A stretch of 64,000 nucleotides of DNA from an uncultured Pseudomonadales bacterium. Its GTDB lineage: Bacteria; Pseudomonadota; Gammaproteobacteria; Pseudomonadales; Azotimanducaceae. The translations under genes were made by a program, and so were the position numbers. Positions 1-64,000 of this stretch are shown here, piece after piece (position 1 is the first letter of the stretch; every line of letters starts with the position of its first letter). The stretch lies in the NCBI GenBank assembly GCA_938036875.1, contig CALHVX010000044.1, positions 1 through 64,000 on the forward strand. Reading direction: 5' to 3'. The notes beneath the pieces were generated by a model. The model was not told where the DNA came from, did no database searches, and saw only the letters and a program-made list of their open reading frames with translations.

Positions 1-459
1 TTGAAAATAGAGGCCACGGTTCGACAGACAGCTAGTGGTAACCGGTGGGTTCCTTATTCCGGAAACGTTCGAACTCTCCCGTTTTTTGTTGGATACAGGA
101 AAAAACCGAAATCGAATGGGGTGTTTATTCGATCTGTACAACCTTTGGCGGGCCAGGGGGTTCCAGATGCTGTTGCTCAGACTTTAAATTTTGCGTTTTT
201 GAAAAATCTATATGGAACAGATACATGGGTTGGAGTTAAGAAAACTGGGTCGCTCTCGCTTCCCGAAGATTTTTGCTCTGCGCTTGCTTTTTTCCATCTT
301 TCTTCCGTGTGTCGTTACAATCCTGAATTTCTCTCTAAGCTCAGTAGCGGGGAGCACTGGCCGATGTTGCTAGCCCTAAGACGACATGCGCTATATCAAT
401 TTGTAGTGTCCAGCTATTCTTTCATGATCCAAAGTGAGTACCATTCTTCGGGATACTAG
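1..459 (+). CDS. Hypothetical protein, C-terminal part (weak YaaC-like features)
   Basis: The reading frame is open from the first base of the window and ends at a TAG at 457-459, so the true start is probably to the left and only the last ~150 residues are visible. The C-terminal half has a pattern resembling the end of YaaC-like proteins: a hydrophobic helix with LSSVCRYNP, followed by LLALRRHALYQFV. That resemblance is recalled, not searched. No catalytic motif is visible. It lies on the island side of the tRNA-Cys fragment at 1308-1350, so it is probably cargo of an integrated element. Function unknown. Confidence 0.45.
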   Translation: MKIEATVRQTASGNRWVPYSGNVRTLPFFVGYRKKPKSNGVFIRSVQPLAGQGVPDAVAQTLNFAFLKNLYGTDTWVGVKKTGSLSLPEDFCSALAFFHLSSVCRYNPEFLSKLSSGEHWPMLLALRRHALYQFVVSSYSFMIQSEYHSSGY

Positions 460-633
460 AACCCCTTAGAATGGAGGCGGTGGCATCATACGGACCTTTT
501 TGGACGGTGTTCGACAGAGCAGTTCGTTTTATAAGCGCCGCTCTCTCATGGCAGTCACACCACTTAAGTACCGGTCACTAAAGCCTCGACTGGCAGGTGT
601 CGCCAGAGCTATGAGACCTGATCTAACACATCG

Positions 634-1113
634 CTAGCTAGGGAAATTGGCTACCTTGCTCGTGGGTGAATTGAGGCAATCCGTTTCGTCATTACGATTC
701 TGTGTGGATAGTTCCAATTTTTGAGCTTCCAAGACCAAAGCGTATCTAACTCCCTCCAATATTTGGAAGATCCCGTAGCTTTCTTCCGTGCTCAAAAAGC
801 ATCCGTCGCCTTCACCCGTAGTTGCTTGCTGGACTGCTGCGAGGGCTTGCTCCGACTTGCCCAAGGTTTCTCCTAAGTCTGAACCAAGGAAGGGGTTAGG
901 ATGAACTCGGCCGAATTTCTTTTCCATCCGCTCCGCGTCGGTTTTCTGTCTTAGTGCCGGACCTAAGTGTTCCTTTACGATAGCCATCTTTTCAGGAGTC
1001 ATAGGTGTCATCAACTGACCTAATACCCGTTGTAATTTGGCCGGTTTCATTTTAGTGAGTTTCTTCTTGGTTAGTTTCTCAAGGTTTACCGGTTTGCGAT
1101 TGGTTTTAGCCAC
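634..1113 (-). CDS. Hypothetical protein, lysine-rich N-terminus
   Basis: A 159-residue protein starting at GTG (1113-1111), behind a strong ribosome binding site (AAGGAGG, 6 bases upstream). The N-terminal 40 residues are very basic (repeated KLTKKKLTKMKP-type segments), which suggests nucleic-acid or ribosome association. The rest is mixed helical, with no recognised motif, signal peptide or membrane segment. It sits about 200 bp inside the tRNA-Cys att fragment, the usual place for an end gene of an integrated element. I do not recognise the family. The good Shine-Dalgarno sequence is the best evidence that it is real. Confidence 0.6.
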   Translation of the reverse strand: MAKTNRKPVNLEKLTKKKLTKMKPAKLQRVLGQLMTPMTPEKMAIVKEHLGPALRQKTDAERMEKKFGRVHPNPFLGSDLGETLGKSEQALAAVQQATTGEGDGCFLSTEESYGIFQILEGVRYALVLEAQKLELSTQNRNDETDCLNSPTSKVANFPS

Positions 1114-1179
1114 TTTGGACCTCCTTCAAGGTCAGATTTCGGTTAGGCCGCGGTGGTGATGGCTCACCATCTGGCCGCA

Positions 1180-1200
1180 TTTGTCGCAGTTTTGTCGCAG
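1180..1200. repeat. Two direct repeats TTTGTCGCAG
   Basis: TTTGTCGCAG occurs at 1180-1189 and again at 1191-1200, one base apart (11-bp period, about one helical turn). It lies ~110 bp from the tRNA-Cys fragment, between that fragment and the end gene of the putative island. Spacing and position would suit arm-type sites for a tyrosine recombinase or excisionase, but that role is inferred. Confidence 0.35.
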
Positions 1201-1307
1201 TAGCACCCCAAAAGGAGCCGCTACAGACAACAACGAACAACATCGAAATCAAAGCGAATCAGTAGCTTAGTGTTGTTGATTATTGGTGGTTTTGGGCCTA
1301 ATCGAAC

Positions 1308-1350
1308 TGCAACTCCGTGTACGCCGGTTCGATTCCGACCTCAGCCTCCA
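1308..1350 (+). other. 3' half of tRNA-Cys (putative attachment site of an integrated element)
   Basis: The stretch reads as the anticodon-to-CCA half of a tRNA-Cys. It has a TGCAA core with anticodon GCA (1309-1311), a T-arm containing GGTTCGATTCC (1326-1336), and an acceptor strand CTCAGCC followed by T and CCA. A U at the discriminator position together with a GCA anticodon is diagnostic of tRNA-Cys. The matching 5' half (GGCTGAG, D-arm) is not upstream, so this is not a functional gene. Such 3' duplications are left when an integrase inserts an element in a tRNA. The element would be to the left and the native chromosome to the right. Confidence 0.7.
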
Positions 1351-1599
1351 ATATCGATCAGCTACCTCTAGTGGTACCTCATAACCTCCGTGGTGCCGGT
1401 TGAACTTAGGTTTTCTCGGTTGCACGAACCCTTTAGAGGCTATGACCTTTCCGCTCTAGGGCTTACATGCAGCCCATATCCTTCACGCGGGCTCTTTGCT
1501 GTAATACCCAGGTAACGGCCTAACATCCTTTGTCAGGGTTCCTGTCAGGCAGAGGAGGTATCGCCAACAAGTCTATGATTTAAGTCTAGGTTTGGTTAC

Positions 1600-1637
1600 T
1601 ATATAAACATCTGCATAAACATGCAGATGTTTATATA
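1600..1637. repeat. Perfect 17-bp inverted repeat, 4-base loop
   Basis: Positions 1600-1616 and 1621-1637 are exact reverse complements (arm TATATAAACATCTGCAT) around AAAC. The element is AT-rich and has no T-tract after it on either strand, so it is not a classical intrinsic terminator. It lies between the tRNA-Cys fragment and the methyltransferase gene, where it could be an operator, a recombination or resolution site, or an RNA hairpin. The sequence between 1351 and 1599 shows no gene. Confidence 0.6.
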
Positions 1638-1755
1638 ACAGGCGCTTATTCAGCAGACAAATGGTTTGTCTAGGGTTCTGCTGGCAGCACAACGAACAAA
1701 ATTTGCTCGGTCAGGAACAAGGATTTTAGGGGCCGCGCGGGGTAGAAAGAAGCTA

Positions 1756-2556
1756 ATGCAAACAGCTCACATGTCCAGAACGCTAGAGATTCTGAATCGA
1801 TTAGATTGTCCGTTACCCTTAGACGCCAAGATTTTAGATTTCGGCTGTGGCGAAGGTACCAATGTTTATCAACTGCACGACCTTGGCTATAAGAATGCGG
1901 TAGGTTTTGACGTGATGAACATTCTTAACCTACGCAAACCTGAAGATGAGGCCGTATTTACTATCGGCTATAACTCAGACGGTCGCCTACCTTATGAAGA
2001 CGCCTCAATAGACTTTATTTTTTCCCAAGAAGTCTTTGAGCACGTTCAAGATCAAATTCCAGTTTGGAAAGAACTGCGCCGTATTCTTAAACCGAATGCG
2101 GGGGCAATGCACGTCTTCCCAGCCCCATACGGCATTATTGAGCAACACAATTATGTGCCGCTTGGTGGTGTGATTCCCCACTATTGGTGGTATTGGATAT
2201 GGGCCAAACTTGGCATTAGAAATGAATTTCAACAAGGTTTGTCAGCGGACAAGACCGCGCGTTGGAATGCTTTTAGGTACATAGAAAACCTAAATTATGT
2301 GAACAACTCTTGCTACAAGGTAATTTGGGAAGAGTTGGGATTTGATTGGCGCTGGGCCGAGCAAGAGTCTTTCGATACCAATGCCAGCTCCAAGGTGCGT
2401 CTCGCCGGTAAATTCAATCGGGTAGTGCCGCTGCTGGGTTGGATATGCCGCACTTTTGTCACGCGACGGGTGTTTATGCGGCGCCTACCAGGCGATGCGG
2501 AACTTGCGACTTCGGGAACAGAGCTTTCTCCGGTTGAACGAGCACGAATGACCTAG
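1756..2556 (+). CDS. Class I SAM-dependent methyltransferase
   Basis: The protein carries the SAM-binding motif I ILDFGCGEGTN near residue 28, then an acidic post-motif (GFD) and the motif-III-like region LPYEDASIDFIFSQEVFEHV typical of UbiE/COQ5-like (Methyltransf_11/23) enzymes. The substrate is not predictable. The frame stays open upstream to a TTG at 1666. I prefer the ATG at 1756 because methyltransferases of this type usually begin shortly before such a helix, but ATG 1771 and TTG 1666 are possible. The C-terminal third has several aromatic residues (YWWYWIW), as in enzymes of surface-glycan loci. It is the first gene on the chromosomal side of the att fragment. Confidence 0.8.
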   Translation: MQTAHMSRTLEILNRLDCPLPLDAKILDFGCGEGTNVYQLHDLGYKNAVGFDVMNILNLRKPEDEAVFTIGYNSDGRLPYEDASIDFIFSQEVFEHVQDQIPVWKELRRILKPNAGAMHVFPAPYGIIEQHNYVPLGGVIPHYWWYWIWAKLGIRNEFQQGLSADKTARWNAFRYIENLNYVNNSCYKVIWEELGFDWRWAEQESFDTNASSKVRLAGKFNRVVPLLGWICRTFVTRRVFMRRLPGDAELATSGTELSPVERARMT

Positions 2557-2645
2557 TTGGGTTGAGGCTTTTCAGCTCAACGCCAATTACTCGCTGGCGA
2601 CCAGCGTGATAACCTAACCGACGGTTTTCACGCTGAGAGGCAAAG

Positions 2646-3632
2646 ATGTATTCCCAAGGCCTAGACAATCTTGGCGACCTGCCGCCAGAGCAAGAAGCAG
2701 AGTTGGTTGCCACCTTCCAAGCGCGCATTGACGCGGAAGAGAAGATTGAGCCCAAGGACTGGATGCCCGCACGGTATCGCCACACCCTAGTACGCCAGAT
2801 TAGCCAGCATGCGCACTCAGAAGTGGTCGGCATGTTGCCCGAGGGTAACTGGCTAACGCGCGCGCCATCATTGCACCGCAAAGCCATCTTGCTGGCCAAG
2901 GTGCAAGACGAAGCAGGCCACGGTGCGTATCTATACTCAGCGGCAGAAACCTTAGGCGTCTCTCGTCAAGAGATGGTGGATGACCTAATTGCGGGCAAAG
3001 CCCGTTACTCCTCTATCTTCAATTATCCAACACCTACCTGGGCTGACGTTGGCGCTATTGGTTGGTTGGTGGATGGTGCCGCCATCATTAATCAAGTCCC
3101 GTTGTGTCGTTGTTCATACGGACCCTACGCGCGAGCCATGGTGCGTATTTGCCGTGAAGAGAGCTTTCACCAGCGTCAGGGTTACGACATCATGCAAAGC
3201 TTGTGCTCCGGTACGGATGCCCAACGTGAGATGGCTCAAGATGCGCTCAACCGCTGGTGGTGGCCGTCGCTCATGATGTTTGGTCCGCCGGATTCGGATT
3301 CAGTGCACAGCGACCAGTCCATGGCGTGGAAGATCAAGCGATTCTCCAACGATGATCTTCGCCAAAAGTTTATCGACATCACCATCCCTCAAGCAGAACA
3401 CTTAGGGCTCAACGTGCCTGACCCAGACCTGCGCTGGGATGAAGAAAGCCAACACTATGAATTTGGGCCCATTGATTGGGAAGAGTTTAGCGCGGTGTTA
3501 GCAGGTGATGGCCCATGCAACGAAGAACGTGCGGATGCGTTTGCGCACAAGTACGAAGACGGGGCTTGGGTTCGCGAAGCGGCTGCTGCGTACGCGCAAA
3601 AACACACAACCCAAAGCAAAGGTAAGTCATGA
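2646..3632 (+). CDS. paaA: Phenylacetyl-CoA epoxidase subunit PaaA (catalytic di-iron subunit)
   Basis: Catalytic subunit of the multicomponent monooxygenase that epoxidises the ring of phenylacetyl-CoA. At 328 residues it is close to the usual ~310-330. Di-iron ligand candidates are visible: E59 ([10 protein letters not shown]), E89/H92 (DEAGH) and E172/H175 (EESFH). The order paaA-paaB-paaC follows with overlaps (paaB starts 4 bp before this stop), as in the canonical operon. RBS GAGAGG lies ahead of ATG 2646. The paaD gene is missing and the reductase is shortened, so the true substrate could differ from phenylacetyl-CoA. The family assignment itself is firm. Confidence 0.93.
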
Positions 3633-3925
3633 GCAATGCATCTAACCAAGGCTGGCCCTTGTACGAAGTGTTTGTCCGCGCCAAAGCGGGTCTTGATCAT
3701 CGTCACGTGGGTAGCGTGCACGCACCCGATGATGAGCTGGCACTCCAGCACGCCCGAGAGCTTTACACCCGGCGCATGGAAGGGGTGAGCTTGTGGGTAG
3801 TGCGCTCCAGCGCCATTGTGGCCTCGGATCCAGCGAGCAGCGATGCGCTGTTCGCTCCAGCTCAAGATAAGATTTACCGACACCCGACTTTTTATACAGT
3901 GCCAGAGGGTGTAGACAACCTGTGA
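3629..3925 (+). CDS. paaB: Phenylacetyl-CoA epoxidase subunit PaaB
   Basis: A 98-residue protein matching the small structural subunit PaaB, with the hallmark start [26 protein letters not shown] and the conserved [12 protein letters not shown] helix. PaaB bridges PaaAC heterodimers in the epoxidase complex. Its ATG overlaps the paaA stop, and its stop overlaps the GTG of paaC, so the three are probably translationally coupled and made in equal amounts. Confidence 0.92.
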
Positions 3926-4668
3926 GCCAACAAGAATATATCCTCCGATTTGCCGACACGGCGCTTATTGCCAGCCAACGCTTGTGTGAGTGGGTGGGGC
4001 ATGCACCAGAGCTGGAAGAAGAGTTGGCGCTGGCAAATTTGGGGCTAGATATGCTCGGCCAAGCGCGCAAGCTTTTAGTTCATGCGGGCAGCTTTTCTGA
4101 GCCGGTTCAAAGTGAGGACGATCTCGCCATGCATCGGTCCATTGGTGAGTTTCGTAATCTCAGTCTGGTGGAGCAGCCTAACGGTGACTTTGCGTTCACC
4201 ATTGTGCGGCAAGTGTTGCTCAGTGCTTGGCAAGAGCTGCTCTATAGCGAGCTGTTGCACTCCAGTGATGAGGTGCTAGCGGATTTTGCTAAAACTCATC
4301 TTCCAGAAGTGTCCTATCACTGGCGCTACGCATCCACCTGGTTCTTGCGTATGGGTGATGGCACCGAAGAAAGCCATCGGCGTGCCCAAGAGGCGCTGGA
4401 TACCTTGTGGCGTTTCACGGGGGAGCTGTTTACGGTGGATGCGGTTGATGCCGCCGCTCAGTCATCCGGGGTTGGTCCGGATTTAACCCAGCTGCAGCCT
4501 TTGTGGTTGTCTCGGGTAGCCACCTTGTGCAACGAATCCACCCTGTTTCTACCGACCGGAAAGCCCAGTCGTTGGTTTGGCAAGCAAGGGGATCATGGCG
4601 AAGCCTTAGGTTTTTTGTTGGCCGATCTGCAGTCGTTACCGCGCGCCCATGACGGCGCCAGTTGGTAG
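3922..4668 (+). CDS. paaC: Phenylacetyl-CoA epoxidase subunit PaaC
   Basis: 248 residues, the usual PaaC length. PaaC is the structural, ferritin-like partner of PaaA that lacks a functional metal site. Conserved segments include LANLGLDMLGQARKLL and the helix LLYSELLHSSDEVLADFA. Translation starts at GTG 3922, overlapping the paaB stop (GTGA). The next gene starts within or 8 bp after its end, with no space for paaD. Confidence 0.92.
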   Translation: MSQQEYILRFADTALIASQRLCEWVGHAPELEEELALANLGLDMLGQARKLLVHAGSFSEPVQSEDDLAMHRSIGEFRNLSLVEQPNGDFAFTIVRQVLLSAWQELLYSELLHSSDEVLADFAKTHLPEVSYHWRYASTWFLRMGDGTEESHRRAQEALDTLWRFTGELFTVDAVDAAAQSSGVGPDLTQLQPLWLSRVATLCNESTLFLPTGKPSRWFGKQGDHGEALGFLLADLQSLPRAHDGASW

Positions 4669-4675
4669 AGGGTTC

Positions 4676-5416
4676 ATGATTCAACCACCGCAACAATATC
4701 TGCTACTGGGGCTCGATGCGTCGGTAGGCCACTTGCTCGCGCTTGCGGAGCAGGCGTTGGAGCAAGATCAGCCCGTGCTGCTCATAGCCAATTGTTCAAA
4801 CGTCGCTTCGATTCCTCAGCTGGAAGCTTGGTATGCGTTGAAGAATAGCTACCTCACCCAGCTAACCCTGCTGTTTGTACTGCGCGACGAACCCCAGTTG
4901 TACCCAGTGCTTGAAGGGGAGATGACCCAAGCGCGCTTGGCTGAGTTGCAACCAGCGGTCTTTGATGCCTGTCGGGTTCAAAATGCGGTTATTGCTGGCC
5001 CGGCTACTTGGATTGCAGAGCAGACAGAATTTTTGGTTCAGCTAGGCATGGCTGCAGGTTTGGTACAAGGTTTGGTTGAACACGCTGAGGTTGTTGCTGA
5101 TGCACCGGTTGCTACAAGGGCAAGCAAGCAGCAAGCGGTGCAGGTTAGGGTCACCTTGCAAGGGCGAGATATACAATTTGCTATGGACCTGGACGGCTCG
5201 ACCGTACTAGATGCGGCAGAAGAGGCAGGGCTAGACTTACCCTATAGCTGTCGCGGTGGCGTTTGCTCCACCTGCCGCACGCGCGTGCTGCAAGGGTCGG
5301 TCGACATGCTAGAAAACACATCCCTGGATGACTGGGAGGTTGAGAACGGTTATGTGCTTGCTTGCCAGGCGGTTCCCAGCACCTCAACGCTCCACATCAG
5401 CTACGACGAGGTTTAG
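4676..5416 (+). CDS. PaaE-like ferredoxin reductase lacking the flavin domain
   Basis: The C-terminal ~100 residues are a plant-type 2Fe-2S ferredoxin domain with cysteines at 192, 197, 200 (CRGGVCSTC) and 230 (LAC), as in PaaE. Residues ~8-125 align in layout with the NAD-binding domain of PaaE (AGPATW near 108), but the nucleotide-binding loop is degenerate (LGLDASVGHL instead of a GSGITP-type motif). The N-terminal FAD-binding barrel (~100 residues, RxYS motif) is absent: 246 residues against ~355 in typical PaaE. No frameshifted flavin domain lies upstream; paaC occupies that space. ATG 4676 has an AGAGGG ahead of it; ATG 4649, inside paaC, is the alternative. It probably still delivers electrons to PaaAC but needs an outside flavoprotein. 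Confidence 0.75.
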   Translation: MIQPPQQYLLLGLDASVGHLLALAEQALEQDQPVLLIANCSNVASIPQLEAWYALKNSYLTQLTLLFVLRDEPQLYPVLEGEMTQARLAELQPAVFDACRVQNAVIAGPATWIAEQTEFLVQLGMAAGLVQGLVEHAEVVADAPVATRASKQQAVQVRVTLQGRDIQFAMDLDGSTVLDAAEEAGLDLPYSCRGGVCSTCRTRVLQGSVDMLENTSLDDWEVENGYVLACQAVPSTSTLHISYDEV

Positions 5417-7896
5417 CGCTCGGCTGAAATCACCGGCGTTTGCTGAGGCTTTGCGTAGAGCCACACAAGCAAGGCTGGCAGCAAGGTTAAGTTGGCAAAC
5501 AAGGCCAACGCCATAGCCACGGCAACCAACACCCCAAATAGTATAGTGGGTACAAAGCTTGAAAAGGCCATCACCGAAAAGCCGGCAATGATGGTCAAGC
5601 TGGTGAAGTACAGTGCGCGCCCCACGTTTGCGTGAGCAAAAGCGACGGCTTGTCGAGCTTCACCACGCGCTTTGTATTCCTGCTGAAAACGGTGCAAGTA
5701 GTGAATCGCATCATCCACTCCGATACCAATGCTCACCGCGGCGATCGTGGTGGTCATCATATCCAGCGGTATACCGGTGAACCCCATAAAGGCAATGACC
5801 GTGGCAGCAGCTAGCAAGTTGGGTAGCAACCCAAGGATCGCAAAGGTAACCGAGCGCAGCAGTATCAATAGCATCAAAAAGGCTGCGCCCAAGACGTAAG
5901 CTAAGGTATCTACCTGGGAATCGAACAACTGCTTTAGCATGGAGTTGAACAGCACCATCATGCCGGATACTTGGACCTCCTCAGCAGAAAACTGCAGCTC
6001 GTCTTCTGCAAAGCTGCGTACCTGTTGCACCAGCGCATCGCGATCGAAGCTTGGGGCTGTTTCACGAATACGTACGTTCAGGCGAAACTGACCGGTGGCT
6101 GGTGACGCGTAGGGCGTTAGCAGGTCTTGCAAGAGGTCTTCCGGTATAGCGCCTAACACCCCGGCAACCTCCGGATTCGTCAGCTTGCGACCATCGGTGA
6201 AGCCCCGTGCCAGGTCTTCTAGCGAGGTCACCGACATGACCTTGCCGATTTCGGGTTGCTCATGCAAAAAGCGATGCATGGCTTCCACTTTGTCTAGCTT
6301 GTCGCGGGTAAACCAATAGCGTTCGGGGAAACCGTTGCTAGCGCCTTCGTCGGCAAAATCATCAGCAAAGTCATCTTCGAAATCGTCGGAAAAATCATCG
6401 GCAAAGTCATCTTCAAAACCCTCATCGCCGTCGCTGGTGAAGGTTTCGTAAGGGGCAAATTGCAACACAACATCGAAGGGGATAGTGCCCCCTAAGTTTT
6501 TGTCGATGAAGTTCATGCCTTGGGAGATGTCGGTGTTGGCCCGGAAGTAGTCTACGAACCGATTGTCTAGCGAGACACGACTGATCCCTTCGGCCGCCAC
6601 TACCGTAAGAATGGCTGAAAGCAAAATGATGGTGCCAAAGCGCCAACGTGCCCACTCAGAGAACACCCGGGTGGCCGCAAACTCTTGCCCTAGCGTCACG
6701 CTAGGCTTGCCGCGCCCGGCGAGTATCAACACGGCAGGGAAGAAGCTAAAGGTCACCAAGAAAGCGATGCCGATGCCTAGGCACATCATCCAGCCGAAAT
6801 CTTCAACCGGCACAATGCGGCTAGCCATAAGCGAGCCAAATGCAGCGATGGTAGTGATGGTAGTGTACAAACAAGGGGCAAACTTGCTGCGCATGGTTTC
6901 TAACACCATCTCTGTATGCGGCATGTCCGGTTGGGTTTGCAGCAACTCCCGATACTGCACAATCAAATGAATGATCAGCGAAACGGTCGTGATCACCAGC
7001 AAGGCAATAAAGTTTGATGAGATAACGGTTGCCGGCTTGTTGGCATAACCCAACACGCCAACCGTGATAAGCGCAGCCAAGCCGCTGGTCAAAATGGGCA
7101 GCATCATCCAGCGGATGCGCCGGAAGAAGAACCACAGAACCAGCATGATGAGCCCAACCACGCTCACCCCAAAGATCATGAGATCGTCGCCCACAAAAGC
7201 AATCATGTCTGCCGCGATCATAGGTACGCCGCCGATAAACAAGGTGCCTTGATCGGAAAAGTTGTCGCGTACCGCGCGTACATCCGCAATGAGCTGCTGA
7301 CGCTGTGCTAGAAAGGCTTCTCTTCTTTGGCGCTGGTTTAATGGCGTCGTCTCGGCCTGGTTGGTATCTGTTGCCAATAGATCGATGCGAATACCCGTAG
7401 CGGTGCCGTCTTTGCTAACCAATAGCTCGCGAAACAAAGGGCTTTCGTTGAGCTCTATTCGAGCTAAATCTAGATCTATGCCATCTGCGGTGATGGACTT
7501 AAAGCCTTCAGACAGCTCGGACAGTGGGACAGGCGGGCTTTTGAGCAAAGGCACATCCAAGATTGATAGCGTGCCGCTGACACCTTGCACTCCCTCTAGC
7601 GCCTCAACCAAAGCCTGTAGTTGGGTAATCCCCGCGTCGCTAAAGGGTTTTTGGCTGTTTGGTTGGAAGGTTAGCAACAAGAAATCGTCGCCGCCGAAGG
7701 TTTCCGCAATTCGTTCGTAGGCCAGTAAATCCGGGTCTCCAGCGACGACTAAAGTCTCTGAAGAGGCATCAAACCGAAATTGCATCGCAAAAAAGGCGCC
7801 CACCAAGCTAACCAGTGCAACCAGCCCCAATATTGTTTTGGGGGATCGCAGCAGTTGCAGGTAAAAATTCATGGATCGATTAGCAATGTTAGACAC
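5413..7896 (-). CDS. RND/MMPL-superfamily exporter with acidic FxDD repeat
   Basis: 827 residues with RND layout: one N-terminal membrane helix (residues ~19-40), a large periplasmic loop, a five-helix bundle (~240-410), a second loop (~430-660) and a second bundle (~665-815). The short RND subfamily (sterol-sensing/MMPL type) fits better than the ~1030-residue AcrB type. The second loop contains seven tandem FxDD/FxDE tetrads (about residues 489-516, coding bases ~6345-6430). It converges with the PaaE-like gene, the stops overlapping by 4 bp. Start is GTG 7896 or ATG 7872; neither has a strong RBS. Substrate unknown; hopanoid, lipid or carotenoid-type cargo is known for relatives. Confidence 0.82.
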   Translation of the reverse strand: MSNIANRSMNFYLQLLRSPKTILGLVALVSLVGAFFAMQFRFDASSETLVVAGDPDLLAYERIAETFGGDDFLLLTFQPNSQKPFSDAGITQLQALVEALEGVQGVSGTLSILDVPLLKSPPVPLSELSEGFKSITADGIDLDLARIELNESPLFRELLVSKDGTATGIRIDLLATDTNQAETTPLNQRQRREAFLAQRQQLIADVRAVRDNFSDQGTLFIGGVPMIAADMIAFVGDDLMIFGVSVVGLIMLVLWFFFRRIRWMMLPILTSGLAALITVGVLGYANKPATVISSNFIALLVITTVSLIIHLIVQYRELLQTQPDMPHTEMVLETMRSKFAPCLYTTITTIAAFGSLMASRIVPVEDFGWMMCLGIGIAFLVTFSFFPAVLILAGRGKPSVTLGQEFAATRVFSEWARWRFGTIILLSAILTVVAAEGISRVSLDNRFVDYFRANTDISQGMNFIDKNLGGTIPFDVVLQFAPYETFTSDGDEGFEDDFADDFSDDFEDDFADDFADEGASNGFPERYWFTRDKLDKVEAMHRFLHEQPEIGKVMSVTSLEDLARGFTDGRKLTNPEVAGVLGAIPEDLLQDLLTPYASPATGQFRLNVRIRETAPSFDRDALVQQVRSFAEDELQFSAEEVQVSGMMVLFNSMLKQLFDSQVDTLAYVLGAAFLMLLILLRSVTFAILGLLPNLLAAATVIAFMGFTGIPLDMMTTTIAAVSIGIGVDDAIHYLHRFQQEYKARGEARQAVAFAHANVGRALYFTSLTIIAGFSVMAFSSFVPTILFGVLVAVAMALALFANLTLLPALLVWLYAKPQQTPVISAER

Positions 7897-7940
7897 GTTA
7901 AAGCATTCGCCGGTGAGTTGTTTCGGACCGCGTGCAATGT

Positions 7941-9248
7941 CTACGGTTTGGGGATGAAGATCAAGCCGGGTTGCTCAAGAAGTGTCTTCAAGGTGTCAAT
8001 AAAGGAGGCTGCATCAAAGCCATCGATGATTCGGTGATCAAAACTGCCGGATATATTCATCATGGTTCGAACAACGACCGAGCCATCGAGGACCACTGGC
8101 CGGGGCACGGCCTTGTTGAGCCCAATAATCGCAACCTCTGGTGCGTTGATGACGGGTGTGCTCACAATGCCACCCAGCTTGCCTAAACTGGTGATGGTGA
8201 TGGTCGAGCCTGAGAGTGTCTCGCGACTAGCACTGCCATCCCGGGCATCACGGGTTACGCTGCGTATTTGTTCAGCGAGGCCCCAAAGGGTTTGCCGTTG
8301 GGCGTCATGAACCACGGGCACTTTGAGCCCGGTATCCGTTTGGGTGGCAATGCCCAGATGAACGGCGTCAAAGCGCTCGAGGGTTTCCGATTCGCCGAGA
8401 TAGCGCGCGTTGCACAAAGGGTGTGCCTCGAGCGCTTGCATCAACGCCAAGCTTACCAAGGGTAAGTAGGTGAGGGCTGGTATACCCGCTGGTTCAGCCT
8501 GGCTGGTGTTTAAGCTTACCCGTAGCGCATCTAAAGCCGTGACATCCACTTCTTCCACATAGGTGAAATGTGGGATGTTCTGCTTGCTAGCCGAAAGACG
8601 CTGGGCAATGACGCGCCGAACGCCACGTATCTTGATTTCTTCTGCAGCCGCGCTTGGGCTGGATGCGCTCGGTGATACAGCATTTGCCCCAGCGGTCGAG
8701 CCACGCGCAGCAATCGGGGCCTGCTCTAAGTCTCGCCGTAAGATGCGACCCCTCGGGCCCGTACCTTGAATTTGCGTTAGATCGATACCGGCTTCTGCAG
8801 CCTGTTTGCGGATCGCCGGTGAGGTAATGACTCTGCCACCGGTTGCTGTGTTTGATGCTCCTGGCTGAGGTGCCTGCGCCTGCACTTCTGGCTTGTGCGG
8901 CTGCTCGGGTACGGGCGCAGCAGGGGCCCCAGGTTTGATGCTTTGCTCTGCTGGGGTTATCTCTTCAGGTTCGACTGGTTCAGATGCCGTAGGAGCGGCA
9001 ACGGTTCCAGCCAAAGCAAAAGTAATGAGCGGTGCGCCAACCGGTACTATGTCTCCAACAGCGCCACCTAGGCTGGTAACAGTGCCAGACACGGGTGCAG
9101 GGACTTCCACATTGGCTTTATCGGTCATCACGTCAACCATGGGCGCGCCTTCTGTGACCTCATCGCCGACCGCGACATACCACTCAAGCACCTCGGCTTC
9201 GACAGTGCCCTCACCAAGGTCGGGGAGGGTAAACACAAATTTGCTCAT
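7941..9248 (-). CDS. bkdB: Dihydrolipoyl acyltransferase E2 of branched-chain 2-oxoacid dehydrogenase
   Basis: E2 core of the complex that converts Val/Leu/Ile 2-oxoacids to acyl-CoAs. Domains in order: a lipoyl domain (residues 1-78, lipoyl lysine K44 in MTDKANVEVPAP), an Ala/Pro linker, a peripheral-subunit binding domain (SPAIRKQAAEAGIDL...GTGPRGRILRRDL, ~165-200), then the acyltransferase domain ending in the catalytic HRIIDG (~405). One lipoyl domain is normal for BkdB. Start chosen at ATG 9248 behind GGAGGGG; its ATGA overlaps the stop of the E1 beta gene. No lpdV (E3) follows; E3 must come from elsewhere. Confidence 0.92.
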   Translation of the reverse strand: MSKFVFTLPDLGEGTVEAEVLEWYVAVGDEVTEGAPMVDVMTDKANVEVPAPVSGTVTSLGGAVGDIVPVGAPLITFALAGTVAAPTASEPVEPEEITPAEQSIKPGAPAAPVPEQPHKPEVQAQAPQPGASNTATGGRVITSPAIRKQAAEAGIDLTQIQGTGPRGRILRRDLEQAPIAARGSTAGANAVSPSASSPSAAAEEIKIRGVRRVIAQRLSASKQNIPHFTYVEEVDVTALDALRVSLNTSQAEPAGIPALTYLPLVSLALMQALEAHPLCNARYLGESETLERFDAVHLGIATQTDTGLKVPVVHDAQRQTLWGLAEQIRSVTRDARDGSASRETLSGSTITITSLGKLGGIVSTPVINAPEVAIIGLNKAVPRPVVLDGSVVVRTMMNISGSFDHRIIDGFDAASFIDTLKTLLEQPGLIFIPKP

Positions 9249-10261
9249 GGCCCCTCCAATACTTCTTGCAGGGCGGCCGCCACACGCTTCGGCCCAGGGA
9301 AGTAGTCCCACTCAAAGGCGTGCGGGTAAGGGGTGTCCCACCCGGCCACGCGCAGTACAGGTGCTTCGAGGTGATAGAAACATTGTTCTTGCACAATGGC
9401 TGCCAGCTCCGCACCAAAGCCGCCAAATTTGGTGGCTTCATGGGTAATGACGCACCGTCCGGTTTTTTTCACCGACTCGATGATGGTGTCGGTATCTAAG
9501 GGCACCAAGCTGCGTAGGTCGATGATCTCCGCATCTACCTCCGCCAAGGTCGCTGCCGATTCGGCTACGTGCACCATGGTGCCGTAGCAGAGCAGCGTGA
9601 CATCAGCACCCGGTCGCACAATTTCGGCGCGTCCAAAAGGTAGGGTGTAGTAACCCTCGGGCACTTCACTTTTAGGGTGTGTGTTCCAGGCTTGCGCCGG
9701 TGCATCGGGATAGCCAGAGAAAGGCCCGTTGTAAATACGCTTGGGCTCGAAAAAGATGACTGGGTCATCATCCTCGATAGCGTTGATCAACAAACCTTTA
9801 GCGTCGTAAGGGTTTGACGGCATAATAACCTTGATGCCATTGACGTGAGTAAACAATCCCTCTGGGCTTTGCGAGTGGGTTTGCCCGCCACGAATACCAC
9901 CACCACAAGGTGTGCGAATGGTGACCGGTGCAAAGAAATCGCCGGCGGTACGATAGCGTAGCTTGGCCAGCTCACTCACAATTTGATCAAAGCCTGGATA
10001 GATGTAATCCGCAAATTGGATTTCGGCCACCGGCCTTAAGCCGTTTACTGCCATACCAATTGAGGTGCCAACAATGCCACCTTCTGCAATGGGTGCATCG
10101 ACCACGCGATGCGCACCATATTTACGCTGCAAACCATCGGTGCAACGAAACACGCCACCGAAGTAGCCTATGTCTTGACCAAACACGATCACCGACTGGT
10201 CACGTTCTAACATGACGTCCATGGCCGAGTTCAATGCTTGCACCATATTCAGTCGAGCCAT
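9245..10261 (-). CDS. bkdA2: Branched-chain 2-oxoacid dehydrogenase E1 subunit beta
   Basis: 338 residues with the full transketolase-pyrimidine and C-terminal domains. Signature segments are FGQDIGYFGGVFR, DAPIAEGGIVG, EIQFADYIYPGFDQI and IRTPCGGGIRGGQTHSQSPE, diagnostic of E1 beta of BCKDH. It pairs with the upstream alpha subunit to bind thiamine diphosphate. The ATG lies just before the alpha-gene stop, and its own stop overlaps the E2 start, so alpha, beta and E2 form a tight operon on the minus strand. Confidence 0.93.
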   Translation of the reverse strand: MARLNMVQALNSAMDVMLERDQSVIVFGQDIGYFGGVFRCTDGLQRKYGAHRVVDAPIAEGGIVGTSIGMAVNGLRPVAEIQFADYIYPGFDQIVSELAKLRYRTAGDFFAPVTIRTPCGGGIRGGQTHSQSPEGLFTHVNGIKVIMPSNPYDAKGLLINAIEDDDPVIFFEPKRIYNGPFSGYPDAPAQAWNTHPKSEVPEGYYTLPFGRAEIVRPGADVTLLCYGTMVHVAESAATLAEVDAEIIDLRSLVPLDTDTIIESVKKTGRCVITHEATKFGGFGAELAAIVQEQCFYHLEAPVLRVAGWDTPYPHAFEWDYFPGPKRVAAALQEVLEGP

Positions 10262-10262
10262 A

Positions 10263-11495
10263 TCAGTCGTCCAGCTCTAGCAGTTGATTGCGTTGCTTGA
10301 TCAACGCATCTGGAATGTCTTTGAACACATCTTCAAACATCTCGTTGCGATCAAGTTGCGGACCACTGCTTAAGGTGCCGTAACGTAGAGCAGCCTCCCA
10401 GCTTTCGGTGACCTGAGCTTCAACGTCACTTTGCATAGTGGCTTGATCGGCATCGCTCCAACCTGCATGACCCAGGTGCTGGCGCAGTCGTTCGATGGGA
10501 TCGCCCAATGGCCAAGCGGCACCTTCGTCTTCGGGACGATAGCGTGTTGGGTCATCACTGGTGGAGTGCGCGGCGGCTCGGTAGGTCACCAGTTCAACCA
10601 AGGTAGGGCCATGGCTATGGCGTGCGCGATGCGCGGCCCATTGTTGTGCGGCATACACGGCAAGAAAATCGTTGCCGTCTACGCGAATGCCGGGAACACC
10701 GTAGCCGGGACCACGTGCCGCAAAAGAACGGCGCTCGCCACCAGCCACCCCTTGAAAGGTTGAGATGGCCCATTGGTTGTTCACCACGTTTAAGACAACG
10801 GGCGCTCGATACACCGAGGCAAAGGTTAGCGCATGATGAAAGTCCGCCTCAGCGCTGCTGCCTTCGCCGATCCAAGCGGCAGCGATGTCGTCATCCCCTT
10901 TAATGGCTGCGCCCATGGCCCAACCCACCGCTTGCGGAAATTGGGTGGTGAGGTTGCCGGAGATAGAAAAGATGTTGCCCCGTGCCCAGTGATACATGAT
11001 GGGCATCTGGCGGCCTTTGCACATATCTTTGCTGTTGGATAAACACTGGCACATGAGGTCTACCAGGTTGCGTCCGCGCGTGATGTGTAGCCCCTGGGTT
11101 CGATAGGAAGGGAACAGCATGTCCCCTGGGCTCAACGCCATGGCGCTTGCTACCGCTACGGCCTCTTCACCCGTGCACTGCATGTAGAAGGTGATCTTGG
11201 CTTGACGATGCATACGCAGCATATGGGTATCAAAGGCGCGGGTCAGCAGCATGTGGCGCATGGCCACCTGCAGGTCTGCAAGCTCTAACTGGGGTGCCCA
11301 AGGACCAACCGCATGGCCTTCGTCATCCAGAACGCGAATCATGCCTTGGTTGAGATGCTCAATATCTCGAGCTTTGACGTCGGTTGGAGGGCGGTCTAGC
11401 GCGCCAGGCGGCGTTATTTCGAGATAGTCGAAATTGGGTGCTTCACCCGGTCGTGCGGGGGGAGCCGGGATGTGCAATCGGGATTTATTCGTCAT
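10263..11495 (-). CDS. bkdA1: Branched-chain 2-oxoacid dehydrogenase E1 subunit alpha
   Basis: 410 residues. The thiamine-diphosphate motif region AAWIGEGSSAEADFHHALTF...NNQWAIST is intact, and the N-terminal extension (DYLEITPPG...) is typical of bacterial BkdA1. It decarboxylates branched 2-oxoacids with the beta subunit. First gene of the bkd operon. ATG 11495 is preferred; a TTG four codons upstream (11507) is possible. Neither has a clear Shine-Dalgarno sequence. It diverges from ETF-QO across a ~220-bp gap that must hold both promoters; branched-chain acyl-CoA dehydrogenation feeds electrons to ETF-QO, so the pairing is functional. Confidence 0.93.
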   Translation of the reverse strand: MTNKSRLHIPAPPARPGEAPNFDYLEITPPGALDRPPTDVKARDIEHLNQGMIRVLDDEGHAVGPWAPQLELADLQVAMRHMLLTRAFDTHMLRMHRQAKITFYMQCTGEEAVAVASAMALSPGDMLFPSYRTQGLHITRGRNLVDLMCQCLSNSKDMCKGRQMPIMYHWARGNIFSISGNLTTQFPQAVGWAMGAAIKGDDDIAAAWIGEGSSAEADFHHALTFASVYRAPVVLNVVNNQWAISTFQGVAGGERRSFAARGPGYGVPGIRVDGNDFLAVYAAQQWAAHRARHSHGPTLVELVTYRAAAHSTSDDPTRYRPEDEGAAWPLGDPIERLRQHLGHAGWSDADQATMQSDVEAQVTESWEAALRYGTLSSGPQLDRNEMFEDVFKDIPDALIKQRNQLLELDD

Positions 11496-11717
11496 GTTGG
11501 TTGCCAAAGAGTCCCTGTCCTATGCCCATTCAGTGTAACCCAAGCCAAAGCGCAAAGAATGGCCGCTATGCCTCATTTTGCCGAGACTTTGCTGCGGGCC
11601 AGATCGGGGTGATCAACCCAGCATTCTTGCCAGCTTTCTCCGCAATGCTGGCCTAAATCACGTATAATTTGGGCGCGCGAATTTTAACTTGTAGGTTTAA
11701 CTTTTAGGAGACCAAGC

Positions 11718-13373
11718 ATGGAACGAGAATCCATGGAATTTGATGTGATGATTGTTGGCGGTGGCCCGGCGGGCTTATCTGCAGCAATTCGTCTAATGCA
11801 AAAAGCTGCCAAAGCGGGTACCGAGGTATCTGTGTGCTTGGTCGAGAAGGGCTCGGAGGTTGGGGCGCACATCTTGTCTGGTGCGGCTTTTGAACCAACG
11901 GCACTCAACGAGCTGTTCCCGGATTGGGCCGAGCGCGGCGCGCCGGTCACCAACCCCATTCATCATGACGAGGTGTACTACCTGGTCAATGACACCAATC
12001 GAATCAAAGTCCCAGGTTTTTTCGTCCCGCCGGATTCGCACAACGAAGGCAACCACGCTATCAGCTTAGGCAACCTGTGCCGCTGGTTGGGTGAGCAAGC
12101 AGAAGAGTTGGGGGTGAACATCTTCCCAGGTTTTGCCGCTTCCGAAATTCTGTATAACGAAGATGGCAGTGTTAAGGGCGTTGCTACCGGCGATATGGGT
12201 GTTGGGATGGACGGTGAGCAAAAGCCTACCTTCACCCCGGGTTACGAGTTGCATGCTAAGTACACCATCTTTGCAGAAGGCTGTCGGGGTAACCTCGGTA
12301 AGCAGTTGATTGAGAAGTTTAACCTCGATGCCGATTCTGGCACTCAGCACTACGGGATTGGTTTCAAAGAGTTGTGGGATGTGGATCCTGCCAAGCATGT
12401 GCCTGGCAAAGTGGTTCACACGGTGGGTTGGCCACTTGGACATTTGCCTAGCGCTTCAACCGGTGGCTCTTATCTTTACCACCTAGAAAACAACCAAGTG
12501 TCTTTGGGCTTGATTGTGGACTTGTCTTATAAGAACGCACACTTGTCACCCTTTGATGAGTTCCAACGTTGGAAGCATCACCCGTTGATCCAAGACGTGA
12601 TTGAAGGTGGCACCCGTGTTTCTTATGGTGCGCGCGCTATCATCAAAGGTGGCCTACAAGCCTTACCTAAGCTGTCGGTACCTGGTGCATTGCTAGCCGG
12701 TGACGATGCAGGCTTTTTGAACCCACTGAAGATCAAGGGCAGTCATACCGCGATGAAGTCCGGCATGTTGGCCGCGGATACCGTCTTTGAGGCACTAGGG
12801 GCAGGGCAGGCTTACACCGAGCTGGATGGTTATCAAGCCGCCTTTGAGAAAAGCTGGTTGCATACCGAGCTAGAACGCTCGCGAAACATTGGTCCGGCGT
12901 TGCACAAGTTTGGTGTGTTGGCTGGTGCGGCTTACTCGTTTGTCTCGAACAAGTTTTTGCAAGGCAACGAGCCTTGGACCATGCAAGATCCCACGCCGGA
13001 TCACGCAACGCTGAAGACAGCAGCAGAGTCGAAGAAGATTGACTACCCCAAGCCGGATGGCAAGATTTCTTTTGATAAGTTGTCCTCGGTATTCTTATCG
13101 AGCACCAACCACGAAGAAGATCAGCCTTGTCACCTGACGTTGAAAGACGCCAGCATCCCAATCTCTAAAAACCTGCCCATGTACGATGAGCCTGCTCAAC
13201 GTTACTGCCCAGCAGGGGTGTATGAGATTGTCGAGGAGAACGGTTCACCGCGCTTCCAGATCAATGCGCAGAACTGTGTGCACTGTAAGACTTGCGACAT
13301 CAAAGACCCGGCCCAGAACATCACTTGGGTTGTGCCTGAGGGTGCTGGCGGACCTAACTACCCTAATATGTAG
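11718..13373 (+). CDS. Electron transfer flavoprotein-ubiquinone oxidoreductase
   Basis: Passes electrons from reduced ETF (from acyl-CoA dehydrogenases) to ubiquinone at the inner membrane. 551 residues, the usual length. The N-terminal FAD dinucleotide motif is VGGGPAGLSAA (residues ~13-23). The C-terminal 4Fe-4S region has YCPAGVYE followed by CVHCKTCDIKDP. RBS TAGGAGA before ATG 11718. A TATAAT at 11663-11668 could be a -10 element, but no convincing -35 is at the right distance. The genes for ETF itself are not in the window. Confidence 0.95.
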   Translation: MERESMEFDVMIVGGGPAGLSAAIRLMQKAAKAGTEVSVCLVEKGSEVGAHILSGAAFEPTALNELFPDWAERGAPVTNPIHHDEVYYLVNDTNRIKVPGFFVPPDSHNEGNHAISLGNLCRWLGEQAEELGVNIFPGFAASEILYNEDGSVKGVATGDMGVGMDGEQKPTFTPGYELHAKYTIFAEGCRGNLGKQLIEKFNLDADSGTQHYGIGFKELWDVDPAKHVPGKVVHTVGWPLGHLPSASTGGSYLYHLENNQVSLGLIVDLSYKNAHLSPFDEFQRWKHHPLIQDVIEGGTRVSYGARAIIKGGLQALPKLSVPGALLAGDDAGFLNPLKIKGSHTAMKSGMLAADTVFEALGAGQAYTELDGYQAAFEKSWLHTELERSRNIGPALHKFGVLAGAAYSFVSNKFLQGNEPWTMQDPTPDHATLKTAAESKKIDYPKPDGKISFDKLSSVFLSSTNHEEDQPCHLTLKDASIPISKNLPMYDEPAQRYCPAGVYEIVEENGSPRFQINAQNCVHCKTCDIKDPAQNITWVVPEGAGGPNYPNM

Positions 13374-13386
13374 TTTGGGTAGGTTT

Positions 13387-13413
13387 GGCGCTGCTGCAAT
13401 GGCAGCGCCGTTG
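13387..13413 (+). terminator. Hairpin terminator after ETF-QO
   Basis: Stem GGCGCTGC (13387-13394), loop TGCAATG, stem GCAGCGCC (13402-13409), 8 perfect GC-rich pairs, starting 14 bases after the stop codon. The tail GTTGTT is only moderately T-rich, so efficiency is uncertain. Confidence 0.55.
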
Positions 13414-13490
13414 TTAGATAGTGCGAGTTACAACAGGGTCCATACACAACTGTATTGACTCTGGGGCTGGCTTCAGACAAGCTCTGAGTC

Positions 13491-14123
13491 ATGCCGATTA
13501 CTAATACCTCCACCACTAAGCCCAAGCGTCTAGCGAGTGATCTAGCGCCTGAAGATTGGATTAAGGCTGGGTTTACCGCGCTGACCGAAAGCGGTCCAGC
13601 TGGAATTAAGGTCGACCGGCTCGCCAAGGCCCTCAACATCTCCCGTGGCTCCTTCTACTGGCACTTCAAATCGGCTAAAGCCTTAAAGCAGGCCATGTTG
13701 GCCTATTGGGTTCAGGTGGGTACCGAAGATGTGATCTTGTTGGCAGAAGGCGAAGGGCAGAGCGCACTAGAAAAATTGACGGTACTTGGGCAGCGCATCT
13801 CAGGACCTCGTGATTCGGATTACGGCGGCGTTTTAGCCGAGAGTGCGATTCGTGATTGGGGCCGATACGATGCCGATGTGGGGCAGGCGGTGGAGTCGGT
13901 GACACGCAAGCGACTCGATTATCTTAGAGCACTCTTTGAAGAATTGGGCTTACCTAACGCGGATGCTAAAACTCGAGCCAACCTGCTTTACGGCGCAATG
14001 ATTGGGTTGGAGTTCTTAACCGCGATGGAGGTTGCGGATATGGAAACCGAGTTGAGTGCGCTCATGCAAATGTTCGTGCAGTTACCAACATCATCAACCG
14101 AACGAGGTCATGACAATGAATAG
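13491..14123 (+). CDS. TetR/AcrR-family transcriptional regulator
   Basis: 210 residues. The N-terminal helix-turn-helix is typical: GIKVDRLAKALNISRGSFYWHFKSAKALKQAML (~residues 42-74). The C-terminal ligand domain resembles no named subfamily. Its stop codon overlaps the start of the next gene (small membrane protein) by 8 bases, so it most likely controls that gene, itself, or the neighbouring ETF-QO/bkd genes. Confidence 0.85.
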   Translation: MPITNTSTTKPKRLASDLAPEDWIKAGFTALTESGPAGIKVDRLAKALNISRGSFYWHFKSAKALKQAMLAYWVQVGTEDVILLAEGEGQSALEKLTVLGQRISGPRDSDYGGVLAESAIRDWGRYDADVGQAVESVTRKRLDYLRALFEELGLPNADAKTRANLLYGAMIGLEFLTAMEVADMETELSALMQMFVQLPTSSTERGHDNE

Positions 14124-14502
14124 ACTGTTATTTTCAGCTGCTTGTTTTTCCCTGCTGTTGGGGTTTGCTCATGTCTTTGGGGGTGGTCCTGAATTTCACG
14201 TCACGGCGCTTGCCAGCAATTTGCTCGTAGATCAGAAGGCCGTTTACTCGGTGTTGTGGCATTTTGCTTCGGCGGCTCTGTTTATTAACTCTGCAGCGTT
14301 GTTTCTAGCAGCATTTAAATCTGCGCATCGCAACCTATCAGCGCTGGTTTTTTTGCAGTTCTTTGCCTTTGGTGTGCTGTTTATTGGCTATGGGATGTTG
14401 AGGTTAGGTTCGCCTTGGGTATTACCCCAGTGGTTATTCTTTGCACTTATCTGTGTATTGGCAGCGCTTGGTTACATGCGCGGCCGGCCACAGGCTATCT
14501 GA
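14116..14502 (+). CDS. Small four-helix membrane protein
   Basis: 128 residues, mostly hydrophobic, with about four membrane helices (residues ~3-22, 45-66, 75-95, 100-120) and a conserved-looking LLFGFAHVFGGG-type first loop. The GAGG at 14104-14107 is 8 bases from ATG 14116, which decided the start; ATG 14110 is too close. Start overlaps the TetR gene, so the two are coupled. Function unknown; small membrane proteins of this layout are commonly listed as hypothetical. Confidence 0.65.
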   Translation: MNRLLFSAACFSLLLGFAHVFGGGPEFHVTALASNLLVDQKAVYSVLWHFASAALFINSAALFLAAFKSAHRNLSALVFLQFFAFGVLFIGYGMLRLGSPWVLPQWLFFALICVLAALGYMRGRPQAI

Positions 14503-14542
14503 AACCGAAATTAGGTTTGGTGTTGTGTGCTTAGAAGTGTGT

Positions 14543-14629
14543 TGGTGCCCGGGGCCGGACTTGAACCGGCACGCTGTTACCAGCGAGGGATTTTAAGTCC
14601 CTTGTGTCTACCAATTTCACCACCCGGGC
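14543..14629 (-). tRNA. tRNA-Leu (anticodon UAA)
   Basis: 87 bases including encoded CCA. Acceptor GCCCGGG pairs with CCCGGGC; A discriminator; anticodon loop CTTAAAA in stem GGGA/TCCC gives anticodon TAA. A long variable arm (class II) and a T-arm GCCGGTTCAAGTCCGGC are present, as expected for tRNA-Leu. Confidence 0.96.
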
Positions 14630-14656
14630 AGGGTGCGCAAAATGCAGGCGCGAAGC

Positions 14657-15940
14657 TTAGCTTGAACTTTTCGGCAATGCCACCGGCTCAGAAACATTTG
14701 CGGTAGTTTCAGTGCCACCCGGCGCCCGTTTTGCCTCAAAAGCTTCTATGGATCGATGGAAGTTTTCGATCTGCCGATAATTCTCTACATACTTCTCCCA
14801 GGGATCTTCCTCTGGGGGCATGGGGCGTAGGGTTGTTCCGGTTAACACCACAGCCAGAACTGCAGCCTGGCCAACCAGTAGCAGCACGCGGTCGTAGGGA
14901 TCACTATGGCGCTCAACAAGCTCGCGTAGCTCGCGTTGTGCCAACAGCGCCGTGATATCCCAGTGTGGGAGCGGTTCCGGATGCATCAACGCCTTTAGCG
15001 CTACTAGATAGTTTTGCAGGCCGGCCTTTTTGTGACGAACCCGACTGGTGAGGCGATCTCGCAAGCTCAGCTCTACTTCAGCTGATCGCTTGGGAGCGCT
15101 GCGCTTGGGTAGAGCCAACCTTTGATCGATTTGGCGTAAGCCTCGAGCGTAGCCCATGGGGTCGCGATAACAGGCCTCCGATAGCTCATCTGCAGACAAT
15201 TGCAGGCTTTCATCCAGTCTCGCTTGCAAACCCTGAACCCAAGGAAAAGGCCAATACGCGCAGGCCACAACCTGGCTGAGCAGGTGCCAGCGCGGGCTTT
15301 GTTTTTGGTAGTGACATAACTCATGCAGCAACAACAGATCTTGAATAGGGGCCGGCCAGTGCTCGGCAGCATTCGGCAGCCCGATCAGCTTTTGGCCGGT
15401 CTGGCTATGCCAGGGTCGTTGGGTGCTGGAGAAGCACAAACCGATGTCCCCATGGTTGCCTAGACGGCGCTGCCAATGTTGCAGACGACCGTAAAGCTTG
15501 CTATGGGCAGGGAGAGCGCTCAAAGACTGTTGATCTAGGCGCGCTTGGCGATGCGCTTTGTACAATTGATATAGGCTAAACAGCGCGCCTAGGTTCCAGA
15601 TGGCAAATAGCCCCGGCCACAGGTACTGGGTGGGCGAGTTGATGGACGGCAACACCTCGGCGTAAACCACCATTCGGATACCGGGGAAGAACGCTACGAT
15701 TAATGGTAGAGCAACCAGCGCTAGAAACGCGGACTTACGAAACAGCTCCGCAAATCGGGTTTCTTGATCTTGAATTTTACGCGCAAACTTTGCCAGCAAC
15801 CAAACTAGCAAGACTGCGGCGAGCATCGCTCGAATATAGCCAGGCAAAGCATCCAGCAACCCAACAGCATAGATCAGCACATCAAAAACCGGCTGGAGAA
15901 ACGGCAGGAGGTGTTCCAGAATGCTTGGCTCTTCGTTCAT
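14657..15940 (-). CDS. M56 (BlaR1-type) membrane metallopeptidase
   Basis: 427 residues. Several N-terminal membrane helices (about residues 10-30, 37-55, 70-90, 110-130) precede a cytoplasmic-facing zinc peptidase segment with HELCH (HExxH class), followed ~40 residues on by a DESLQLSADE acidic region that could give the third ligand. This is the layout of BlaR1/MecR1-like M56 peptidases, but no penicillin-binding sensor domain and no BlaI repressor are nearby. A final membrane helix lies at ~365-385. Its ATG overlaps the stop of the upstream membrane gene by 4 bp, so they act together. Substrate unknown. Confidence 0.72.
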   Translation of the reverse strand: MNEEPSILEHLLPFLQPVFDVLIYAVGLLDALPGYIRAMLAAVLLVWLLAKFARKIQDQETRFAELFRKSAFLALVALPLIVAFFPGIRMVVYAEVLPSINSPTQYLWPGLFAIWNLGALFSLYQLYKAHRQARLDQQSLSALPAHSKLYGRLQHWQRRLGNHGDIGLCFSSTQRPWHSQTGQKLIGLPNAAEHWPAPIQDLLLLHELCHYQKQSPRWHLLSQVVACAYWPFPWVQGLQARLDESLQLSADELSEACYRDPMGYARGLRQIDQRLALPKRSAPKRSAEVELSLRDRLTSRVRHKKAGLQNYLVALKALMHPEPLPHWDITALLAQRELRELVERHSDPYDRVLLLVGQAAVLAVVLTGTTLRPMPPEEDPWEKYVENYRQIENFHRSIEAFEAKRAPGGTETTANVSEPVALPKSSS

Positions 15941-16464
15941 GCCGAGAACACCGTTTGCAGCAGCGTGCGCAGCGTTGTGTAGAGCAACACCAAAGCAACG
16001 GTAAAGATTAGGGTGTAGCTAGCCGCCTTCAAACGGTGGCAGCCCAGTGCAAACTGCAGGCTGTTGCTGGTCCCCAGCATAACAATGAGTGCGAGCACCC
16101 CAGCAAATCCGTAACGTGCAGCTGGCAGCTCCCATAGCGGCAAGGCAGAGGCTAAGACCAACAACAGCAAAGCCGCAGCAGCGATCAGCAAGCTAGTGAG
16201 CAGGGCAACCATGAGACGTTTGCGCGAAGCCTTCCAGGTTAACCAAGACGAGGCAATGAGCAGCCCGGTGACACAGACGAACACCAGTACACCGGTATCC
16301 AGCACGTCGTTGTTGAAGTACCAGCGTTGAGCCGCAATCAGCAAGCCAACACAGGCGGCGATGGCAAACAGAAAACGATTGTTGGTGAAATGCACACGCT
16401 GCAGCGAGCCGCGTCGAAAGACGATCCGGAATAGGGCTTGGCTTAAATTGGCGGCTGACTGCAT
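15937..16464 (-). CDS. Membrane protein partner of the M56 peptidase
   Basis: 175 residues from ATG 16464; the frame is open further upstream to 16623, but that part is hydrophilic and not typical. It has five or so hydrophobic helices (about residues 30-48, 56-74, 82-105, 115-135, 150-170). No motif recognised. Translationally coupled to the M56 peptidase gene (ATGA overlap), so it may be a scaffold or sensor for it. Confidence 0.6.
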   Translation of the reverse strand: MQSAANLSQALFRIVFRRGSLQRVHFTNNRFLFAIAACVGLLIAAQRWYFNNDVLDTGVLVFVCVTGLLIASSWLTWKASRKRLMVALLTSLLIAAAALLLLVLASALPLWELPAARYGFAGVLALIVMLGTSNSLQFALGCHRLKAASYTLIFTVALVLLYTTLRTLLQTVFSA

Positions 16465-16673
16465 GGCTTCACTATACCAACCGCGCGTGGGTTCTTGGAT
16501 GCTCTTTCTGTCTTGATCTTGGTGTCGCGTTAAGCAACTAGAATTGATCTTAAAGCCCTCTAGAATATCGACTAAATTCAATGCTTTAAAGGTTTTTTCT
16601 AGAATGAATTTGAGGGTTTTCAAGCGCGCCCACTAATGGGTTAAACCAAGTCAGGCGCTCTTGTGAATCTAGA

Positions 16674-16695
16674 GGGTAGTCTGGACTGACTACCC
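16674..16695 (-). terminator. Hairpin downstream of tRNA-Leu(UAG)
   Basis: GGGTAGT (16674-16680), 8-base loop, ACTACCC (16689-16695), 7 perfect pairs, 11 bases past the 3' end of the minus-strand tRNA. The T-tract is missing, so it may be a processing or stability hairpin instead of a strong terminator. Confidence 0.35.
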
Positions 16696-16705
16696 AGTGC
16701 TTGAA

Positions 16706-16791
16706 TGGTGCCCAGAAGAGGACTTGAACCTCCACGCCACTAGGGCACTAGAACCTAAATCTAGCGTGTCTACCAATTCCACCACCTGGGC
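16706..16791 (-). tRNA. tRNA-Leu (anticodon UAG)
   Basis: 86 bases including encoded CCA. Acceptor GCCCAGG pairs with the 3' strand (one G-T type pair); anticodon loop TTTAGGT gives TAG; a long variable arm and T-arm GAGGTTCAAGTCCTC are present. It shares its 5' D-arm sequence with the tRNA-Leu(UAA) 2.1 kb away. Confidence 0.95.
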
Positions 16792-16892
16792 AAGCGCGAG
16801 CATGGTACGGAGGTCTGCGACAAGCTTCAACCATTGTTGCGGCTTTAAGCCCAATGCTGGGTGAAAAAGTTGGCGGCTGTTAAGCTTTGCCC

Positions 16893-18077
16893 ATGCAACC
16901 CAACCCCAATATCCCTATCCAAGGTCGTTGCGCTCCCGTCTTTGCTGAGGTGGAGCGGGCCTTTCGTTATAACTTTGAGCACGACATCGAGGTTGGTGCG
17001 AGCTTCTGCGCCTATGTTGGCGGCGAGCGCGTCGTCGATCTCTGGGGCGGCCACAAAGACCGGGAGGGTATTTCCGAGTGGCAACAGAACACCCTGGTGA
17101 ATTTATACTCAACCACCAAGGGGCTGACCTGCATTGCGCTGGCGGCGCTGCTTGACGACGGGGTGTTAGAGGTTGGAATGCAGGTCCGTGAGCTATGGCC
17201 TGAGCTGCAGGCGGCGCAAGATGGCTTAAGCCTGGGGCAGATGCTGTCCCATCAAGGTGGGCTGGCTGGCTTAAGCGATGCGATCACAACAGCCGATCTC
17301 TACAACTGGCCCAAGATGATCGGCTTGCTGGAACACCAAGAACCGCTGTGGGCGCCAGGCACCAACGTGGGTTATCACGCCATGACCTGGGGTTACTTGC
17401 TAGGTGAGATGGTTCGGCGGGCGTCAGGCCAAACTCTGGCTCAAGTCTTTGCAGAACGTGTTGTCCAGCCGCTGCAAGCAGACGTTCATTTGGCCGTGCC
17501 AAGCGGCGCTGAACTGGATATCTCACCGCTGATTGGCCCTAACCATGCGCGAGACTTGCCGGCAGCCAGCGCAAAGGCCGTTGCTGCGGATGAGGGATCT
17601 GAGCCACCACCTTTAAGTGCCATGGTGATGACTAACCCGGTTGTTCGACCTTACCAAGATGCCTCGAGCGAGGTTTGGCGGCAGGCGGAAATTGCAGCGG
17701 CTAATGGTCAGGGCAATGCACGAAGCGTCGCAACGCTCTATGCAGCGGTTGCCATGGGCGACGAGAGGCCGGGCACAAAGATCGTGAGCCAAGCATCGCT
17801 CGAGGCGCTGTGCACGCCGCAAGTTTCAGCCAGCCAAACCGATCTTGTGTTGGGCTACGGATTAAACCGCGGTAGCGGCTTCATATTAAACACCAATGCC
17901 CAATACGGACCGAACCCGGCCGCTTTTGGTCATTCTGGTGCTGGTGGTTCTATTGGTTTTGCGGATCCCACCGCGCAGGTGGCGGTGGGTTATGCCATGA
18001 ATCAAATGCAACCTGGGGCGGTGGAGACCACCCGGGCAGCGCGCTTGATTAGCGCGCTTTACGATTGCTTATCCTAG
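16893..18077 (+). CDS. Serine hydrolase, beta-lactamase/esterase EstB-like fold
   Basis: 394 residues of the class C beta-lactamase/DD-peptidase fold. The SxxK nucleophile motif is STTK (residues ~72-75, in VNLYSTTKGLTC), the YxN-type position is YHA (GYHAMTWGYLLGEM), and a C-terminal FGHSGAGGS replaces the KTG box. The layout is that of carboxylesterases such as EstB, which hydrolyse short-chain esters and seldom beta-lactams. No signal peptide, so cytoplasmic. ATG 16893 chosen over TTG 16887. Confidence 0.85.
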   Translation: MQPNPNIPIQGRCAPVFAEVERAFRYNFEHDIEVGASFCAYVGGERVVDLWGGHKDREGISEWQQNTLVNLYSTTKGLTCIALAALLDDGVLEVGMQVRELWPELQAAQDGLSLGQMLSHQGGLAGLSDAITTADLYNWPKMIGLLEHQEPLWAPGTNVGYHAMTWGYLLGEMVRRASGQTLAQVFAERVVQPLQADVHLAVPSGAELDISPLIGPNHARDLPAASAKAVAADEGSEPPPLSAMVMTNPVVRPYQDASSEVWRQAEIAAANGQGNARSVATLYAAVAMGDERPGTKIVSQASLEALCTPQVSASQTDLVLGYGLNRGSGFILNTNAQYGPNPAAFGHSGAGGSIGFADPTAQVAVGYAMNQMQPGAVETTRAARLISALYDCLS

Positions 18078-18095
18078 CTGTTCTTGCAAGCGCGG

Positions 18096-18872
18096 CTACT
18101 TAGGTTTGCGGAACATCAAGGTCCAACGATCGGTATTGCCGCTCACGGACCGACGACCCACTTCGTAACGTAGCTCATCATCAGCACGGTAGTGCAAGTC
18201 TGAGTAGTCAACAAACTCGAACCCTGCAGCTTCGATCTCTTTGATCGCCTGCACTGGGTCCATGCGCCGCCTGCCTTCTGAGCTATCGCCTTCCATATGG
18301 CGACGGGTGTGGTCCACCACGCCGTAGATGCCGCCTTTCTTTAGTGCCTTGAATACTGATGCATTCATTACCGCGCGACCAGGCTCATCAAAGTTGTGCA
18401 TATTGCGAAAGGTGAGAACCATGTCCAGGCGTTTGACGTCCAGCTTCAGGCTGCGAATAGTGAAGCGAGGAGCGCCTTCGTCACGACCCATGTCGGCTTC
18501 CAAGCCGGCTACTTTGACTTTGCTGTACTTAGGCTGGGTTAACAAATACTCCTCAACGTTTTGCGTACCGATACCCACGTAAAGCTGACCCTTGTCTTCT
18601 AAGGCTGCTGCTAGCAACCGGGTGTACCAGCCGCCTCCAGGCAAGAGCTCGAGCACCCGCATGTCTTCTTTGAGGCCGAAAAACTTTAAGGTCTCTAGCG
18701 GTTTACGGTTTTTGTCCCGCGCTTTGTCTTTCTCGGGACGTTCGTCATCTGCCATTGCCGCCGTAATGGCGTCCGCCGCATCTGCGGATGCAAGCGGCGC
18801 GCACAAGCTAGCGGCTACGAGTAGCAGCATTGCTCGTAGAAAGGTTGAAAGTTGGTGTGAAGCGTTTTCCAT
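18096..18872 (-). CDS. Exported predicted methyltransferase
   Basis: 258 residues. A Sec-type signal peptide (residues ~10-30, hydrophobic AMLLLVAASLCAPLASA, cleavage likely after ASADA) precedes a class I methyltransferase-like domain with MRVLELLPGGGWYTRLLAA as motif I and a VVDHTRR segment. The family (predicted methyltransferase, COG4798-like) is recurrently exported although SAM is cytoplasmic, so the activity is open. RBS AGGGA ahead of ATG 18872. An array of 15-bp tandem repeats lies directly upstream. Confidence 0.75.
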   Translation of the reverse strand: MENASHQLSTFLRAMLLLVAASLCAPLASADAADAITAAMADDERPEKDKARDKNRKPLETLKFFGLKEDMRVLELLPGGGWYTRLLAAALEDKGQLYVGIGTQNVEEYLLTQPKYSKVKVAGLEADMGRDEGAPRFTIRSLKLDVKRLDMVLTFRNMHNFDEPGRAVMNASVFKALKKGGIYGVVDHTRRHMEGDSSEGRRRMDPVQAIKEIEAAGFEFVDYSDLHYRADDELRYEVGRRSVSGNTDRWTLMFRKPK

Positions 18873-18884
18873 GGTCTATCCCTG

Positions 18885-18944
18885 GTTTGGTGGTTAAGAG
18901 TTTGGTGGTTAAGAGTGTGGTGGTTAAAAGTTTGGTTGCTAAAA
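18885..18944. repeat. Four 15-bp tandem repeats
   Basis: Unit GTTTGGTGGTTAAGA: exact at 18885-18899 and 18900-18914; two degenerate copies follow at 18915-18929 and 18930-18944. It sits between the hydroxyacid dehydrogenase stop and the exported methyltransferase start, i.e. in the methyltransferase 5' leader. Copy number of such repeats often varies among strains. No dyad symmetry inside the unit. Confidence 0.7.
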
Positions 18945-18947
18945 GAT

Positions 18948-20003
18948 CTATCGATTTGGACCTCGATCCATTGGGACCGGCTGCCAACGCTCTAATGTGA
19001 CGCGCGGCAGCACGGTGGGGTTTACGCAGCTCATGGGCCAACGGCCTCTAAGCACTAGTGCTACCTCGCGGGCTGCGCGGCGGCGAGTCTCCGGTCGCAT
19101 GCGGGTGGTTGCAGACGCCACATGTGGGGTTACTACAACGTTCGGCATGCTAAGCAATGGGTTGTCTTGAGCGGGTGGTTCCGTTTCTAAAACGTCCAGA
19201 CCAGCGGCGGCAATCTTACCCGCTTGCAAGGCGGCAATCAGATCGTCTTCTTTGATCAGACCGCCTCGTGCCGTATTCACAATGATGGCGTGTGGTTGCA
19301 TTTGGCTTAGTGCATCCGCGTTGACTATGTGTGCGGTCTCCGCATTGAGCGGCGCATGAATCGATAAGTAATCACAACGCTCTAACAGCTCACCGTAACT
19401 CACTGGCTCCACACCTGCGCCGCTGATGGTCAGCTCGCTAACGTAAGGGTCGTGCGCAATCACCCGCATGCCAAATGCTTCTGCTCGGCGAGCCGTGCAG
19501 CGGGCTACGTTGCCAAAACCCAGTAAGCCTAAGGTCTGACCCATCAAACGTGGGCTTTTGCTAAGTAACGGGCGACCTTTGAACCAAGCGTTTTGGTGGA
19601 CAAAATCTTCCATCTCTTTCGTGCGGCGCGCGGTGGTTAGCAACAACATCATGGCGTGGTCGGCTACCTCTTCGATGAAGACGTCCGGAACATTGGTCAC
19701 CACAATGCCGGCAGCGGTCGCTGCTTTGATATCCACCATGTCCACGCCAACGCTACCAACGCCAATGACGCTGCAGCGCTTCATCTGGCTGATAATGGTG
19801 TCATCAATATGAATGCCCCAACTGGTTATGATGGCGTCGGCTTCTCTAGCGCCTTCCGCAAATTCAGCCGAGGTGTCCGCTTTAACTTCAACGATGTCGG
19901 CAATGGGGGCCAGGGCTTCAAGCTCTAACGCGTAGCGTTCTTGGATGCTTTGCGGCTTGGCAAAGGAGGGCAATTGAACCGCAACAGTTTTACGTGATGT
20001 CAT
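18948..20003 (-). CDS. D-2-hydroxyacid dehydrogenase (C-terminal binding protein-like)
   Basis: 351 residues. NAD-binding loop LGLLGFGNVA near residue 162; catalytic set Arg (NTARGG), Glu (ETEPP) and His (TPHVAS) in the expected order. The subgroup resembling CtBP/phosphoglycerate dehydrogenase-like proteins fits. The substrate is not predictable from motifs. RBS GGGAG, 6 bases before ATG 20003. It lies 16 bp downstream of the acyl-CoA synthetase on the same strand, so probably an operon. Confidence 0.85.
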   Translation of the reverse strand: MTSRKTVAVQLPSFAKPQSIQERYALELEALAPIADIVEVKADTSAEFAEGAREADAIITSWGIHIDDTIISQMKRCSVIGVGSVGVDMVDIKAATAAGIVVTNVPDVFIEEVADHAMMLLLTTARRTKEMEDFVHQNAWFKGRPLLSKSPRLMGQTLGLLGFGNVARCTARRAEAFGMRVIAHDPYVSELTISGAGVEPVSYGELLERCDYLSIHAPLNAETAHIVNADALSQMQPHAIIVNTARGGLIKEDDLIAALQAGKIAAAGLDVLETEPPAQDNPLLSMPNVVVTPHVASATTRMRPETRRRAAREVALVLRGRWPMSCVNPTVLPRVTLERWQPVPMDRGPNR

Positions 20004-20019
20004 GCTTACTCCCGTTAGT

Positions 20020-21759
20020 TTAGGTTAGCTTGAGGCTGGCCATAGCCTGCTCGCGCAGCTCGCGTTTGTAAATCTTGCCTGAAGCGATTCGTGGTAGTTG
20101 CTCGGTGTGGATGAACACATGTTCTGGGACTTTGAACTTCGCCAGCTGCCCAGTAACGTGGGCCTTGATGACATCCACCTCAACAGTTTGGCCTGGCTTT
20201 GGCATAATCACGGCGGCCAGGGTTTCACCTAAACGTTCGTCGGGCACACCAAAGACAGCGCACTCGCTAACCGCCGGGTGGTCGTAGATAACCGCCTCAA
20301 CTTCTTGGCAACCAATGTTCTCACCGCCGCGTATCACCATGTCTTTCATTCGGTCGGTGATGAACAGGTAACCTTCTTCGTCCAGGTGACCTACATCGCC
20401 TGTGTGCACCCAGCCGTTCACTAAGGTGCTAGCGGTGGCTTCGGGTTTGTTCCAATAGCCTTTGAAGTTCATGGCGCCGTGAATGCAGATCTCGCCGCTT
20501 TCGTTGGGGCCCAGCTCATTGCCTTGCTCATCGATGATTTTCACCTTGACCACCGGTGGCGTGCCTTTGCCACAACTGCGCGGGCGTAACATCAACGCCG
20601 CGCCAGAAATGGTGGTCCCTAAACCGTTGGTTTCGGTCATGCCATATCCTGTGCCCGCATCTCCATTGCTCAGCTTGTCTTCAATTTGCCTGGCGTGTTC
20701 CGGCGCCATAGCCGCGCCGCCACCACCCATGGACTTGAGTGACGAGGTATCGTACTTGCTGAAGTTTGGCGATTGGATGACTTCCCACGCCATGGTGGGT
20801 ACCCCATTAAAGGCCGTGATGCGTTCCGCTTCGATCAACTTTAACGCTTCTTCAGGGTCCCACTTGTACATACCGACCAACTTGCGGCCCACTCGGAAAC
20901 AAGACAGCAGCTGGACGTTGAGCCCGGCCACATGGAACAACGGCACCGCGAGCAACATGCTGGGGTGAGGATCGTTGGCATCTGGCGGCGGCAGCAATGA
21001 CCCAACAATGGCCGCTGCACTTTCCCAGCCCAGCAAAGCGTGAATGATGCCGCGATGGCTAGAGAGCACCCCTTTGGGGTGCGCCGTTGAGCCTGAGGTG
21101 TAGAGGATGAGCGCGTTGTCGTCTTCAGTGATCTCGATGGCCGGCATGCTGGTGGGTTGGCCACTGATGAAATCAGACCAAGGCGTGATATTGGCTGCTG
21201 TAGCATCGCAACGTACGCTGATCACGGGAACCTCGATCTTAGTGCTTTGCAGGCGATCAATGCGTTCGGCATCGGCAACGAGCAAGGTCAGACCGCTATC
21301 CTCAATCCCATAGGCCATCTCTTCACCCGTCCACCAAGCGTTCAGCGCAACCGCGATGCCGCCGTAACTGGTAATGCCCATGAAGGCGATGATCCACTCG
21401 GGGTAGTTACGCAAGGCAATACCAACTCGGTCACCGGGTTTGATGCCCCTAGCTTGTAAGGCATTCGCCACTTGTCCGGCTTGGGCTAATGCTTCGGCAT
21501 AGGTAAAACGCTCGCCAGCATAGATATAGAGATCTTGGGTTCCGAAGTCCTTGGCAGCGTCTTCGTAAAGTTGGCGTAGGCTAATGGGGGCATTAACGAA
21601 TACGGGGTAGGTGGCGTCCCCGTAGTGACGTTCCGTCATTTCGTAGGGCTGCCCCGGCGCGATGGCGTCTGTAAAGGCTGCCGCCACTTGTTCGGGTGTG
21701 GGGGCTTCGTCTGCTGGTGCGTCGGTTGGTGCGTTGGTTGGTGCTGCGGTGTTTGTCAT
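20020..21759 (-). CDS. Acyl-CoA synthetase (AMP-forming)
   Basis: 579 residues of the ANL adenylating superfamily. P-loop LYTSGSTAHPKG, A5 motif YGMTETNG, A7 GWVHTGDVGHLDEEGYL, and C-terminal catalytic Lys in ASGKIYKREL are all present, so it should be active on a carboxylic acid. An unusual N-terminal extension, rich in Ala/Pro/Thr (APTNAPTDAPADEAPTPE), is probably disordered. Strong RBS GAGGGGG before ATG 21759. Chain length of the substrate cannot be read from sequence; the neighbours (dehydrogenase, enoyl-CoA hydratase) suggest a catabolic route. Confidence 0.88.
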   Translation of the reverse strand: MTNTAAPTNAPTDAPADEAPTPEQVAAAFTDAIAPGQPYEMTERHYGDATYPVFVNAPISLRQLYEDAAKDFGTQDLYIYAGERFTYAEALAQAGQVANALQARGIKPGDRVGIALRNYPEWIIAFMGITSYGGIAVALNAWWTGEEMAYGIEDSGLTLLVADAERIDRLQSTKIEVPVISVRCDATAANITPWSDFISGQPTSMPAIEITEDDNALILYTSGSTAHPKGVLSSHRGIIHALLGWESAAAIVGSLLPPPDANDPHPSMLLAVPLFHVAGLNVQLLSCFRVGRKLVGMYKWDPEEALKLIEAERITAFNGVPTMAWEVIQSPNFSKYDTSSLKSMGGGGAAMAPEHARQIEDKLSNGDAGTGYGMTETNGLGTTISGAALMLRPRSCGKGTPPVVKVKIIDEQGNELGPNESGEICIHGAMNFKGYWNKPEATASTLVNGWVHTGDVGHLDEEGYLFITDRMKDMVIRGGENIGCQEVEAVIYDHPAVSECAVFGVPDERLGETLAAVIMPKPGQTVEVDVIKAHVTGQLAKFKVPEHVFIHTEQLPRIASGKIYKRELREQAMASLKLT

Positions 21760-21792
21760 AAGTTGCGCCCCCTCAAACGCAGATTTATTTCC

Positions 21793-23814
21793 CTAACGCG
21801 GTTTGCGTTGGGCCGGTGCGTGACGCTCGATGGCATCCAGCAGCTCTTCAATTCTAAACGGTTTGGCAAGAAATCCTTTGATGCCCGCCTTCTGCATGTC
21901 TTCACGCGATGTCTCGGCAGCAAACGCGGTGACCATGATGATGGGTAGCTCCGGTGCAAATCCAGCCACTTTCTCAGCCAGCTCGATCCCCGTCATGCGC
22001 GGCATCAATTGGTCGGTGATGACCATGCCAACGTTCTCAACTTGATCGGTGATGAAATCCAAGGCGAGGGTGGAGTCGTTGTATATGGCCACCTCGTAAC
22101 CGGTATCGCGCAGGACCTCGCCAATAAAGTTGGAGACAGACACCTCATCATCAATCACCACAATGCGCCCAGGAATATTGGCTTTGCGTGATGCAGGTGG
22201 GCGTTCCAGCGATGCATCCCCCGGTGCGCCAGGCAAATGGATCGCAAAGGTGGTGCCTTCGCCTATCGCGGAATTGACGGTTACGTGGCCCCCGTACTCG
22301 TGAACAAGATCGTTGATCAGCCACAAGCCAATGCCAGTGCCTTCACCTGGCGCGCGAGTGGTGTAGTACATCTCAAATATTTTGTTGGCCACGTCTTTAG
22401 GGATGCCGTGCCCGGTGTCGCCAACGCTTAGCACCACATGGTCATCATCTAGCTGCTCGCCACAGGTAGCGCAACGTTCGAGCTGCTGATCAAGCCTGGC
22501 CGTTATCTCAATAACCCCATTGCCGGATATAGCGTCTCGCGCGTTGATCAGCAGGTTGAGCACAATTTGTTGCAGCTGTACCGGGTCTGCGACTACTCGA
22601 GGTAACGCATCTTGGTAGTCAGTGATGATCTCGATGCTGGTTGGGATGGCAGCGCGCAGCATGCGCGAGACGTCCGTGATGGTGCCAACCAACTGCACGG
22701 GCTCCGGCTCACCGCGACGTGCTCGGGTGAAGGTGAGCATTTGGGAAATCAGGTCGCGAGCGCGATGGCCGGCAGACACCACCTCACCAAGGTATTCATT
22801 GATCTCCGGTTCTTTCATGCGTTGGCGCATGTTCATCACCAGCTCGGCAAAGCCGATGATGCTGGCCAAGATGTTGTTAAAGTCGTGGGCGATGCCACCG
22901 GCTAACTGACCAATCGCCTCCATCTTGCTGGCTTGCTGGATCTGCGCTTGCAGATCGAGGTGCTCTTGTTGGGCCAAAAACTTAGCCGTGATGTCCCGCA
23001 TAACCCCGTAGGTGCCTGAGTAATTGCCGTCCGGACCTTCGTACATACCGGTCGCCGAAAACTCCAGTCGGTGTTGGTGACCGCCGCTAGTGTGAAAATC
23101 GAATTCGTACTGTTGGGTTGCGCGTAGGTCCGTGCGGCGTTCGTTAAACCGGTTGCGGAACGCGGTGGCCAATTCGGAGTTGTCGCTTCTACTGAAGAGC
23201 TCCGTCCAAGGTTGGCCTTGTAGCTCTTGAGGTGAAAAGCCAAATATATCGCCTAACTTATTGTTAATGAAAGATATATCTCCTTTATCATCAAGCATAT
23301 AAATAAGGTCAGGAATGGCATCAACCAAAAACTTGTGCAAACGGTTGGAGTGGTCGGCGGCTTTAGCCATTTGACTGGCTTGCTGCTCAGCGGCGCTTAG
23401 CTGCAGTGCCTGGCGAACGCTAGCCAACAAGGCTTTGGTATCGGGTGGCTTGGCCAAGTACTCGCAAGCGCCTAAGCGCACCACGGGCGACACGGTGTTT
23501 AAGCTAGTTTCGCCGGTTAGAACAATGGTTTTGGTGATCAGTTTGTGCTGGTTTAGCTCAGCGAGCACTTCCAATCCGTTGGTGCCCGGCATGTTCAGGT
23601 CGAGCAATAAAACGTTGGGTGGGTTGGCAAGCACCGCAGCTAGGCCATCCGCACCGTTGTGAATCGCATCCGCCTGAATCCCAGATGCGCTCAGCAGATC
23701 AACCAGGGATTTTGCATGTGCTATGTCATCGTCTACAACCAGCACATTGCCGTCAAAAACAGTGGCGCCTTGGCCAAAAGGATCCTTAAGCGCGGGAATG
23801 ACGAGATCAGTCAC
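21793..23814 (-). CDS. Hybrid PAS sensor histidine kinase with two receiver domains
   Basis: 673 residues, soluble. Receiver 1 (residues ~23-135, phospho-Asp D72 in LLLDLNMPG), PAS (~160-280), HisKA with H310 (GGIAHDFNNI), ATPase domain (~405-530; N-box NLLINARDA, G1 DTGHG, G2 GTGIGLWL), receiver 2 (~550-665, D601 in ITDQLMPRMTG). An N-terminal receiver suggests input from another kinase, the C-terminal one phosphotransfer or self-regulation. A CxxC pair (C448, C451) sits in a short insertion before the G1 box. GTG start 23814. No response regulator adjoins it. Confidence 0.9.
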   Translation of the reverse strand: MTDLVIPALKDPFGQGATVFDGNVLVVDDDIAHAKSLVDLLSASGIQADAIHNGADGLAAVLANPPNVLLLDLNMPGTNGLEVLAELNQHKLITKTIVLTGETSLNTVSPVVRLGACEYLAKPPDTKALLASVRQALQLSAAEQQASQMAKAADHSNRLHKFLVDAIPDLIYMLDDKGDISFINNKLGDIFGFSPQELQGQPWTELFSRSDNSELATAFRNRFNERRTDLRATQQYEFDFHTSGGHQHRLEFSATGMYEGPDGNYSGTYGVMRDITAKFLAQQEHLDLQAQIQQASKMEAIGQLAGGIAHDFNNILASIIGFAELVMNMRQRMKEPEINEYLGEVVSAGHRARDLISQMLTFTRARRGEPEPVQLVGTITDVSRMLRAAIPTSIEIITDYQDALPRVVADPVQLQQIVLNLLINARDAISGNGVIEITARLDQQLERCATCGEQLDDDHVVLSVGDTGHGIPKDVANKIFEMYYTTRAPGEGTGIGLWLINDLVHEYGGHVTVNSAIGEGTTFAIHLPGAPGDASLERPPASRKANIPGRIVVIDDEVSVSNFIGEVLRDTGYEVAIYNDSTLALDFITDQVENVGMVITDQLMPRMTGIELAEKVAGFAPELPIIMVTAFAAETSREDMQKAGIKGFLAKPFRIEELLDAIERHAPAQRKPR

Positions 23815-23937
23815 AAATCTTTTCCTCAGATGAGAATTGGCTAGCGTTGGCGTACTCTAGCAGTGCTGTTGCCGGACACCAAGGTACAGCACTTAATAGA
23901 CATTATCGTTAATCAGTTAGGGGCTTGGATCGGTCTT

Positions 23938-24765
23938 ATGGAAGCGAACAGGGAAGCAAACTACGAGCAGATTTTAGTCAGCGAAGAAAACGCGGTGGCC
24001 ACGATCACGTTAAATCGTCCAGAGCGGATGAACGCCTGGACCTATCAAATGCACGATGAGCTAACCCGGGCGATTAACAGTGCCAACGCGGATCCAGACA
24101 TTGGCGCCTTGGTTATTACCGGTGCCGGACGGGCATTTTGCGCCGGTGCGGATATTGGCGATGTCTTTGCCAAGCAGCAAGAGTCGGGTGGCGAGTCTGC
24201 TCGAGGTGGGGTTGCCGGTGATTGGGTGGCGTTGCTTAGACGCTCCAAGCCCATCATTGCAGCCGTTAACGGCGCTAGCATTGGCGTAGGTGCCACCATG
24301 ATCCTGCCTTGCGATGTCATTATGGCCTCAAGCGCCGCCAAGATCGGCTTAGGCTTCATCAAGATGGGGGTGGTGCCCGAGTTGGCTAGCTCGCATTTCT
24401 TGGTCCAGCGCATGGGCTTTGGACGGGCCAGCGAGATGTGCCTGTCCGGGCGTCTTTATCCTGGCACCGAGGCGCAAGAGCAAGGCTTGGTTGATCGGCT
24501 AGTGGAGCCTGATCAGTTAGTTGCTGCCGCGCAAGCGCTGGCTGGGGAGATTGCCCAGAATCCAGCTCCCCAGTTGCTCTGGATCAAACAATTGCTTACA
24601 GAAAATGGCTCCGAAACGGATTTGCAGCAGGTGCAAGCCCGAGAGATGGCATTGCTCCAGCAAGCCTATGACTCAGTGGAACACAAAGAAGCCATATCCG
24701 CTTTTATGGAGAAACGCACCCCAGATTTTCGTGCGGCAGCCGCCTCAAGCAAGCCGAAGAGTTGA
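23938..24765 (+). CDS. Enoyl-CoA hydratase/isomerase family protein
   Basis: 275 residues of the crotonase superfamily. The oxyanion-hole segment is GAGRAFCAGADIGDVF; the second is NGASIGVGATMILPCD. A Glu in MGVVPELASS occupies the position of the second catalytic acid of crotonases, while the first acid position is less clear (GVGATM), so isomerase or hydratase cannot be distinguished. ATG 23938 chosen; the frame continues to TTG 23863, but the family begins near residue 8 of this protein. Divergent from the hybrid kinase. Confidence 0.86.
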   Translation: MEANREANYEQILVSEENAVATITLNRPERMNAWTYQMHDELTRAINSANADPDIGALVITGAGRAFCAGADIGDVFAKQQESGGESARGGVAGDWVALLRRSKPIIAAVNGASIGVGATMILPCDVIMASSAAKIGLGFIKMGVVPELASSHFLVQRMGFGRASEMCLSGRLYPGTEAQEQGLVDRLVEPDQLVAAAQALAGEIAQNPAPQLLWIKQLLTENGSETDLQQVQAREMALLQQAYDSVEHKEAISAFMEKRTPDFRAAAASSKPKS

Positions 24766-24795
24766 GTGGTTGAACCTATATTTGAGTAACTTCGT

Positions 24796-26226
24796 TTGAA
24801 CGATCTTGGCGATTGGGTTCAGCTACATTGGGTTGAACTGGCTTGTTTGGCCGCCGGTTGGTTGCTGGCAGTGTTGGTTCTGTCCATACGCCACAACGCC
24901 AACGTCAGGCGCAGCTATGCGTTGGGCCAGGCGCAAGGTGAACAACAGCAAGACCTTGCCCAGCAGCAGCACGACCTGACCATGGAACGTCGGTTACGGG
25001 AGCTGTCGTTGTTGCAGGGGCGTCACCAAATGCTCGAGGCAGAGCACGAACTCTTAGTGGACAGCGCTGCGCGGCAACAAGCCCAGCTAAGCCAGGCGCA
25101 AGCCGATTTAGCCGCAACCACCGCAAGGCTCGAAACCGAGCGGCTAGGCTTTGCGGAAAAGCAAAAGGTCTTTGCGGAATCTAGCGCGACGCTCAAACAA
25201 GAGTTTCAAGGATTAGCCCAACAAGTCTTTGCCAGCCAAGGTCAGTCACAGGACCAGCGGCTTAGCACCTTGCTACAGCCGTTTCGCGATCAGCTTGGCG
25301 ACTTTCGTAAGCGCGTTGATGAGGTCCATCAAAGCGAAACCAAAGATAGGGCGTCATTGCTTGCGCAGATGCAGCATCTGCAGTCCGCTAGCGAAAGCTT
25401 GAACCTCGAAGCGGGTAACCTCGCCAAAGCCTTAAAGGGGGACAAGAAGCTTCAGGGCAACTGGGGTGAATTAGTGTTGGAGAGGGTGCTCGAAGATTCA
25501 GGGCTACGGCTCAATGAAGATTACTTGCTGCAGCCGGCTCGGCGCTCGCCAGCAGGAGAGTTAAAGCGGCCAGACGCCATTGTGCGCCTACCGGATAATA
25601 AAGACGTCATTGTTGACTCTAAGGTGTCCTTAAATGCTTATGAGAGGGCGCTGCTAGCAACGGATGAAGCGGTTCGCAACGCTGCACTCGCCGAGCACGT
25701 GGGTAATCTGCGCAGCCACGTGAAGCGTCTATCGGCCCAAGATTACTCCGATCTAAGCGACGTACGGTCACTCGACTTTGTTTTGATGTTTGTCCCCATA
25801 GAGTCGGCGTTTGCGCTGGCAATGGAGCACGACCCTAAACTCTTTACCGACGCTTTTACCCAACGCGTAGTGCTGGTTTCACCCTCAACCTTGATGTTGT
25901 GCCTACGCATCATTCACAACCTTTGGCGATTTGAAAACCAAGACCGCAACGCTCAAGAGATTGCCCGGCGAGCGGGTGCTTTGTATGACAAGCTACGGGG
26001 CTTGGTTCAGGACATTGACCTACTGGGCAAACAGCTGCAGAGCCTGCATGGCACCTACGACGCGATCAGCGTCAAACTGGTCTCTGGGCGGGGCAATTTG
26101 GTCGGTCAAGCAGAACGCTTCCGAGAGTTAGGGGCGGCCGTCAAGAAACCTATCGATATCAGCACTCTAGATACCTTGGCCCAAGATATCGATGAGGTGG
26201 TGTTACCCGAGGTTAAACCCGACTAG
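24796..26226 (+). CDS. rmuC: DNA recombination protein RmuC
   Basis: 476 residues. An N-terminal membrane helix (residues ~9-27), a coiled coil rich in Gln/Ala/Glu (~45-170), then the RmuC domain with GNWGELVLERVLEDSGL, DAIVRLPD and VIVDSKVSLNAYE. RmuC limits inversions and other rearrangements at repeats; it is thought to be nuclease-like. TTG start at 24796, 30 bases after the enoyl-CoA hydratase stop; weak RBS. Confidence 0.92.
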   Translation: MNDLGDWVQLHWVELACLAAGWLLAVLVLSIRHNANVRRSYALGQAQGEQQQDLAQQQHDLTMERRLRELSLLQGRHQMLEAEHELLVDSAARQQAQLSQAQADLAATTARLETERLGFAEKQKVFAESSATLKQEFQGLAQQVFASQGQSQDQRLSTLLQPFRDQLGDFRKRVDEVHQSETKDRASLLAQMQHLQSASESLNLEAGNLAKALKGDKKLQGNWGELVLERVLEDSGLRLNEDYLLQPARRSPAGELKRPDAIVRLPDNKDVIVDSKVSLNAYERALLATDEAVRNAALAEHVGNLRSHVKRLSAQDYSDLSDVRSLDFVLMFVPIESAFALAMEHDPKLFTDAFTQRVVLVSPSTLMLCLRIIHNLWRFENQDRNAQEIARRAGALYDKLRGLVQDIDLLGKQLQSLHGTYDAISVKLVSGRGNLVGQAERFRELGAAVKKPIDISTLDTLAQDIDEVVLPEVKPD

Positions 26227-26389
26227 CCTAATCTGAGCAGTTAGCACCCTCAAACTGTCCACCTGTTCTCAAAATTTTAGCCTTAAAGTTAAGGTCGCGA
26301 TGAGAACCGCTAGAACTTACGGAGGTATCACAGAACCAAAATTTGAGAGCGCGTAAATTGTTTGTCTTGAGCCAAAGAGAGGACAGCAG

Positions 26390-26584
26390 ATGCTGGTTTT
26401 AACCCGGCGAGCCGGCGAATCCATAATGATCGACAACGATATTGAGCTAAAAGTGCTCAAGATTCGCGGCAGTCAGGTCCACCTTGGCATCGACGCTCCC
26501 AAAAAAGCGACCGTACACCGTAAAGAGGTTTGGCTGAGAATTCACGGCGAACCCCAGGCTGCCGGTTACTCCGAGCAAGCCTAG
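26390..26584 (+). CDS. csrA: Carbon storage regulator CsrA
   Basis: 64 residues; all of CsrA is present (MLVLTRRAGESIMI, VKVLKIRGSQVHLGIDAPK-like core, VHRKEVW). RNA-binding dimer that acts at GGA motifs to control translation and stability. Arg at the RNA-binding RR (positions 6-7) and R44-equivalent HRKE are intact. ATG 26390 has an AGAGAGGA region upstream. It is followed 24 bases on by a strong intrinsic terminator, so it is the last gene of its transcript. Confidence 0.97.
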   Translation: MLVLTRRAGESIMIDNDIELKVLKIRGSQVHLGIDAPKKATVHRKEVWLRIHGEPQAAGYSEQA

Positions 26585-26608
26585 CGTCAATGCAGCAGGT
26601 ATGGATCT

Positions 26609-26632
26609 ACGGCGACTTCGGTCGCCGTTTTT
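26609..26632 (+). terminator. Intrinsic terminator of csrA
   Basis: Stem ACGGCGAC (26609-26616), UUCG tetraloop, stem GTCGCCGT (26621-26628) and a run of five T (26628-26632): a textbook rho-independent terminator. Confidence 0.92.
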
Positions 26633-26644
26633 AATGGTGCGGCA

Positions 26645-27157
26645 TTACTTCTTTTGCAATGCTTCTATAATATAGGCGGGCGTTTCTACGATGGCGTATG
26701 GATGCAGTCCATGCAGGGTCAGCGCTTGCCGTTGCTGGGTAATGCCTTCTTTTGCTTCGCGTTCGTATTGCTCTGCGGTGGGCTGCACAAACACACTATC
26801 GATGCTGGTAAATATAGGGTGCACCGCGCGCAAATAATCAAATTGCGCCCGGGTCTGCCAGGACGAGCGGTGTAGCTCAACCAAGTCCACATTCGTCAGC
26901 AACCCCCAATAGGCAAATTCTGGTCCAATATCTGGACTATCCCCAGCACTAAACAACAAGGGTAGGCTTTGGTTGGCTGCCGCAGCCTCTTGCCAGAGGC
27001 GATGCGCCACAATCCAAGGGTGAGCATCTCGATAGGCGCCGCTGCCATCCGCGCTTTGCTCGCGCAGTGTGGCCAAGGCTTTTTCTGTCACCCGAACGCA
27101 GATTGAAAAGGGGCCTGGTGGTTGTTCCATGCCAGCTGCGGAGTCTTGCTCGTTCAT
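26645..27157 (-). CDS. Hypothetical protein, possibly LexA-controlled
   Basis: 170 residues, no signal peptide or membrane helix. Composition is ordinary for the region. It contains a WIVAHRLWQEAAAANQSLPLLFSAGD segment, followed by a mixed alpha/beta region; I do not recognise a family. It diverges from the FAN1-like nuclease, and the 139-bp gap contains a LexA-like box, so it could belong to the same damage response. AGGAG lies 12 bases upstream of ATG 27157. Confidence 0.6.
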   Translation of the reverse strand: MNEQDSAAGMEQPPGPFSICVRVTEKALATLREQSADGSGAYRDAHPWIVAHRLWQEAAAANQSLPLLFSAGDSPDIGPEFAYWGLLTNVDLVELHRSSWQTRAQFDYLRAVHPIFTSIDSVFVQPTAEQYEREAKEGITQQRQALTLHGLHPYAIVETPAYIIEALQKK

Positions 27158-27217
27158 GGGTAATGTATCTCCTGCCTGGGGGCTGACTGAACCCTTGGTT
27201 GCTGTGTTGTATCCTAC

Positions 27218-27233
27218 CTGTATATTTATACAT
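27218..27233. promoter_or_regulatory. LexA-like operator
   Basis: CTGTATATTTATACAT matches the gammaproteobacterial LexA consensus CTGTATATATATACAG except at one central base and the last base (CAT for CAG). It lies between the divergent 170-residue gene and the FAN1-like nuclease gene. Consensus recalled, not scored. Confidence 0.5.
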
Positions 27234-27296
27234 ATTTTTAATGGGTGGCGCTATACTGCGTAGCGTCAACGCCTAGCCAACGGGTCAATCTGGCGC

Positions 27297-28970
27297 ATGC
27301 CACTACTGCAAGCGGATCAACCGCCACCACCAGCCTATTACGCCAACAACGTGCGCCAAGTTCTGGCGCAGGTGGCTAGCCTGTACGGCGATATTGTGCC
27401 TCGTCCGGTTGCCGTGTTTCTAGCGCAACATGCCAGCTTGGGTGAACCAGCCCAGCGCCTCTATGCGCGTTTGATCATGCGTAAAGGGCCGGTCTTTCGA
27501 CTCAGCAAGTTGAGCTACGCAGAGGTGGATAACCTTGAGCTTGCCGTAGCGGAACTGGTTGCCGCGCAATTGTTGGAACGCAACAGCCACTGTCCGGCGG
27601 ATGCGTTGCTGGGTCTAGCCAATTATGCCGATCTAAAACATTGGTTTCCGCAGGTGCGCCTAGCGCGTCAAACCCCTCGTGCGCAATGGATATCCCACTT
27701 GCTAAGCACGCACAGCGACCGCCAGATAACCCAGCAACTGGGCTGCCACATGCAATGGGTTCGGTTGTGTCAGCAATCCCAGCTGCAAGTGGCCTTGTTG
27801 CTGTACTTCGGCAACCAGCATCAAGACTTGAGTAGCTTCATCACCCAAGACCTTGGCTTGTTTGAGTATGAACAGTACCCGCTAGGCATAGCTCAGCGCC
27901 AACTTCGTACCGCTGCAGACCTGCTGTCGCAACTGCGGATTCGCCGCTTGGCAGATTTAGCCCATCGTCTAGATGAGTATCAAGAAGCAACGAACCAGGG
28001 CGCTGCACTGGCTGAACACTTGGCGGAACAATTAGCGCCCAACCCGGAGCGGCGTCAAGACCAGCGCCTTAGAGACAAGGCGCTAAATCGAATAGGCGGG
28101 TGGCTGGAACGCCAGCGTGCATTGCCTCAAGCATTGCTGGTGTATCAACATTCCCAAGCACATCCCGCTCGGGAGCGCGGTGTGCGCTTGCTGTGCAAGC
28201 TAGGGGATCTAGGCCAAGCGCAGCAGCTGTTGCAACAGATACAAGCGGCACCTACGACAGCGGCAGAAACAACTTTCGGTGAAACCTTCCAGCTACCTAA
28301 GCCTGGCAGTGGTGGCCAAGGTCGCTGCAAAGCGCAACGCGCAATCCATGTGAGTACCGAAGTGTCGCTGCAACAGGTTGATATGGTGGCAACGCCCAAC
28401 ATCGAAGCCCAAGCCTTGGCCAGCCTAACCGCTAGTGGCGGTTGCGGCTGGCATGTAGAAAATGCATTGCCTAAAGGATTGGCCGGGCTGTGTTACTGGG
28501 CTACCGTCTTTGCTCCTCAGGCCGGGATGTTTCACCATCGCTTTCAAAGTGGTCCGTTAGATTTGTATTGGGACGACTTCGCCAGTTCCCGTGCGGCTAT
28601 GTTGGACGCTCAAGATGCGCAACTTGTCTCATCCCAAGCCATTGGGGCACAGCTACTGGCCACCCAGCAACACAAGCAGGGGCTGGTTAACGGGCTGGTG
28701 CATTGGGGGTTGTTCGATGACGTCTTTGTGCAGACTCTGCTGCGTTACATTCCCGCTCACGACCTGTGGCGTCTTGCGCAGTTTACCATTCGCAATCTGG
28801 CTGCTTATCGTGCGGGTTTTCCCGACCTTTTGGTGATTTACGGTCCAGGCAACTATGAGTTTGTCGAGATCAAAGGCCCTAACGATACCTTGCAAGCCTC
28901 ACAGCAAAGCTGGTTACGCCAACTCCAACGCTTAGATTTGCCAGTGCGTGTTCTTAAGTTTCGCGCTTAG
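27297..28970 (+). CDS. FAN1-like structure-specific nuclease (VRR-NUC domain)
   Basis: 557 residues. The C-terminal ~110 residues form a VRR-NUC/PD-(D/E)XK nuclease core: D510 in GFPDLL and E524-x-K526 in EFVEIKGPND, then QASQQSWL, the hallmark of FAN1. The N-terminal part holds the SAP/TPR-like helical regions of bacterial FAN1 (e.g. KGPVFRLSKLSY near residue 62). FAN1 cuts 5' flaps and helps unhook interstrand cross-links. ATG 27297. Followed 26 bp later by the DinG-like helicase, with which it likely forms one repair operon. Confidence 0.88.
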   Translation: MPLLQADQPPPPAYYANNVRQVLAQVASLYGDIVPRPVAVFLAQHASLGEPAQRLYARLIMRKGPVFRLSKLSYAEVDNLELAVAELVAAQLLERNSHCPADALLGLANYADLKHWFPQVRLARQTPRAQWISHLLSTHSDRQITQQLGCHMQWVRLCQQSQLQVALLLYFGNQHQDLSSFITQDLGLFEYEQYPLGIAQRQLRTAADLLSQLRIRRLADLAHRLDEYQEATNQGAALAEHLAEQLAPNPERRQDQRLRDKALNRIGGWLERQRALPQALLVYQHSQAHPARERGVRLLCKLGDLGQAQQLLQQIQAAPTTAAETTFGETFQLPKPGSGGQGRCKAQRAIHVSTEVSLQQVDMVATPNIEAQALASLTASGGCGWHVENALPKGLAGLCYWATVFAPQAGMFHHRFQSGPLDLYWDDFASSRAAMLDAQDAQLVSSQAIGAQLLATQQHKQGLVNGLVHWGLFDDVFVQTLLRYIPAHDLWRLAQFTIRNLAAYRAGFPDLLVIYGPGNYEFVEIKGPNDTLQASQQSWLRQLQRLDLPVRVLKFRA

Positions 28971-28996
28971 ATGTTGGCTTAGCCTCAACGCTGCTT

Positions 28997-31435
28997 ATGT
29001 CCAACCACGCCAACCCCATTAGTTTGTCCGCTGGGCAGATTGCTAAGTCGCATCGCTTAGGCGATTTATATCCGGGCTTAGAGGGCAACACTAAGCCAGA
29101 GGAGGGGATTGTTACCCAGCAAAAGCTGCAGCAAGCTAAGTTTGAGCCCTATCAATCTGAGGTGCCTGTTAGCGCCCTGGTGACTTACGCTGGTATCACC
29201 TTTGAGGTTCAAGGTCGCATTGATGGCTTAGAAGTGAGCGGTTCAGATGACGCAACCGCCAGCGTGTTAGTAGAAGAGTACAAAACGACCAGGGCGGACC
29301 CGGTTGCCGCTCATGCACATCTAAACAGCGAGCACTGGGCTCAGGCGCGTGTTTATGCTGCCTTGCTAGCTATCGCTGCACCCGCGCGAAAGAGCTATCG
29401 TCTACGCTTGCTGTACTGCAACCCAGACTCGTTAGCGGTGTGGACAGTGGAAGAAACGCCTAGTCGCACCGAGTTGCTCGCTTGGTTCGATGGGGCCATT
29501 GCAAAGCAGGGGCAAAAGGTTCTGGCCAAGCGTCAGTACGATGCTAAGCGTAACCATTGGTTGGCAACTCGTTCTTTCCCATACCCCAGCTATCGACCAC
29601 ACCAACGGGCACTGGCGGCCTGCGTTTATCAAAGCATTCGCGATGCCCAACCTTTGTTGCTCGAGGCGCCAACGGGTAGTGGCAAAAGTCTTGGTGTGCT
29701 GTATCCGGCCCTAAAAGCGCTGACTACGGGTGTTGTTGAGCGCTATTTGTTTTTAACAGCGCGAACAACCGGTGCCTTGGCCGCAGCCAACGCCTTGCAG
29801 CTGTTAGAACCTCCGCCAGACAAATTGCGTTGGGTGCACTTGAGGGCAAAGCAAGCCGTGTGCCCGGTCCCCGGTATGCCTTGCCATGCTGAGCAGTGCG
29901 ATTACGCCAAAGGATATTTTGATCGAATTGAAGGTGCGGTTGCGGATCTGGTGACGCGCGGTGGTATGTCGGTTGAGGTGGTTGCGGAGGTAGCCGAGGT
30001 ACATAAAGTTTGTCCGTTTGAATTGTCTCTAGATGCTGCGCTAGAAGCCGATGTGGTCATTGCGGACTACAACTATGTGTTTGACCCGGTTGCACGTTTG
30101 CTTCGCTTTGCAGGCGGGCAAGACCTGGGTTTGCTTATCGATGAAGCGCATCAACTGTTTCCCCGGAGTTGCGATGCACTTTCGAGCGCAGTGCCAAGAA
30201 CTTTGGTAGCCGCTGCAAAGGCTGAGGGGTTTCGCTCGGAGCTCACCAAGCGCATCAACGGAATTGCGCGCGCGCTAACCAAAGCGGCGAAGCAAACACT
30301 TAGCTCAGGCAGCGATTCGACAAACTCGGGTTTCGTTGATCCCGAGCAGTTAATCGAGTTTCCGAAAACGCTGGAGCGTGCGTTACAGCGTTTTGTGGAT
30401 GAGCTAGCGAAAATCGATGGCGACTTGGCGGCTGCACCGCAAACCCGTGAGCTACTCTTTCTTGCTTTACGTTGGTTGAAGCTTGCAGGGGAGTTTGATG
30501 AAGAACGCTATCGAGCGGTTGCGTTTCATGGCCAACCCGGCACCAATAGTGCACCTAGTACCAGCGGCGGCCACGCCCTGGTGCCAACTCGCAGCGGGTC
30601 CAAGGCGGAGCTGGCGGTCGGTTTTGTCTGTTTAGACGCATCCAAACACATTGCGCAAACCTTAGGTCGCTTTTCTGCCGACATACGTTTTTCGGGCACC
30701 TTGTCACCGCTGGAGATGCATTCAACCCTCCACGGCCGACCTGACACTCGTCTGGAACGGGCGGGTTCGCCTTTTGCTTCGGAGCAGTTGGGCTGCTACA
30801 TCGTGCCGGATGTCCCAACCTACTTTCGACAGCGGCAACAATCGTTACCGCAATTGGCCGAGCTAGTGCACCAAATTGCCACTGCTCACCAGGGGCGCTA
30901 TTTGGTGGCGCTACCGTCCTTTGCTTATCTACGGGCGCTGGAAGAGGCGTTGCTGGATCTGGCTCTTCAGGCAGAGCATGGCCCCATTATCTGCCAGCAC
31001 AGTGGGATGGATGCGCAGGCCCAAGCTAACTTTCTTGACGCTTTCAGCGCTGCCCAGCAAGCCATTGGGTTAGTGGTGTTGGGCGGTTTGTTTGCTGAGT
31101 CCGTGGATTTTGCAGACACCAAGATTAGCGGCGTCATCTGCGTTGGGGTTGGCATCGCGCCACCCAGCTTGCGCCAGCAGCAAGCACGACAGCATTTTGA
31201 TGGCCTGGGTTTAGCGGGTGAGCAGGTGGCCGCCACCCAACCAGCCATGGTGAAGATTGTGCAGATGGCCGGCCGACTGTTGCGCAGCCCCAAAGACTCT
31301 GGGGTGCTCTGCCTGGTGGATGATCGCTACCTCAAGTCGGAATACGGCCAGTATTTTCCGCAGCTTTGGCAGCCTCAGCGGGTTCGGGCAAACGAGATGC
31401 CCTCAGTACTGGCAGAATTTTGGGCTGCAGACTAA
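28997..31435 (+). CDS. DinG/XPD-like helicase with N-terminal PD-(D/E)XK domain
   Basis: 812 residues. Residues ~45-145 look like a Cas4/PD-(D/E)XK nuclease (D76 in RIDG, E94 and K96 in EEYKT). Then come the superfamily 2 helicase motifs: Walker A APTGSGKS (224-231), DEAH (382-385) and the C-terminal motif VI QMAGRLLRS (~752-760). Four cysteines suitable for the XPD-type 4Fe-4S cluster lie between them: C289, C296, C301, C339. A 5'-3' helicase that opens branched or damaged DNA for the adjoining nuclease is likely. 26 bp after FAN1, 33 bp before pyk. Confidence 0.85.
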   Translation: MSNHANPISLSAGQIAKSHRLGDLYPGLEGNTKPEEGIVTQQKLQQAKFEPYQSEVPVSALVTYAGITFEVQGRIDGLEVSGSDDATASVLVEEYKTTRADPVAAHAHLNSEHWAQARVYAALLAIAAPARKSYRLRLLYCNPDSLAVWTVEETPSRTELLAWFDGAIAKQGQKVLAKRQYDAKRNHWLATRSFPYPSYRPHQRALAACVYQSIRDAQPLLLEAPTGSGKSLGVLYPALKALTTGVVERYLFLTARTTGALAAANALQLLEPPPDKLRWVHLRAKQAVCPVPGMPCHAEQCDYAKGYFDRIEGAVADLVTRGGMSVEVVAEVAEVHKVCPFELSLDAALEADVVIADYNYVFDPVARLLRFAGGQDLGLLIDEAHQLFPRSCDALSSAVPRTLVAAAKAEGFRSELTKRINGIARALTKAAKQTLSSGSDSTNSGFVDPEQLIEFPKTLERALQRFVDELAKIDGDLAAAPQTRELLFLALRWLKLAGEFDEERYRAVAFHGQPGTNSAPSTSGGHALVPTRSGSKAELAVGFVCLDASKHIAQTLGRFSADIRFSGTLSPLEMHSTLHGRPDTRLERAGSPFASEQLGCYIVPDVPTYFRQRQQSLPQLAELVHQIATAHQGRYLVALPSFAYLRALEEALLDLALQAEHGPIICQHSGMDAQAQANFLDAFSAAQQAIGLVVLGGLFAESVDFADTKISGVICVGVGIAPPSLRQQQARQHFDGLGLAGEQVAATQPAMVKIVQMAGRLLRSPKDSGVLCLVDDRYLKSEYGQYFPQLWQPQRVRANEMPSVLAEFWAAD

Positions 31436-31468
31436 GCTTGCGCCCCCAAATTGTAATGCAGTTGCCGT

Positions 31469-32893
31469 ATGTCTCGTGTTCGCACCAAAATCATCTGTAC
31501 CTTAGGTCCTGCCACCGCAACTTATGAGCGCATAGAAGCGCTGTATCACGCCGGTATGAGCATGGTGCGCCTGAATATGTCGCATGCAGACCACGAGAGT
31601 GCGGAAAGGGCCATTGGCTGGATCAAAACGCTGAATCGCAAGGTCCGCTATCCCATCCCGATCATGATGGATACCCAGGGTCCAGAAATTCGCACCGGCA
31701 TGATGAATGAGCCGATGCAGCTGGAACCGGATCAAGTGGTGACTATCAGCGTGCGCGCGGACTCAGATGTGGAGCAAACCTCCATCCATGTGAACTACAA
31801 AGAGTTGGTAGATGTGTTGTCCGTGGGGGACAAGCTCACCGTAGACAATGGGTTGATCAACTTCGAAGTGCTGGAAAAACAGGGCGAACAGATGGTCTGT
31901 CGCGTGCTCGATGGCGGCACCCTTGGCAGCAAAAAGCACGTCAATTTGCCCGGCATTAAGGTCAACCTGCCGGCAATCACGCCTAAAGACCGGCGCGACA
32001 TCCAGTTTGCCATAGAGCACGACATTGACTTTATCGCCTTATCTTTTGTGCGTTCGCCCGAAGATGTGCTTGAGCTGCGCGAGTTGTTGGGCGCGAAAGC
32101 CAAAGCGATAAACATTATTGCCAAGATCGAAGACCAAGAGGGGGTCACCAATATCCACGAGATCACCAAGGTTGCCGACGGCGTGATGGTGGCTCGTGGT
32201 GATTTGGGTATCGAAACCAATATCGCAGATCTACCGAATGTACAAAGGCGTATTGTCCACTCTTGTGCCATTTGGGGCCGCCGGTGCATCGTTGCAACGC
32301 ACTTATTGGAATCCATGATTGATAACCCTATTCCAACCCGAGCCGAAGTCACCGATGTCGCCAACGCCATCTACGAAGGCACCGATGCGGTGATGTTGTC
32401 TGGAGAGACCAGCGTTGGAAAACACCCCACTCGCTGTGTGGAGCAGTTGGTAGAGATTGCTAAGCGCGCGGAACGTTGGCCAGGTCTGGGCTACGAAAAA
32501 GAGCTGATTTGCAATACCGACAAACAACACTTAGCGGTGCACGCGGTGGCCTTGGCCGAGTCGATTCACGCAGCGGGTATTGTGGTGGTCACAAGGCGCG
32601 GCATCATGGCTGACCTAGTGACCAACGCTCGACCTAGCAGCGTCCCAATCTATGCGTTCACCAACAATAGCCAGACCCGGCGCCGACTTTCGCTGAATCG
32701 TGCGACCGCAGCGCATCGCACCGAATTCTCAAGCAATCCTGAGAAAACCTTGCAGCGAGCCTTTCAGGTGTTGGTCGACCGGGAGGGCATGGCGCCGGGT
32801 GCGAAGATTGTCGTCATCTCAGATGTCTTGGCTGAAGACAGCACGGATGCCATTCAGATTCGTCAGATAGCTGAGACCGACCAAGCCGAATAG
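31469..32893 (+). CDS. pyk: Pyruvate kinase
   Basis: 474 residues: N-terminal TIM barrel (TKIICTLGPAT, MVRLNMSHAD, DTQGPEIRTG, active-site Lys in IAKIED, GDLGIE), B domain (~70-165) and a C-terminal regulatory domain. Catalyses PEP + ADP to pyruvate + ATP. The usual KPVIVATQMLESM motif reads RRCIVATHLLESM here, a change from Gln to His. The stop lies 31 bases inside the convergent TauE-like gene. Confidence 0.95.
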   Translation: MSRVRTKIICTLGPATATYERIEALYHAGMSMVRLNMSHADHESAERAIGWIKTLNRKVRYPIPIMMDTQGPEIRTGMMNEPMQLEPDQVVTISVRADSDVEQTSIHVNYKELVDVLSVGDKLTVDNGLINFEVLEKQGEQMVCRVLDGGTLGSKKHVNLPGIKVNLPAITPKDRRDIQFAIEHDIDFIALSFVRSPEDVLELRELLGAKAKAINIIAKIEDQEGVTNIHEITKVADGVMVARGDLGIETNIADLPNVQRRIVHSCAIWGRRCIVATHLLESMIDNPIPTRAEVTDVANAIYEGTDAVMLSGETSVGKHPTRCVEQLVEIAKRAERWPGLGYEKELICNTDKQHLAVHAVALAESIHAAGIVVVTRRGIMADLVTNARPSSVPIYAFTNNSQTRRRLSLNRATAAHRTEFSSNPEKTLQRAFQVLVDREGMAPGAKIVVISDVLAEDSTDAIQIRQIAETDQAE

Positions 32894-33669
32894 AGCATGC
32901 GAGCGGCAAGTAGCAACAGCAAGCCGCCAAACAGGCGCCGCAGGGGCAAAGGGTCAATGCGATGAGCAACCTTGACCCCAACGGGAGCCAAGGCAATAGC
33001 TGGCAGGGTGATGGCCAAAAAAGCAGGCCAATAGAGATAGCCCCAGAGCAACGAGGCATCTGGCACTTGGATCGGAGCCTCTAGTTGCCAAGCGGCAAGG
33101 AGATACCCTAACAAGCCAGCACTCGCAATTGGCACGCCTAAGGCGCTAGAAGTAGCCGTAGCTCGGTGGACGGGCACGTTAAAGAAGATGAGGCTTGGGA
33201 CAATCACGTTGCCACCCCCAATACCGGCAATGCCCGAGACCAAACCGCCGAGCCAGCCAGCGACGGCACTTCCGATAGCGCCGGGAAAAGGCCTGGATGG
33301 GGCGGGTTTCCAACTGGTGAGCATAACGATGGCCACAAAGACTAAAAACGCCCCAATACAGCCTCTGAGCACGGCTACCGGCAAGCTGCTCGCCACCATG
33401 CCCGCAAATAAACTGCCCAGAACCAAAAAAGGACCCCAGCGCCGAGCAACCGACCATTCGATTTTGTCGGACTTATATTGGGCATAAGCCGCCGATAGCG
33501 AGGTAAAAACAATACAGCCAAGCGATGTGGCCAAAGCAGCCAAGGTGGCCAACTTGTCAGGCAGCAGATCGAAGGCCCCGAACAGCAAGATTAAGGCGGG
33601 CACGATGACAATACCGCCGCCAATGCCGAGCAAACCGCCCAAGAAGCCGCTGATAGAACCTAGAAGCAA
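32863..33669 (-). CDS. TauE/SafE-family anion exporter
   Basis: 268 residues, eight hydrophobic helices with the two internally repeated signatures GLLGIGGGIVIVPAL (N-half) and GIAGIGGGNVIVPSL (C-half), diagnostic of sulfite exporter TauE/SafE. Its 3' end overlaps pyk antiparallel by 31 bp. The TTG at 33669 is used, but the frame extends upstream (FFIACCLLLGSISGF...), where a complete first helix would need a CTG or ATT start. The real start is thus uncertain. Confidence 0.85.
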   Translation of the reverse strand: MLLGSISGFLGGLLGIGGGIVIVPALILLFGAFDLLPDKLATLAALATSLGCIVFTSLSAAYAQYKSDKIEWSVARRWGPFLVLGSLFAGMVASSLPVAVLRGCIGAFLVFVAIVMLTSWKPAPSRPFPGAIGSAVAGWLGGLVSGIAGIGGGNVIVPSLIFFNVPVHRATATSSALGVPIASAGLLGYLLAAWQLEAPIQVPDASLLWGYLYWPAFLAITLPAIALAPVGVKVAHRIDPLPLRRLFGGLLLLLAARMLYSAWSVSAI

Positions 33670-33724
33670 ACAACATGCAATAAAGAAAATTGGCTGGGTT
33701 TCCAGTAGTGTTGCGCTTCGACCA

Positions 33725-34861
33725 ATGCGTCCATTTGCGCCTCAATCTCGGAGTCTACTGAAGTTGCACCATCGGCACCAACACAGCACTACAAGAGCCC
33801 CTGTTTTCGGGCGTATATCAGCTTCCGGGTTGGCGTGGAGCTTGTGCCTAGGGCTATTCATCAGCGTGGCCTTTAACACCGATGCAAATGCCGATGCAGA
33901 ACGCATCAAGCTACCCAACGGCGACTTATACGAAGGGGAGGTTGTTGATGGGGTTCGCACAGGCCAAGGGGTGTACACCTGGAGTGATGGGTATCGCTAC
34001 GAAGGCCAGTTTGCCAACAATCGGCTCCAAGGTGAGGGCACCTATTATTGGCCTGATGGGCGCAAATATGTAGGTGAGTTCAGCGCCGACAAGCGCCAAG
34101 GCGAAGGTCGGCTAGAGTGGCCAAACGGTGACATCTACATAGGCGACTTTTTCCAAGATCAAATGCACGGCCAGGGTACCTTTGAGTGGGAAAATGGGGA
34201 TCGGTACACGGGCACCTTCAGTGACGGCAAGCGCAGCGGTCGCGGCAGCTTTGTTTGGGAATCCGGCGAGCGCTACGACGGAGACTTTGTGGGCGGTATC
34301 CTAGTGGGTAAAGGACAGTTTAAGTGGCCGGATGGTCGAGAGTTTGCCGGGCAATTTAAAGACGGACGTAAGCAAGGGGCTGGGGTCTTCCGTTGGCCTA
34401 ACGGCAATCGCTACGTTGGCGAGTTCAGTGACGATGTACGTGATGGCTTGGGGGTTTTCTATTGGCGCGATGGCACCATTTATCGGGGTCAGTTTGCCGA
34501 AAACCGAATGCATGGTTATGGCGTGAAACAACAGCCGGAAGGCTCGATGGAAGTACAGCTTTGGAATCGTGGTCAATTGCAACTGAATCGCAGCTTAAGC
34601 GCGGTACCCCACTGCCAGCTATCGCTAGATGGGCGGCCTTGGATGTTTCAACATGAGCGTTGCACCAACGGCTTAGCCCACGGTCGCGGGTTGGCCGCTA
34701 GCCTAGATGGCAGCGAAGTCATTGCAGACGCCCACTTTGTCTTGGGGCACCTAGTCTCAGGCAATCGTCAACCACTGGTGGCCCCTGCGGATCCTATTGA
34801 AGCCTCTGCTGATGCCGACCAAACGTCCAATTCCGTTTCTAACGATGGTGGTGCACGTTGA
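33725..34861 (+). CDS. Exported MORN-repeat protein
   Basis: 378 residues from ATG 33725. A signal-peptide-like helix (residues ~35-52, AWSLCLGLFISVAF) with likely cleavage near NADA is followed by nine MORN repeats of 23 residues ([YF]xG[EDQ]F...GxGxxxWxxG, residues ~58-262) and a non-repeat tail. MORN arrays form elongated scaffolds, often binding lipid or protein. Start chosen because the earlier ATG 33527 would run antisense through the TauE gene. It overlaps the kinase gene that follows (TTGA). Confidence 0.85.
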   Translation: MRPFAPQSRSLLKLHHRHQHSTTRAPVFGRISASGLAWSLCLGLFISVAFNTDANADAERIKLPNGDLYEGEVVDGVRTGQGVYTWSDGYRYEGQFANNRLQGEGTYYWPDGRKYVGEFSADKRQGEGRLEWPNGDIYIGDFFQDQMHGQGTFEWENGDRYTGTFSDGKRSGRGSFVWESGERYDGDFVGGILVGKGQFKWPDGREFAGQFKDGRKQGAGVFRWPNGNRYVGEFSDDVRDGLGVFYWRDGTIYRGQFAENRMHGYGVKQQPEGSMEVQLWNRGQLQLNRSLSAVPHCQLSLDGRPWMFQHERCTNGLAHGRGLAASLDGSEVIADAHFVLGHLVSGNRQPLVAPADPIEASADADQTSNSVSNDGGAR

Positions 34862-37146
34862 TTGAACTGCCCGGGTATGAAGTTGAGCGTGAGATTGGAC
34901 GCGGCGGTATGGCTCGCGTCTATCTGGCGGTGCAAACAAAATTTGGTCGCTGGGTTGCGCTAAAGGTTGTTAGCCCAGACTACGCTAAAGATAAATCTTT
35001 TCGTAAACGCTTTTTGCAAGAATCTCGCATCAATGCGCAGCTTACCCATCCCAACATTGTTCAGGTCCATGACGTGGGTGCGCACGACGACCTGCTGTAC
35101 TTGGTGATGGAGTATTTGCGCGGTGGCGATCTGCACGCGCGATTGGCTCAAGGCATGCACATTACAGATCTTGTCCAGGTTGCCAAAGACATCGGTCGAG
35201 CTTTGGACCATGCCCATAGCAAAGGGGTTGTGCACCGCGACGTTAAACCAGAAAACATATTGTTCCGCGAAGATGGTAGCGCGGTTATTACCGACTTTGG
35301 TATCGCTCGGCTTGGTAGTCCAGAGGTGACCTTAACCCGTGCCGGCACTGTAGTTGGCACACCGCAATACATGTCGCCGGAACAAGCGTCCGGCAAAGCG
35401 CTGGATGGACGTTCAGACTTATACAGCCTTGGTGTGGTTTTCTTTCGCATGCTAACGGGGGACGTACCCTACAAGGCCGAGTCAGCCGTAGCGGTAGGGG
35501 TAAAACACGTACAAGAACCCATACCCAAATTGCCCAATTACCTAGCTCCGTTTCAACCGGTGATCGACAAGTGCTTGGCAAAGGATCCAAACAATCGAAT
35601 CCAGAGCGGGTCCGAGCTTGCCGCTGCACTAGATGCCATTGAAAGCGATGCCTTGTTACCCAACGCCACCATTCGCACCCAAGCGGTGACAACCCAAGAG
35701 ATCCGGGCGGTTGGTAGCAGCATGATCACACCAGTACGAGAGGGTGGACGTGGGGTCAAGCCGCGGCAATCTTCGGAACGTGGTGTGTTTCGTCAGTGGG
35801 CACCGTCTGCACTGCTGGCCTTGTTGGTCCTGGGTGCCACTTGGGTACTGACGCAAGAGCCCCAATTTGTCTCTCGCGTCTTAAGCCAGATGAACTTAAG
35901 CAGCGATGAGACCATCGACAACGCTTGGAATGCTGCACAGTCCCTGCATCAAGACCCGAACCAATCGTTGGCTTCCATCGTGGCTGGCTATCAACGCGTG
36001 CTCAATCAAGACTCGCTGCATTCAGGTGCGCTAGAGGCCGTTGATGGGCTGGCGGCGCAATGGAAAGACAGCGTTCGGCAAGCGTTGACCCAGTCAAATT
36101 TTGCACTAGCCGATACCAAGCTAAAAGAAGCGATCACAGCTTTTCCTCAAGACAGTGAGTTTGTTGAGCTACAAGAGCGCTACGACAACCTTGAGCAAGC
36201 CGCAAAACTGCTGCGTAGTACCAAAGAGATGTTGGCTAATACCGGGCTTGGCGATACCGATGCTGCGTCTGCGGCAATTCAAACTTACACCGAAGCCAAG
36301 CGTCTGGCACCTGAGCTGGAAGGTCTACAACAAGAGCTGGATACCTTAGCCGTGCACTTCTCTAAGTTGGCCAGCAGCGCAGCGGTGAGCGGCGATCTCG
36401 AAAAGGCGATTGCATTGCTTGACCGTGCAGCAACAGCCAACCCTGATATTGCCGACCTTGAGGTCGCTAGAGAACGGATCCAGCAAGCGACAACGCTGCA
36501 AGGTGCAATCACGGACCTGTTATCTGAGGCAAACCGCTATCGCCTTGCAGGTGCGCTGCTGACCCCGGCAGGTAAAAACGCAGCAGAGTTGTACAACCGA
36601 GTTCTGGCGGCCGATCCAAGCAACGTCACAGCGGCTCAAGGGCTGGCGGAAGTGACCGGTCAACTTGCCGCTCAAACAGATGGTATGTTTGCCGCAGGTA
36701 ATCTTTCTGCAGTGCAAGCCTTGCTCAATCGCGCGGACAAGGTGGGGTTGTCGGGTGATTCCATCAGCCAAATACGCGAGCGTTTAAATCAAGAATCGCG
36801 TCGAGTATCCCAGGTGGAAAAATTACTCGAACAAGCGGCCGAGCACATGCGTCTAGGCTACCTTACCGAGCCCACGGACAGCAGTGCTGTGCAAGCCCTG
36901 CGAGAAGTGCAACGACGCGACCCCGGCAATACCATTGCCAGCGAAATGCTATCCCAAGTAGCCCAACGCTTGGCGCAAACCGCACAAGAAGCCCAAGCAG
37001 TTGGCTTGGTGGATGATGCACTCACCTACATAGAGCTTGCATTAAGCGTTACCCCGGGGGTGGTGCAGTGGCGTGAAATGCGTGACCTTTGGCGCCAAGG
37101 GTCTAGCCAAGCGCCACTACCAACGTCACTAGGGGATAATTCGTGA
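34858..37146 (+). CDS. Transmembrane Ser/Thr protein kinase (PknB-type)
   Basis: 762 residues. An N-terminal Hanks-type kinase (residues ~7-270): glycine loop IGRGGMARV, K36, HRDVKPEN (D128), DFG (D146), GTPQYMSPEQ. A membrane helix lies at ~310-330, then a ~430-residue extracytoplasmic region of TPR-like helical repeats. All catalytic residues are present, so it should be active. TTG start overlapping the MORN gene stop (TTGA); its stop overlaps the FHA gene start (GTGA). Repeat region may sense envelope ligands or the MORN protein. Confidence 0.9.
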   Translation: MIELPGYEVEREIGRGGMARVYLAVQTKFGRWVALKVVSPDYAKDKSFRKRFLQESRINAQLTHPNIVQVHDVGAHDDLLYLVMEYLRGGDLHARLAQGMHITDLVQVAKDIGRALDHAHSKGVVHRDVKPENILFREDGSAVITDFGIARLGSPEVTLTRAGTVVGTPQYMSPEQASGKALDGRSDLYSLGVVFFRMLTGDVPYKAESAVAVGVKHVQEPIPKLPNYLAPFQPVIDKCLAKDPNNRIQSGSELAAALDAIESDALLPNATIRTQAVTTQEIRAVGSSMITPVREGGRGVKPRQSSERGVFRQWAPSALLALLVLGATWVLTQEPQFVSRVLSQMNLSSDETIDNAWNAAQSLHQDPNQSLASIVAGYQRVLNQDSLHSGALEAVDGLAAQWKDSVRQALTQSNFALADTKLKEAITAFPQDSEFVELQERYDNLEQAAKLLRSTKEMLANTGLGDTDAASAAIQTYTEAKRLAPELEGLQQELDTLAVHFSKLASSAAVSGDLEKAIALLDRAATANPDIADLEVARERIQQATTLQGAITDLLSEANRYRLAGALLTPAGKNAAELYNRVLAADPSNVTAAQGLAEVTGQLAAQTDGMFAAGNLSAVQALLNRADKVGLSGDSISQIRERLNQESRRVSQVEKLLEQAAEHMRLGYLTEPTDSSAVQALREVQRRDPGNTIASEMLSQVAQRLAQTAQEAQAVGLVDDALTYIELALSVTPGVVQWREMRDLWRQGSSQAPLPTSLGDNS

Positions 37147-38249
37147 TCACCATTTTTGTTGTATGCGATGGCGAAGACTATGAGCTAGTGGATAATCTGA
37201 CGATAGGGCGCCACCTTGACAACGATCTAGTGGTCGCAGGCGAGGACATATTGGACTACCACGCTCGCATTGAGCGAGTGGACCGAGGGGTTAAGGTGCA
37301 TCCGTTGTTAGATGCGACCGTCAGTCTAGGGCAGCAAGACTTTAGCACCCCGGTAAATTTGTGCCCAATGGACAGTTTGTCATTGGGCCAAGCACGCTTG
37401 AGCATTCGAGTCGAAGATGAGTCGACCATCAGCACGGCAAGTTGGTCCTTACGACATGTGGATGGCAGCATCACGCCAATTACCTCAAGTTTAACCCTGG
37501 GTCGTGCAGAAGATGCAGACTTAACGCTAGATGACGATCATATCTCGCGCTATCACTCTAAGCTGACGGTTCTATCCGGTGCTTGGCTGCAGGATTTACG
37601 TTCCGCCAATGGTACCTTTGTTAATGGCGAACGGGTTGTCGGCGGTGTTCGGCTGTTTCATGGTGACCTGCTTGGCATTGATACGCATCGCTTTCAAGTG
37701 TGTTGTGACAGCGAAGAGTTGACGCCAATCAAGCCCTTTGATCCCTTGCCGCCAAAAGCGATGTCAAGCGTGACGCAAAGCCAAAAGATTGCAGAGCCGG
37801 ATATCACCGAGTTTGGTGTGGTAGCACCCGAACCGCCCCCCAGCGCCGAAACCCGACATCAAGAGCTGGTTGGGGCACACTTGCTTGGTGCTAGTGAACC
37901 CATTGAAGGGCGAATTTTCGCCTTGCCGATGGGTACAACCACTGTCGGTAGAGACCCCACCTCTAACATTGTGATAGAAGATGCATCGGTGTCAGCACAG
38001 CATGCTCAGCTTGTGCTGCGGGCGGAAGGTTTAACCATAACCAGCCTTATCGCCACCAACGGGACCCAGGTTAACGGTAAACCGGTGACCACGGTAACGC
38101 TAGAGCCCTCAGACCGCATTACTCTGGGCCGTGTACACCTAATCTACCAACATCAAGCCCAGGGCTCTTGGCTGAGCAGAGCGCCTTGGTCATGGCTTGT
38201 GCTTGGAGCCTCAGTGGTCATCGCTGGTGTTCTCACCTGGGTGTGGTAA
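37143..38249 (+). CDS. Triple-FHA-domain protein with C-terminal membrane anchor
   Basis: 368 residues. FHA 2 (~residues 105-190: LTLGRAEDADLTLDDDHISRYHSKL...SANGTFVNG) and FHA 3 (~255-340: TTVGRDPTSN...SVSAQHAQL...ATNGTQVNG) have the conserved GR, S/H and NGT elements. FHA 1 (~1-90, LTIGRHLDND) is degenerate. FHA modules bind phosphothreonine, so this is the probable reader or substrate of the kinase upstream. A single membrane helix (~347-367) closes the protein (tail anchor). GTG start, coupled to the kinase gene. Confidence 0.9.
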   Translation: MITIFVVCDGEDYELVDNLTIGRHLDNDLVVAGEDILDYHARIERVDRGVKVHPLLDATVSLGQQDFSTPVNLCPMDSLSLGQARLSIRVEDESTISTASWSLRHVDGSITPITSSLTLGRAEDADLTLDDDHISRYHSKLTVLSGAWLQDLRSANGTFVNGERVVGGVRLFHGDLLGIDTHRFQVCCDSEELTPIKPFDPLPPKAMSSVTQSQKIAEPDITEFGVVAPEPPPSAETRHQELVGAHLLGASEPIEGRIFALPMGTTTVGRDPTSNIVIEDASVSAQHAQLVLRAEGLTITSLIATNGTQVNGKPVTTVTLEPSDRITLGRVHLIYQHQAQGSWLSRAPWSWLVLGASVVIAGVLTWVW

Positions 38250-38312
38250 CCACAGCAATTGATTTATCTGCGATAGACTTTTATTCTCGCTGCCCCCACA
38301 GGAGGTGCCGCT

Positions 38313-39215
38313 ATGGCAGTCGAGATTCCCTACCGGCGTGAAATGCAGTTTGACTATGGCACCGTTGCCAACGTCGGCCCAGGCATCCGCCGAGTTATTG
38401 CCAACAATCCAAGCCCATTCACGCTCTATGGCACCGGCACCTACATTTTAGGATCCGGTGAAGTCGCTGTGGTGGATCCGGGCCCAGCCGATCCGGAACA
38501 CATCAAGGCTATCCTTGCCGCCACCGCGGGTGAGACCATCAGCCATGTCTTGGTGACCCATACCCACATGGATCATTCCCCGGGGTGCAAGCTGCTCGCG
38601 CAACACACCAAGGCCCCTACCTATGCTTATGGGCCACACGGAGCTGGCAAGGCTGAGGAAGGGGTCCAGGTTGAAGAGGGCGGTGATATGGAGTTCTCGC
38701 CGGATCACGAGGTTCGTCACGGCGATATCATTACCGGTGGTGATTGGTCGGTTGAGTGCGTGTATACCCCCGGACACACCTCCAACCACATGTGTTTTGC
38801 GTTACGTGAAGCCAAAGCCCTGTTTACTGGTGACCATGTGATGGGCTGGTCGACCAGCGTTATCTCGCCACCGGATGGCGACATGTCGGCCTACATGGCG
38901 AGCCTTGATTTGCTGTTAGATCGTGATGATGCGTTGTACTGGCCTACTCACGGCCCCGCGATCTTAGAACCTAAGAAACACGTTCAAGCGTTTATTGCGC
39001 ATCGTCGTGAGCGTGAGCAACAAATTCTTGCGGCTATCCGCGGTGGCGTACACAGCATTACCGATATGGTGCCCGACATGTACAAAGGTACTCCGGAGTT
39101 TTTGTACCCGGCAGCCGCTCGTAGTGTTTTTGCGGCAGTACAAGGTTTGATCGATCAAGGGACACTGAAGTGCGAGGGTACGCCCAAGCTTGAGAGCGAG
39201 TTTCACCTAGCCTAA
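38313..39215 (+). CDS. MBL-fold metallo-hydrolase (LACTB2-like)
   Basis: 300 residues. Zinc ligands HTHMDHS (~residues 79-85), HTSNH and GDHVMGW, then a C-terminal winged-helix-like region (YPAAARSVFAAVQGLIDQGTLKC), characteristic of LACTB2-type enzymes. These are RNA endonucleases in animals; bacterial members are commonly uncharacterised or act as thioesterase/glyoxalase-like hydrolases. RBS AGGAGG ahead of ATG 38313. Single-gene unit converging on the sensor kinase. Confidence 0.85.
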   Translation: MAVEIPYRREMQFDYGTVANVGPGIRRVIANNPSPFTLYGTGTYILGSGEVAVVDPGPADPEHIKAILAATAGETISHVLVTHTHMDHSPGCKLLAQHTKAPTYAYGPHGAGKAEEGVQVEEGGDMEFSPDHEVRHGDIITGGDWSVECVYTPGHTSNHMCFALREAKALFTGDHVMGWSTSVISPPDGDMSAYMASLDLLLDRDDALYWPTHGPAILEPKKHVQAFIAHRREREQQILAAIRGGVHSITDMVPDMYKGTPEFLYPAAARSVFAAVQGLIDQGTLKCEGTPKLESEFHLA

Positions 39216-39224
39216 GGGAACAGG

Positions 39225-41447
39225 CTAGCCTCGCTGCGCCCGTATCTCTGGCTCGGTTGAATCGTTGCTTTGGCGGTTAGATCGGCTGCTCGACTCAACA
39301 CGCGCCAACGGCAGTTGCACCATAATGGCGACCCCAGAGCCATCCGTGAGGTTCATGGCCCGAACAAAACCGCCGTGATACTCAGCGATGATGCGAACCA
39401 CATAGAGCCCGAGGCCAAAGTGCAGTCGATTCTGCGGGCCTCGATGGCTAACCATAGAATCAAACAATGAATCTTCCGCTTTCTTAGGTAGCACCGGACC
39501 GCGATTGGCCACGGTAATCTGCAGGTAATCTCGATAAGTATCCAGTTGCACTTTAATGGGGCTGTTGGTTCGATGAAAGTCGATGGCGTTGTCGACAATC
39601 TTATCTAGCAATTGCTCGATACGAAAATCCGAAACGTTAGCGTGGACTGGGTATGAGGTTCCGCGATAGACAAATTCAGCGCTGCTGTGGCTGATACTGC
39701 AGTTGGCCACGTAGCTTTTGAGCAAGAGTTGAATGTCGATGATTTCGCGTTCTTCCGCTTGCAGCGATTCTTCCAGGTTTGCGGCATCGGCTAAGTTTTG
39801 TACGATTGAGCCAATTCGATTCACGCCGCGCTTTGCACTCGCCAAGTATTTGCTGGACTGCACGTCTGGATTTTCTTCCGCTAAGTTATCTAGCGATGTA
39901 CTAAGGGTGTTCAACGGGTTGTTGATCTCATGGCGCAAGGTGCGCGGCATGTTTTCCAGAAAATTGTTGTGCTGATGCAGCTTTGACAGCATGTTCGAGA
40001 CGCTGCGCGCAAGCTCACCAATCTCATCACCCGCGCTCATCTCACGGGTAAGCTCGCTGCGACGTAGGCGCCCATAGTCATCAATGGCTGCACTGGCTTC
40101 ACGACGTAGCTTACGTATCCGCCAAGCGAGCCGACCGGCAAACGCAAGAAGGGCAATAAACACCGCAAACAAACTGAAGACGGACAGCAGAATCACCTGT
40201 TCTAAGGTGGCCCGCTGAAAGGACAAGATCTCGTTGATGTTTTGCTCAACCACCACGGTGCCAATGATTTCATCGTTTTCGGTCACAATGGGGTGGGCGG
40301 CAACAATAAGCTCTTGCTCATCCGCCAAGCGGCGTTGCAAGGTCATCGGGTTGCCTGCTAAGGATTGCTCAATGGCCGTGCTAGCTAGCCGCTGTGAGTC
40401 TGCGGGAGTCAACAGGGGCTGGTCGTACTGGGTGCCAGTAGTAACGTAGTGCAAAAAAGGTCGAGCTCGAGCAAATAGATCGGTGATCCAGCTGTACCAA
40501 TGTGTTTCAGCTTCGGATGGCGTGCCCGATTGGTTTGCCCCGGTTTCTGCACGAACGCGTTGCTGAGCATCGATAACCAAAATGCGTGCGCCGGAATAAC
40601 CCAGGCCGCGAATAATATTCAACACCTCAGGCGAGCGCAGCACCACCAGATTGAAACTCTCTTTACCCGCGGTGGGTAGGGTTTGCGTGATTTGCACTTG
40701 CTCACGAGAGATGGGGTCATCCACATCGACGTAAGTTAAACCAAAGAACCGTCTTGAGCCGACCATGGATAGCGGCAAACGGAACTCGATGACCAGTCCT
40801 GTGTCCGTAGGGCGCATGTAACCCTGCACCCGGTTGTCTGGGATGCCGTTGGCAGCCCTTTGCCATTGCTGATCCATTGGGTAGGTGGTGGTTACGCCCG
40901 GCGCTGGCAGGGTCATGGTTAAGCGAGCGTCTTCACCATCAGCGCGGATAAAACTGATCCTTACGTGATCCGCTTGGTCCAGACGCAAGTAATCGGGGTC
41001 TCTAGGTACCAAGACGTTGTCGACCACGGTCATGTAAAGGTGGAGTTGGTTTGAGCGCTCACCGATCCACAGCTTGAAATCCGCATCTCTATTGCCAGAC
41101 TCGCTGCCAAACTGTCGAAACTTGGTTTGTAGGTCTGCACCCCAGTCTTCGTTGGAGCCGTCTAGGCGAATGGTGCTTTGCAACGGATGCGCGTACAAGG
41201 CCTCGTAATCTTGTGAGGACACAGGTAGATCGTTAAACAGATCATCCCGGCCGTTGAACAGGGTTGAGATGCCTTCTGCGGTTAGCAGCTGTGCATGAGA
41301 CTGACCACGAACCAGCAATCGCTCCATCTCTACGAGCTGTCGATAGGAAAAGTAGGGCACCACCAATAGCATCAGCCCAAGCAACATAATCTTGGTGCCG
41401 AGTCGAGGCCCTCGATGTGGGCTAGCTAAGCGTTGCAGTACTGCCAT
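39225..41447 (-). CDS. Sensor histidine kinase, PdsS-like (dedicated sortase system type)
   Basis: 740 residues. Membrane helices near residues 18-36 and ~405-430 enclose a large periplasmic domain with a carbohydrate-binding (CBM9-like) look (IRLDGSNEDWG...FKLWIGERSNQLHLYM). HAMP, then HisKA with H-box RTLRHEINNPLNT and an ATPase domain with N-box IVDNAIDF and a glycine box FGLGLYVV. The length and the paired regulator recall the marine proteobacterial sortase-system kinase PdsS; a close hit has not been checked. 6 bp after the response regulator gene on the same strand. Confidence 0.75.
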   Translation of the reverse strand: MAVLQRLASPHRGPRLGTKIMLLGLMLLVVPYFSYRQLVEMERLLVRGQSHAQLLTAEGISTLFNGRDDLFNDLPVSSQDYEALYAHPLQSTIRLDGSNEDWGADLQTKFRQFGSESGNRDADFKLWIGERSNQLHLYMTVVDNVLVPRDPDYLRLDQADHVRISFIRADGEDARLTMTLPAPGVTTTYPMDQQWQRAANGIPDNRVQGYMRPTDTGLVIEFRLPLSMVGSRRFFGLTYVDVDDPISREQVQITQTLPTAGKESFNLVVLRSPEVLNIIRGLGYSGARILVIDAQQRVRAETGANQSGTPSEAETHWYSWITDLFARARPFLHYVTTGTQYDQPLLTPADSQRLASTAIEQSLAGNPMTLQRRLADEQELIVAAHPIVTENDEIIGTVVVEQNINEILSFQRATLEQVILLSVFSLFAVFIALLAFAGRLAWRIRKLRREASAAIDDYGRLRRSELTREMSAGDEIGELARSVSNMLSKLHQHNNFLENMPRTLRHEINNPLNTLSTSLDNLAEENPDVQSSKYLASAKRGVNRIGSIVQNLADAANLEESLQAEEREIIDIQLLLKSYVANCSISHSSAEFVYRGTSYPVHANVSDFRIEQLLDKIVDNAIDFHRTNSPIKVQLDTYRDYLQITVANRGPVLPKKAEDSLFDSMVSHRGPQNRLHFGLGLYVVRIIAEYHGGFVRAMNLTDGSGVAIMVQLPLARVESSSRSNRQSNDSTEPEIRAQRG

Positions 41448-41453
41448 CTAAGG

Positions 41454-42152
41454 TTATTCCGACCAACGGTAACCAAAGCCGTATTCACTTTTAATACAGC
41501 CGAAATCTTTATCCACTTTTTCGAACTTCTTGCGGATGTTTCGCATGTGGGTATTGATCGTGTTGTTGGTCACCAACGATTGCATGGTGGCGTTCATTAA
41601 GGTTTCGTAACTCACCGCGTGCCCGGGCACTCGAACCAATTTTGCGAGCATACGAAACTCGGTGCCGGACAGGTCGATGCGATTGCCGCGCCATGATGTC
41701 AGCAAGGCATCTTGATCTAAGGTCAGCTCGCCTATCTTTTTGGCGGTAGGGCTGTCTTGTTCTGATTGCTCGCTGCGAGCTTCATGGATGCGTAGCAGCG
41801 ATGATATCCGCTCGGCTAGATAATCTAGGCTGATAGGCTTGGGGAGGTAGTCCCAAGCGCCAAGACGCAGACCGGATATTTTGTCGATCTCGTTGATGCG
41901 TTCCGTAAGAAATATGACGGGCAAAGAGGGGGCGCGGGTCAGCAAATCGCGACACAATTGAAAGCCGCCATCTACCTCCTCACCAAGGATAATGTCCAAG
42001 ATTGCTAAATCCGGGAGTCGGGTATCAAACCCGGACAGGGCTTCTTCGCGGCTCCCGTAGGCGTGCACCTCATAGCCTTTCTTGGTGATGGCGTCAGCAT
42101 AGTTAGCACGCTGATCGGGATCGTCTTCGACGATGGCAATACATTTAGCCAT
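41454..42152 (-). CDS. OmpR-type response regulator, PdsR-like
   Basis: 232 residues. Receiver (1-120) with acidic pocket EDDP, phospho-Asp in LAILDIILGEE (~D54) and conserved Lys in YLPKPIS, then an OmpR winged helix (~135-230: TEFRMLAKLVRVPGHAVSYETLM...NTHMRNIRKKF). Begins the two-gene operon with the kinase downstream. The unusual IILGEEVDGGFQLC stretch matches what I recall of PdsR. No sortase gene is within this window. Confidence 0.82.
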   Translation of the reverse strand: MAKCIAIVEDDPDQRANYADAITKKGYEVHAYGSREEALSGFDTRLPDLAILDIILGEEVDGGFQLCRDLLTRAPSLPVIFLTERINEIDKISGLRLGAWDYLPKPISLDYLAERISSLLRIHEARSEQSEQDSPTAKKIGELTLDQDALLTSWRGNRIDLSGTEFRMLAKLVRVPGHAVSYETLMNATMQSLVTNNTINTHMRNIRKKFEKVDKDFGCIKSEYGFGYRWSE

Positions 42153-42261
42153 AACGGGTCATGTTCTCTCGTTGAGCCCCAATTCTAGCGCGAATCGGGC
42201 CTCAGGGCGTGAACTGAGCGAGCTTGGGAACACAACAGGCGTTATTGGATGTATGTGCTGT

Positions 42262-42276
42262 ATAATTGACAATTAT
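42262..42276. promoter_or_regulatory. Palindrome ATAATTG-A-CAATTAT upstream of pnuC
   Basis: Perfect 7+7 dyad (42262-42268, 42270-42276) 71 bp before the pnuC start; TATAAT at 42261-42266 could be a -10 element, so binding would occlude the promoter. A second, 6-bp hairpin CTAGGC...GCCTAG lies at 42278-42298. Whether this is an operator or a leader structure of the pnuC mRNA cannot be told. Confidence 0.4.
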
Positions 42277-42347
42277 TCTAGGCTTGGTAGTTGCCTAGGT
42301 ATGAATTAGGGTACCGCATCCGTTGCAGTAAGAGCCGTTGCCCGATC

Positions 42348-42932
42348 ATGACCGTAGAATTGCTGTACACCCTGTTCGAGTGGGTGGCACTGGTGGCGGG
42401 GGTGGCCTGCGTTTGGCTTCTGATCAAGCAGAACATTTGGACCTTCCCCATTGGATTGTTGTTTTCGGTGGTCACCTTGGCTGTGCTCATTGCGCAAAAG
42501 TTGTACGCCAACAGCATTGAAACCGCTTACTACTTGTTCATGAATGCCTATGGTTGGTGGTGGTGGACGCGTGGCCAGCAAGACACCGGAGCAGAGCTGC
42601 CAGTCACCCGAATGCCAGCGCCTTGGTGGTTCGGCTTAGTGGTGCTTGGCGCTTTGGTCACCTTAGCCTTAGGGCGCTTTTTAGACAGTTATACCGATGC
42701 CGACCTGGCCTACATCGATAGCGCCACAACAGCCGCTGCGTTTATCGCTATGTGGATGTCGGCGCGCAAATACTTGCAGAGCTGGGCGCTTTGGTTAGTT
42801 GTCGACATAGCCTACGTGGGTTTGTACCTCTACAAAGATCTACCCACCTATGCTGTGCTTTACATCCTCTACTTAGGGTTAGCCGTTGTGGGGTGGCGCG
42901 CGTGGCAACGCAACCTAAACACCGCAACCTAG
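42348..42932 (+). CDS. pnuC: Nicotinamide riboside transporter PnuC
   Basis: 194 residues, seven or so hydrophobic helices. Hallmark segments: NIWTFPIGLLF and YLFMNAYGWWWWTRG (aromatic substrate-binding WW), LWLVVDIAYVGLYLYKDL. Imports nicotinamide riboside, then phosphorylated by the kinase encoded next. ATG 42348 chosen over the upstream open frame because PnuC helix 1 starts right after it. Confidence 0.92.
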   Translation: MTVELLYTLFEWVALVAGVACVWLLIKQNIWTFPIGLLFSVVTLAVLIAQKLYANSIETAYYLFMNAYGWWWWTRGQQDTGAELPVTRMPAPWWFGLVVLGALVTLALGRFLDSYTDADLAYIDSATTAAAFIAMWMSARKYLQSWALWLVVDIAYVGLYLYKDLPTYAVLYILYLGLAVVGWRAWQRNLNTAT

Positions 42933-43498
42933 TCTGCATCACCGGGCCAGAGTCCAGTGGTAAAACGATCCTTGCTAATCAGCTTGGCGCGCATTTTGCG
43001 GCGCCCGTTGCGCCTGAGTTTTCGCGCGCATGGTTGCAGCGACGTGCCGGTCGATACAGTGCAAAAGACCTAGCGACTATTGCTGCGGGTCAACTAGCTA
43101 ACGAACACCAGGTCTGGGAGCAGCGGTGCGATGCCGAGATCGCTTTTGCGGATACGGATATTCAAGTCATTGAGGTTTGGTGGTGGGTTCGGTTTGCTAG
43201 CCCTGCATGGCAGCGGCGTTATGCGTTGCGGGCCCCAGCAAAACGTTTGTACCCAGCGTGGCTGCAATTTGCTCTAAAGCAGCGCAGTCCGCGCCGTTAT
43301 TTGCTGGCCGCACCGGATTTAGCTTGGGAGCCAGATCCGCTGCGTGAATCACCGGGCACCCGGATGTTGCTGTTTGATCATTACCGACGTGTGTTGCGCA
43401 GAGACAACCTGGACTTTGCACTGGTCCGTGGCCGCGGTGCCAAGCGATTGCAAGCCGCACTCGAGGGTTTGGAGCGATTGGGTTGGGTAAGCCAATAG
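42902..43498 (+). CDS. NadR-like ribosylnicotinamide kinase (AAA/P-loop)
   Basis: 198 residues. Walker A GPESSGKT at residues ~15-22, then PEFSRAWLQ, DTD (FADTDIQVIE) and the C-terminal YLLAAPDLAWEPDPLRESP. This is the layout of the NadR kinase domain, which phosphorylates nicotinamide riboside. The NMN adenylyltransferase domain of full NadR is absent. GTG 42902 overlaps pnuC by 31 bp; coupling with the transporter supports the assignment. The frame is open much further upstream but in antisense-like frame over pnuC. Confidence 0.82.
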   Translation: MATQPKHRNLVCITGPESSGKTILANQLGAHFAAPVAPEFSRAWLQRRAGRYSAKDLATIAAGQLANEHQVWEQRCDAEIAFADTDIQVIEVWWWVRFASPAWQRRYALRAPAKRLYPAWLQFALKQRSPRRYLLAAPDLAWEPDPLRESPGTRMLLFDHYRRVLRRDNLDFALVRGRGAKRLQAALEGLERLGWVSQ

Positions 43499-43515
43499 TG
43501 GTTAGGGCCTTCGCA

Positions 43516-44472
43516 TTATAGTTGGAGCTGGAGGTGGAGCTTCAGTTGGTGTTGCGCTAGACGTTCTTGGGCTGCAATTGCTGGGTTTTGACTGCCTTGC
43601 CGAAGTTGCGCAGCGGCCCAGGCATACTCGCGTAGCCAATAGCTTCGCAGTGCAGCCGTGATTTGCTCTGCACTCACTGGCACTGCCAGGGCAAGGTCGC
43701 AAAACTCGGCTAGGCTTGGCCATTGCGGCGTTGCATGGCTCAACGCAACACCATTGGCCACAACACGCGCTTGCGCACCAGCGCGCTCCGCCGCAACACC
43801 TTGGTGCAACGTCACTGCATCAAAAATCGGGTGCGCCGTGGCAGCCGTTTCCCAATCCAAAGTTGTCCAACCTTGCGGTTGCTCACAACTTCGAATGATG
43901 TTCCAAGGGTTCAGATCATTGTGGCAGCACTGTAACGGACCTTCGCTTAACCGCTGTTGGTCCGCGCCGTCTCGAAGGTAGGCATGCAACCAAGACGGTG
44001 GTTGCGGCAACCAGCGCTGAATCAAGCTCTGTAGGTTGTAGTGTGCTGGTGCAGAAATTGGTAGCAGCTGTTCATGCAAGTGGCGTAGGTATGCGGCGGC
44101 TTCGCGTGGCAAAGGTGGCTGCTTTGCTAGCAATGGGCCATCAACAAACCCAGTGATCATTTCACCAAGAGTGACATCAGCTGCGATTAGCGGTGCGATA
44201 CTAAGGTTAGCCTGCCCATTGAGCAGCGCACGAAGCTGAATTTCTGAGGCTAAACCATTGGTCGCCTCTAGCGGTTGATCGCTTGGTTGACTGCGCAGTA
44301 CAAAGCGCTCGTTCGCATAGCGAAACAAATAGTTAGCATTGGCATAGCCACCGTCCAAGTAATGGAAACCTTCTACCACCGCCCCCCAACCTGGCATAAG
44401 TCGCTGGACTGTTTCTTGCAGCCGCACTAAGGGGAGGGTAGCGGGAGCGGCGCTATCTGCGTTAGTTAACAT
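43516..44472 (-). CDS. APH/choline-kinase-family phosphotransferase
   Basis: 318 residues. Kinase-like fold of the aminoglycoside phosphotransferase family: catalytic loop CHNDLNPWNI and metal-binding LDWETA. Family members phosphorylate thiamine, choline, ethanolamine or antibiotics; which one is not clear. ATG 44472 chosen over TTG 44481. It overlaps the 3' end of the Sir2 gene by 11 bp, third gene of a minus-strand run (CPT-type kinase, Sir2, this). Confidence 0.8.
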   Translation of the reverse strand: MLTNADSAAPATLPLVRLQETVQRLMPGWGAVVEGFHYLDGGYANANYLFRYANERFVLRSQPSDQPLEATNGLASEIQLRALLNGQANLSIAPLIAADVTLGEMITGFVDGPLLAKQPPLPREAAAYLRHLHEQLLPISAPAHYNLQSLIQRWLPQPPSWLHAYLRDGADQQRLSEGPLQCCHNDLNPWNIIRSCEQPQGWTTLDWETAATAHPIFDAVTLHQGVAAERAGAQARVVANGVALSHATPQWPSLAEFCDLALAVPVSAEQITAALRSYWLREYAWAAAQLRQGSQNPAIAAQERLAQHQLKLHLQLQL

Positions 44473-45220
44473 CACCAACAAAGGCTAAGGTTGCGCCAAT
44501 CTCTCGATGTAACACTAAGTCGGCAATGTCATCTAGTGGCGTTGGCTCTCGGTTCACGATCACCAGCTTGGCACCCCGTTGCTTTGCGTACTCGGGAAAG
44601 CTAGCGGCTGGAAACACCGTCAGCGACGAACCGGCCACAATCATCAAATCACAGGCTTCTACCGCCGCTTGGGCTTGCGCCATTGGTTGTTCCGGCATCG
44701 CTTGGCCAAAGCTGATGGTGGCTGTTTTTATAATGCCCCCACAACGACTGCAGGGGGGCACTTGCCCTTGCGCAGAAAACTGCGCTTCTAAATCTGCAAG
44801 CTCGTAACGGGTATTGCATTCAAGGCAGGAGGCATAACAGGCATTGCCATGCAGCTCAATCACTTGGTCATCTGGTACCCCACCGGCTTGGTGCAAGTTA
44901 TCCACATTCTGAGTGATCACCACCAATCCTTGGCCGCTGCTCATCAAGTTCGCCACCGCTAGGTGGCCCTTGTTTGGCTGGGCTTCTTCAATCACAGGTT
45001 CGCCTTCAAAACGACGTCGCCAAGACTCGGTGCGAACCTGTGCACTAGCAACAAAGTCTTGAAATTGAATGGGCTTCATTTTAGTCCACAGGCCAGTGCC
45101 CGGACTGCGAAAATCCGGAATACCAGATTCTGTGCTGATTCCTGCACCGGTAAAGAACACGATCTTGTGGGCGGCGCTGACCAGCGCCATAAATTTCTCT
45201 AGCTCATCATCAGACTGCAT
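44462..45220 (-). CDS. cobB: Sir2-family NAD-dependent protein deacylase
   Basis: 252 residues. FTGAGIS at the NAD site, DFRSP, TQNVDNLHQ, catalytic His in ELHGN, four zinc cysteines (CLEC ... CSRC), and VAGSSL. Removes acyl groups from lysines using NAD, relevant next to the NAD-salvage genes. ATG 45220 is used; GTG 45229 is equally possible. Confidence 0.93.
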   Translation of the reverse strand: MQSDDELEKFMALVSAAHKIVFFTGAGISTESGIPDFRSPGTGLWTKMKPIQFQDFVASAQVRTESWRRRFEGEPVIEEAQPNKGHLAVANLMSSGQGLVVITQNVDNLHQAGGVPDDQVIELHGNACYASCLECNTRYELADLEAQFSAQGQVPPCSRCGGIIKTATISFGQAMPEQPMAQAQAAVEACDLMIVAGSSLTVFPAASFPEYAKQRGAKLVIVNREPTPLDDIADLVLHREIGATLAFVGDVN

Positions 45221-45899
45221 AGCGGTCACCGTGGTCAGCTAGCCATTGTTGTAAGCCGCGAGGTGGACGTTGCAGGCTAGCAATGATGCTTTGAGCACAG
45301 CTGTCGGCGTTTAAATCTGTGGTATCCACCTCGACATCGTAGGCTAGGTCATGCCCATGAACTTGATCAAAATGTGAGGTGGCGGTCCCGGGAAAGCGTC
45401 CTGGGCGTTGAGCTTCGCGTTGATTCACCCGCTCTAGCGAGCAGCGCACGCCAACACACCAAACCTCATGCTTCTGCAGGGCAAGCGCGTAGTCGTGGAG
45501 ATACTCAGGTTTGAACAGCAGATCATCAACAATGACGTTGTTGCCTTGGCTGGCAAAAGCCGCAACAGCACGGCGCATGCCTCGAAGCATTTGCTCGCCG
45601 TGTGACCCAAACTCTATGGCGGTCACCCGTTCACCCTTTAAATCTCTTGGCACCACATTTAGGCCTTGAGCGCCTGGCGTCTGTGCCGGAGAGTTCAACC
45701 CACGAAAGCGATCCGGCAGCCCATCGCGGAACTGGTCCAATGCCATATGTTGATAAGCCTCCGGTAACAGCTGTTGTAGCTTGATGGCAAGCGTGGTTTT
45801 GCCCGAACTGCTAGAGCCGTTAAGGAGAATGATTCGCCCTTTACCGCCGATGCGGGTATCAGAGTCTGGGGCTAACGGGGTTTCGGACAATTGTGACAC
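45210..45899 (-). CDS. CPT-type (chloramphenicol phosphotransferase-like) kinase
   Basis: 229 residues. Walker A LLNGSSSSGKTT (~residues 25-36), DQFRDGLP, DDLLF and a C-terminal lid (LERVNQREAQRPGRFPGTATSHFD). This is the CPT family; most members are uncharacterised and are unrelated to chloramphenicol in non-producers. GTG start 45899. Its stop overlaps the Sir2 start by ~11 bp. Confidence 0.82.
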   Translation of the reverse strand: MSQLSETPLAPDSDTRIGGKGRIILLNGSSSSGKTTLAIKLQQLLPEAYQHMALDQFRDGLPDRFRGLNSPAQTPGAQGLNVVPRDLKGERVTAIEFGSHGEQMLRGMRRAVAAFASQGNNVIVDDLLFKPEYLHDYALALQKHEVWCVGVRCSLERVNQREAQRPGRFPGTATSHFDQVHGHDLAYDVEVDTTDLNADSCAQSIIASLQRPPRGLQQWLADHGDRYAV

Positions 45900-45994
45900 C
45901 TAGGTATGCGCTCGACGCTTTAGTTGAGTCTTGGATGGTAACGGGAAGCGGAATGCCCGACAATTCCCCCGTTAGCAATGCTGGATGATGAGTT

Positions 45995-46687
45995 GTGACC
46001 GAGCTGCCGGGATCTTGGCAAAATTTGGACGACCCCCAAGACCGCCTAGAGCCTTTTGGCTTGCCCTGGACGGTGCACTTTGCGCTGGGTCAGATCGCCG
46101 ACTATCGCGATCAGCTCGCGCCCGATACGCTTGCCACGCTGAACAAGGCAATCCCAAAACGCCAGCGAGAGTTTGCCACGGGGCGTCTGTTGGCCTCGCA
46201 TGCGCTGAAAGCGAGTGGCTGCGCTGATACCCGGGTTAACCGAGGCGATAACCGACAGCCACTGTGGCCAACAGACCGTGTTGGAAGCATTAGCCACAGC
46301 CACAGCTGGGCCTGGGTGGCGGTGAGCAGAGCCGGAACTCTAAAAGGGCTGGGGGTAGATATAGAGCAGGTAGGGCGCCTGGGTAAAAAGCTCTTCGATT
46401 CGGTATTCACCGACATTGAGCAAGAGCGCCACGCAAAGGCCCCAGAGCACTGGCCTGACATTCTGTTTAGTGCAAAAGAAGCCATCTACAAAGCCGTCAA
46501 CCCGATCACCCATCACTACATCGGATTCCACGAGGTTGACGTTACGCTAAGTCCAGATGGACGTCGCTTCAGCGTTGAATACGTTGGCGATAACAACTCA
46601 AACGTCGTCATGAATTTAGGGCAGGGCTATAGCATCATAAGAAACGAGCAGGTGCTGACTTTGTTTGCGATCCCCCCCGAATGTTAG
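45995..46687 (+). CDS. 4'-phosphopantetheinyl transferase (Sfp/EntD type)
   Basis: 230 residues. Signature GVDIEQVGRLG and FSAKEAIYKA (KEAxxK), plus an N-terminal RLLASHALK region as in EntD. Transfers the 4'-phosphopantetheine arm of CoA to carrier proteins. GTG start 45995 behind no strong RBS. Its stop overlaps the nucleoside-transporter start by several bases. Confidence 0.88.
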   Translation: MTELPGSWQNLDDPQDRLEPFGLPWTVHFALGQIADYRDQLAPDTLATLNKAIPKRQREFATGRLLASHALKASGCADTRVNRGDNRQPLWPTDRVGSISHSHSWAWVAVSRAGTLKGLGVDIEQVGRLGKKLFDSVFTDIEQERHAKAPEHWPDILFSAKEAIYKAVNPITHHYIGFHEVDVTLSPDGRRFSVEYVGDNNSNVVMNLGQGYSIIRNEQVLTLFAIPPEC

Positions 46688-47928
46688 CCCTCCAATCGGC
46701 GTTTGGCATCACCGCTTTTGTGGCTTTCGCGTGGCTGCTTAGCCGAGATCGTGGGGCCATTCGCTGGCGTTTGGTTGGTATAGCCTTGCTGCTGCACTTT
46801 AGCTTAGCCCTGTTGTTGCTGCGTGTGCCTTGGATTGGTGAGGCGTTGTTGTTGCTCAATCATGTTGTGAGTGCGGTTGAGTCGGCAACCAACGCCGGTA
46901 GCAGCTTTGTGTTTGGCTATCTCGGTGGCGGTGAAGCTCCGTTTTCTACGAGCAGCCCGGGTAACCTTTACCTCTTTGCCTTCCGCGTGTTGCCACAAAT
47001 TTTGGTGTTTAGCGTGTTGGTTGCTCTGTTTTGGCATTGGCGTGTTTTGCCGATGTTGGTGCGGTGGATTGGTGTGGCGCTACAAAAGGCGCTTGGGCTT
47101 GGTGGCGCAGTGGGTATGGCCGCGGGAGCCAGCGTTTTTCTTGGCATGGCTGAAATGCCGTTGGTGGTGCGCGCTTACCTACACCAGTTATCGCGTGGTG
47201 AGTTGTTCATGATCATGACCTGCGGTATGGCAACCGTTGCCGGGTCCATCATGGTGCTTTATGCCAGCGTTTTAATGCCGGTGTTACCCGGAGCCTTAGG
47301 GCATATCTTGGTGGCATCCTTCCTCAACATTGTTGCCGCTATATACATAGCCCATTTGCTGATGCCCCAGGCGGAAGAGACCGGCACATCCACGGTTACC
47401 GACTCGCTTCAGTACGCTTCCTCAATGGACGCGATCAATCGCGGTACCGCTGATGGGTTGCGTCTAGCGGCAAATGTGGGCGCTATGGTCTTGGTGTTTG
47501 TTGCCTTGGTGGCTCTTGTCAATCAACTGCTAGCCCCAATTGTGATTGATGATGCTCCGATGAGCCTGCAGCGTGGCTTGGGCTGGTTGTTCGCTCCGGT
47601 TGCTTGGTTGATGGGGGTTGAGTGGGCAGAAGCGCAAGCAGCCGGTGCATTGCTGGGAACCAAGGTGGTCATCAACGAGTTGGTTGCCTATCTAGATCTC
47701 GCGGCTTTGCCGTCGGGCACTCTGAGCGAAAGAGCAAACTTGATTATGACCTACGGGCTTTGTGGCTTTGCCAACTTAGGCAGCTTAGGAATTCTGTTGG
47801 CAGGGTTAACGACTTTGGTGCCTGAACGGCGAGAGGAGGTGCTGGCGATAGGTCCTTGGACCTTAGTGTCCGGTACTTTGGCCACTTGTTTAACCGGTGC
47901 GATGGTAGCGCTAGCAACATCGTTTTGA
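46681..47928 (+). CDS. NupC/CNT-family nucleoside transporter
   Basis: 415 residues with 8-10 hydrophobic helices. Conserved segments of concentrative nucleoside transporters: AAGASVFLGMAEMPLVVRAYL (gate), TCGMATVAGSIMVLYA and LLGTKVVINELVAY; ends TYGLCGFANLGSLGIL. Uptake of nucleosides coupled to Na+ or H+. It overlaps the upstream PPTase gene. Confidence 0.9.
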   Translation: MLALQSAFGITAFVAFAWLLSRDRGAIRWRLVGIALLLHFSLALLLLRVPWIGEALLLLNHVVSAVESATNAGSSFVFGYLGGGEAPFSTSSPGNLYLFAFRVLPQILVFSVLVALFWHWRVLPMLVRWIGVALQKALGLGGAVGMAAGASVFLGMAEMPLVVRAYLHQLSRGELFMIMTCGMATVAGSIMVLYASVLMPVLPGALGHILVASFLNIVAAIYIAHLLMPQAEETGTSTVTDSLQYASSMDAINRGTADGLRLAANVGAMVLVFVALVALVNQLLAPIVIDDAPMSLQRGLGWLFAPVAWLMGVEWAEAQAAGALLGTKVVINELVAYLDLAALPSGTLSERANLIMTYGLCGFANLGSLGILLAGLTTLVPERREEVLAIGPWTLVSGTLATCLTGAMVALATSF

Positions 47929-47935
47929 CGCAGGC

Positions 47936-47961
47936 ATAAAAAAGGCCGGTACAACCGGCCT
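47936..47961 (-). terminator. Intrinsic terminator of the exbD gene
   Basis: On the minus strand: AGGCCGGT, loop TGT, ACCGGCCT, followed by six T (complement of A47938-47943). Eight GC-rich pairs directly after the exbD-like stop. Read in the plus direction it has the A-run first and no T-run. Confidence 0.85.
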
Positions 47962-47983
47962 CAGAACATCTTTCACCCTAAAC

Positions 47984-48394
47984 TTAGTTAGAGGCTAAGG
48001 AGACGTTGGCGACGCCAGCAAGACGAGAAGAGTCCATTACATGAATCATGGTCTCTGTTTTCGAGTCTTGATGTGGCTGAATAATCACGGGTGCTTCTGG
48101 ATTTTCAGCGTGCAAGCGCTCGATGTTGGCCCGCACAGAGCGAAAGTCCACATCGCGTTGGGCGATGATAATGCGATCACGGTTAGTGATGCGAACCACA
48201 ATGCTCTTCTTGTCTGGATCAACCGTCTTCGGTTTATCGTCTTCCGGCTGGTTAACGTCGAGACCGACTTCTTTTACGAAAGTTGCGGTAACAATAAAGA
48301 AAATCAACATGATGAACACCACGTCTAACATAGGTGTTAAGTTGATTTGCTCATCTGATTCTTCTTCGTTACCCCGACCAAATATTCTTCGCAC
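47984..48394 (-). CDS. ExbD/TolR-family biopolymer transport protein
   Basis: 136 residues. Short cytoplasmic N-terminus, one membrane helix (INLTPMLDVVFIMLIFFIVTATF, residues ~17-39) with the functional Asp (D24), and a periplasmic domain with VIIQPHQDSKTETMIHVMD. Works with an ExbB-type stator in TonB-dependent uptake. No exbB or tonB adjoins it. GTG start 48394 with AGGA upstream. Confidence 0.9.
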   Translation of the reverse strand: MRRIFGRGNEEESDEQINLTPMLDVVFIMLIFFIVTATFVKEVGLDVNQPEDDKPKTVDPDKKSIVVRITNRDRIIIAQRDVDFRSVRANIERLHAENPEAPVIIQPHQDSKTETMIHVMDSSRLAGVANVSLASN

Positions 48395-48472
48395 TTTTGT
48401 GTTCCTGCTGCTGGGTCCCCCCCAATTAGGCTTAGTGTAACTGGCGAAAAGCGGTAGGGCTAGAGTGGTTTG

Positions 48473-48488
48473 TGTTCCACGTGGATCT
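48473..48488. promoter_or_regulatory. parS-like site
   Basis: TGTTCCACGTGGATCT contains the perfect palindrome TCCACGTGGA and differs at two positions from the Pseudomonas-type parS variant TGTTCCACGTGGAACC as I recall it. ParB-binding sites of this type cluster near the chromosome origin. It sits in the 458-bp gap 48395-48852, which shows no gene. Confidence 0.4.
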
Positions 48489-48688
48489 GCCAGAAATAGG
48501 GGCGTTCAAGGGTGTTAAACGAGGATTTGGTGTGTCCTAGGAGAGGACTTGCTGGGCATTTAGTCCAACAAGCCAGTTCAAGCATGCCGCCTTGCCGGAT
48601 CGATGGGCCAAAAGCCGTGCGCTAGAAGTCTTTGTCTGATCGTCGCACAGGGCAGGTTTCGTTGCTCGTTTGGATATTTAGACTCAGG

Positions 48689-48697
48689 TTATACACA
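48689..48697 (+). promoter_or_regulatory. DnaA-box match TTATACACA
   Basis: Full match to TTATNCACA, in the gap before hemF; a second match TTATCCACA lies at 48853-48861, overlapping the hemF stop codon. Two 9-mers are not enough for an origin; they could titrate DnaA. Confidence 0.4.
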
Positions 48698-48852
48698 AGG
48701 TGTGAGCCTTAGCTGGCAACCCCAAGGTCCGATAGGCCTTGAAAGAAAGGTTCTGTAAGTTATTGAAATGTATATCAATACCTGGGGTTTAGACGTTCGC
48801 TCGCCTGTTCAACGTTGTTGAGACAGGCCTGCAAGCCCTTTTATCCCCAGAG

Positions 48853-48861
48853 TTATCCACA
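48853..48861 (+). promoter_or_regulatory. DnaA box TTATCCACA
   Basis: Consensus R1-type DnaA box overlapping the hemF stop codon, 364 bp from the parS-like palindrome. Confidence 0.45.
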
Positions 48862-49776
48862 GGCTACCCAGTCTTTCGGGGCCAGATATTCGGTAAGTAA
48901 ATTGTCTTCTGGCGATCCTGGCTCGAATTCAGGACAATAGTGCCAAGCAACAAGCGGGGGCAGGGACGCCAGAACGGATTCAACTCGCCGGCCAGATTGC
49001 AGGCCGTACTGGGTCCCACGGTCATGAACCAAGTTGAACTCGACGTAACGACCGCGACGATAGAGCTGAAACTCCCGTTGGGACTGAGTGTAGTCAAGCA
49101 CAGCGCGTCGTTCGAAGATCGGCTGGTAAGCCGGTAGAAAAGCATCTCCCACGGCTTTGGTCAGCGTCAAGCTGGAATCGAAACCACCTTCGCGCCAATC
49201 GTCAAAGAACAGACCGCCGATACCGCGTTGTTCCTGTCGATGTGGAATGTAGAAGTAGTCATCACAGGCCTGTTTGAAAGCCGGGTACTGCGGGCCAGCT
49301 GCCGCTTGCGCCACTTCATGCCAGTGCACACAGTCTTCGTTGAAGCCGTAGTAGGGGGTTAGATCAAACCCCCCTCCAAAGTACCAAAAAGGCTCTGGCG
49401 TATCGACGTGGAAGTAGCGCAAGTTCATGTGGGTGGTGGGTACCATGGGGTTGCGCGGATGGACAATGAGCGAGATAGCGGTCGCTTGAAAACCATGTCC
49501 GGCGAGATGAGGGTTCCTTTTTGTTGCTGCTGGTGGCAACGAAGCCCCAATACTGTGGGTAAACTGCACCGCTGCCTTTTCTATATGCGAGCCGTCGGCC
49601 AGGACGCGAGGTCGGGCTAGTGCTCCTTGCTCTCCGGGTAGCTCCTCACGGCTGAACTGCGCGGTTCCATCCAACGCTTCTAGAGCGCTACATATTTGGT
49701 CCTGTAAGCTCATGAAATAGGTTCGAACTAGCTGCACTTGAGGTGGTATTTGGTGTTCTGCAGAGGCGCTGGTCAT
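48853..49776 (-). CDS. hemF: Coproporphyrinogen III oxidase, aerobic
   Basis: 307 residues, typical. Signature segments: HMNLRYF, WYFGGGFDLTPYYG, NEDCVHWHEVA, RRGRYVEFNLVHDRGTQYGL, SLPPLVAW. O2-dependent decarboxylation of coproporphyrinogen III to protoporphyrinogen IX in haem synthesis. Its 230-bp upstream gap (to the acyl-CoA dehydrogenase) holds no gene. In Pseudomonas hemF is near the origin, which fits the nearby parS-like site. Confidence 0.97.
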   Translation of the reverse strand: MTSASAEHQIPPQVQLVRTYFMSLQDQICSALEALDGTAQFSREELPGEQGALARPRVLADGSHIEKAAVQFTHSIGASLPPAATKRNPHLAGHGFQATAISLIVHPRNPMVPTTHMNLRYFHVDTPEPFWYFGGGFDLTPYYGFNEDCVHWHEVAQAAAGPQYPAFKQACDDYFYIPHRQEQRGIGGLFFDDWREGGFDSSLTLTKAVGDAFLPAYQPIFERRAVLDYTQSQREFQLYRRGRYVEFNLVHDRGTQYGLQSGRRVESVLASLPPLVAWHYCPEFEPGSPEDNLLTEYLAPKDWVACG

Positions 49777-50006
49777 AACAATCTCAAAGTGGGTGCGGAA
49801 GAAGCTGTAGGCGGAGTTTGCATCCCAACCCCAGCATCAGCAACCAGATCTTAGGCCCACTTTGCGAACCTCACACTTTGTAGCCAAGGGAGGTGTTTTG
49901 GCCCGGTTTAATATAAGAATAGAAATCCCGAACCTCGCTCACGCCGTTGGCTGCTAGTCGTGGTAAAATCTCGCCCAGAATTTACGCTGGTTGAGGAGTT
50001 ACACCC

Positions 50007-51221
50007 ATGGATTTCGAATTTTCAGAGCAAGATCGCGAGTTTCAAAAAGAGGTCCGTGCTTGGTTAGCTGAGGCTTGGCCCGAAGAGCTTAGAGAGCGCC
50101 AAGGCCGCAGCCACTTGGGCAAGCTAACCAAAGAAGACCACGTCGGTTGGCAGAAGCGCCTGGCCAAAAAAGGTTGGGCAGCAGTGAACTGGCCTGCGGA
50201 ACATGGCGGAGCGGGGTTCACGCCTACGCAGAACTACATCTTTGATCTAGAGCGAGCCCGTGTTGGGGCCCCTGGCGTCATTCCCTTTGGCATGACGATG
50301 GTGGCACCGGTGATCATGAAGTTCGGCACCGAAGAGCAAAAAGCCAAATTTCTCCCCGACATTCTGAACACCAACGTGTGGTGGTGCCAAGGTTACTCCG
50401 AGCCAGGTTCCGGCTCTGACCTAGCCTCGCTAAAAACCAAAGCCGAAGACAAAGGTGATCACTACTTGGTTAATGGCGTTAAAACTTGGACCACCTTAGC
50501 CCAGCACGCTGACTGGATTTTTTGCTTGGTGCGAACAAGCAACGAAGACATTCGCCAGATGGGCATCAGCTTCCTGCTGATCGATATGAAAACGCCTGGG
50601 ATTGAAGTCAATCCTATTGTGACCCTGGATCAACCGCCCGAAGGGCATCAAGAGATAAACATGGTGTACTTCACCGACGTTAAGGTGCCAAAAGAAAATT
50701 TGGTTGGTGAAGAAGGTAAGGGGTGGACCTGCGCTAAGTATCTGTTGGAGTTTGAGCGCGGCAATGCCTACTCCCCCTCGCTAAAGTCCTCGCTAAGCCA
50801 CATTCGCAGCATGGCGGCTGGCGAAGCGGCCGGTAACGGCGGACAGGTAGGCGACGATGCCGGATTCAAGCGCAAGCTGGATGATGCAGAAGTGCAGATT
50901 TTGGCCATGGAATTCACTGAGCTTCGTATCCTAGGGGCTTTGGCCGCAGGGCAGAATGTTGGACCTGAATCCTCGATGCTAAAAACTCGAGGTACGGAGT
51001 TGCAACAGTTGTTGGTGGAGTTAGCACTTGAAGCAACCGGCTACTACGCCAACCCTCTCGATACGTCGAGCCCAGAGCCGGGCGACAACTTTCAAGCGGT
51101 CGGACCAGAAACGTCTAACGGGGTATCGCAGGCTTACTTTAACGCTCGCAAGGTCAGCATCTACGCCGGTTCCAATGAAATTCAGCGGAATATTATGGCT
51201 AAGCTGGTGCTGGGTCTGTAG
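50007..51221 (+). CDS. Acyl-CoA dehydrogenase
   Basis: 404 residues. FAD/acyl-binding region GYSEPGSGSDLASL, TTLAQHADW, catalytic-region YEFERGNAYSP-type segment (YLLEFERGNAY), and C-terminal YAGSNEIQRNIMAK. First dehydrogenation of an acyl-CoA; electrons go to ETF and the ETF-QO encoded at 11.7 kb. RBS GAGGAG before ATG 50007. Substrate not predictable. Confidence 0.92.
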   Translation: MDFEFSEQDREFQKEVRAWLAEAWPEELRERQGRSHLGKLTKEDHVGWQKRLAKKGWAAVNWPAEHGGAGFTPTQNYIFDLERARVGAPGVIPFGMTMVAPVIMKFGTEEQKAKFLPDILNTNVWWCQGYSEPGSGSDLASLKTKAEDKGDHYLVNGVKTWTTLAQHADWIFCLVRTSNEDIRQMGISFLLIDMKTPGIEVNPIVTLDQPPEGHQEINMVYFTDVKVPKENLVGEEGKGWTCAKYLLEFERGNAYSPSLKSSLSHIRSMAAGEAAGNGGQVGDDAGFKRKLDDAEVQILAMEFTELRILGALAAGQNVGPESSMLKTRGTELQQLLVELALEATGYYANPLDTSSPEPGDNFQAVGPETSNGVSQAYFNARKVSIYAGSNEIQRNIMAKLVLGL

Positions 51222-51300
51222 TTAGCTATTTACGCAAGGCGCTCAGTCAGCGGCACAGAGTGGGGAACAACCTGCAAACGCTGACTCATCGCCCCGTGCT

Positions 51301-52302
51301 ATGACTTTTCGTGTTGCCACAAACCTAGAACGACTCGATGAAGTGTGGCCGTCCGTGGGCATTGATGCGCCTAGCCCGATATTTTCGCTTTTGCAGGAAA
51401 ACCTGGGGGCAACACCCTGGAAGCTTCTCCAACAACTGCGCAACCAAGACTTAATCTTAATTGGTGTGACCAATGGACTCATCTATTGGGCTTGCCTGTT
51501 TAAGTTGCTCCGACTGCTCGGCAGAGCGAAGCTGGTAGTGGTTGATCTGCATCTACTGTCCAACCAAGGGTTGGTCGCACGCTTGGTTGGCATTGCTAAA
51601 CGCTATTTGCTGCGGCAAGTCGATCACTTCATTTTGTATTTCAAAGATACACGGGGTTATGAAGCGCATTTCAATGTGCCCCCCGATAAGGTGAAATATC
51701 TACCCTTCAAAAGTAACGGTTGGGAACACATTGAAAGTGGCACTATTGCTAATGGCTCTGACTATGTGTTGACAGCGGGAGTTGGAGCGCGCGATCTGGG
51801 GACTTTTATCGAGGCAACTCGACGCACCGGATTGCCGACGGTGTTGATTCACCCTGGGCGCGACGAGTTACGCCGGCATCGATCGCGCCTTCCCCAATGG
51901 GACCAGTTGCCTAGCAACCTAAGAGTGATCGAACACGACTACGGTATACGTCAGTATCTCGAAACCATTGCGCTTGCAAAGCTTGTGGTAATCCCTCGTT
52001 TCGCTGGCGATATTATCTGCACAGGCATGAGTACCTACATACCGGCGATGGCACTGGGCAAGTGCCTGATTATGGGGCATGGGCCGGGGACCACCGAGTT
52101 ACTTGACGATCAGGCTCACCTTATCGAGCCGGAAAATGTTGATCTTTTAGTCGAAGCAATCACAACGCTGTGGCACAACGACGAAAGTCGCCGTCACTAC
52201 GAAGTTGCCGCGGCTGCATACGGTTTGCCTTTGAAAGGTGAGGCGCGGCTCTATAAGGACATTCTTGAGTTCTGCTTCGTATCGGTCTTACCGCCAAACT
52301 AA
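51301..52302 (+). CDS. Putative glycosyltransferase (GT-B type)
   Basis: 333 residues. Two Rossmann-like halves: an N-terminal KLLQQLRNQDLILIGVTN and a C-terminal half with the GT4-like LAKLVVIPRFAGDIICTGMSTYIPAMALGKCLIMG, LLVEAITTL and a terminal VEAITTLWHN helix. The classical EX7E is not clear. First gene of the exopolysaccharide run; begins at ATG 51301 without a good RBS. Confidence 0.7.
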   Translation: MTFRVATNLERLDEVWPSVGIDAPSPIFSLLQENLGATPWKLLQQLRNQDLILIGVTNGLIYWACLFKLLRLLGRAKLVVVDLHLLSNQGLVARLVGIAKRYLLRQVDHFILYFKDTRGYEAHFNVPPDKVKYLPFKSNGWEHIESGTIANGSDYVLTAGVGARDLGTFIEATRRTGLPTVLIHPGRDELRRHRSRLPQWDQLPSNLRVIEHDYGIRQYLETIALAKLVVIPRFAGDIICTGMSTYIPAMALGKCLIMGHGPGTTELLDDQAHLIEPENVDLLVEAITTLWHNDESRRHYEVAAAAYGLPLKGEARLYKDILEFCFVSVLPPN

Positions 52303-52506
52303 AAGCTACTTTAAGCTATAAAGTTGACTTAATTTGCGCGCTATTTACTCCGTTCGTGCGCAGACCCTCAAACTCCAGCAAGGCAATTTAGGTAGGATAG
52401 GCCAGGGTGCTACAGGACGTCGGCAAGGCTAATGTTGCGCAACATACTTGAGATGAGTGGCGTAACTTTTGGCTGCTAGCACGACTACTATACAAAGGAC
52501 TTAACC

Positions 52507-53301
52507 ATGCCGAGCTTCCGACTGGACTGGATTTCCAGCACGCTGTGCAACCGACAAGATTGGCGTGACGAGCACCGAGTTCTGCAGACACCCTGGCGTT
52601 TCTACTTTGCCGTAGCGGTCAAACTCATTCCCGGTTTATGGCCTTGGCCGATCACTTTGGAACTGAAAACTGGCGCAAAAATCCGCGTCGATGAGTTTAT
52701 GACCTTATGCATTTACCACGAGCTATTTGTGGAAGAGGTTTACGAAATTCCCGGTTTACCCGATGACGGGTTGCAGCTTGCCATTGATGTTGGGGCCAAT
52801 TCAGGCCTCTTTGCCTTATGGTTCAAACAACGCTTCCCCAACGCTCGAGTCCTATGTTTCGAGCCGTTCCCTACAAACTACGAGCGTTTATGCCACACGA
52901 TTGCTACCAACAACCTCGACAACGTGGATGCCTACCAGGCCGCCGTTGGTGGAACCGCTCGCGAAGATAGGCTGCATATCCACCCTAAAAATGTTGGTGG
53001 TCACAGTATTGTGACCGATAGCGTTGGTGAAGACTCAATTGCGGTAGAGGTGCGAGCGATTGCTGATGTCATTGCAACTCTTGATGGTCAAGCAGTGGAT
53101 TATTTCAAGTTAGATTGTGAAGGCGCTGAGCGTGAAATTCTCGAAGCGACGACGCCAGAGCAAGCTAAGCATATCAACCGCGTGGTTTATGAGCCGTCGC
53201 CGGAATTGTACGACGTCAACCTTCTTGAAACACATTTGTCTAATTTGGGTTACACCGTCAAACGCGAGGCACACAGCATTACTAGTGCGCAGAGAGCGTA
53301 G
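52507..53301 (+). CDS. FkbM-family methyltransferase
   Basis: 264 residues. Motif I AIDVGANSGLFAL (~residues 92-104), VLCFEPFPTNYERL and DYFKLDCEGAEREIL are diagnostic of FkbM enzymes, which O-methylate sugars in surface polysaccharides. RBS AGGAC before ATG 52507. 204-bp gap upstream has no gene. Confidence 0.88.
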   Translation: MPSFRLDWISSTLCNRQDWRDEHRVLQTPWRFYFAVAVKLIPGLWPWPITLELKTGAKIRVDEFMTLCIYHELFVEEVYEIPGLPDDGLQLAIDVGANSGLFALWFKQRFPNARVLCFEPFPTNYERLCHTIATNNLDNVDAYQAAVGGTAREDRLHIHPKNVGGHSIVTDSVGEDSIAVEVRAIADVIATLDGQAVDYFKLDCEGAEREILEATTPEQAKHINRVVYEPSPELYDVNLLETHLSNLGYTVKREAHSITSAQRA

Positions 53302-53307
53302 GCAATA

Positions 53308-54852
53308 GTGAGTTCACTACAAACCAAATCGCAGGGACCGCTAACGGGCCGTCAGACAGTTCTTTACGCGCGCGTTGGGCTAGCGCTTGCTTTGTTAGTA
53401 GTTGCCTACAGCAGCTTTAGAATTCTCGGTGGCGTTGTAGAGCTGTGGCAGACTCAAGATGCCTTCTCGCACGGCTGGGCCATCTTGTGCATGGTGCTCT
53501 ATCTATTGTGGCTTCAGCGGCGCGAGATATTGGCAGACCAGCTTGAACCATTTTGGCTAGCCCTGTTACCTATTGCCGGCATTGGCCTACTTCAATCTAC
53601 TGGTGTACTGAACCTAGAAATGTTCTTACTACCCAGTCTTCTGATGTGCATTGTCATTCTGTTTGTGGGACCGCGTGCCTCTATAAAGTACGCCTTTCCA
53701 TTATTGCTATTGCACGCAGCGCTACCTGGCTGGGGTCAAGCACTACCATTGCTACACAAGATGACAGTGCTAGCGGTCCAGCAAATGCTCTCGCTTACGG
53801 GTATAACGGCCTTTTTTGATGGCGCTGTGGTCAACATACCGTCTGGCTCGTTTATCATTGAAGATGGCTGCAGCGGCATGAATTATTTCATCGTTGGCAC
53901 CACCATCGCTTCGATCTACGCCTACCTTGGACCACGCAGCTGGCGCCTGGCAGCGATTAGTTTGTGTCTAGGGATACTATTGTCGGTCATTGCTAATTGG
54001 GTGCGCGTATATGGTGTCATTCTTATTGGGCATTTCACCGATATGCAGAGCCCGATTGTTAACAACCATGGAACTTTTGGCTGGTTTATCTTTGCCGGTG
54101 CCATGATCTTGTTTTACCTAGTCATGGCGCGGTTGTTTCCAGATGAGCGCTTTTTAAAACCCAAAAAGGCTGATGATCCAACTAGCGATCTATCAGGTGA
54201 CGGGCTCTCCAATTCAAACCTAGGAGATTTCGGCCTTGCCACCGCCCTGGTTGCTGTCAGCTTGCTGATTGCTCTGCAACTAGGCGGGCTTACCAATTGG
54301 CTGTTAGCAAGCGACAACCCTTTAGCTGCCCTCAGCCTACCGCAGGAAGCTAGCAGCACCTTGCAACCCAACCGCTGGAAACCCAGGGTTCATGGTGCAA
54401 CCGACATCAAATCAACCACCATTGGCTCTGTAAGCCTGGATGTAGCGCGGTTTGACCGGGCCTCTAGTGCGGCGTTGGTTCAAGATGATGAGGTTTGGGC
54501 CGATGGAAAAGTTTGGCGAATGTTGGATTGGCGCATCGAAAACCAATCCGGCACGCCGGTACAACGTTTGGATTTACGCTCCAACAACAAACGCGTTTTA
54601 GTTTGGACCTGGTACGGAGTTGATCAATACCAAAGTGCAGGCCGCACAACGATACGGCTTCGCCAAGCGATGTCACGCTACTTCGGCTCAGGAACTGGCT
54701 ACGTGGTGATTTTATCTGTGAACTGTCAGCTTGCCGATTGCGCGGATGGAGAAGCCGCACTAGAGGACTTTATGCGAACAACTAGCCCTGCACTCATGCC
54801 GCAGATAGCCGAATCCATGCTCAGCACAACAAGCCCGGAGAAGGCGTTATGA
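53308..54852 (+). CDS. Exosortase (XrtA-like) fused to EpsI domain
   Basis: 514 residues. An exosortase core of ~8 membrane helices (residues ~20-285) with C188 (EDGCSG), R233 (NWVRVYGV) and H254 (NNHGTFGW), the three catalytic residues. The C-terminal ~170 residues (340-510) are an EpsI-like extracytoplasmic domain. Exosortases process PEP-CTERM-type proteins for attachment at the cell surface, and gene neighbours are usually exopolysaccharide genes, as here. The D before GCSG differs from the usual EACSG. GTG start 53308. Overlaps the next gene (ATGA). Confidence 0.88.
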   Translation: MSSLQTKSQGPLTGRQTVLYARVGLALALLVVAYSSFRILGGVVELWQTQDAFSHGWAILCMVLYLLWLQRREILADQLEPFWLALLPIAGIGLLQSTGVLNLEMFLLPSLLMCIVILFVGPRASIKYAFPLLLLHAALPGWGQALPLLHKMTVLAVQQMLSLTGITAFFDGAVVNIPSGSFIIEDGCSGMNYFIVGTTIASIYAYLGPRSWRLAAISLCLGILLSVIANWVRVYGVILIGHFTDMQSPIVNNHGTFGWFIFAGAMILFYLVMARLFPDERFLKPKKADDPTSDLSGDGLSNSNLGDFGLATALVAVSLLIALQLGGLTNWLLASDNPLAALSLPQEASSTLQPNRWKPRVHGATDIKSTTIGSVSLDVARFDRASSAALVQDDEVWADGKVWRMLDWRIENQSGTPVQRLDLRSNNKRVLVWTWYGVDQYQSAGRTTIRLRQAMSRYFGSGTGYVVILSVNCQLADCADGEAALEDFMRTTSPALMPQIAESMLSTTSPEKAL

Positions 54853-56084
54853 AGCTAGGTATCTTTTTGTCGATGTTTCCGGAGCCGCACGAAACCTTCA
54901 TTTTGCGAGAGCTCGTCGCGCTGGAGCGAGAGGGCATAGAGTTTGAAATATTTTCACTTCAGCCGCCAAGAGACCCAATTACTGCTGCTGAGGCGCAATC
55001 GCTAGTTGATCGCAAAACGCACTATGGAAAGTTGTTAGGCCTGTCCAGCCTGATTGCCTTTGCGAGCGCTTTTGTTCGTTCACCAATTTCCATGTTGAGC
55101 ATTGTCGGGCGCATCATTCGCCATGGCTGGCAGCGTCCCATGGATCTTATTAAAGACCTTGCTGTGTTACCGCTCAGCTTTAAATTTGCCGCTGACTTCG
55201 ATCGTCTTGGGATCACGGCTCTTCATAGCCATTGGGCGAATGTACCCATGACCGCTTGCTGGGCGCTAAGCCGTTACACCGGCCTTAACTGGTCTGCGGC
55301 CATTCATGGAGAAGACATCTTTTCTAAGAACCCTATGCTCGAGTACAAACTAGACAAGGCAACTTTTGCCGTGGTCTGCACTGATTATTTTCGCGCTCAC
55401 CTCGCTGATAACATGGGGCACAGTCATCCGAAGAATATTCACTGTAACTATCATGGCTTGGAACCGAAGCTGGTAGAGCGAGCTCAACAGTTTGAGTTCG
55501 ACTACGATCGTCAAGGTAGCAAAAACATACTTTCTATTGGCAGGTTGGTCCCAACCAAAGGACATGCCGAATTAATCAGCGCATTGGGGCAAGTGACCCC
55601 CGACCTTGATATTCGATTGAAAATTGTTGGTAGTGGCCCCGCAGAACAAGAGTTGCGGGACCTCGCCAAAAGGGTCGGTGTAGTCGATCGAGTGGATTTC
55701 TTAGGCTTGCTTGATCATCAACAAGTGATGCAGGCCATCGAAGAGGCTGATGTTTTTTGTCTACCTTCTAGATTTATTCCTGGGCATCCACCAGACGGCA
55801 TACCCAATGTGCTTGCAGAGGCCATGGTGTTTGGCTTACCGGTAATTTCTACGAAGCTTGGGGCTATTCCCGAATTGGTCGACGACGGTGTTAACGGTTT
55901 GCTAGTTACCCCAGGAGACATAGCTGAAATTAGTGAGGCGTTGCGACAAGTTTTTACCGACGATAGTTTGCGTAGCAATTTAGGGCGCCAAGGTCGCAAT
56001 AAGGTTATGGGCCTTTTCGATCAATCACGAAACATCAATGAGCTAATTGGTTTTTTTGATCGATACCACGGAGCTAAGGGTTAA
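54849..56084 (+). CDS. Glycosyltransferase family 4
   Basis: 411 residues. GT-B fold with C-terminal Glycos_transf_1: ILSIGRLVPTKGHAELI, KIVGSGPAEQELRDLA and the EX7E-type GIPNVLAEAMVFGLPVISTKLG. Retaining transferase adding a sugar from NDP-sugar to the repeat unit. Translation overlaps the exosortase stop, so coupled. Confidence 0.9.
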   Translation: MKLGIFLSMFPEPHETFILRELVALEREGIEFEIFSLQPPRDPITAAEAQSLVDRKTHYGKLLGLSSLIAFASAFVRSPISMLSIVGRIIRHGWQRPMDLIKDLAVLPLSFKFAADFDRLGITALHSHWANVPMTACWALSRYTGLNWSAAIHGEDIFSKNPMLEYKLDKATFAVVCTDYFRAHLADNMGHSHPKNIHCNYHGLEPKLVERAQQFEFDYDRQGSKNILSIGRLVPTKGHAELISALGQVTPDLDIRLKIVGSGPAEQELRDLAKRVGVVDRVDFLGLLDHQQVMQAIEEADVFCLPSRFIPGHPPDGIPNVLAEAMVFGLPVISTKLGAIPELVDDGVNGLLVTPGDIAEISEALRQVFTDDSLRSNLGRQGRNKVMGLFDQSRNINELIGFFDRYHGAKG

Positions 56085-57305
56085 ATGGCTGTCCTTTTTA
56101 CTTGGGTGACGCTCATCAGCCTAGCAGGTGTGGTCTACAGCTACATGGGCTATCCAATGCTACTTTGGGTGGCGGCCAAACTAGGTTTTGGGCGCCGGGC
56201 GGCGGTTGAGCCCAATGGATCAAAGTCCGATGCACAAAGTGGCACAAAACGTGTGGATGTCATCATTGCGGCCTTCAATGAAGAAGACGGAATACAAGAC
56301 TGTGTTACCGCATTGCTGGAGCAGAACAACGAGGCTTTTGATATTCATGTATATATCGGGAGCGATGCCAGCGAAGATGCTACAAATCAAATTTTACAGG
56401 GCATAGACTCGGATCGACTACACCTGTTCCTCTTTGAGCAGCGGCGGGGCAAAACCGCCGTTCTGAACGATTTGCTGAAAGAAGTCGATGCTCCCTATTT
56501 AGTGTTCAGTGACGCGGATATTGTCTTTGCACCGAGCACCATTGCGGATTTAGTTGCTGAGCTCGAAGCCGGCAATTGGGCTTGCGTTTGCGGGCATCTA
56601 AACTTGCTTGATGCGGAATCTGGCCAAAATTTGGATGGTGCATATTGGCGTTACGAACGGCTAGTGAGGCAGCTAGAAGCGCAGCTCAATACGCTAGTGT
56701 CTATTCCCGGCGCTATTTTTTGCATCAGAAACGAGCAAGTTACCGCATTACCTGATGGCTGCATCAATGATGACCTATTTCAAGCGCTCAGTTTGCTGAC
56801 AAAAAAGCAAATCACCGGCTACGCCAAGCAAGCCCAAGCATCCGGTTATAACACCACATCGCTAGAGGCGGAGCGCAGTAGAAGGCTGCGGATTGGAATG
56901 GGGAACTACCAAGCGGAAAAATACTTTCGCAACCAGTTAACAAACTTTGAGCCGCTGTCTGCCTTCCAATATTTGTCGCACAAAGTGTTGCGCTGGTACA
57001 CCCCACATCTACTCATATTGGGGCTTGCCGCTTCCGCGTTAGGCAGCCTACTTGGCTCGCCGCTCTGTAGTATTTTGCTCTTAGCGCAAGTTGCGTTGTA
57101 CCTTTTCTGTGGAGTAACCAAACTTATCTCCTCTAGTGTGAAACTGCCAGGAATAGTGTTGCTGCCCCTGTTTTTTCTTGAGATGAACATTGCATTTTTA
57201 GCCGCATACCATCGCTATCTAGAAAACGATGTGAGCCATCTTTGGGGTACACCGCGCACGAACCTCAATATCCCAACCGATAGTTCAGATGAGGCAGTAA
57301 GGTGA
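56085..57305 (+). CDS. Glycosyltransferase family 2, membrane-associated
   Basis: 406 residues. N-terminal membrane helix, GT-A domain with VDVIIAAFNEED, the D-x-D-like FSDADIVF and ED-like INDDLFQALSLL; four hydrophobic C-terminal helices (~300-385). Resembles cellulose-synthase/HasA-type inverting transferases acting at the inner membrane. ATG directly follows the GT4 stop. Confidence 0.88.
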   Translation: MAVLFTWVTLISLAGVVYSYMGYPMLLWVAAKLGFGRRAAVEPNGSKSDAQSGTKRVDVIIAAFNEEDGIQDCVTALLEQNNEAFDIHVYIGSDASEDATNQILQGIDSDRLHLFLFEQRRGKTAVLNDLLKEVDAPYLVFSDADIVFAPSTIADLVAELEAGNWACVCGHLNLLDAESGQNLDGAYWRYERLVRQLEAQLNTLVSIPGAIFCIRNEQVTALPDGCINDDLFQALSLLTKKQITGYAKQAQASGYNTTSLEAERSRRLRIGMGNYQAEKYFRNQLTNFEPLSAFQYLSHKVLRWYTPHLLILGLAASALGSLLGSPLCSILLLAQVALYLFCGVTKLISSSVKLPGIVLLPLFFLEMNIAFLAAYHRYLENDVSHLWGTPRTNLNIPTDSSDEAVR

Positions 57306-58072
57306 GTAGTTTCAGTGTCTTGATGTATCACGCCATTCCGCTGGAAATAAGGGCGGGCGCTGATCTCGACTTTGACCCTCACTATGCTGTCACTGTCGCA
57401 GATTTCACCCGGCAGATGGAATTTATCAGCAAGCAGCAAAAGCTGGGTTCAAAGATCGCTGGGCGAAGTGCTAGTGCCAATGAGGTTTACATCACCTTCG
57501 ATGATGGGCATCTAACGAACTACACCCAAGCATTCCCAGTATTGCAAGCCTGCGGCTTCACGGCCGAGTTCTACATCAATACAGCAACTGTAGGCACAGC
57601 CGGTTATGTCAGTTGGGATCAGTTGCGAGAGATGCACCAGGCCGGTATGGCCATTGAAAGTCACGGCCACGACCACGTTTTGATGAACGAATTGAGCGAA
57701 GATGCCGTGCGGCTGCAGTTGCAGCAATCCTACGATCTGATTAAACAAGAAATCGGAAGCTCACCAATAGTTTTTTCACCACCAGGTGGCCGAATGCATC
57801 CAGCAATGCAGCATTTGGTTCCAGAAATTGGTTTTCAGTATGTCGCTTACTCAAAGCCAGGCGTCTGGGACGGGGGCAATAGGTTCATACCTCGTTATCC
57901 AGTTCTAGCCAATTCCAACGAACAATTTGAAGCAGCAGTACTGCAAAACTTCAAGTTTCGGCTAAAAACCAAAGTCCGCCATGACGTCATGGGGCTGGCA
58001 AAAAAGGTGCTCGGCAACAGCGGGTACGAGCGATTACGCGCCACTTTGCTAGCGAAAAGGCAGGAAACCTAA
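57302..58072 (+). CDS. Polysaccharide deacetylase family protein
   Basis: 256 residues of the NodB family. TFDDG (catalytic Asp pair, ~residue 60) and HGHDH (metal-binding His) are present, then FSPPGG and ...VRHDVMGL. Removes N- or O-acetyl from glycans. No signal peptide visible, so it may act on a lipid-linked or cytoplasmic-side substrate. GTG start overlaps the GT2 stop (GTGA). Confidence 0.88.
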   Translation: MSSFSVLMYHAIPLEIRAGADLDFDPHYAVTVADFTRQMEFISKQQKLGSKIAGRSASANEVYITFDDGHLTNYTQAFPVLQACGFTAEFYINTATVGTAGYVSWDQLREMHQAGMAIESHGHDHVLMNELSEDAVRLQLQQSYDLIKQEIGSSPIVFSPPGGRMHPAMQHLVPEIGFQYVAYSKPGVWDGGNRFIPRYPVLANSNEQFEAAVLQNFKFRLKTKVRHDVMGLAKKVLGNSGYERLRATLLAKRQET

Positions 58073-58073
58073 C

Positions 58074-59603
58074 GTGTCGACGATCAATAAATTTTGGAAT
58101 GGCGTGTTTTGGAGTTACTCAACACTATTCTTCAAGTTGGTGGTGGGCCTCGGCTCATCGATAGTGTTTGTCCGTTATCTGGGAGCATCTGACTACGGGC
58201 TAGTTGTTGTTTTGATGGACTTCTTGATGTTGGTGGCTATCTTACTGTCGGGTGGCTTAGGGATTATTCAGAGCCGAGTGCTACCTAGTCTCATTGCTCG
58301 AGAAGAGTTCGGACAAGCGCGTTCGTTCTTGCAACGAATTAATGGCTACCGCATGGCTATTGCCACAAGCACAAGCATCTTAGGCTATCTCAACTTAGAT
58401 TGGATACAAGCCACTCTGTTTCCAGCCATGCCACGCGAACTGTTAATCGCTGTGCTGCTGTCCATTCCAGTGCAAATGCTGGGTACCTGTATGCGTGGCG
58501 CGCTGGAAGTTACATTTCATCAAAAGCTCACCAATCTAGCCGACTTATCGGCATTGGTTCTTAAGCTAGTGAACGTACTGCCGGTTATATATTTCGAGCT
58601 GGGCGTTGTGGCGTTCTTTTTTGCCAATCTTCTCAGTGATGTGATTGTCACCCTGTTTTTTGTAAACGCGGCACGCACTCGAGTTTGGCTGCGTTACATG
58701 AAAACGCGCTTGGTCCCTTACACGGGGCCTATTTGGCTTGCGGGTGCCACCATGATGCTAATCATGTTCTCCAGCCAGTTGCTTGGCAAAGAGATAGGTA
58801 CCCAGATGCTGTCCTTGAGGCTAGGAGAACAGGCTCCAGAGGTGGTCACGCTATATTCCCTGGCTTTTGTATTGGTCTCTCGCTGTTTACTCTTTACCGG
58901 CATTGGTGGCAGCGGTTTAAGCAATTTGACTCAAGCAGCGCTATCAGAGATGAAAACCAATGGCGATGAAGCCGCGGTTCGTTCGCTATACACCTATCAG
59001 TTGCAAATGTATTCGTTCATTGCCTTTCCTATGATGATTGGTGGTGCGGTAGTTGGACCAGATGTGTTGACCCTTATGTATGGTGATCTGGGCTTTAAGC
59101 AATCTGCGCTCATTCCGACAACCTTTGTTTTATTGCTGCCGCTGCTCTTAATGAACATCAACTACACCTTGCTCTTCGTTTACGAGCGAGAGCGGTTCCT
59201 ACTGTTTAATCGAGTGTTATGGGGTGGGACCAATGCAGCGCTTTGCTATTATTTTGCTATCTACGGCGCTTTTGGCGTGGTGGCCTGTACGGCCTCATGT
59301 CTTGTGATCTGTGTTATCACCGAAACCTTTGTCGCCCGAAAATCACTAAACCTACAGATACCGGTACGCTTTCTCGCTAAAATATGCCTCGCGGCGGCGC
59401 TCATGGGCGCTTGTTTGATTACCTGCGACCAAATGCTGAAAGATAGTTCGGTTGCAGTACGCTTACTGTCTAATCTATTTATTGGTGTATTCAGTTACGT
59501 CATTGCGTTGTATCTTCTAACGCCATTTGACCGCAAGCAGATCGCAGGCTCAACTTTCTTACAGGGGGCGCCCAAACGGCTTCTCCTACAACTCGCGAAA
59601 TAA
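58074..59603 (+). CDS. Lipopolysaccharide/oligosaccharide flippase (Wzx-like)
   Basis: 509 residues, ~12-14 hydrophobic helices, MATE/PST-type layout, N-terminus FWSYSTLFFKLVVGLGSSIVFVRYLG as in polysaccharide biosynthesis proteins. Likely flips the lipid-linked repeat unit to the periplasm. GTG start 58074, 2 bp after the deacetylase stop. Confidence 0.85.
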   Translation: MSTINKFWNGVFWSYSTLFFKLVVGLGSSIVFVRYLGASDYGLVVVLMDFLMLVAILLSGGLGIIQSRVLPSLIAREEFGQARSFLQRINGYRMAIATSTSILGYLNLDWIQATLFPAMPRELLIAVLLSIPVQMLGTCMRGALEVTFHQKLTNLADLSALVLKLVNVLPVIYFELGVVAFFFANLLSDVIVTLFFVNAARTRVWLRYMKTRLVPYTGPIWLAGATMMLIMFSSQLLGKEIGTQMLSLRLGEQAPEVVTLYSLAFVLVSRCLLFTGIGGSGLSNLTQAALSEMKTNGDEAAVRSLYTYQLQMYSFIAFPMMIGGAVVGPDVLTLMYGDLGFKQSALIPTTFVLLLPLLLMNINYTLLFVYERERFLLFNRVLWGGTNAALCYYFAIYGAFGVVACTASCLVICVITETFVARKSLNLQIPVRFLAKICLAAALMGACLITCDQMLKDSSVAVRLLSNLFIGVFSYVIALYLLTPFDRKQIAGSTFLQGAPKRLLLQLAK

Positions 59604-59614
59604 CTGGACAGGCA

Positions 59615-60940
59615 ATGAGCTACTTAAAGGCTGAACAGAACACTGGCGTTATCTCGGAGTTCCGTAACTTTAGCGGAATGGAAATGATGATTATTGCGTT
59701 GGCAGCGTATACGCCCTTGCAGTCTCATCTACCTCAATCCCTTGGCGTGCCCGGGCTAAACGTTGCTAATCTGTTCTTCCTTACCAGCGTTATCCTACTC
59801 ACCTCAAGAGGCTACGAAAAACTAGATTCTCCACCGCTCAAAGGAAACCTTGTATGGTTTTACATAATGCTGGTTTTTGGCTTCTTTGTGGCGCAAATAC
59901 GTATGCCCATAGATACACTAGTTGACGTTACCTATGTCAAAACAGCCATTGTCTATTCGCTGTATTTCTTCCTTTTTTATCACGCGGTTCGAGATTTAAA
60001 TGTCATTCGATACCTCTTCTGGACCATGGTTTTTGTGACCTTTTTGGTCGGGGTCGAAGCATTTAGAGAGGGTTTGGCTTTCGGTTTTAACTCATTCCAA
60101 CCAACACAGCGCGCTGGAGGTCCCTTCGGCAACTACTCAGCCTCAAACAGAGCGGGCATATTTTTTGCCATGTATACCCCAATGCTGTTGGCCTCTTTCT
60201 TGTACTACCCAAAAACCATCGTCAAGCTAATGCTCGCCGTTGCTATGTTGTTTGTTTTGGGTGGTCTGTTTGCAACTTACTCAAGGCAAGCCTACCTAAT
60301 CACTGCGGTTGTCCTAACCTACTGCATGGTTTCTAAGAATAAAGGGCTGCTGGTTTTAGTTGTAATCTTAGGGCTCGGCTACCAGTTCTGGGCTCCTGAA
60401 GGCGTTGTGGATCGAATGTCTGAAACGCGAGTGGTTGTCGATGGGGTGGAGCAACTGGATTCCAGTACCGAGTCTAGGCCAATACTCTGGAAAGGCGGCT
60501 GGGATATGTTCAAGTCCAACCCTTTAGGGGTTGGCATTGTAAGGTTCCGGGAAGAGATCGGCAGCTACAGCAGTATTAGCAATCTGGATGCGCATAACTT
60601 CTATGTACTGACATTGGCGGAGTTAGGCCTCATAGGTTTCATTGTGCTCATGATCTTGATAAAAAATATGCTGGTATTGGTGTTTCGGTTGAAAAAGAAA
60701 ATGCAGATTGCCGCCGCTCGCCATAAAGACAACGATCCTTATCTGGTCATTATGCCGCTTGCGCTAACCGCATCTACGCTTTCGTTGGTGGTTGGCAATA
60801 TGTATGGCAGCCCATTTCTTATGGGGGAGGTGACTTGCTTTTTCTGGATTCTACTGGCTATCACCATTCGTTATTATCAAATTCGCTTTGGTGTAGCAGG
60901 TATAGACGACTTACCAAAAGAGCCAAAAAAGGCGATTTAA
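59615..60940 (+). CDS. O-antigen ligase/polymerase (Wzy-like) membrane protein
   Basis: 441 residues with ~11 helices. A large extracytoplasmic loop before helix 9 holds STESRPILWKGGWDMFKSNPLGVG...NLDAHNFYVLTLAELG, the Wzy_C ligase/polymerase signature. Polymerises or ligates the exported repeat units. RBS GGACAGG before ATG 59615. It ends the run. Confidence 0.85.
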   Translation: MSYLKAEQNTGVISEFRNFSGMEMMIIALAAYTPLQSHLPQSLGVPGLNVANLFFLTSVILLTSRGYEKLDSPPLKGNLVWFYIMLVFGFFVAQIRMPIDTLVDVTYVKTAIVYSLYFFLFYHAVRDLNVIRYLFWTMVFVTFLVGVEAFREGLAFGFNSFQPTQRAGGPFGNYSASNRAGIFFAMYTPMLLASFLYYPKTIVKLMLAVAMLFVLGGLFATYSRQAYLITAVVLTYCMVSKNKGLLVLVVILGLGYQFWAPEGVVDRMSETRVVVDGVEQLDSSTESRPILWKGGWDMFKSNPLGVGIVRFREEIGSYSSISNLDAHNFYVLTLAELGLIGFIVLMILIKNMLVLVFRLKKKMQIAAARHKDNDPYLVIMPLALTASTLSLVVGNMYGSPFLMGEVTCFFWILLAITIRYYQIRFGVAGIDDLPKEPKKAI

Positions 60941-60944
60941 TCCA

Positions 60945-61859
60945 TTAGGGGATATATCTGATCCCCTTTATGATCAACTGTCGTGCGTTGTAGTCAGACG
61001 ACGTAAACATGCCGAGACGAAGACTCTCAACGTCTGTACCCTTCGACAAAATCTGCTTTAGATAAACGCGCATTTTTTGCTGGCCCGGCTTTACGCGCCG
61101 CTGCACCGTCCGCGCTTGCTCTCTGTTAGCCGATGGATGGGCAATAACAAATAGATCCATAGGCTCTTTACCCAAAAGCTCGAACTCAATTTCAAGTTGC
61201 TGGTGGGTTGGCGTTGGTGGCAGAACTTCAACAAAGTTTACACCTGGCCAGCTGTAACCTTCGAATGTAACCAACAGGCCATGGCGGGTTGTTGTAGTGG
61301 CGGCCTGTAGGTCGATTACTGAGCAGTTAGATCGACAAGCGTGCAGCATTAGAGAATTGGTTGCTTCATAGTCAACCAGTTCTGGATAGATGTTCGACAG
61401 GTGTGTATAGGTCATGCGGGCCATCACAATCGAATAGGCCGCAAGCACTGCCAGCAGCCCCAGCACGACTGAAATGCCTACAAAGCGTCTCCAAGACCGC
61501 CAATGGCGCGGAGAAAACCATATCCACCAAGCGGCTATAGTGAGTGCACTTGCGGCAAGGTCAACGCCTATGTCCATCATGCTCGCTGTGCCAACGGCTC
61601 TCCACATTTGGATGAGCTCGCTCAAGCCAGCAAACAAGGCGCAGCCAATAAAGGCTGTCAGCGCCCGAAGTCGATTTGTTAAAGAGGGTGCAATCCACCA
61701 CAGCAAGCTGGCAACCAGCATAAACATTGGTGCATGCATCGCATCTCTGAAACTGGCCCACCATTTAGTGCCAGTAGGGAGCGACAAAAAATTGTGCAAC
61801 ACCAATATCGCCAGCAAGCCGAAAAACGCTAGACATACCTTGTGGAAGCGAATCGCCAA
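60945..61859 (-). CDS. VanZ-like membrane protein
   Basis: 304 residues. Helices at residues ~8-25, 42-62, 70-90, 95-112 and 120-145, with the VanZ-type LSELIQMWR and the start KVCLAFFGLLAILVLHNFL. A ~140-residue extracytoplasmic C-terminal part follows. VanZ proteins are linked to antibiotic resistance and polysaccharide loci; function unknown. TTG start 61859. Convergent with the ligase. Confidence 0.72.
   Translation of the reverse strand: MAIRFHKVCLAFFGLLAILVLHNFLSLPTGTKWWASFRDAMHAPMFMLVASLLWWIAPSLTNRLRALTAFIGCALFAGLSELIQMWRAVGTASMMDIGVDLAASALTIAAWWIWFSPRHWRSWRRFVGISVVLGLLAVLAAYSIVMARMTYTHLSNIYPELVDYEATNSLMLHACRSNCSVIDLQAATTTTRHGLLVTFEGYSWPGVNFVEVLPPTPTHQQLEIEFELLGKEPMDLFVIAHPSANREQARTVQRRVKPGQQKMRVYLKQILSKGTDVESLRLGMFTSSDYNARQLIIKGIRYIP
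60947..60970. terminator. Hairpin at the end of the exopolysaccharide run
   Basis: AGGGGAT (60947-60953), 7-base loop, ATCCCCT (60961-60967) and TTT. It lies between convergent genes and could serve both strands; the T-tract is short. It overlaps the VanZ-like stop codon region. Confidence 0.4.
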
Positions 61860-61960
61860 CCGCAGAATCTCTGTTTGAATGCTAAAAAACGGTCATCGTG
61901 CCTATTCAAAACGAGCTCTGCTAACCTGTTGTGTTAGGTCGGACCTAGCTCACTTCGGGC

Positions 61961-62911
61961 TTACAAGGATCGGCCGCTAACTGCAGCCATAAATCGCTGT
62001 AGCACTCGTTTGCGGCGCCACCAGTCGATATCCATTGGCACTTTGCCCGCGTACTGTCGAAACAGCACGTACGCTCGCTCTAATGCACTTTGATTGCGTT
62101 GTGCGGTGGCAAGCTGCGGTTCGTAGCCCGCTAGCACCATTTCATCAAAGCATAGGCTTTCGAGCAATTTAACTTGGTCATCCGACATCGCGGACTTCCA
62201 TTTTTCTAGGCTTGAATTTGACACAGGCCATTCTTGCAAAATGCGCTTGCTATTCTCTTGACTTTCGACGCCTGCATGGGCGAAGACCTTACTTAAAGTT
62301 TCAAAAGGCTCCGCAACTAGCTCTTCGTATTTAATGACCAAAACACGCTCAGCATCTTCGGCATTGAGGCGTGTGAGGGAGGCATGCGAATTCCAATAGA
62401 TTGATGAATAGCGCAATTGATGTCCGAATAGCTTTGATTGCGACACATAGACGGCCCTAGGGTCACGAACCAATATGACAATTTTGCAGTTCGGCCAATG
62501 CTTAATCAATTCAGGTGCAAACTCCAAACGGAGCATCTTGTTGCCCCAGGCGCCATCATCAATCGGGCCTTTGATTTCGCTTTGCTCCAGATAGATAGAT
62601 TCGATGAACTGTGGAAAGCCCGGGTTCGCTTGATATCGCTCCCAAAGCGCGTCACGACGCTTGTTCATGATATCAACCAGCCAGAGATTCTCTTTTTGCT
62701 CAGACTCGATGCTGCAAAGGCTGTCTAGTAGCTCCTCAAATTGAACGCGGGTACGAGGGTCCTTATGTTTTGAGTAGTAGGTTAAGGCTTCTTTTACGAT
62801 TAACCCTTCGTACGTCACGCGAATATCTGGGTGCGAACGGAGCATAAAGTACAAATAAGAGGTACCGCTGCGCGCTACGCCAAAGACAAATAGAGGGGTG
62901 GCTTGTTCCAT
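61961..62911 (-). CDS. Sulfotransferase family protein
   Basis: 316 residues. The PAPS-binding 5'-phosphosulfate loop is FVFGVARSGTSYLYFMLRSHP (residues ~8-27) and the 3'-phosphate site is LVRDPRAVYVSQSKL (~150). Transfers sulfate from PAPS, most probably to the exopolysaccharide of this locus. ATG 62911. The catalytic His or Glu cannot be assigned with certainty. Confidence 0.83.
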   Translation of the reverse strand: MEQATPLFVFGVARSGTSYLYFMLRSHPDIRVTYEGLIVKEALTYYSKHKDPRTRVQFEELLDSLCSIESEQKENLWLVDIMNKRRDALWERYQANPGFPQFIESIYLEQSEIKGPIDDGAWGNKMLRLEFAPELIKHWPNCKIVILVRDPRAVYVSQSKLFGHQLRYSSIYWNSHASLTRLNAEDAERVLVIKYEELVAEPFETLSKVFAHAGVESQENSKRILQEWPVSNSSLEKWKSAMSDDQVKLLESLCFDEMVLAGYEPQLATAQRNQSALERAYVLFRQYAGKVPMDIDWWRRKRVLQRFMAAVSGRSL

Positions 62912-63564
62912 AAAAATTCAGCTCGACCTTAATCACATTGATTTTTGAAAACTCAAGTCACAACAGCCGTCACTGGTGAAGCAACTGATCTGACATACGG
63001 CTTTTGCACTCGAAACTGTGCGCAGTTAACCCTGAGCATACTGTCATTTGCTAGCTATTTCTGGTGTTGCTGCAGGGCTGCTTTGGCGTGCCAAACGAGC
63101 GCACCGAGCGATCCGAGCGATCCGTTAACATTGGACCTCGGACCAAATTTTGTGGTCCCCATTTTTACGCAATAATCCGCTTAGTGTTTGCTATACCCAA
63201 TAGCTAGACAGATAGCATAGTCAACATTCCGACCTAGCTTTCCCGGAGTTTGTGGGTAAGTTGTTCTTGATGTGTGATGTGCTAGACCTGCTCGAAGGGC
63301 AATGCGAAAACAAATAGGCAGCATTATTGCCATTAAGGTGCGGCTAGATATCCAAAAGATGTCACTTTTTTGTATTGAACCAACGAGATAGATGTTGTCT
63401 CAGTATTCTAGTGATGTTGTCTGCCGAAATTTCTCGAAAGTGGCCTGACACAGTACTCACATAATCCTAACAACTTGTGAGGGGCGTCTCGGCGCTGCTC
63501 TGGTATTGGATTAACATCCTATCATTCACAAAATGTCTAGCTAAAATATGCAAGAGGCTGGTTA
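62912..63564. other. 653-bp gap without a convincing gene
   Basis: Open frames here are short and lack ribosome binding sites. A 9-bp unit GAGCGATCC is repeated twice in tandem near 63105-63123. No terminator or tRNA was seen. The gap probably carries the promoter of the exported protein at 63565. Confidence 0.5.
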
Positions 63565-64000
63565 ATGTTAAATTGTATTGCCAATACGGCGCGTGCAGCC
63601 CTGATTTTAGGGAGCTTGGTTTTAAGCCAAGTTGCGGCTGCTACTCTGTCCATTTCCGAAAGCAACAACGCCTTCCTAGTCACAACCGATCAGTATTCCT
63701 GGACTCTATCCAAGACCCGTTTCAGCGTTATTGAATCCGCTAGCAAAGCTGGTCGTGAGCAGCTGGCTAGCGGCGCTGCAGAAGCCCAGTTCATGGGCAA
63801 GACCATTCGTTTTGGCGCCCCCAGTGAATTCAGCAACGGGGATAACTGGGTTGAAATTCGTGGTTGGGCGAGCCAAGCAGACAACCTCTGGTATGTTGCA
63901 CGCTATGAGTTTGCGGACGGTCAGCCACACGCCAAGGTGGCCGTCACGCTGACGGATCGCCACGAAAAATCTGAGGTCGAAGGGCATTGGCATAGCTATT
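63565..64000 (+). CDS. Exported protein, truncated by the window edge
   Basis: ATG 63565, with AGAGG upstream; the frame stays open for 145 codons to the window end. A Sec-type signal peptide is clear (residues ~9-25, AALILGSLVLSQVAAA), then ATLSISESNNAFLVTTDQYS and a beta-rich region (GKTIRFGAPSEFSNGDNWVE, NLWYVARYEFADG). The pattern looks like the start of an extracellular beta-sandwich or RIFT-barrel glycan-active protein, but this is only a guess from layout. It may be a PEP-CTERM-type or polysaccharide-modifying member of the locus. Confidence 0.7.
   Translation, partial: MLNCIANTARAALILGSLVLSQVAAATLSISESNNAFLVTTDQYSWTLSKTRFSVIESASKAGREQLASGAAEAQFMGKTIRFGAPSEFSNGDNWVEIRGWASQADNLWYVARYEFADGQPHAKVAVTLTDRHEKSEVEGHWHSY

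Follow-up and report, generated by a model that had tools for sequence, protein, structure and literature searches.

Genes and features at the locus

In this study, the window, i.e. the whole stretch of 64,000 nucleotides analysed (contig C44 of a 4.74-Mb genome in 190 contigs), was found to carry consecutive genes for a MORN protein, a membrane Ser/Thr kinase and a triple-FHA protein (Table 1). Pfam detected nine MORN repeats (E 3e-57), a Pkinase domain (E 2.5e-55) and three FHA stretches (E 8e-40). The kinase gene starts inside the end of the MORN gene and the FHA gene inside the end of the kinase gene, each pair sharing 4 bp, and the overlaps described in the initial annotation are borne out by the reading frames.

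Table 1. Positions of the three genes, their features and the downstream neighbour in the window
Feature	Position	Strand	Remarks
MORN protein, 378 aa	33725..34861	+	Putative export signal, nine repeats, C-terminal cap
MORN repeats (nine)	33929..34549	+	Pfam
Two invariant cap Cys	about 34613 and 34661	+	MORN alignment
Ser/Thr kinase gene, 762 aa	34858..37146	+	TTG start; 4-bp overlap with MORN gene
Kinase domain, aa 7-249	34876..35604	+	Has Lys, alphaC Glu, HRD, Asn, DFG, SPE
Juxtamembrane motif VTTQEIRAV, aa 277-285	35686..35712	+	Glu281 conserved with and without FHA
Single transmembrane helix, about aa 315-332	35800..35853	+	Sequence, by eye
Predicted extracytoplasmic TPR-like alpha-solenoid ectodomain, 429 aa	35857..37143	+	Profile, predicted structure
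Triple-FHA protein, 368 aa	37143..38249	+	GTG start; 4-bp overlap with kinase gene
FHA1 (approximate limits)	37188..37397	+	Degenerate: Arg kept, Ser replaced by Asp, no Asn
FHA2 (approximate limits)	37476..37697	+	Canonical phosphothreonine-binding residues R/S/H/NG
FHA3	37938..38129	+	Canonical R/S/H/NG
Putative C-terminal hydrophobic tail anchor	38178..38246	+	Sequence, by eye; hydrophobic tails in complete homologues
Metallo-beta-lactamase-fold hydrolase (MBL)	38313..39215	+	Conserved downstream neighbour, outside the module

The ATG at 33725 is favoured as the start of the MORN gene over an in-frame TTG at 33830, because the N-terminal SLLKL is also found in genera g12 and g15 (SLLNL in g11); this stretch (33725-33800), common to the MORN homologues of these genera, precedes the putative export signal. 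In 93 of 101 MORN rows, the window included, a hydrophobic stretch (mean Kyte-Doolittle >=1.6 over 10 residues) lies ahead of the first repeat to be detected, and the remaining eight were mostly rows whose first motif matched late, in agreement with the earlier description of this protein as an exported scaffold. The predicted structure (pLDDT 94; alignment of 73 of 91 rows) is an elongated rod of beta-hairpins that ends in a C-terminal cap, and the Foldseek matches in the PDB included MORN1, radial-spoke, junctophilin and MORN4 structures. Both the repeats, which score above the Pfam cut-off, and the fold identify a MORN repeat protein. While the fold is that of eukaryotic MORN1, junctophilin and MORN4, the protein differs from these in being bacterial and putatively exported, with an invariant Cys pair in the cap and a kinase as operon partner. 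Cys242 and Cys258 (mature-chain numbering) were invariant in the 73 aligned MORN rows (73 of 91 alignment rows used), and the pair would fit an extracytoplasmic disulfide. On contig C127 (L094:6934-8559), the same genome encodes another MORN protein, of 541 aa, which differs from this one.

The presence of a Pkinase domain together with the Lys, alphaC Glu, HRD, Asn and DFG residues identified the kinase as Hanks-type, and with every checked catalytic residue in place it appears intact in the window genome. It did not qualify as a PASTA kinase (Stk1/PknB): the NF033483 match reached 318 of the 450 bits required and ended at aa 286, and the ectodomain is TPR-like. Weak Pfam TPR matches were found in the C-terminal half, and an all-helical TPR-like solenoid is predicted for the ectodomain (AlphaFold pLDDT 93; alignment of 96 of 103 rows), consistent with the membrane kinase with helical ectodomain proposed before. 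TPR superhelices were among the top Foldseek matches in the PDB by E-value and probability, with TM-scores of <=0.2 in nearly every match listed, and for this reason only the fold class is claimed.

The phosphothreonine binding site of FHA domains consists of Arg, Ser and Asn. The reader residues are present in FHA2 and FHA3, and not in FHA1. Those of FHA2 were conserved in all rows with this domain aligned, and those of FHA3 wherever the domain was complete, except in G139, G172 and G101, where they were lost or broken and where all kinases are impaired; in G173, G017, G015 and G010, the FHA gene is cut off, broken or reduced to a remnant. The hydrophobic C-terminus of the window protein and of complete homologues points to a tail-anchored protein, as had been suggested. 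At two loci of genera g4 and g26 (L076:9325-10341, L078:7951-8802), the kinase and FHA genes are separated by an additional gene, whose product has an FHA domain and matches class III cyclases in part, and might provide a second output.

Upstream of the locus are genes for a FAN1/VRR-NUC protein, an XPD/DinG-type helicase and a pyruvate kinase, with a TauE-family gene on the opposite strand, and downstream are the MBL gene and a two-component pair on the opposite strand. Among the neighbours scanned (27297-47925) we found no secretion-system genes, as initially reported, and no adjacent PP2C gene; the genome holds five PP2C matches, none of them on the window contig. The FAN1-type VRR-NUC and XPD/DinG-type helicase genes (27297-31435) form a pair conserved upstream of pyruvate kinase in many relatives. 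The histidine kinase/response regulator pair (39225-42152), akin to a sortase-system pair, adjoins the MBL gene in many relatives and scored below both cut-offs for a dedicated sortase system (TIGR03785, 469.4 against 612.2 bits; TIGR03787, 251.1 against 335.7 bits). Genes for a PnuC-like transporter, a NadR-like AAA_28 protein, an APH-like kinase, a Sir2 deacylase and a CPT-like phosphotransferase (42291-45899) possibly form an NAD-related cluster.

Retention of the MORN protein and the kinase ectodomain

Profiles of the ectodomain and of the MORN cap matched 113 and 110 of the 206 family genomes, respectively, each in 21 of 37 genera. Both were found in 106 genomes, the ectodomain only in seven, MORN only in four and neither in 89. 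The four MORN-only genomes are 64-74% complete, and most of the seven ectodomain-only genomes are incomplete or have their match near a contig end, G107 having only a weak, partial match. With distances taken at the homologous start, the MORN and kinase genes lay <=30 nt apart in 88 of 99 measurable loci, the window included. MORN protein and kinase ectodomain are thus nearly inseparable in the family. Among 390 genomes from the order, a near-full-length ectodomain was found in 12, all of this family, and weaker matches of up to about 300 of 419 positions occurred in other families.

Loci with a readable ectodomain were tabulated as 107 rows, one per genome, leaving aside G102, G107, G114, G119, G157 and G220 (split, partial or weak); the 31 relatives' loci with records are from metagenome-assembled genomes. 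The 1030-aa frames of G205 and G206, which resembled MORN-kinase fusions, hold no MORN repeats and shadow a MORN gene in another frame, and both genomes have the MORN cap. A candidate second MORN/kinase/FHA neighbourhood in G001 (L090) turned out to encode a CHASE2 kinase with PP2C and FHA, an unrelated MORN/Cds6_C gene being separated from the kinase by about 2.4 kb and two other genes; similar layouts were found in G008 and G033.

It could be argued that these genes are found together merely through chromosomal synteny, with no functional link. The order helicase, pyruvate kinase, TauE, MORN, kinase, (FHA), MBL and histidine kinase recurs in many loci, and synteny explains part of the MORN-ectodomain co-retention. 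However, the MBL gene was found in 35 of 37 family genomes sampled, module present or not, and since it persists in family genera without the module, the neighbours do not need the module; upstream of MBL in 14 genomes without the ectodomain, no such kinase, FHA or MORN gene was found, some contigs ending there. MORN and ectodomain are moreover present or missing together, G034 included (see below), and FHA presence tracks the catalytic integrity of a different gene. On balance, synteny alone is a very unlikely explanation.

Association of the FHA protein with kinase integrity

The FHA protein was present at 30 of the 107 loci, absent from 76 and unclear at one; it occurred in all readable rows of 12 genera and in none of six, while two genera were mixed (g21, g33) and one unclear. 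For seven module-bearing genomes of a 58-genome sample that lack it at the locus (G006, G007, G012, G020, G031, G032 and G036), no match to it was found anywhere in the genome at E 1e-5. A strict catalytic set (Lys, alphaC Glu, HRD Arg and Asp, Asn, DFG) was complete in 18 of 29 readable rows with FHA, as against 3 of 75 without, and a lenient set, which dispenses with the HRD Arg and with the Phe and Gly of DFG, in 19 of 29 as against 11 of 75, with median kinase-profile scores of 484 and 140 bits. Judged by residues, the FHA-less kinases are probably for the most part pseudokinases. Across 26 loci with FHA, kinase and FHA scores fell together (Spearman 0.89; 0.82 with the ectodomain score removed), a correlation that excludes G017, G173 and G100 (cut or split) as well as G106, includes non-independent related rows and uses FHA and kinase profiles built from some of the tested rows. 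The kinase domain could not be read in G106 and G204. By hand, G017 was scored as FHA present (the rest lies on another contig, L219) and G015 as unclear (broken frame), and the kinase of G100 was read from a second contig (L222); the g8 rows G068, G069 and G071 had lost Lys and HRD Asp on re-reading and were counted as not intact.

Exceptions were also found. G006 and G207 hold all catalytic residues without FHA, and eight further FHA-less rows pass the lenient set only. Nine g21 rows with FHA lack the alphaC Glu, some carrying HGD or HCD, and eight of the nine retain the FHA2 and FHA3 residues. An intact kinase with an FHA remnant in G010 contrasts with a degenerate kinase and no FHA in its congener G118 (g11), which fits loss of the reader first and of the kinase second. 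In G004, intact and degenerate forms seem to coexist, an FHA-linked intact kinase being accompanied on another contig by a second MORN gene and a degenerate kinase cut by a contig end (L080, L092).

The raw counts overstate independence, because the rows without FHA cluster in a handful of genera (21 in g21, 17 in g8 and 13 in g37). On an unrooted ectodomain tree from a quick search, FHA presence changed at least six times and the strict kinase state eight times. An independent-pairs test on five supported pairs gave means of 3.3 in the expected direction, 0.1 opposite and 1.6 with no difference for the strict set (p 0.125-1), of 3.0, 0.1 and 1.8 for the lenient set, and of 4.1, 0.1 and 0.8 for the kinase score (p 0.06-0.63), all three non-significant with this number of pairs. 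A loss-only Markov model with a present/intact root state, run under three definitions of an intact kinase with and without L080, preferred dependence in all six fits (likelihood ratio 13.7-27.7, p 0.001 to 1e-6). In this model, kinases were lost about 8-53 times faster without FHA, while FHA loss was not consistently faster after kinase loss, which suggests, given the assumed root and tree, that the reader was lost first and the kinase second. On the other hand, the g21 rows with FHA and no alphaC Glu, and the intact FHA-less G006 and G207, stand against this order.

The initial annotation had taken the three genes for a self-contained envelope signalling module. Joint conservation holds for the MORN and kinase genes and only in part for the FHA gene, which most loci lack; the kinase is intact in the window, and by residues inactive in most FHA-less relatives. 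The initial interpretation is therefore only partly supported, and the locus is better read as a pair of coupled halves than as a fixed triplet. G034 mirrors the FHA-less loci and speaks for the same division: in the same neighbourhood (L093) it encodes a 414-aa kinase without ectodomain adjoining a two-FHA protein with a hydrophobic tail, with no MORN match at E 1e-10, no ectodomain match and a juxtamembrane motif unrecognisable by eye. By eye, the canonical residues are complete in its first FHA domain, and the Asn is missing from its second. Although a single genome, it is the best single argument for MORN and ectodomain outside, and kinase and FHA inside.

Constraint on the two halves and the juxtamembrane motif

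Pairwise dN/dS (NG86) was calculated for 34 hand-picked pairs, of which L210/L216 and L212/L209 were dropped as mis-cut, and L081/L157, L175/L181, L180/L190 and L196/L197 had saturated dS in kinase or ectodomain. In all three measurable intact pairs with FHA, the kinase domain (0.02-0.08) had lower values than the ectodomain (0.08-0.19). Among 23 usable FHA-less pairs, some of which share sequences, the kinase value was higher than that of the ectodomain in 19 and lower in four, with kinase-domain values of 0.08-0.48, and two g21 pairs with FHA and impaired kinases gave one result each way. As all measured values were below 1, the degenerate kinase domains look maintained rather than freely decaying.

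The motif V-[ST]-T-x-E-I-x-A-V sits between the kinase domain and the membrane. Its Glu was found in 17 of 17 ungapped intact rows with FHA, in 11 of 11 impaired rows with FHA and in 73 of 73 ungapped FHA-less rows, and its Thr (Thr279) in 17 of 17, 10 of 11 and 44 of 73, respectively. FHA docking by the Thr was rejected as the whole purpose of the motif, since the Glu beside it stays in all rows while the Thr varies, so some other role is also likely. That the motif is kept regardless of FHA suggests a link to the membrane or the ectodomain, and the Thr may be an additional FHA site.

An alternative is that the kinase serves chiefly to anchor an envelope scaffold of MORN and TPR parts, and that signalling through kinase and FHA was added in some lineages. 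The continued constraint on MORN and ectodomain in FHA-less pseudokinase lineages and the invariant juxtamembrane Glu in FHA-less rows agree with it, and solved MORN structures, judged by their titles, include peptide complexes (MORN4/Myo3a, junctophilin/CaV1.1). However, where FHA is present the intact kinase domain is more conserved than the ectodomain in every measurable pair, and intact forms with FHA span 14 of 21 genera on many branches (root not inferred), which suggests an ancestral signalling role. We regard a mainly structural anchor as rather unlikely.

Relation to T6SS regulators and other known systems

The window genome has a T6SS on contig C72, and thus the module might be a T6SS threonine-phosphorylation regulator encoded apart from the T6SS. 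Three loci outside the family have kinase domains 51-56% identical to that of the module, and two of them (L098 and L099, but not L097) encode kinase-FGE proteins with PP2C and FHA genes adjoining, an arrangement shared with T6SS pathways. However, the T6SS on C72 has its own kinase-FGE protein and PP2C, the module is not encoded with the T6SS cluster, and, among the 21 carriers of the module in the 58-genome sample, the VipB sheath gene was found in the window genome (on another contig) and in none of the other 20. This distribution led us to reject the T6SS of the window genome as a general client of the module, and a role as detached T6SS regulator appears highly improbable. Since two of the three similar outside kinases are of the kinase-FGE type, the catalytic domain may share descent with T6SS-type regulators, the module itself being a separate unit.

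The best reading of the module, by analogy, is a T6SS-independent counterpart of RtkS-PpkA-Fha. RtkS/PpkA/Fha and TagQRST/PpkA/Fha1 are outlined in the available text of PMC10482370 as the threonine-phosphorylation pathway of T6SS, and resemble the module in having a periplasmic partner, an inner-membrane Ser/Thr kinase and a cytoplasmic FHA target. In contrast to these systems, MORN would here take the place of TagR/RtkS, the ectodomain is TPR-like, the FHA protein has three domains and a putative membrane tail, and neither T6SS linkage nor a PP2C gene among the scanned neighbours was found. In Acidovorax citrulli, the available text of PMC12607579 describes TssW-PpkA-Fha, in which the outer-membrane T6SS component TssW interacts with the periplasmic domain of the kinase; a kinase upstream of Fha and an envelope partner are common to both, while here the partner would be a MORN protein with no T6SS link. 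Degenerate Hanks-type domains retained in bacteria are also known from pseudokinase families, and in MviN, FhaA is recruited through its FHA domain to a phosphorylated tail beside the pseudokinase domain (PMC12599244, as far as its available text goes). Those pseudokinases are treated there as families, whereas here intact and degenerate forms, with and without a reader, occupy one syntenic locus; the words MORN and TPR are absent from the available text of that review. Searches of open-licence PMC literature for MORN with FHA, kinase, periplasm, operon or bacteria found no such module among the matches listed (the best 12 of 131 in one of them), nor did those for bacterial pseudokinases with FHA and FHA kinases with TPR among theirs.

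A model for the module and its meaning

With moderate confidence we propose that the locus encodes a T6SS-independent transmembrane kinase-FHA unit, composed of a periplasmic MORN/TPR sensor half and a cytoplasmic kinase-FHA relay half. Comparison across genomes revealed MORN-ectodomain co-retention, an association of FHA with catalytic integrity, conserved FHA2 and FHA3 residues and purifying constraint on both halves, to which the model adds a putative signal, binding step and phosphorylation. In the outer half, the exported MORN rod would bind, within the periplasm, the TPR-like ectodomain of the kinase, setting or gating its state on an envelope cue. In the inner half, the engaged kinase would autophosphorylate and make phosphothreonines, which FHA2 and FHA3 of the tail-anchored protein would read at the membrane, recruiting clients; FHA1, by its residues, may be a non-phosphate docking domain.

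More tentatively, an active receptor kinase may have been converted repeatedly into a pseudokinase at this one locus, set off by loss of the FHA protein, while the obligate MORN/TPR half and the juxtamembrane motif persist. After FHA loss, selection for catalysis would relax and the kinase would become a still-constrained pseudokinase, the MORN/TPR half staying, in the order suggested by the Markov model; the degenerate forms might then pass an envelope signal through the same receptor without phosphorylation. This conversion is the most interesting and the least certain of our claims.

The locus offers a natural series at one syntenic place, from active kinase with reader, through active kinase with decaying reader and impaired kinase, to dead kinase, and the question of what bacterial pseudokinases do thereby becomes testable with matched pairs. 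In addition, an exported bacterial MORN protein gains a concrete candidate partner, the ectodomain of a receptor kinase.
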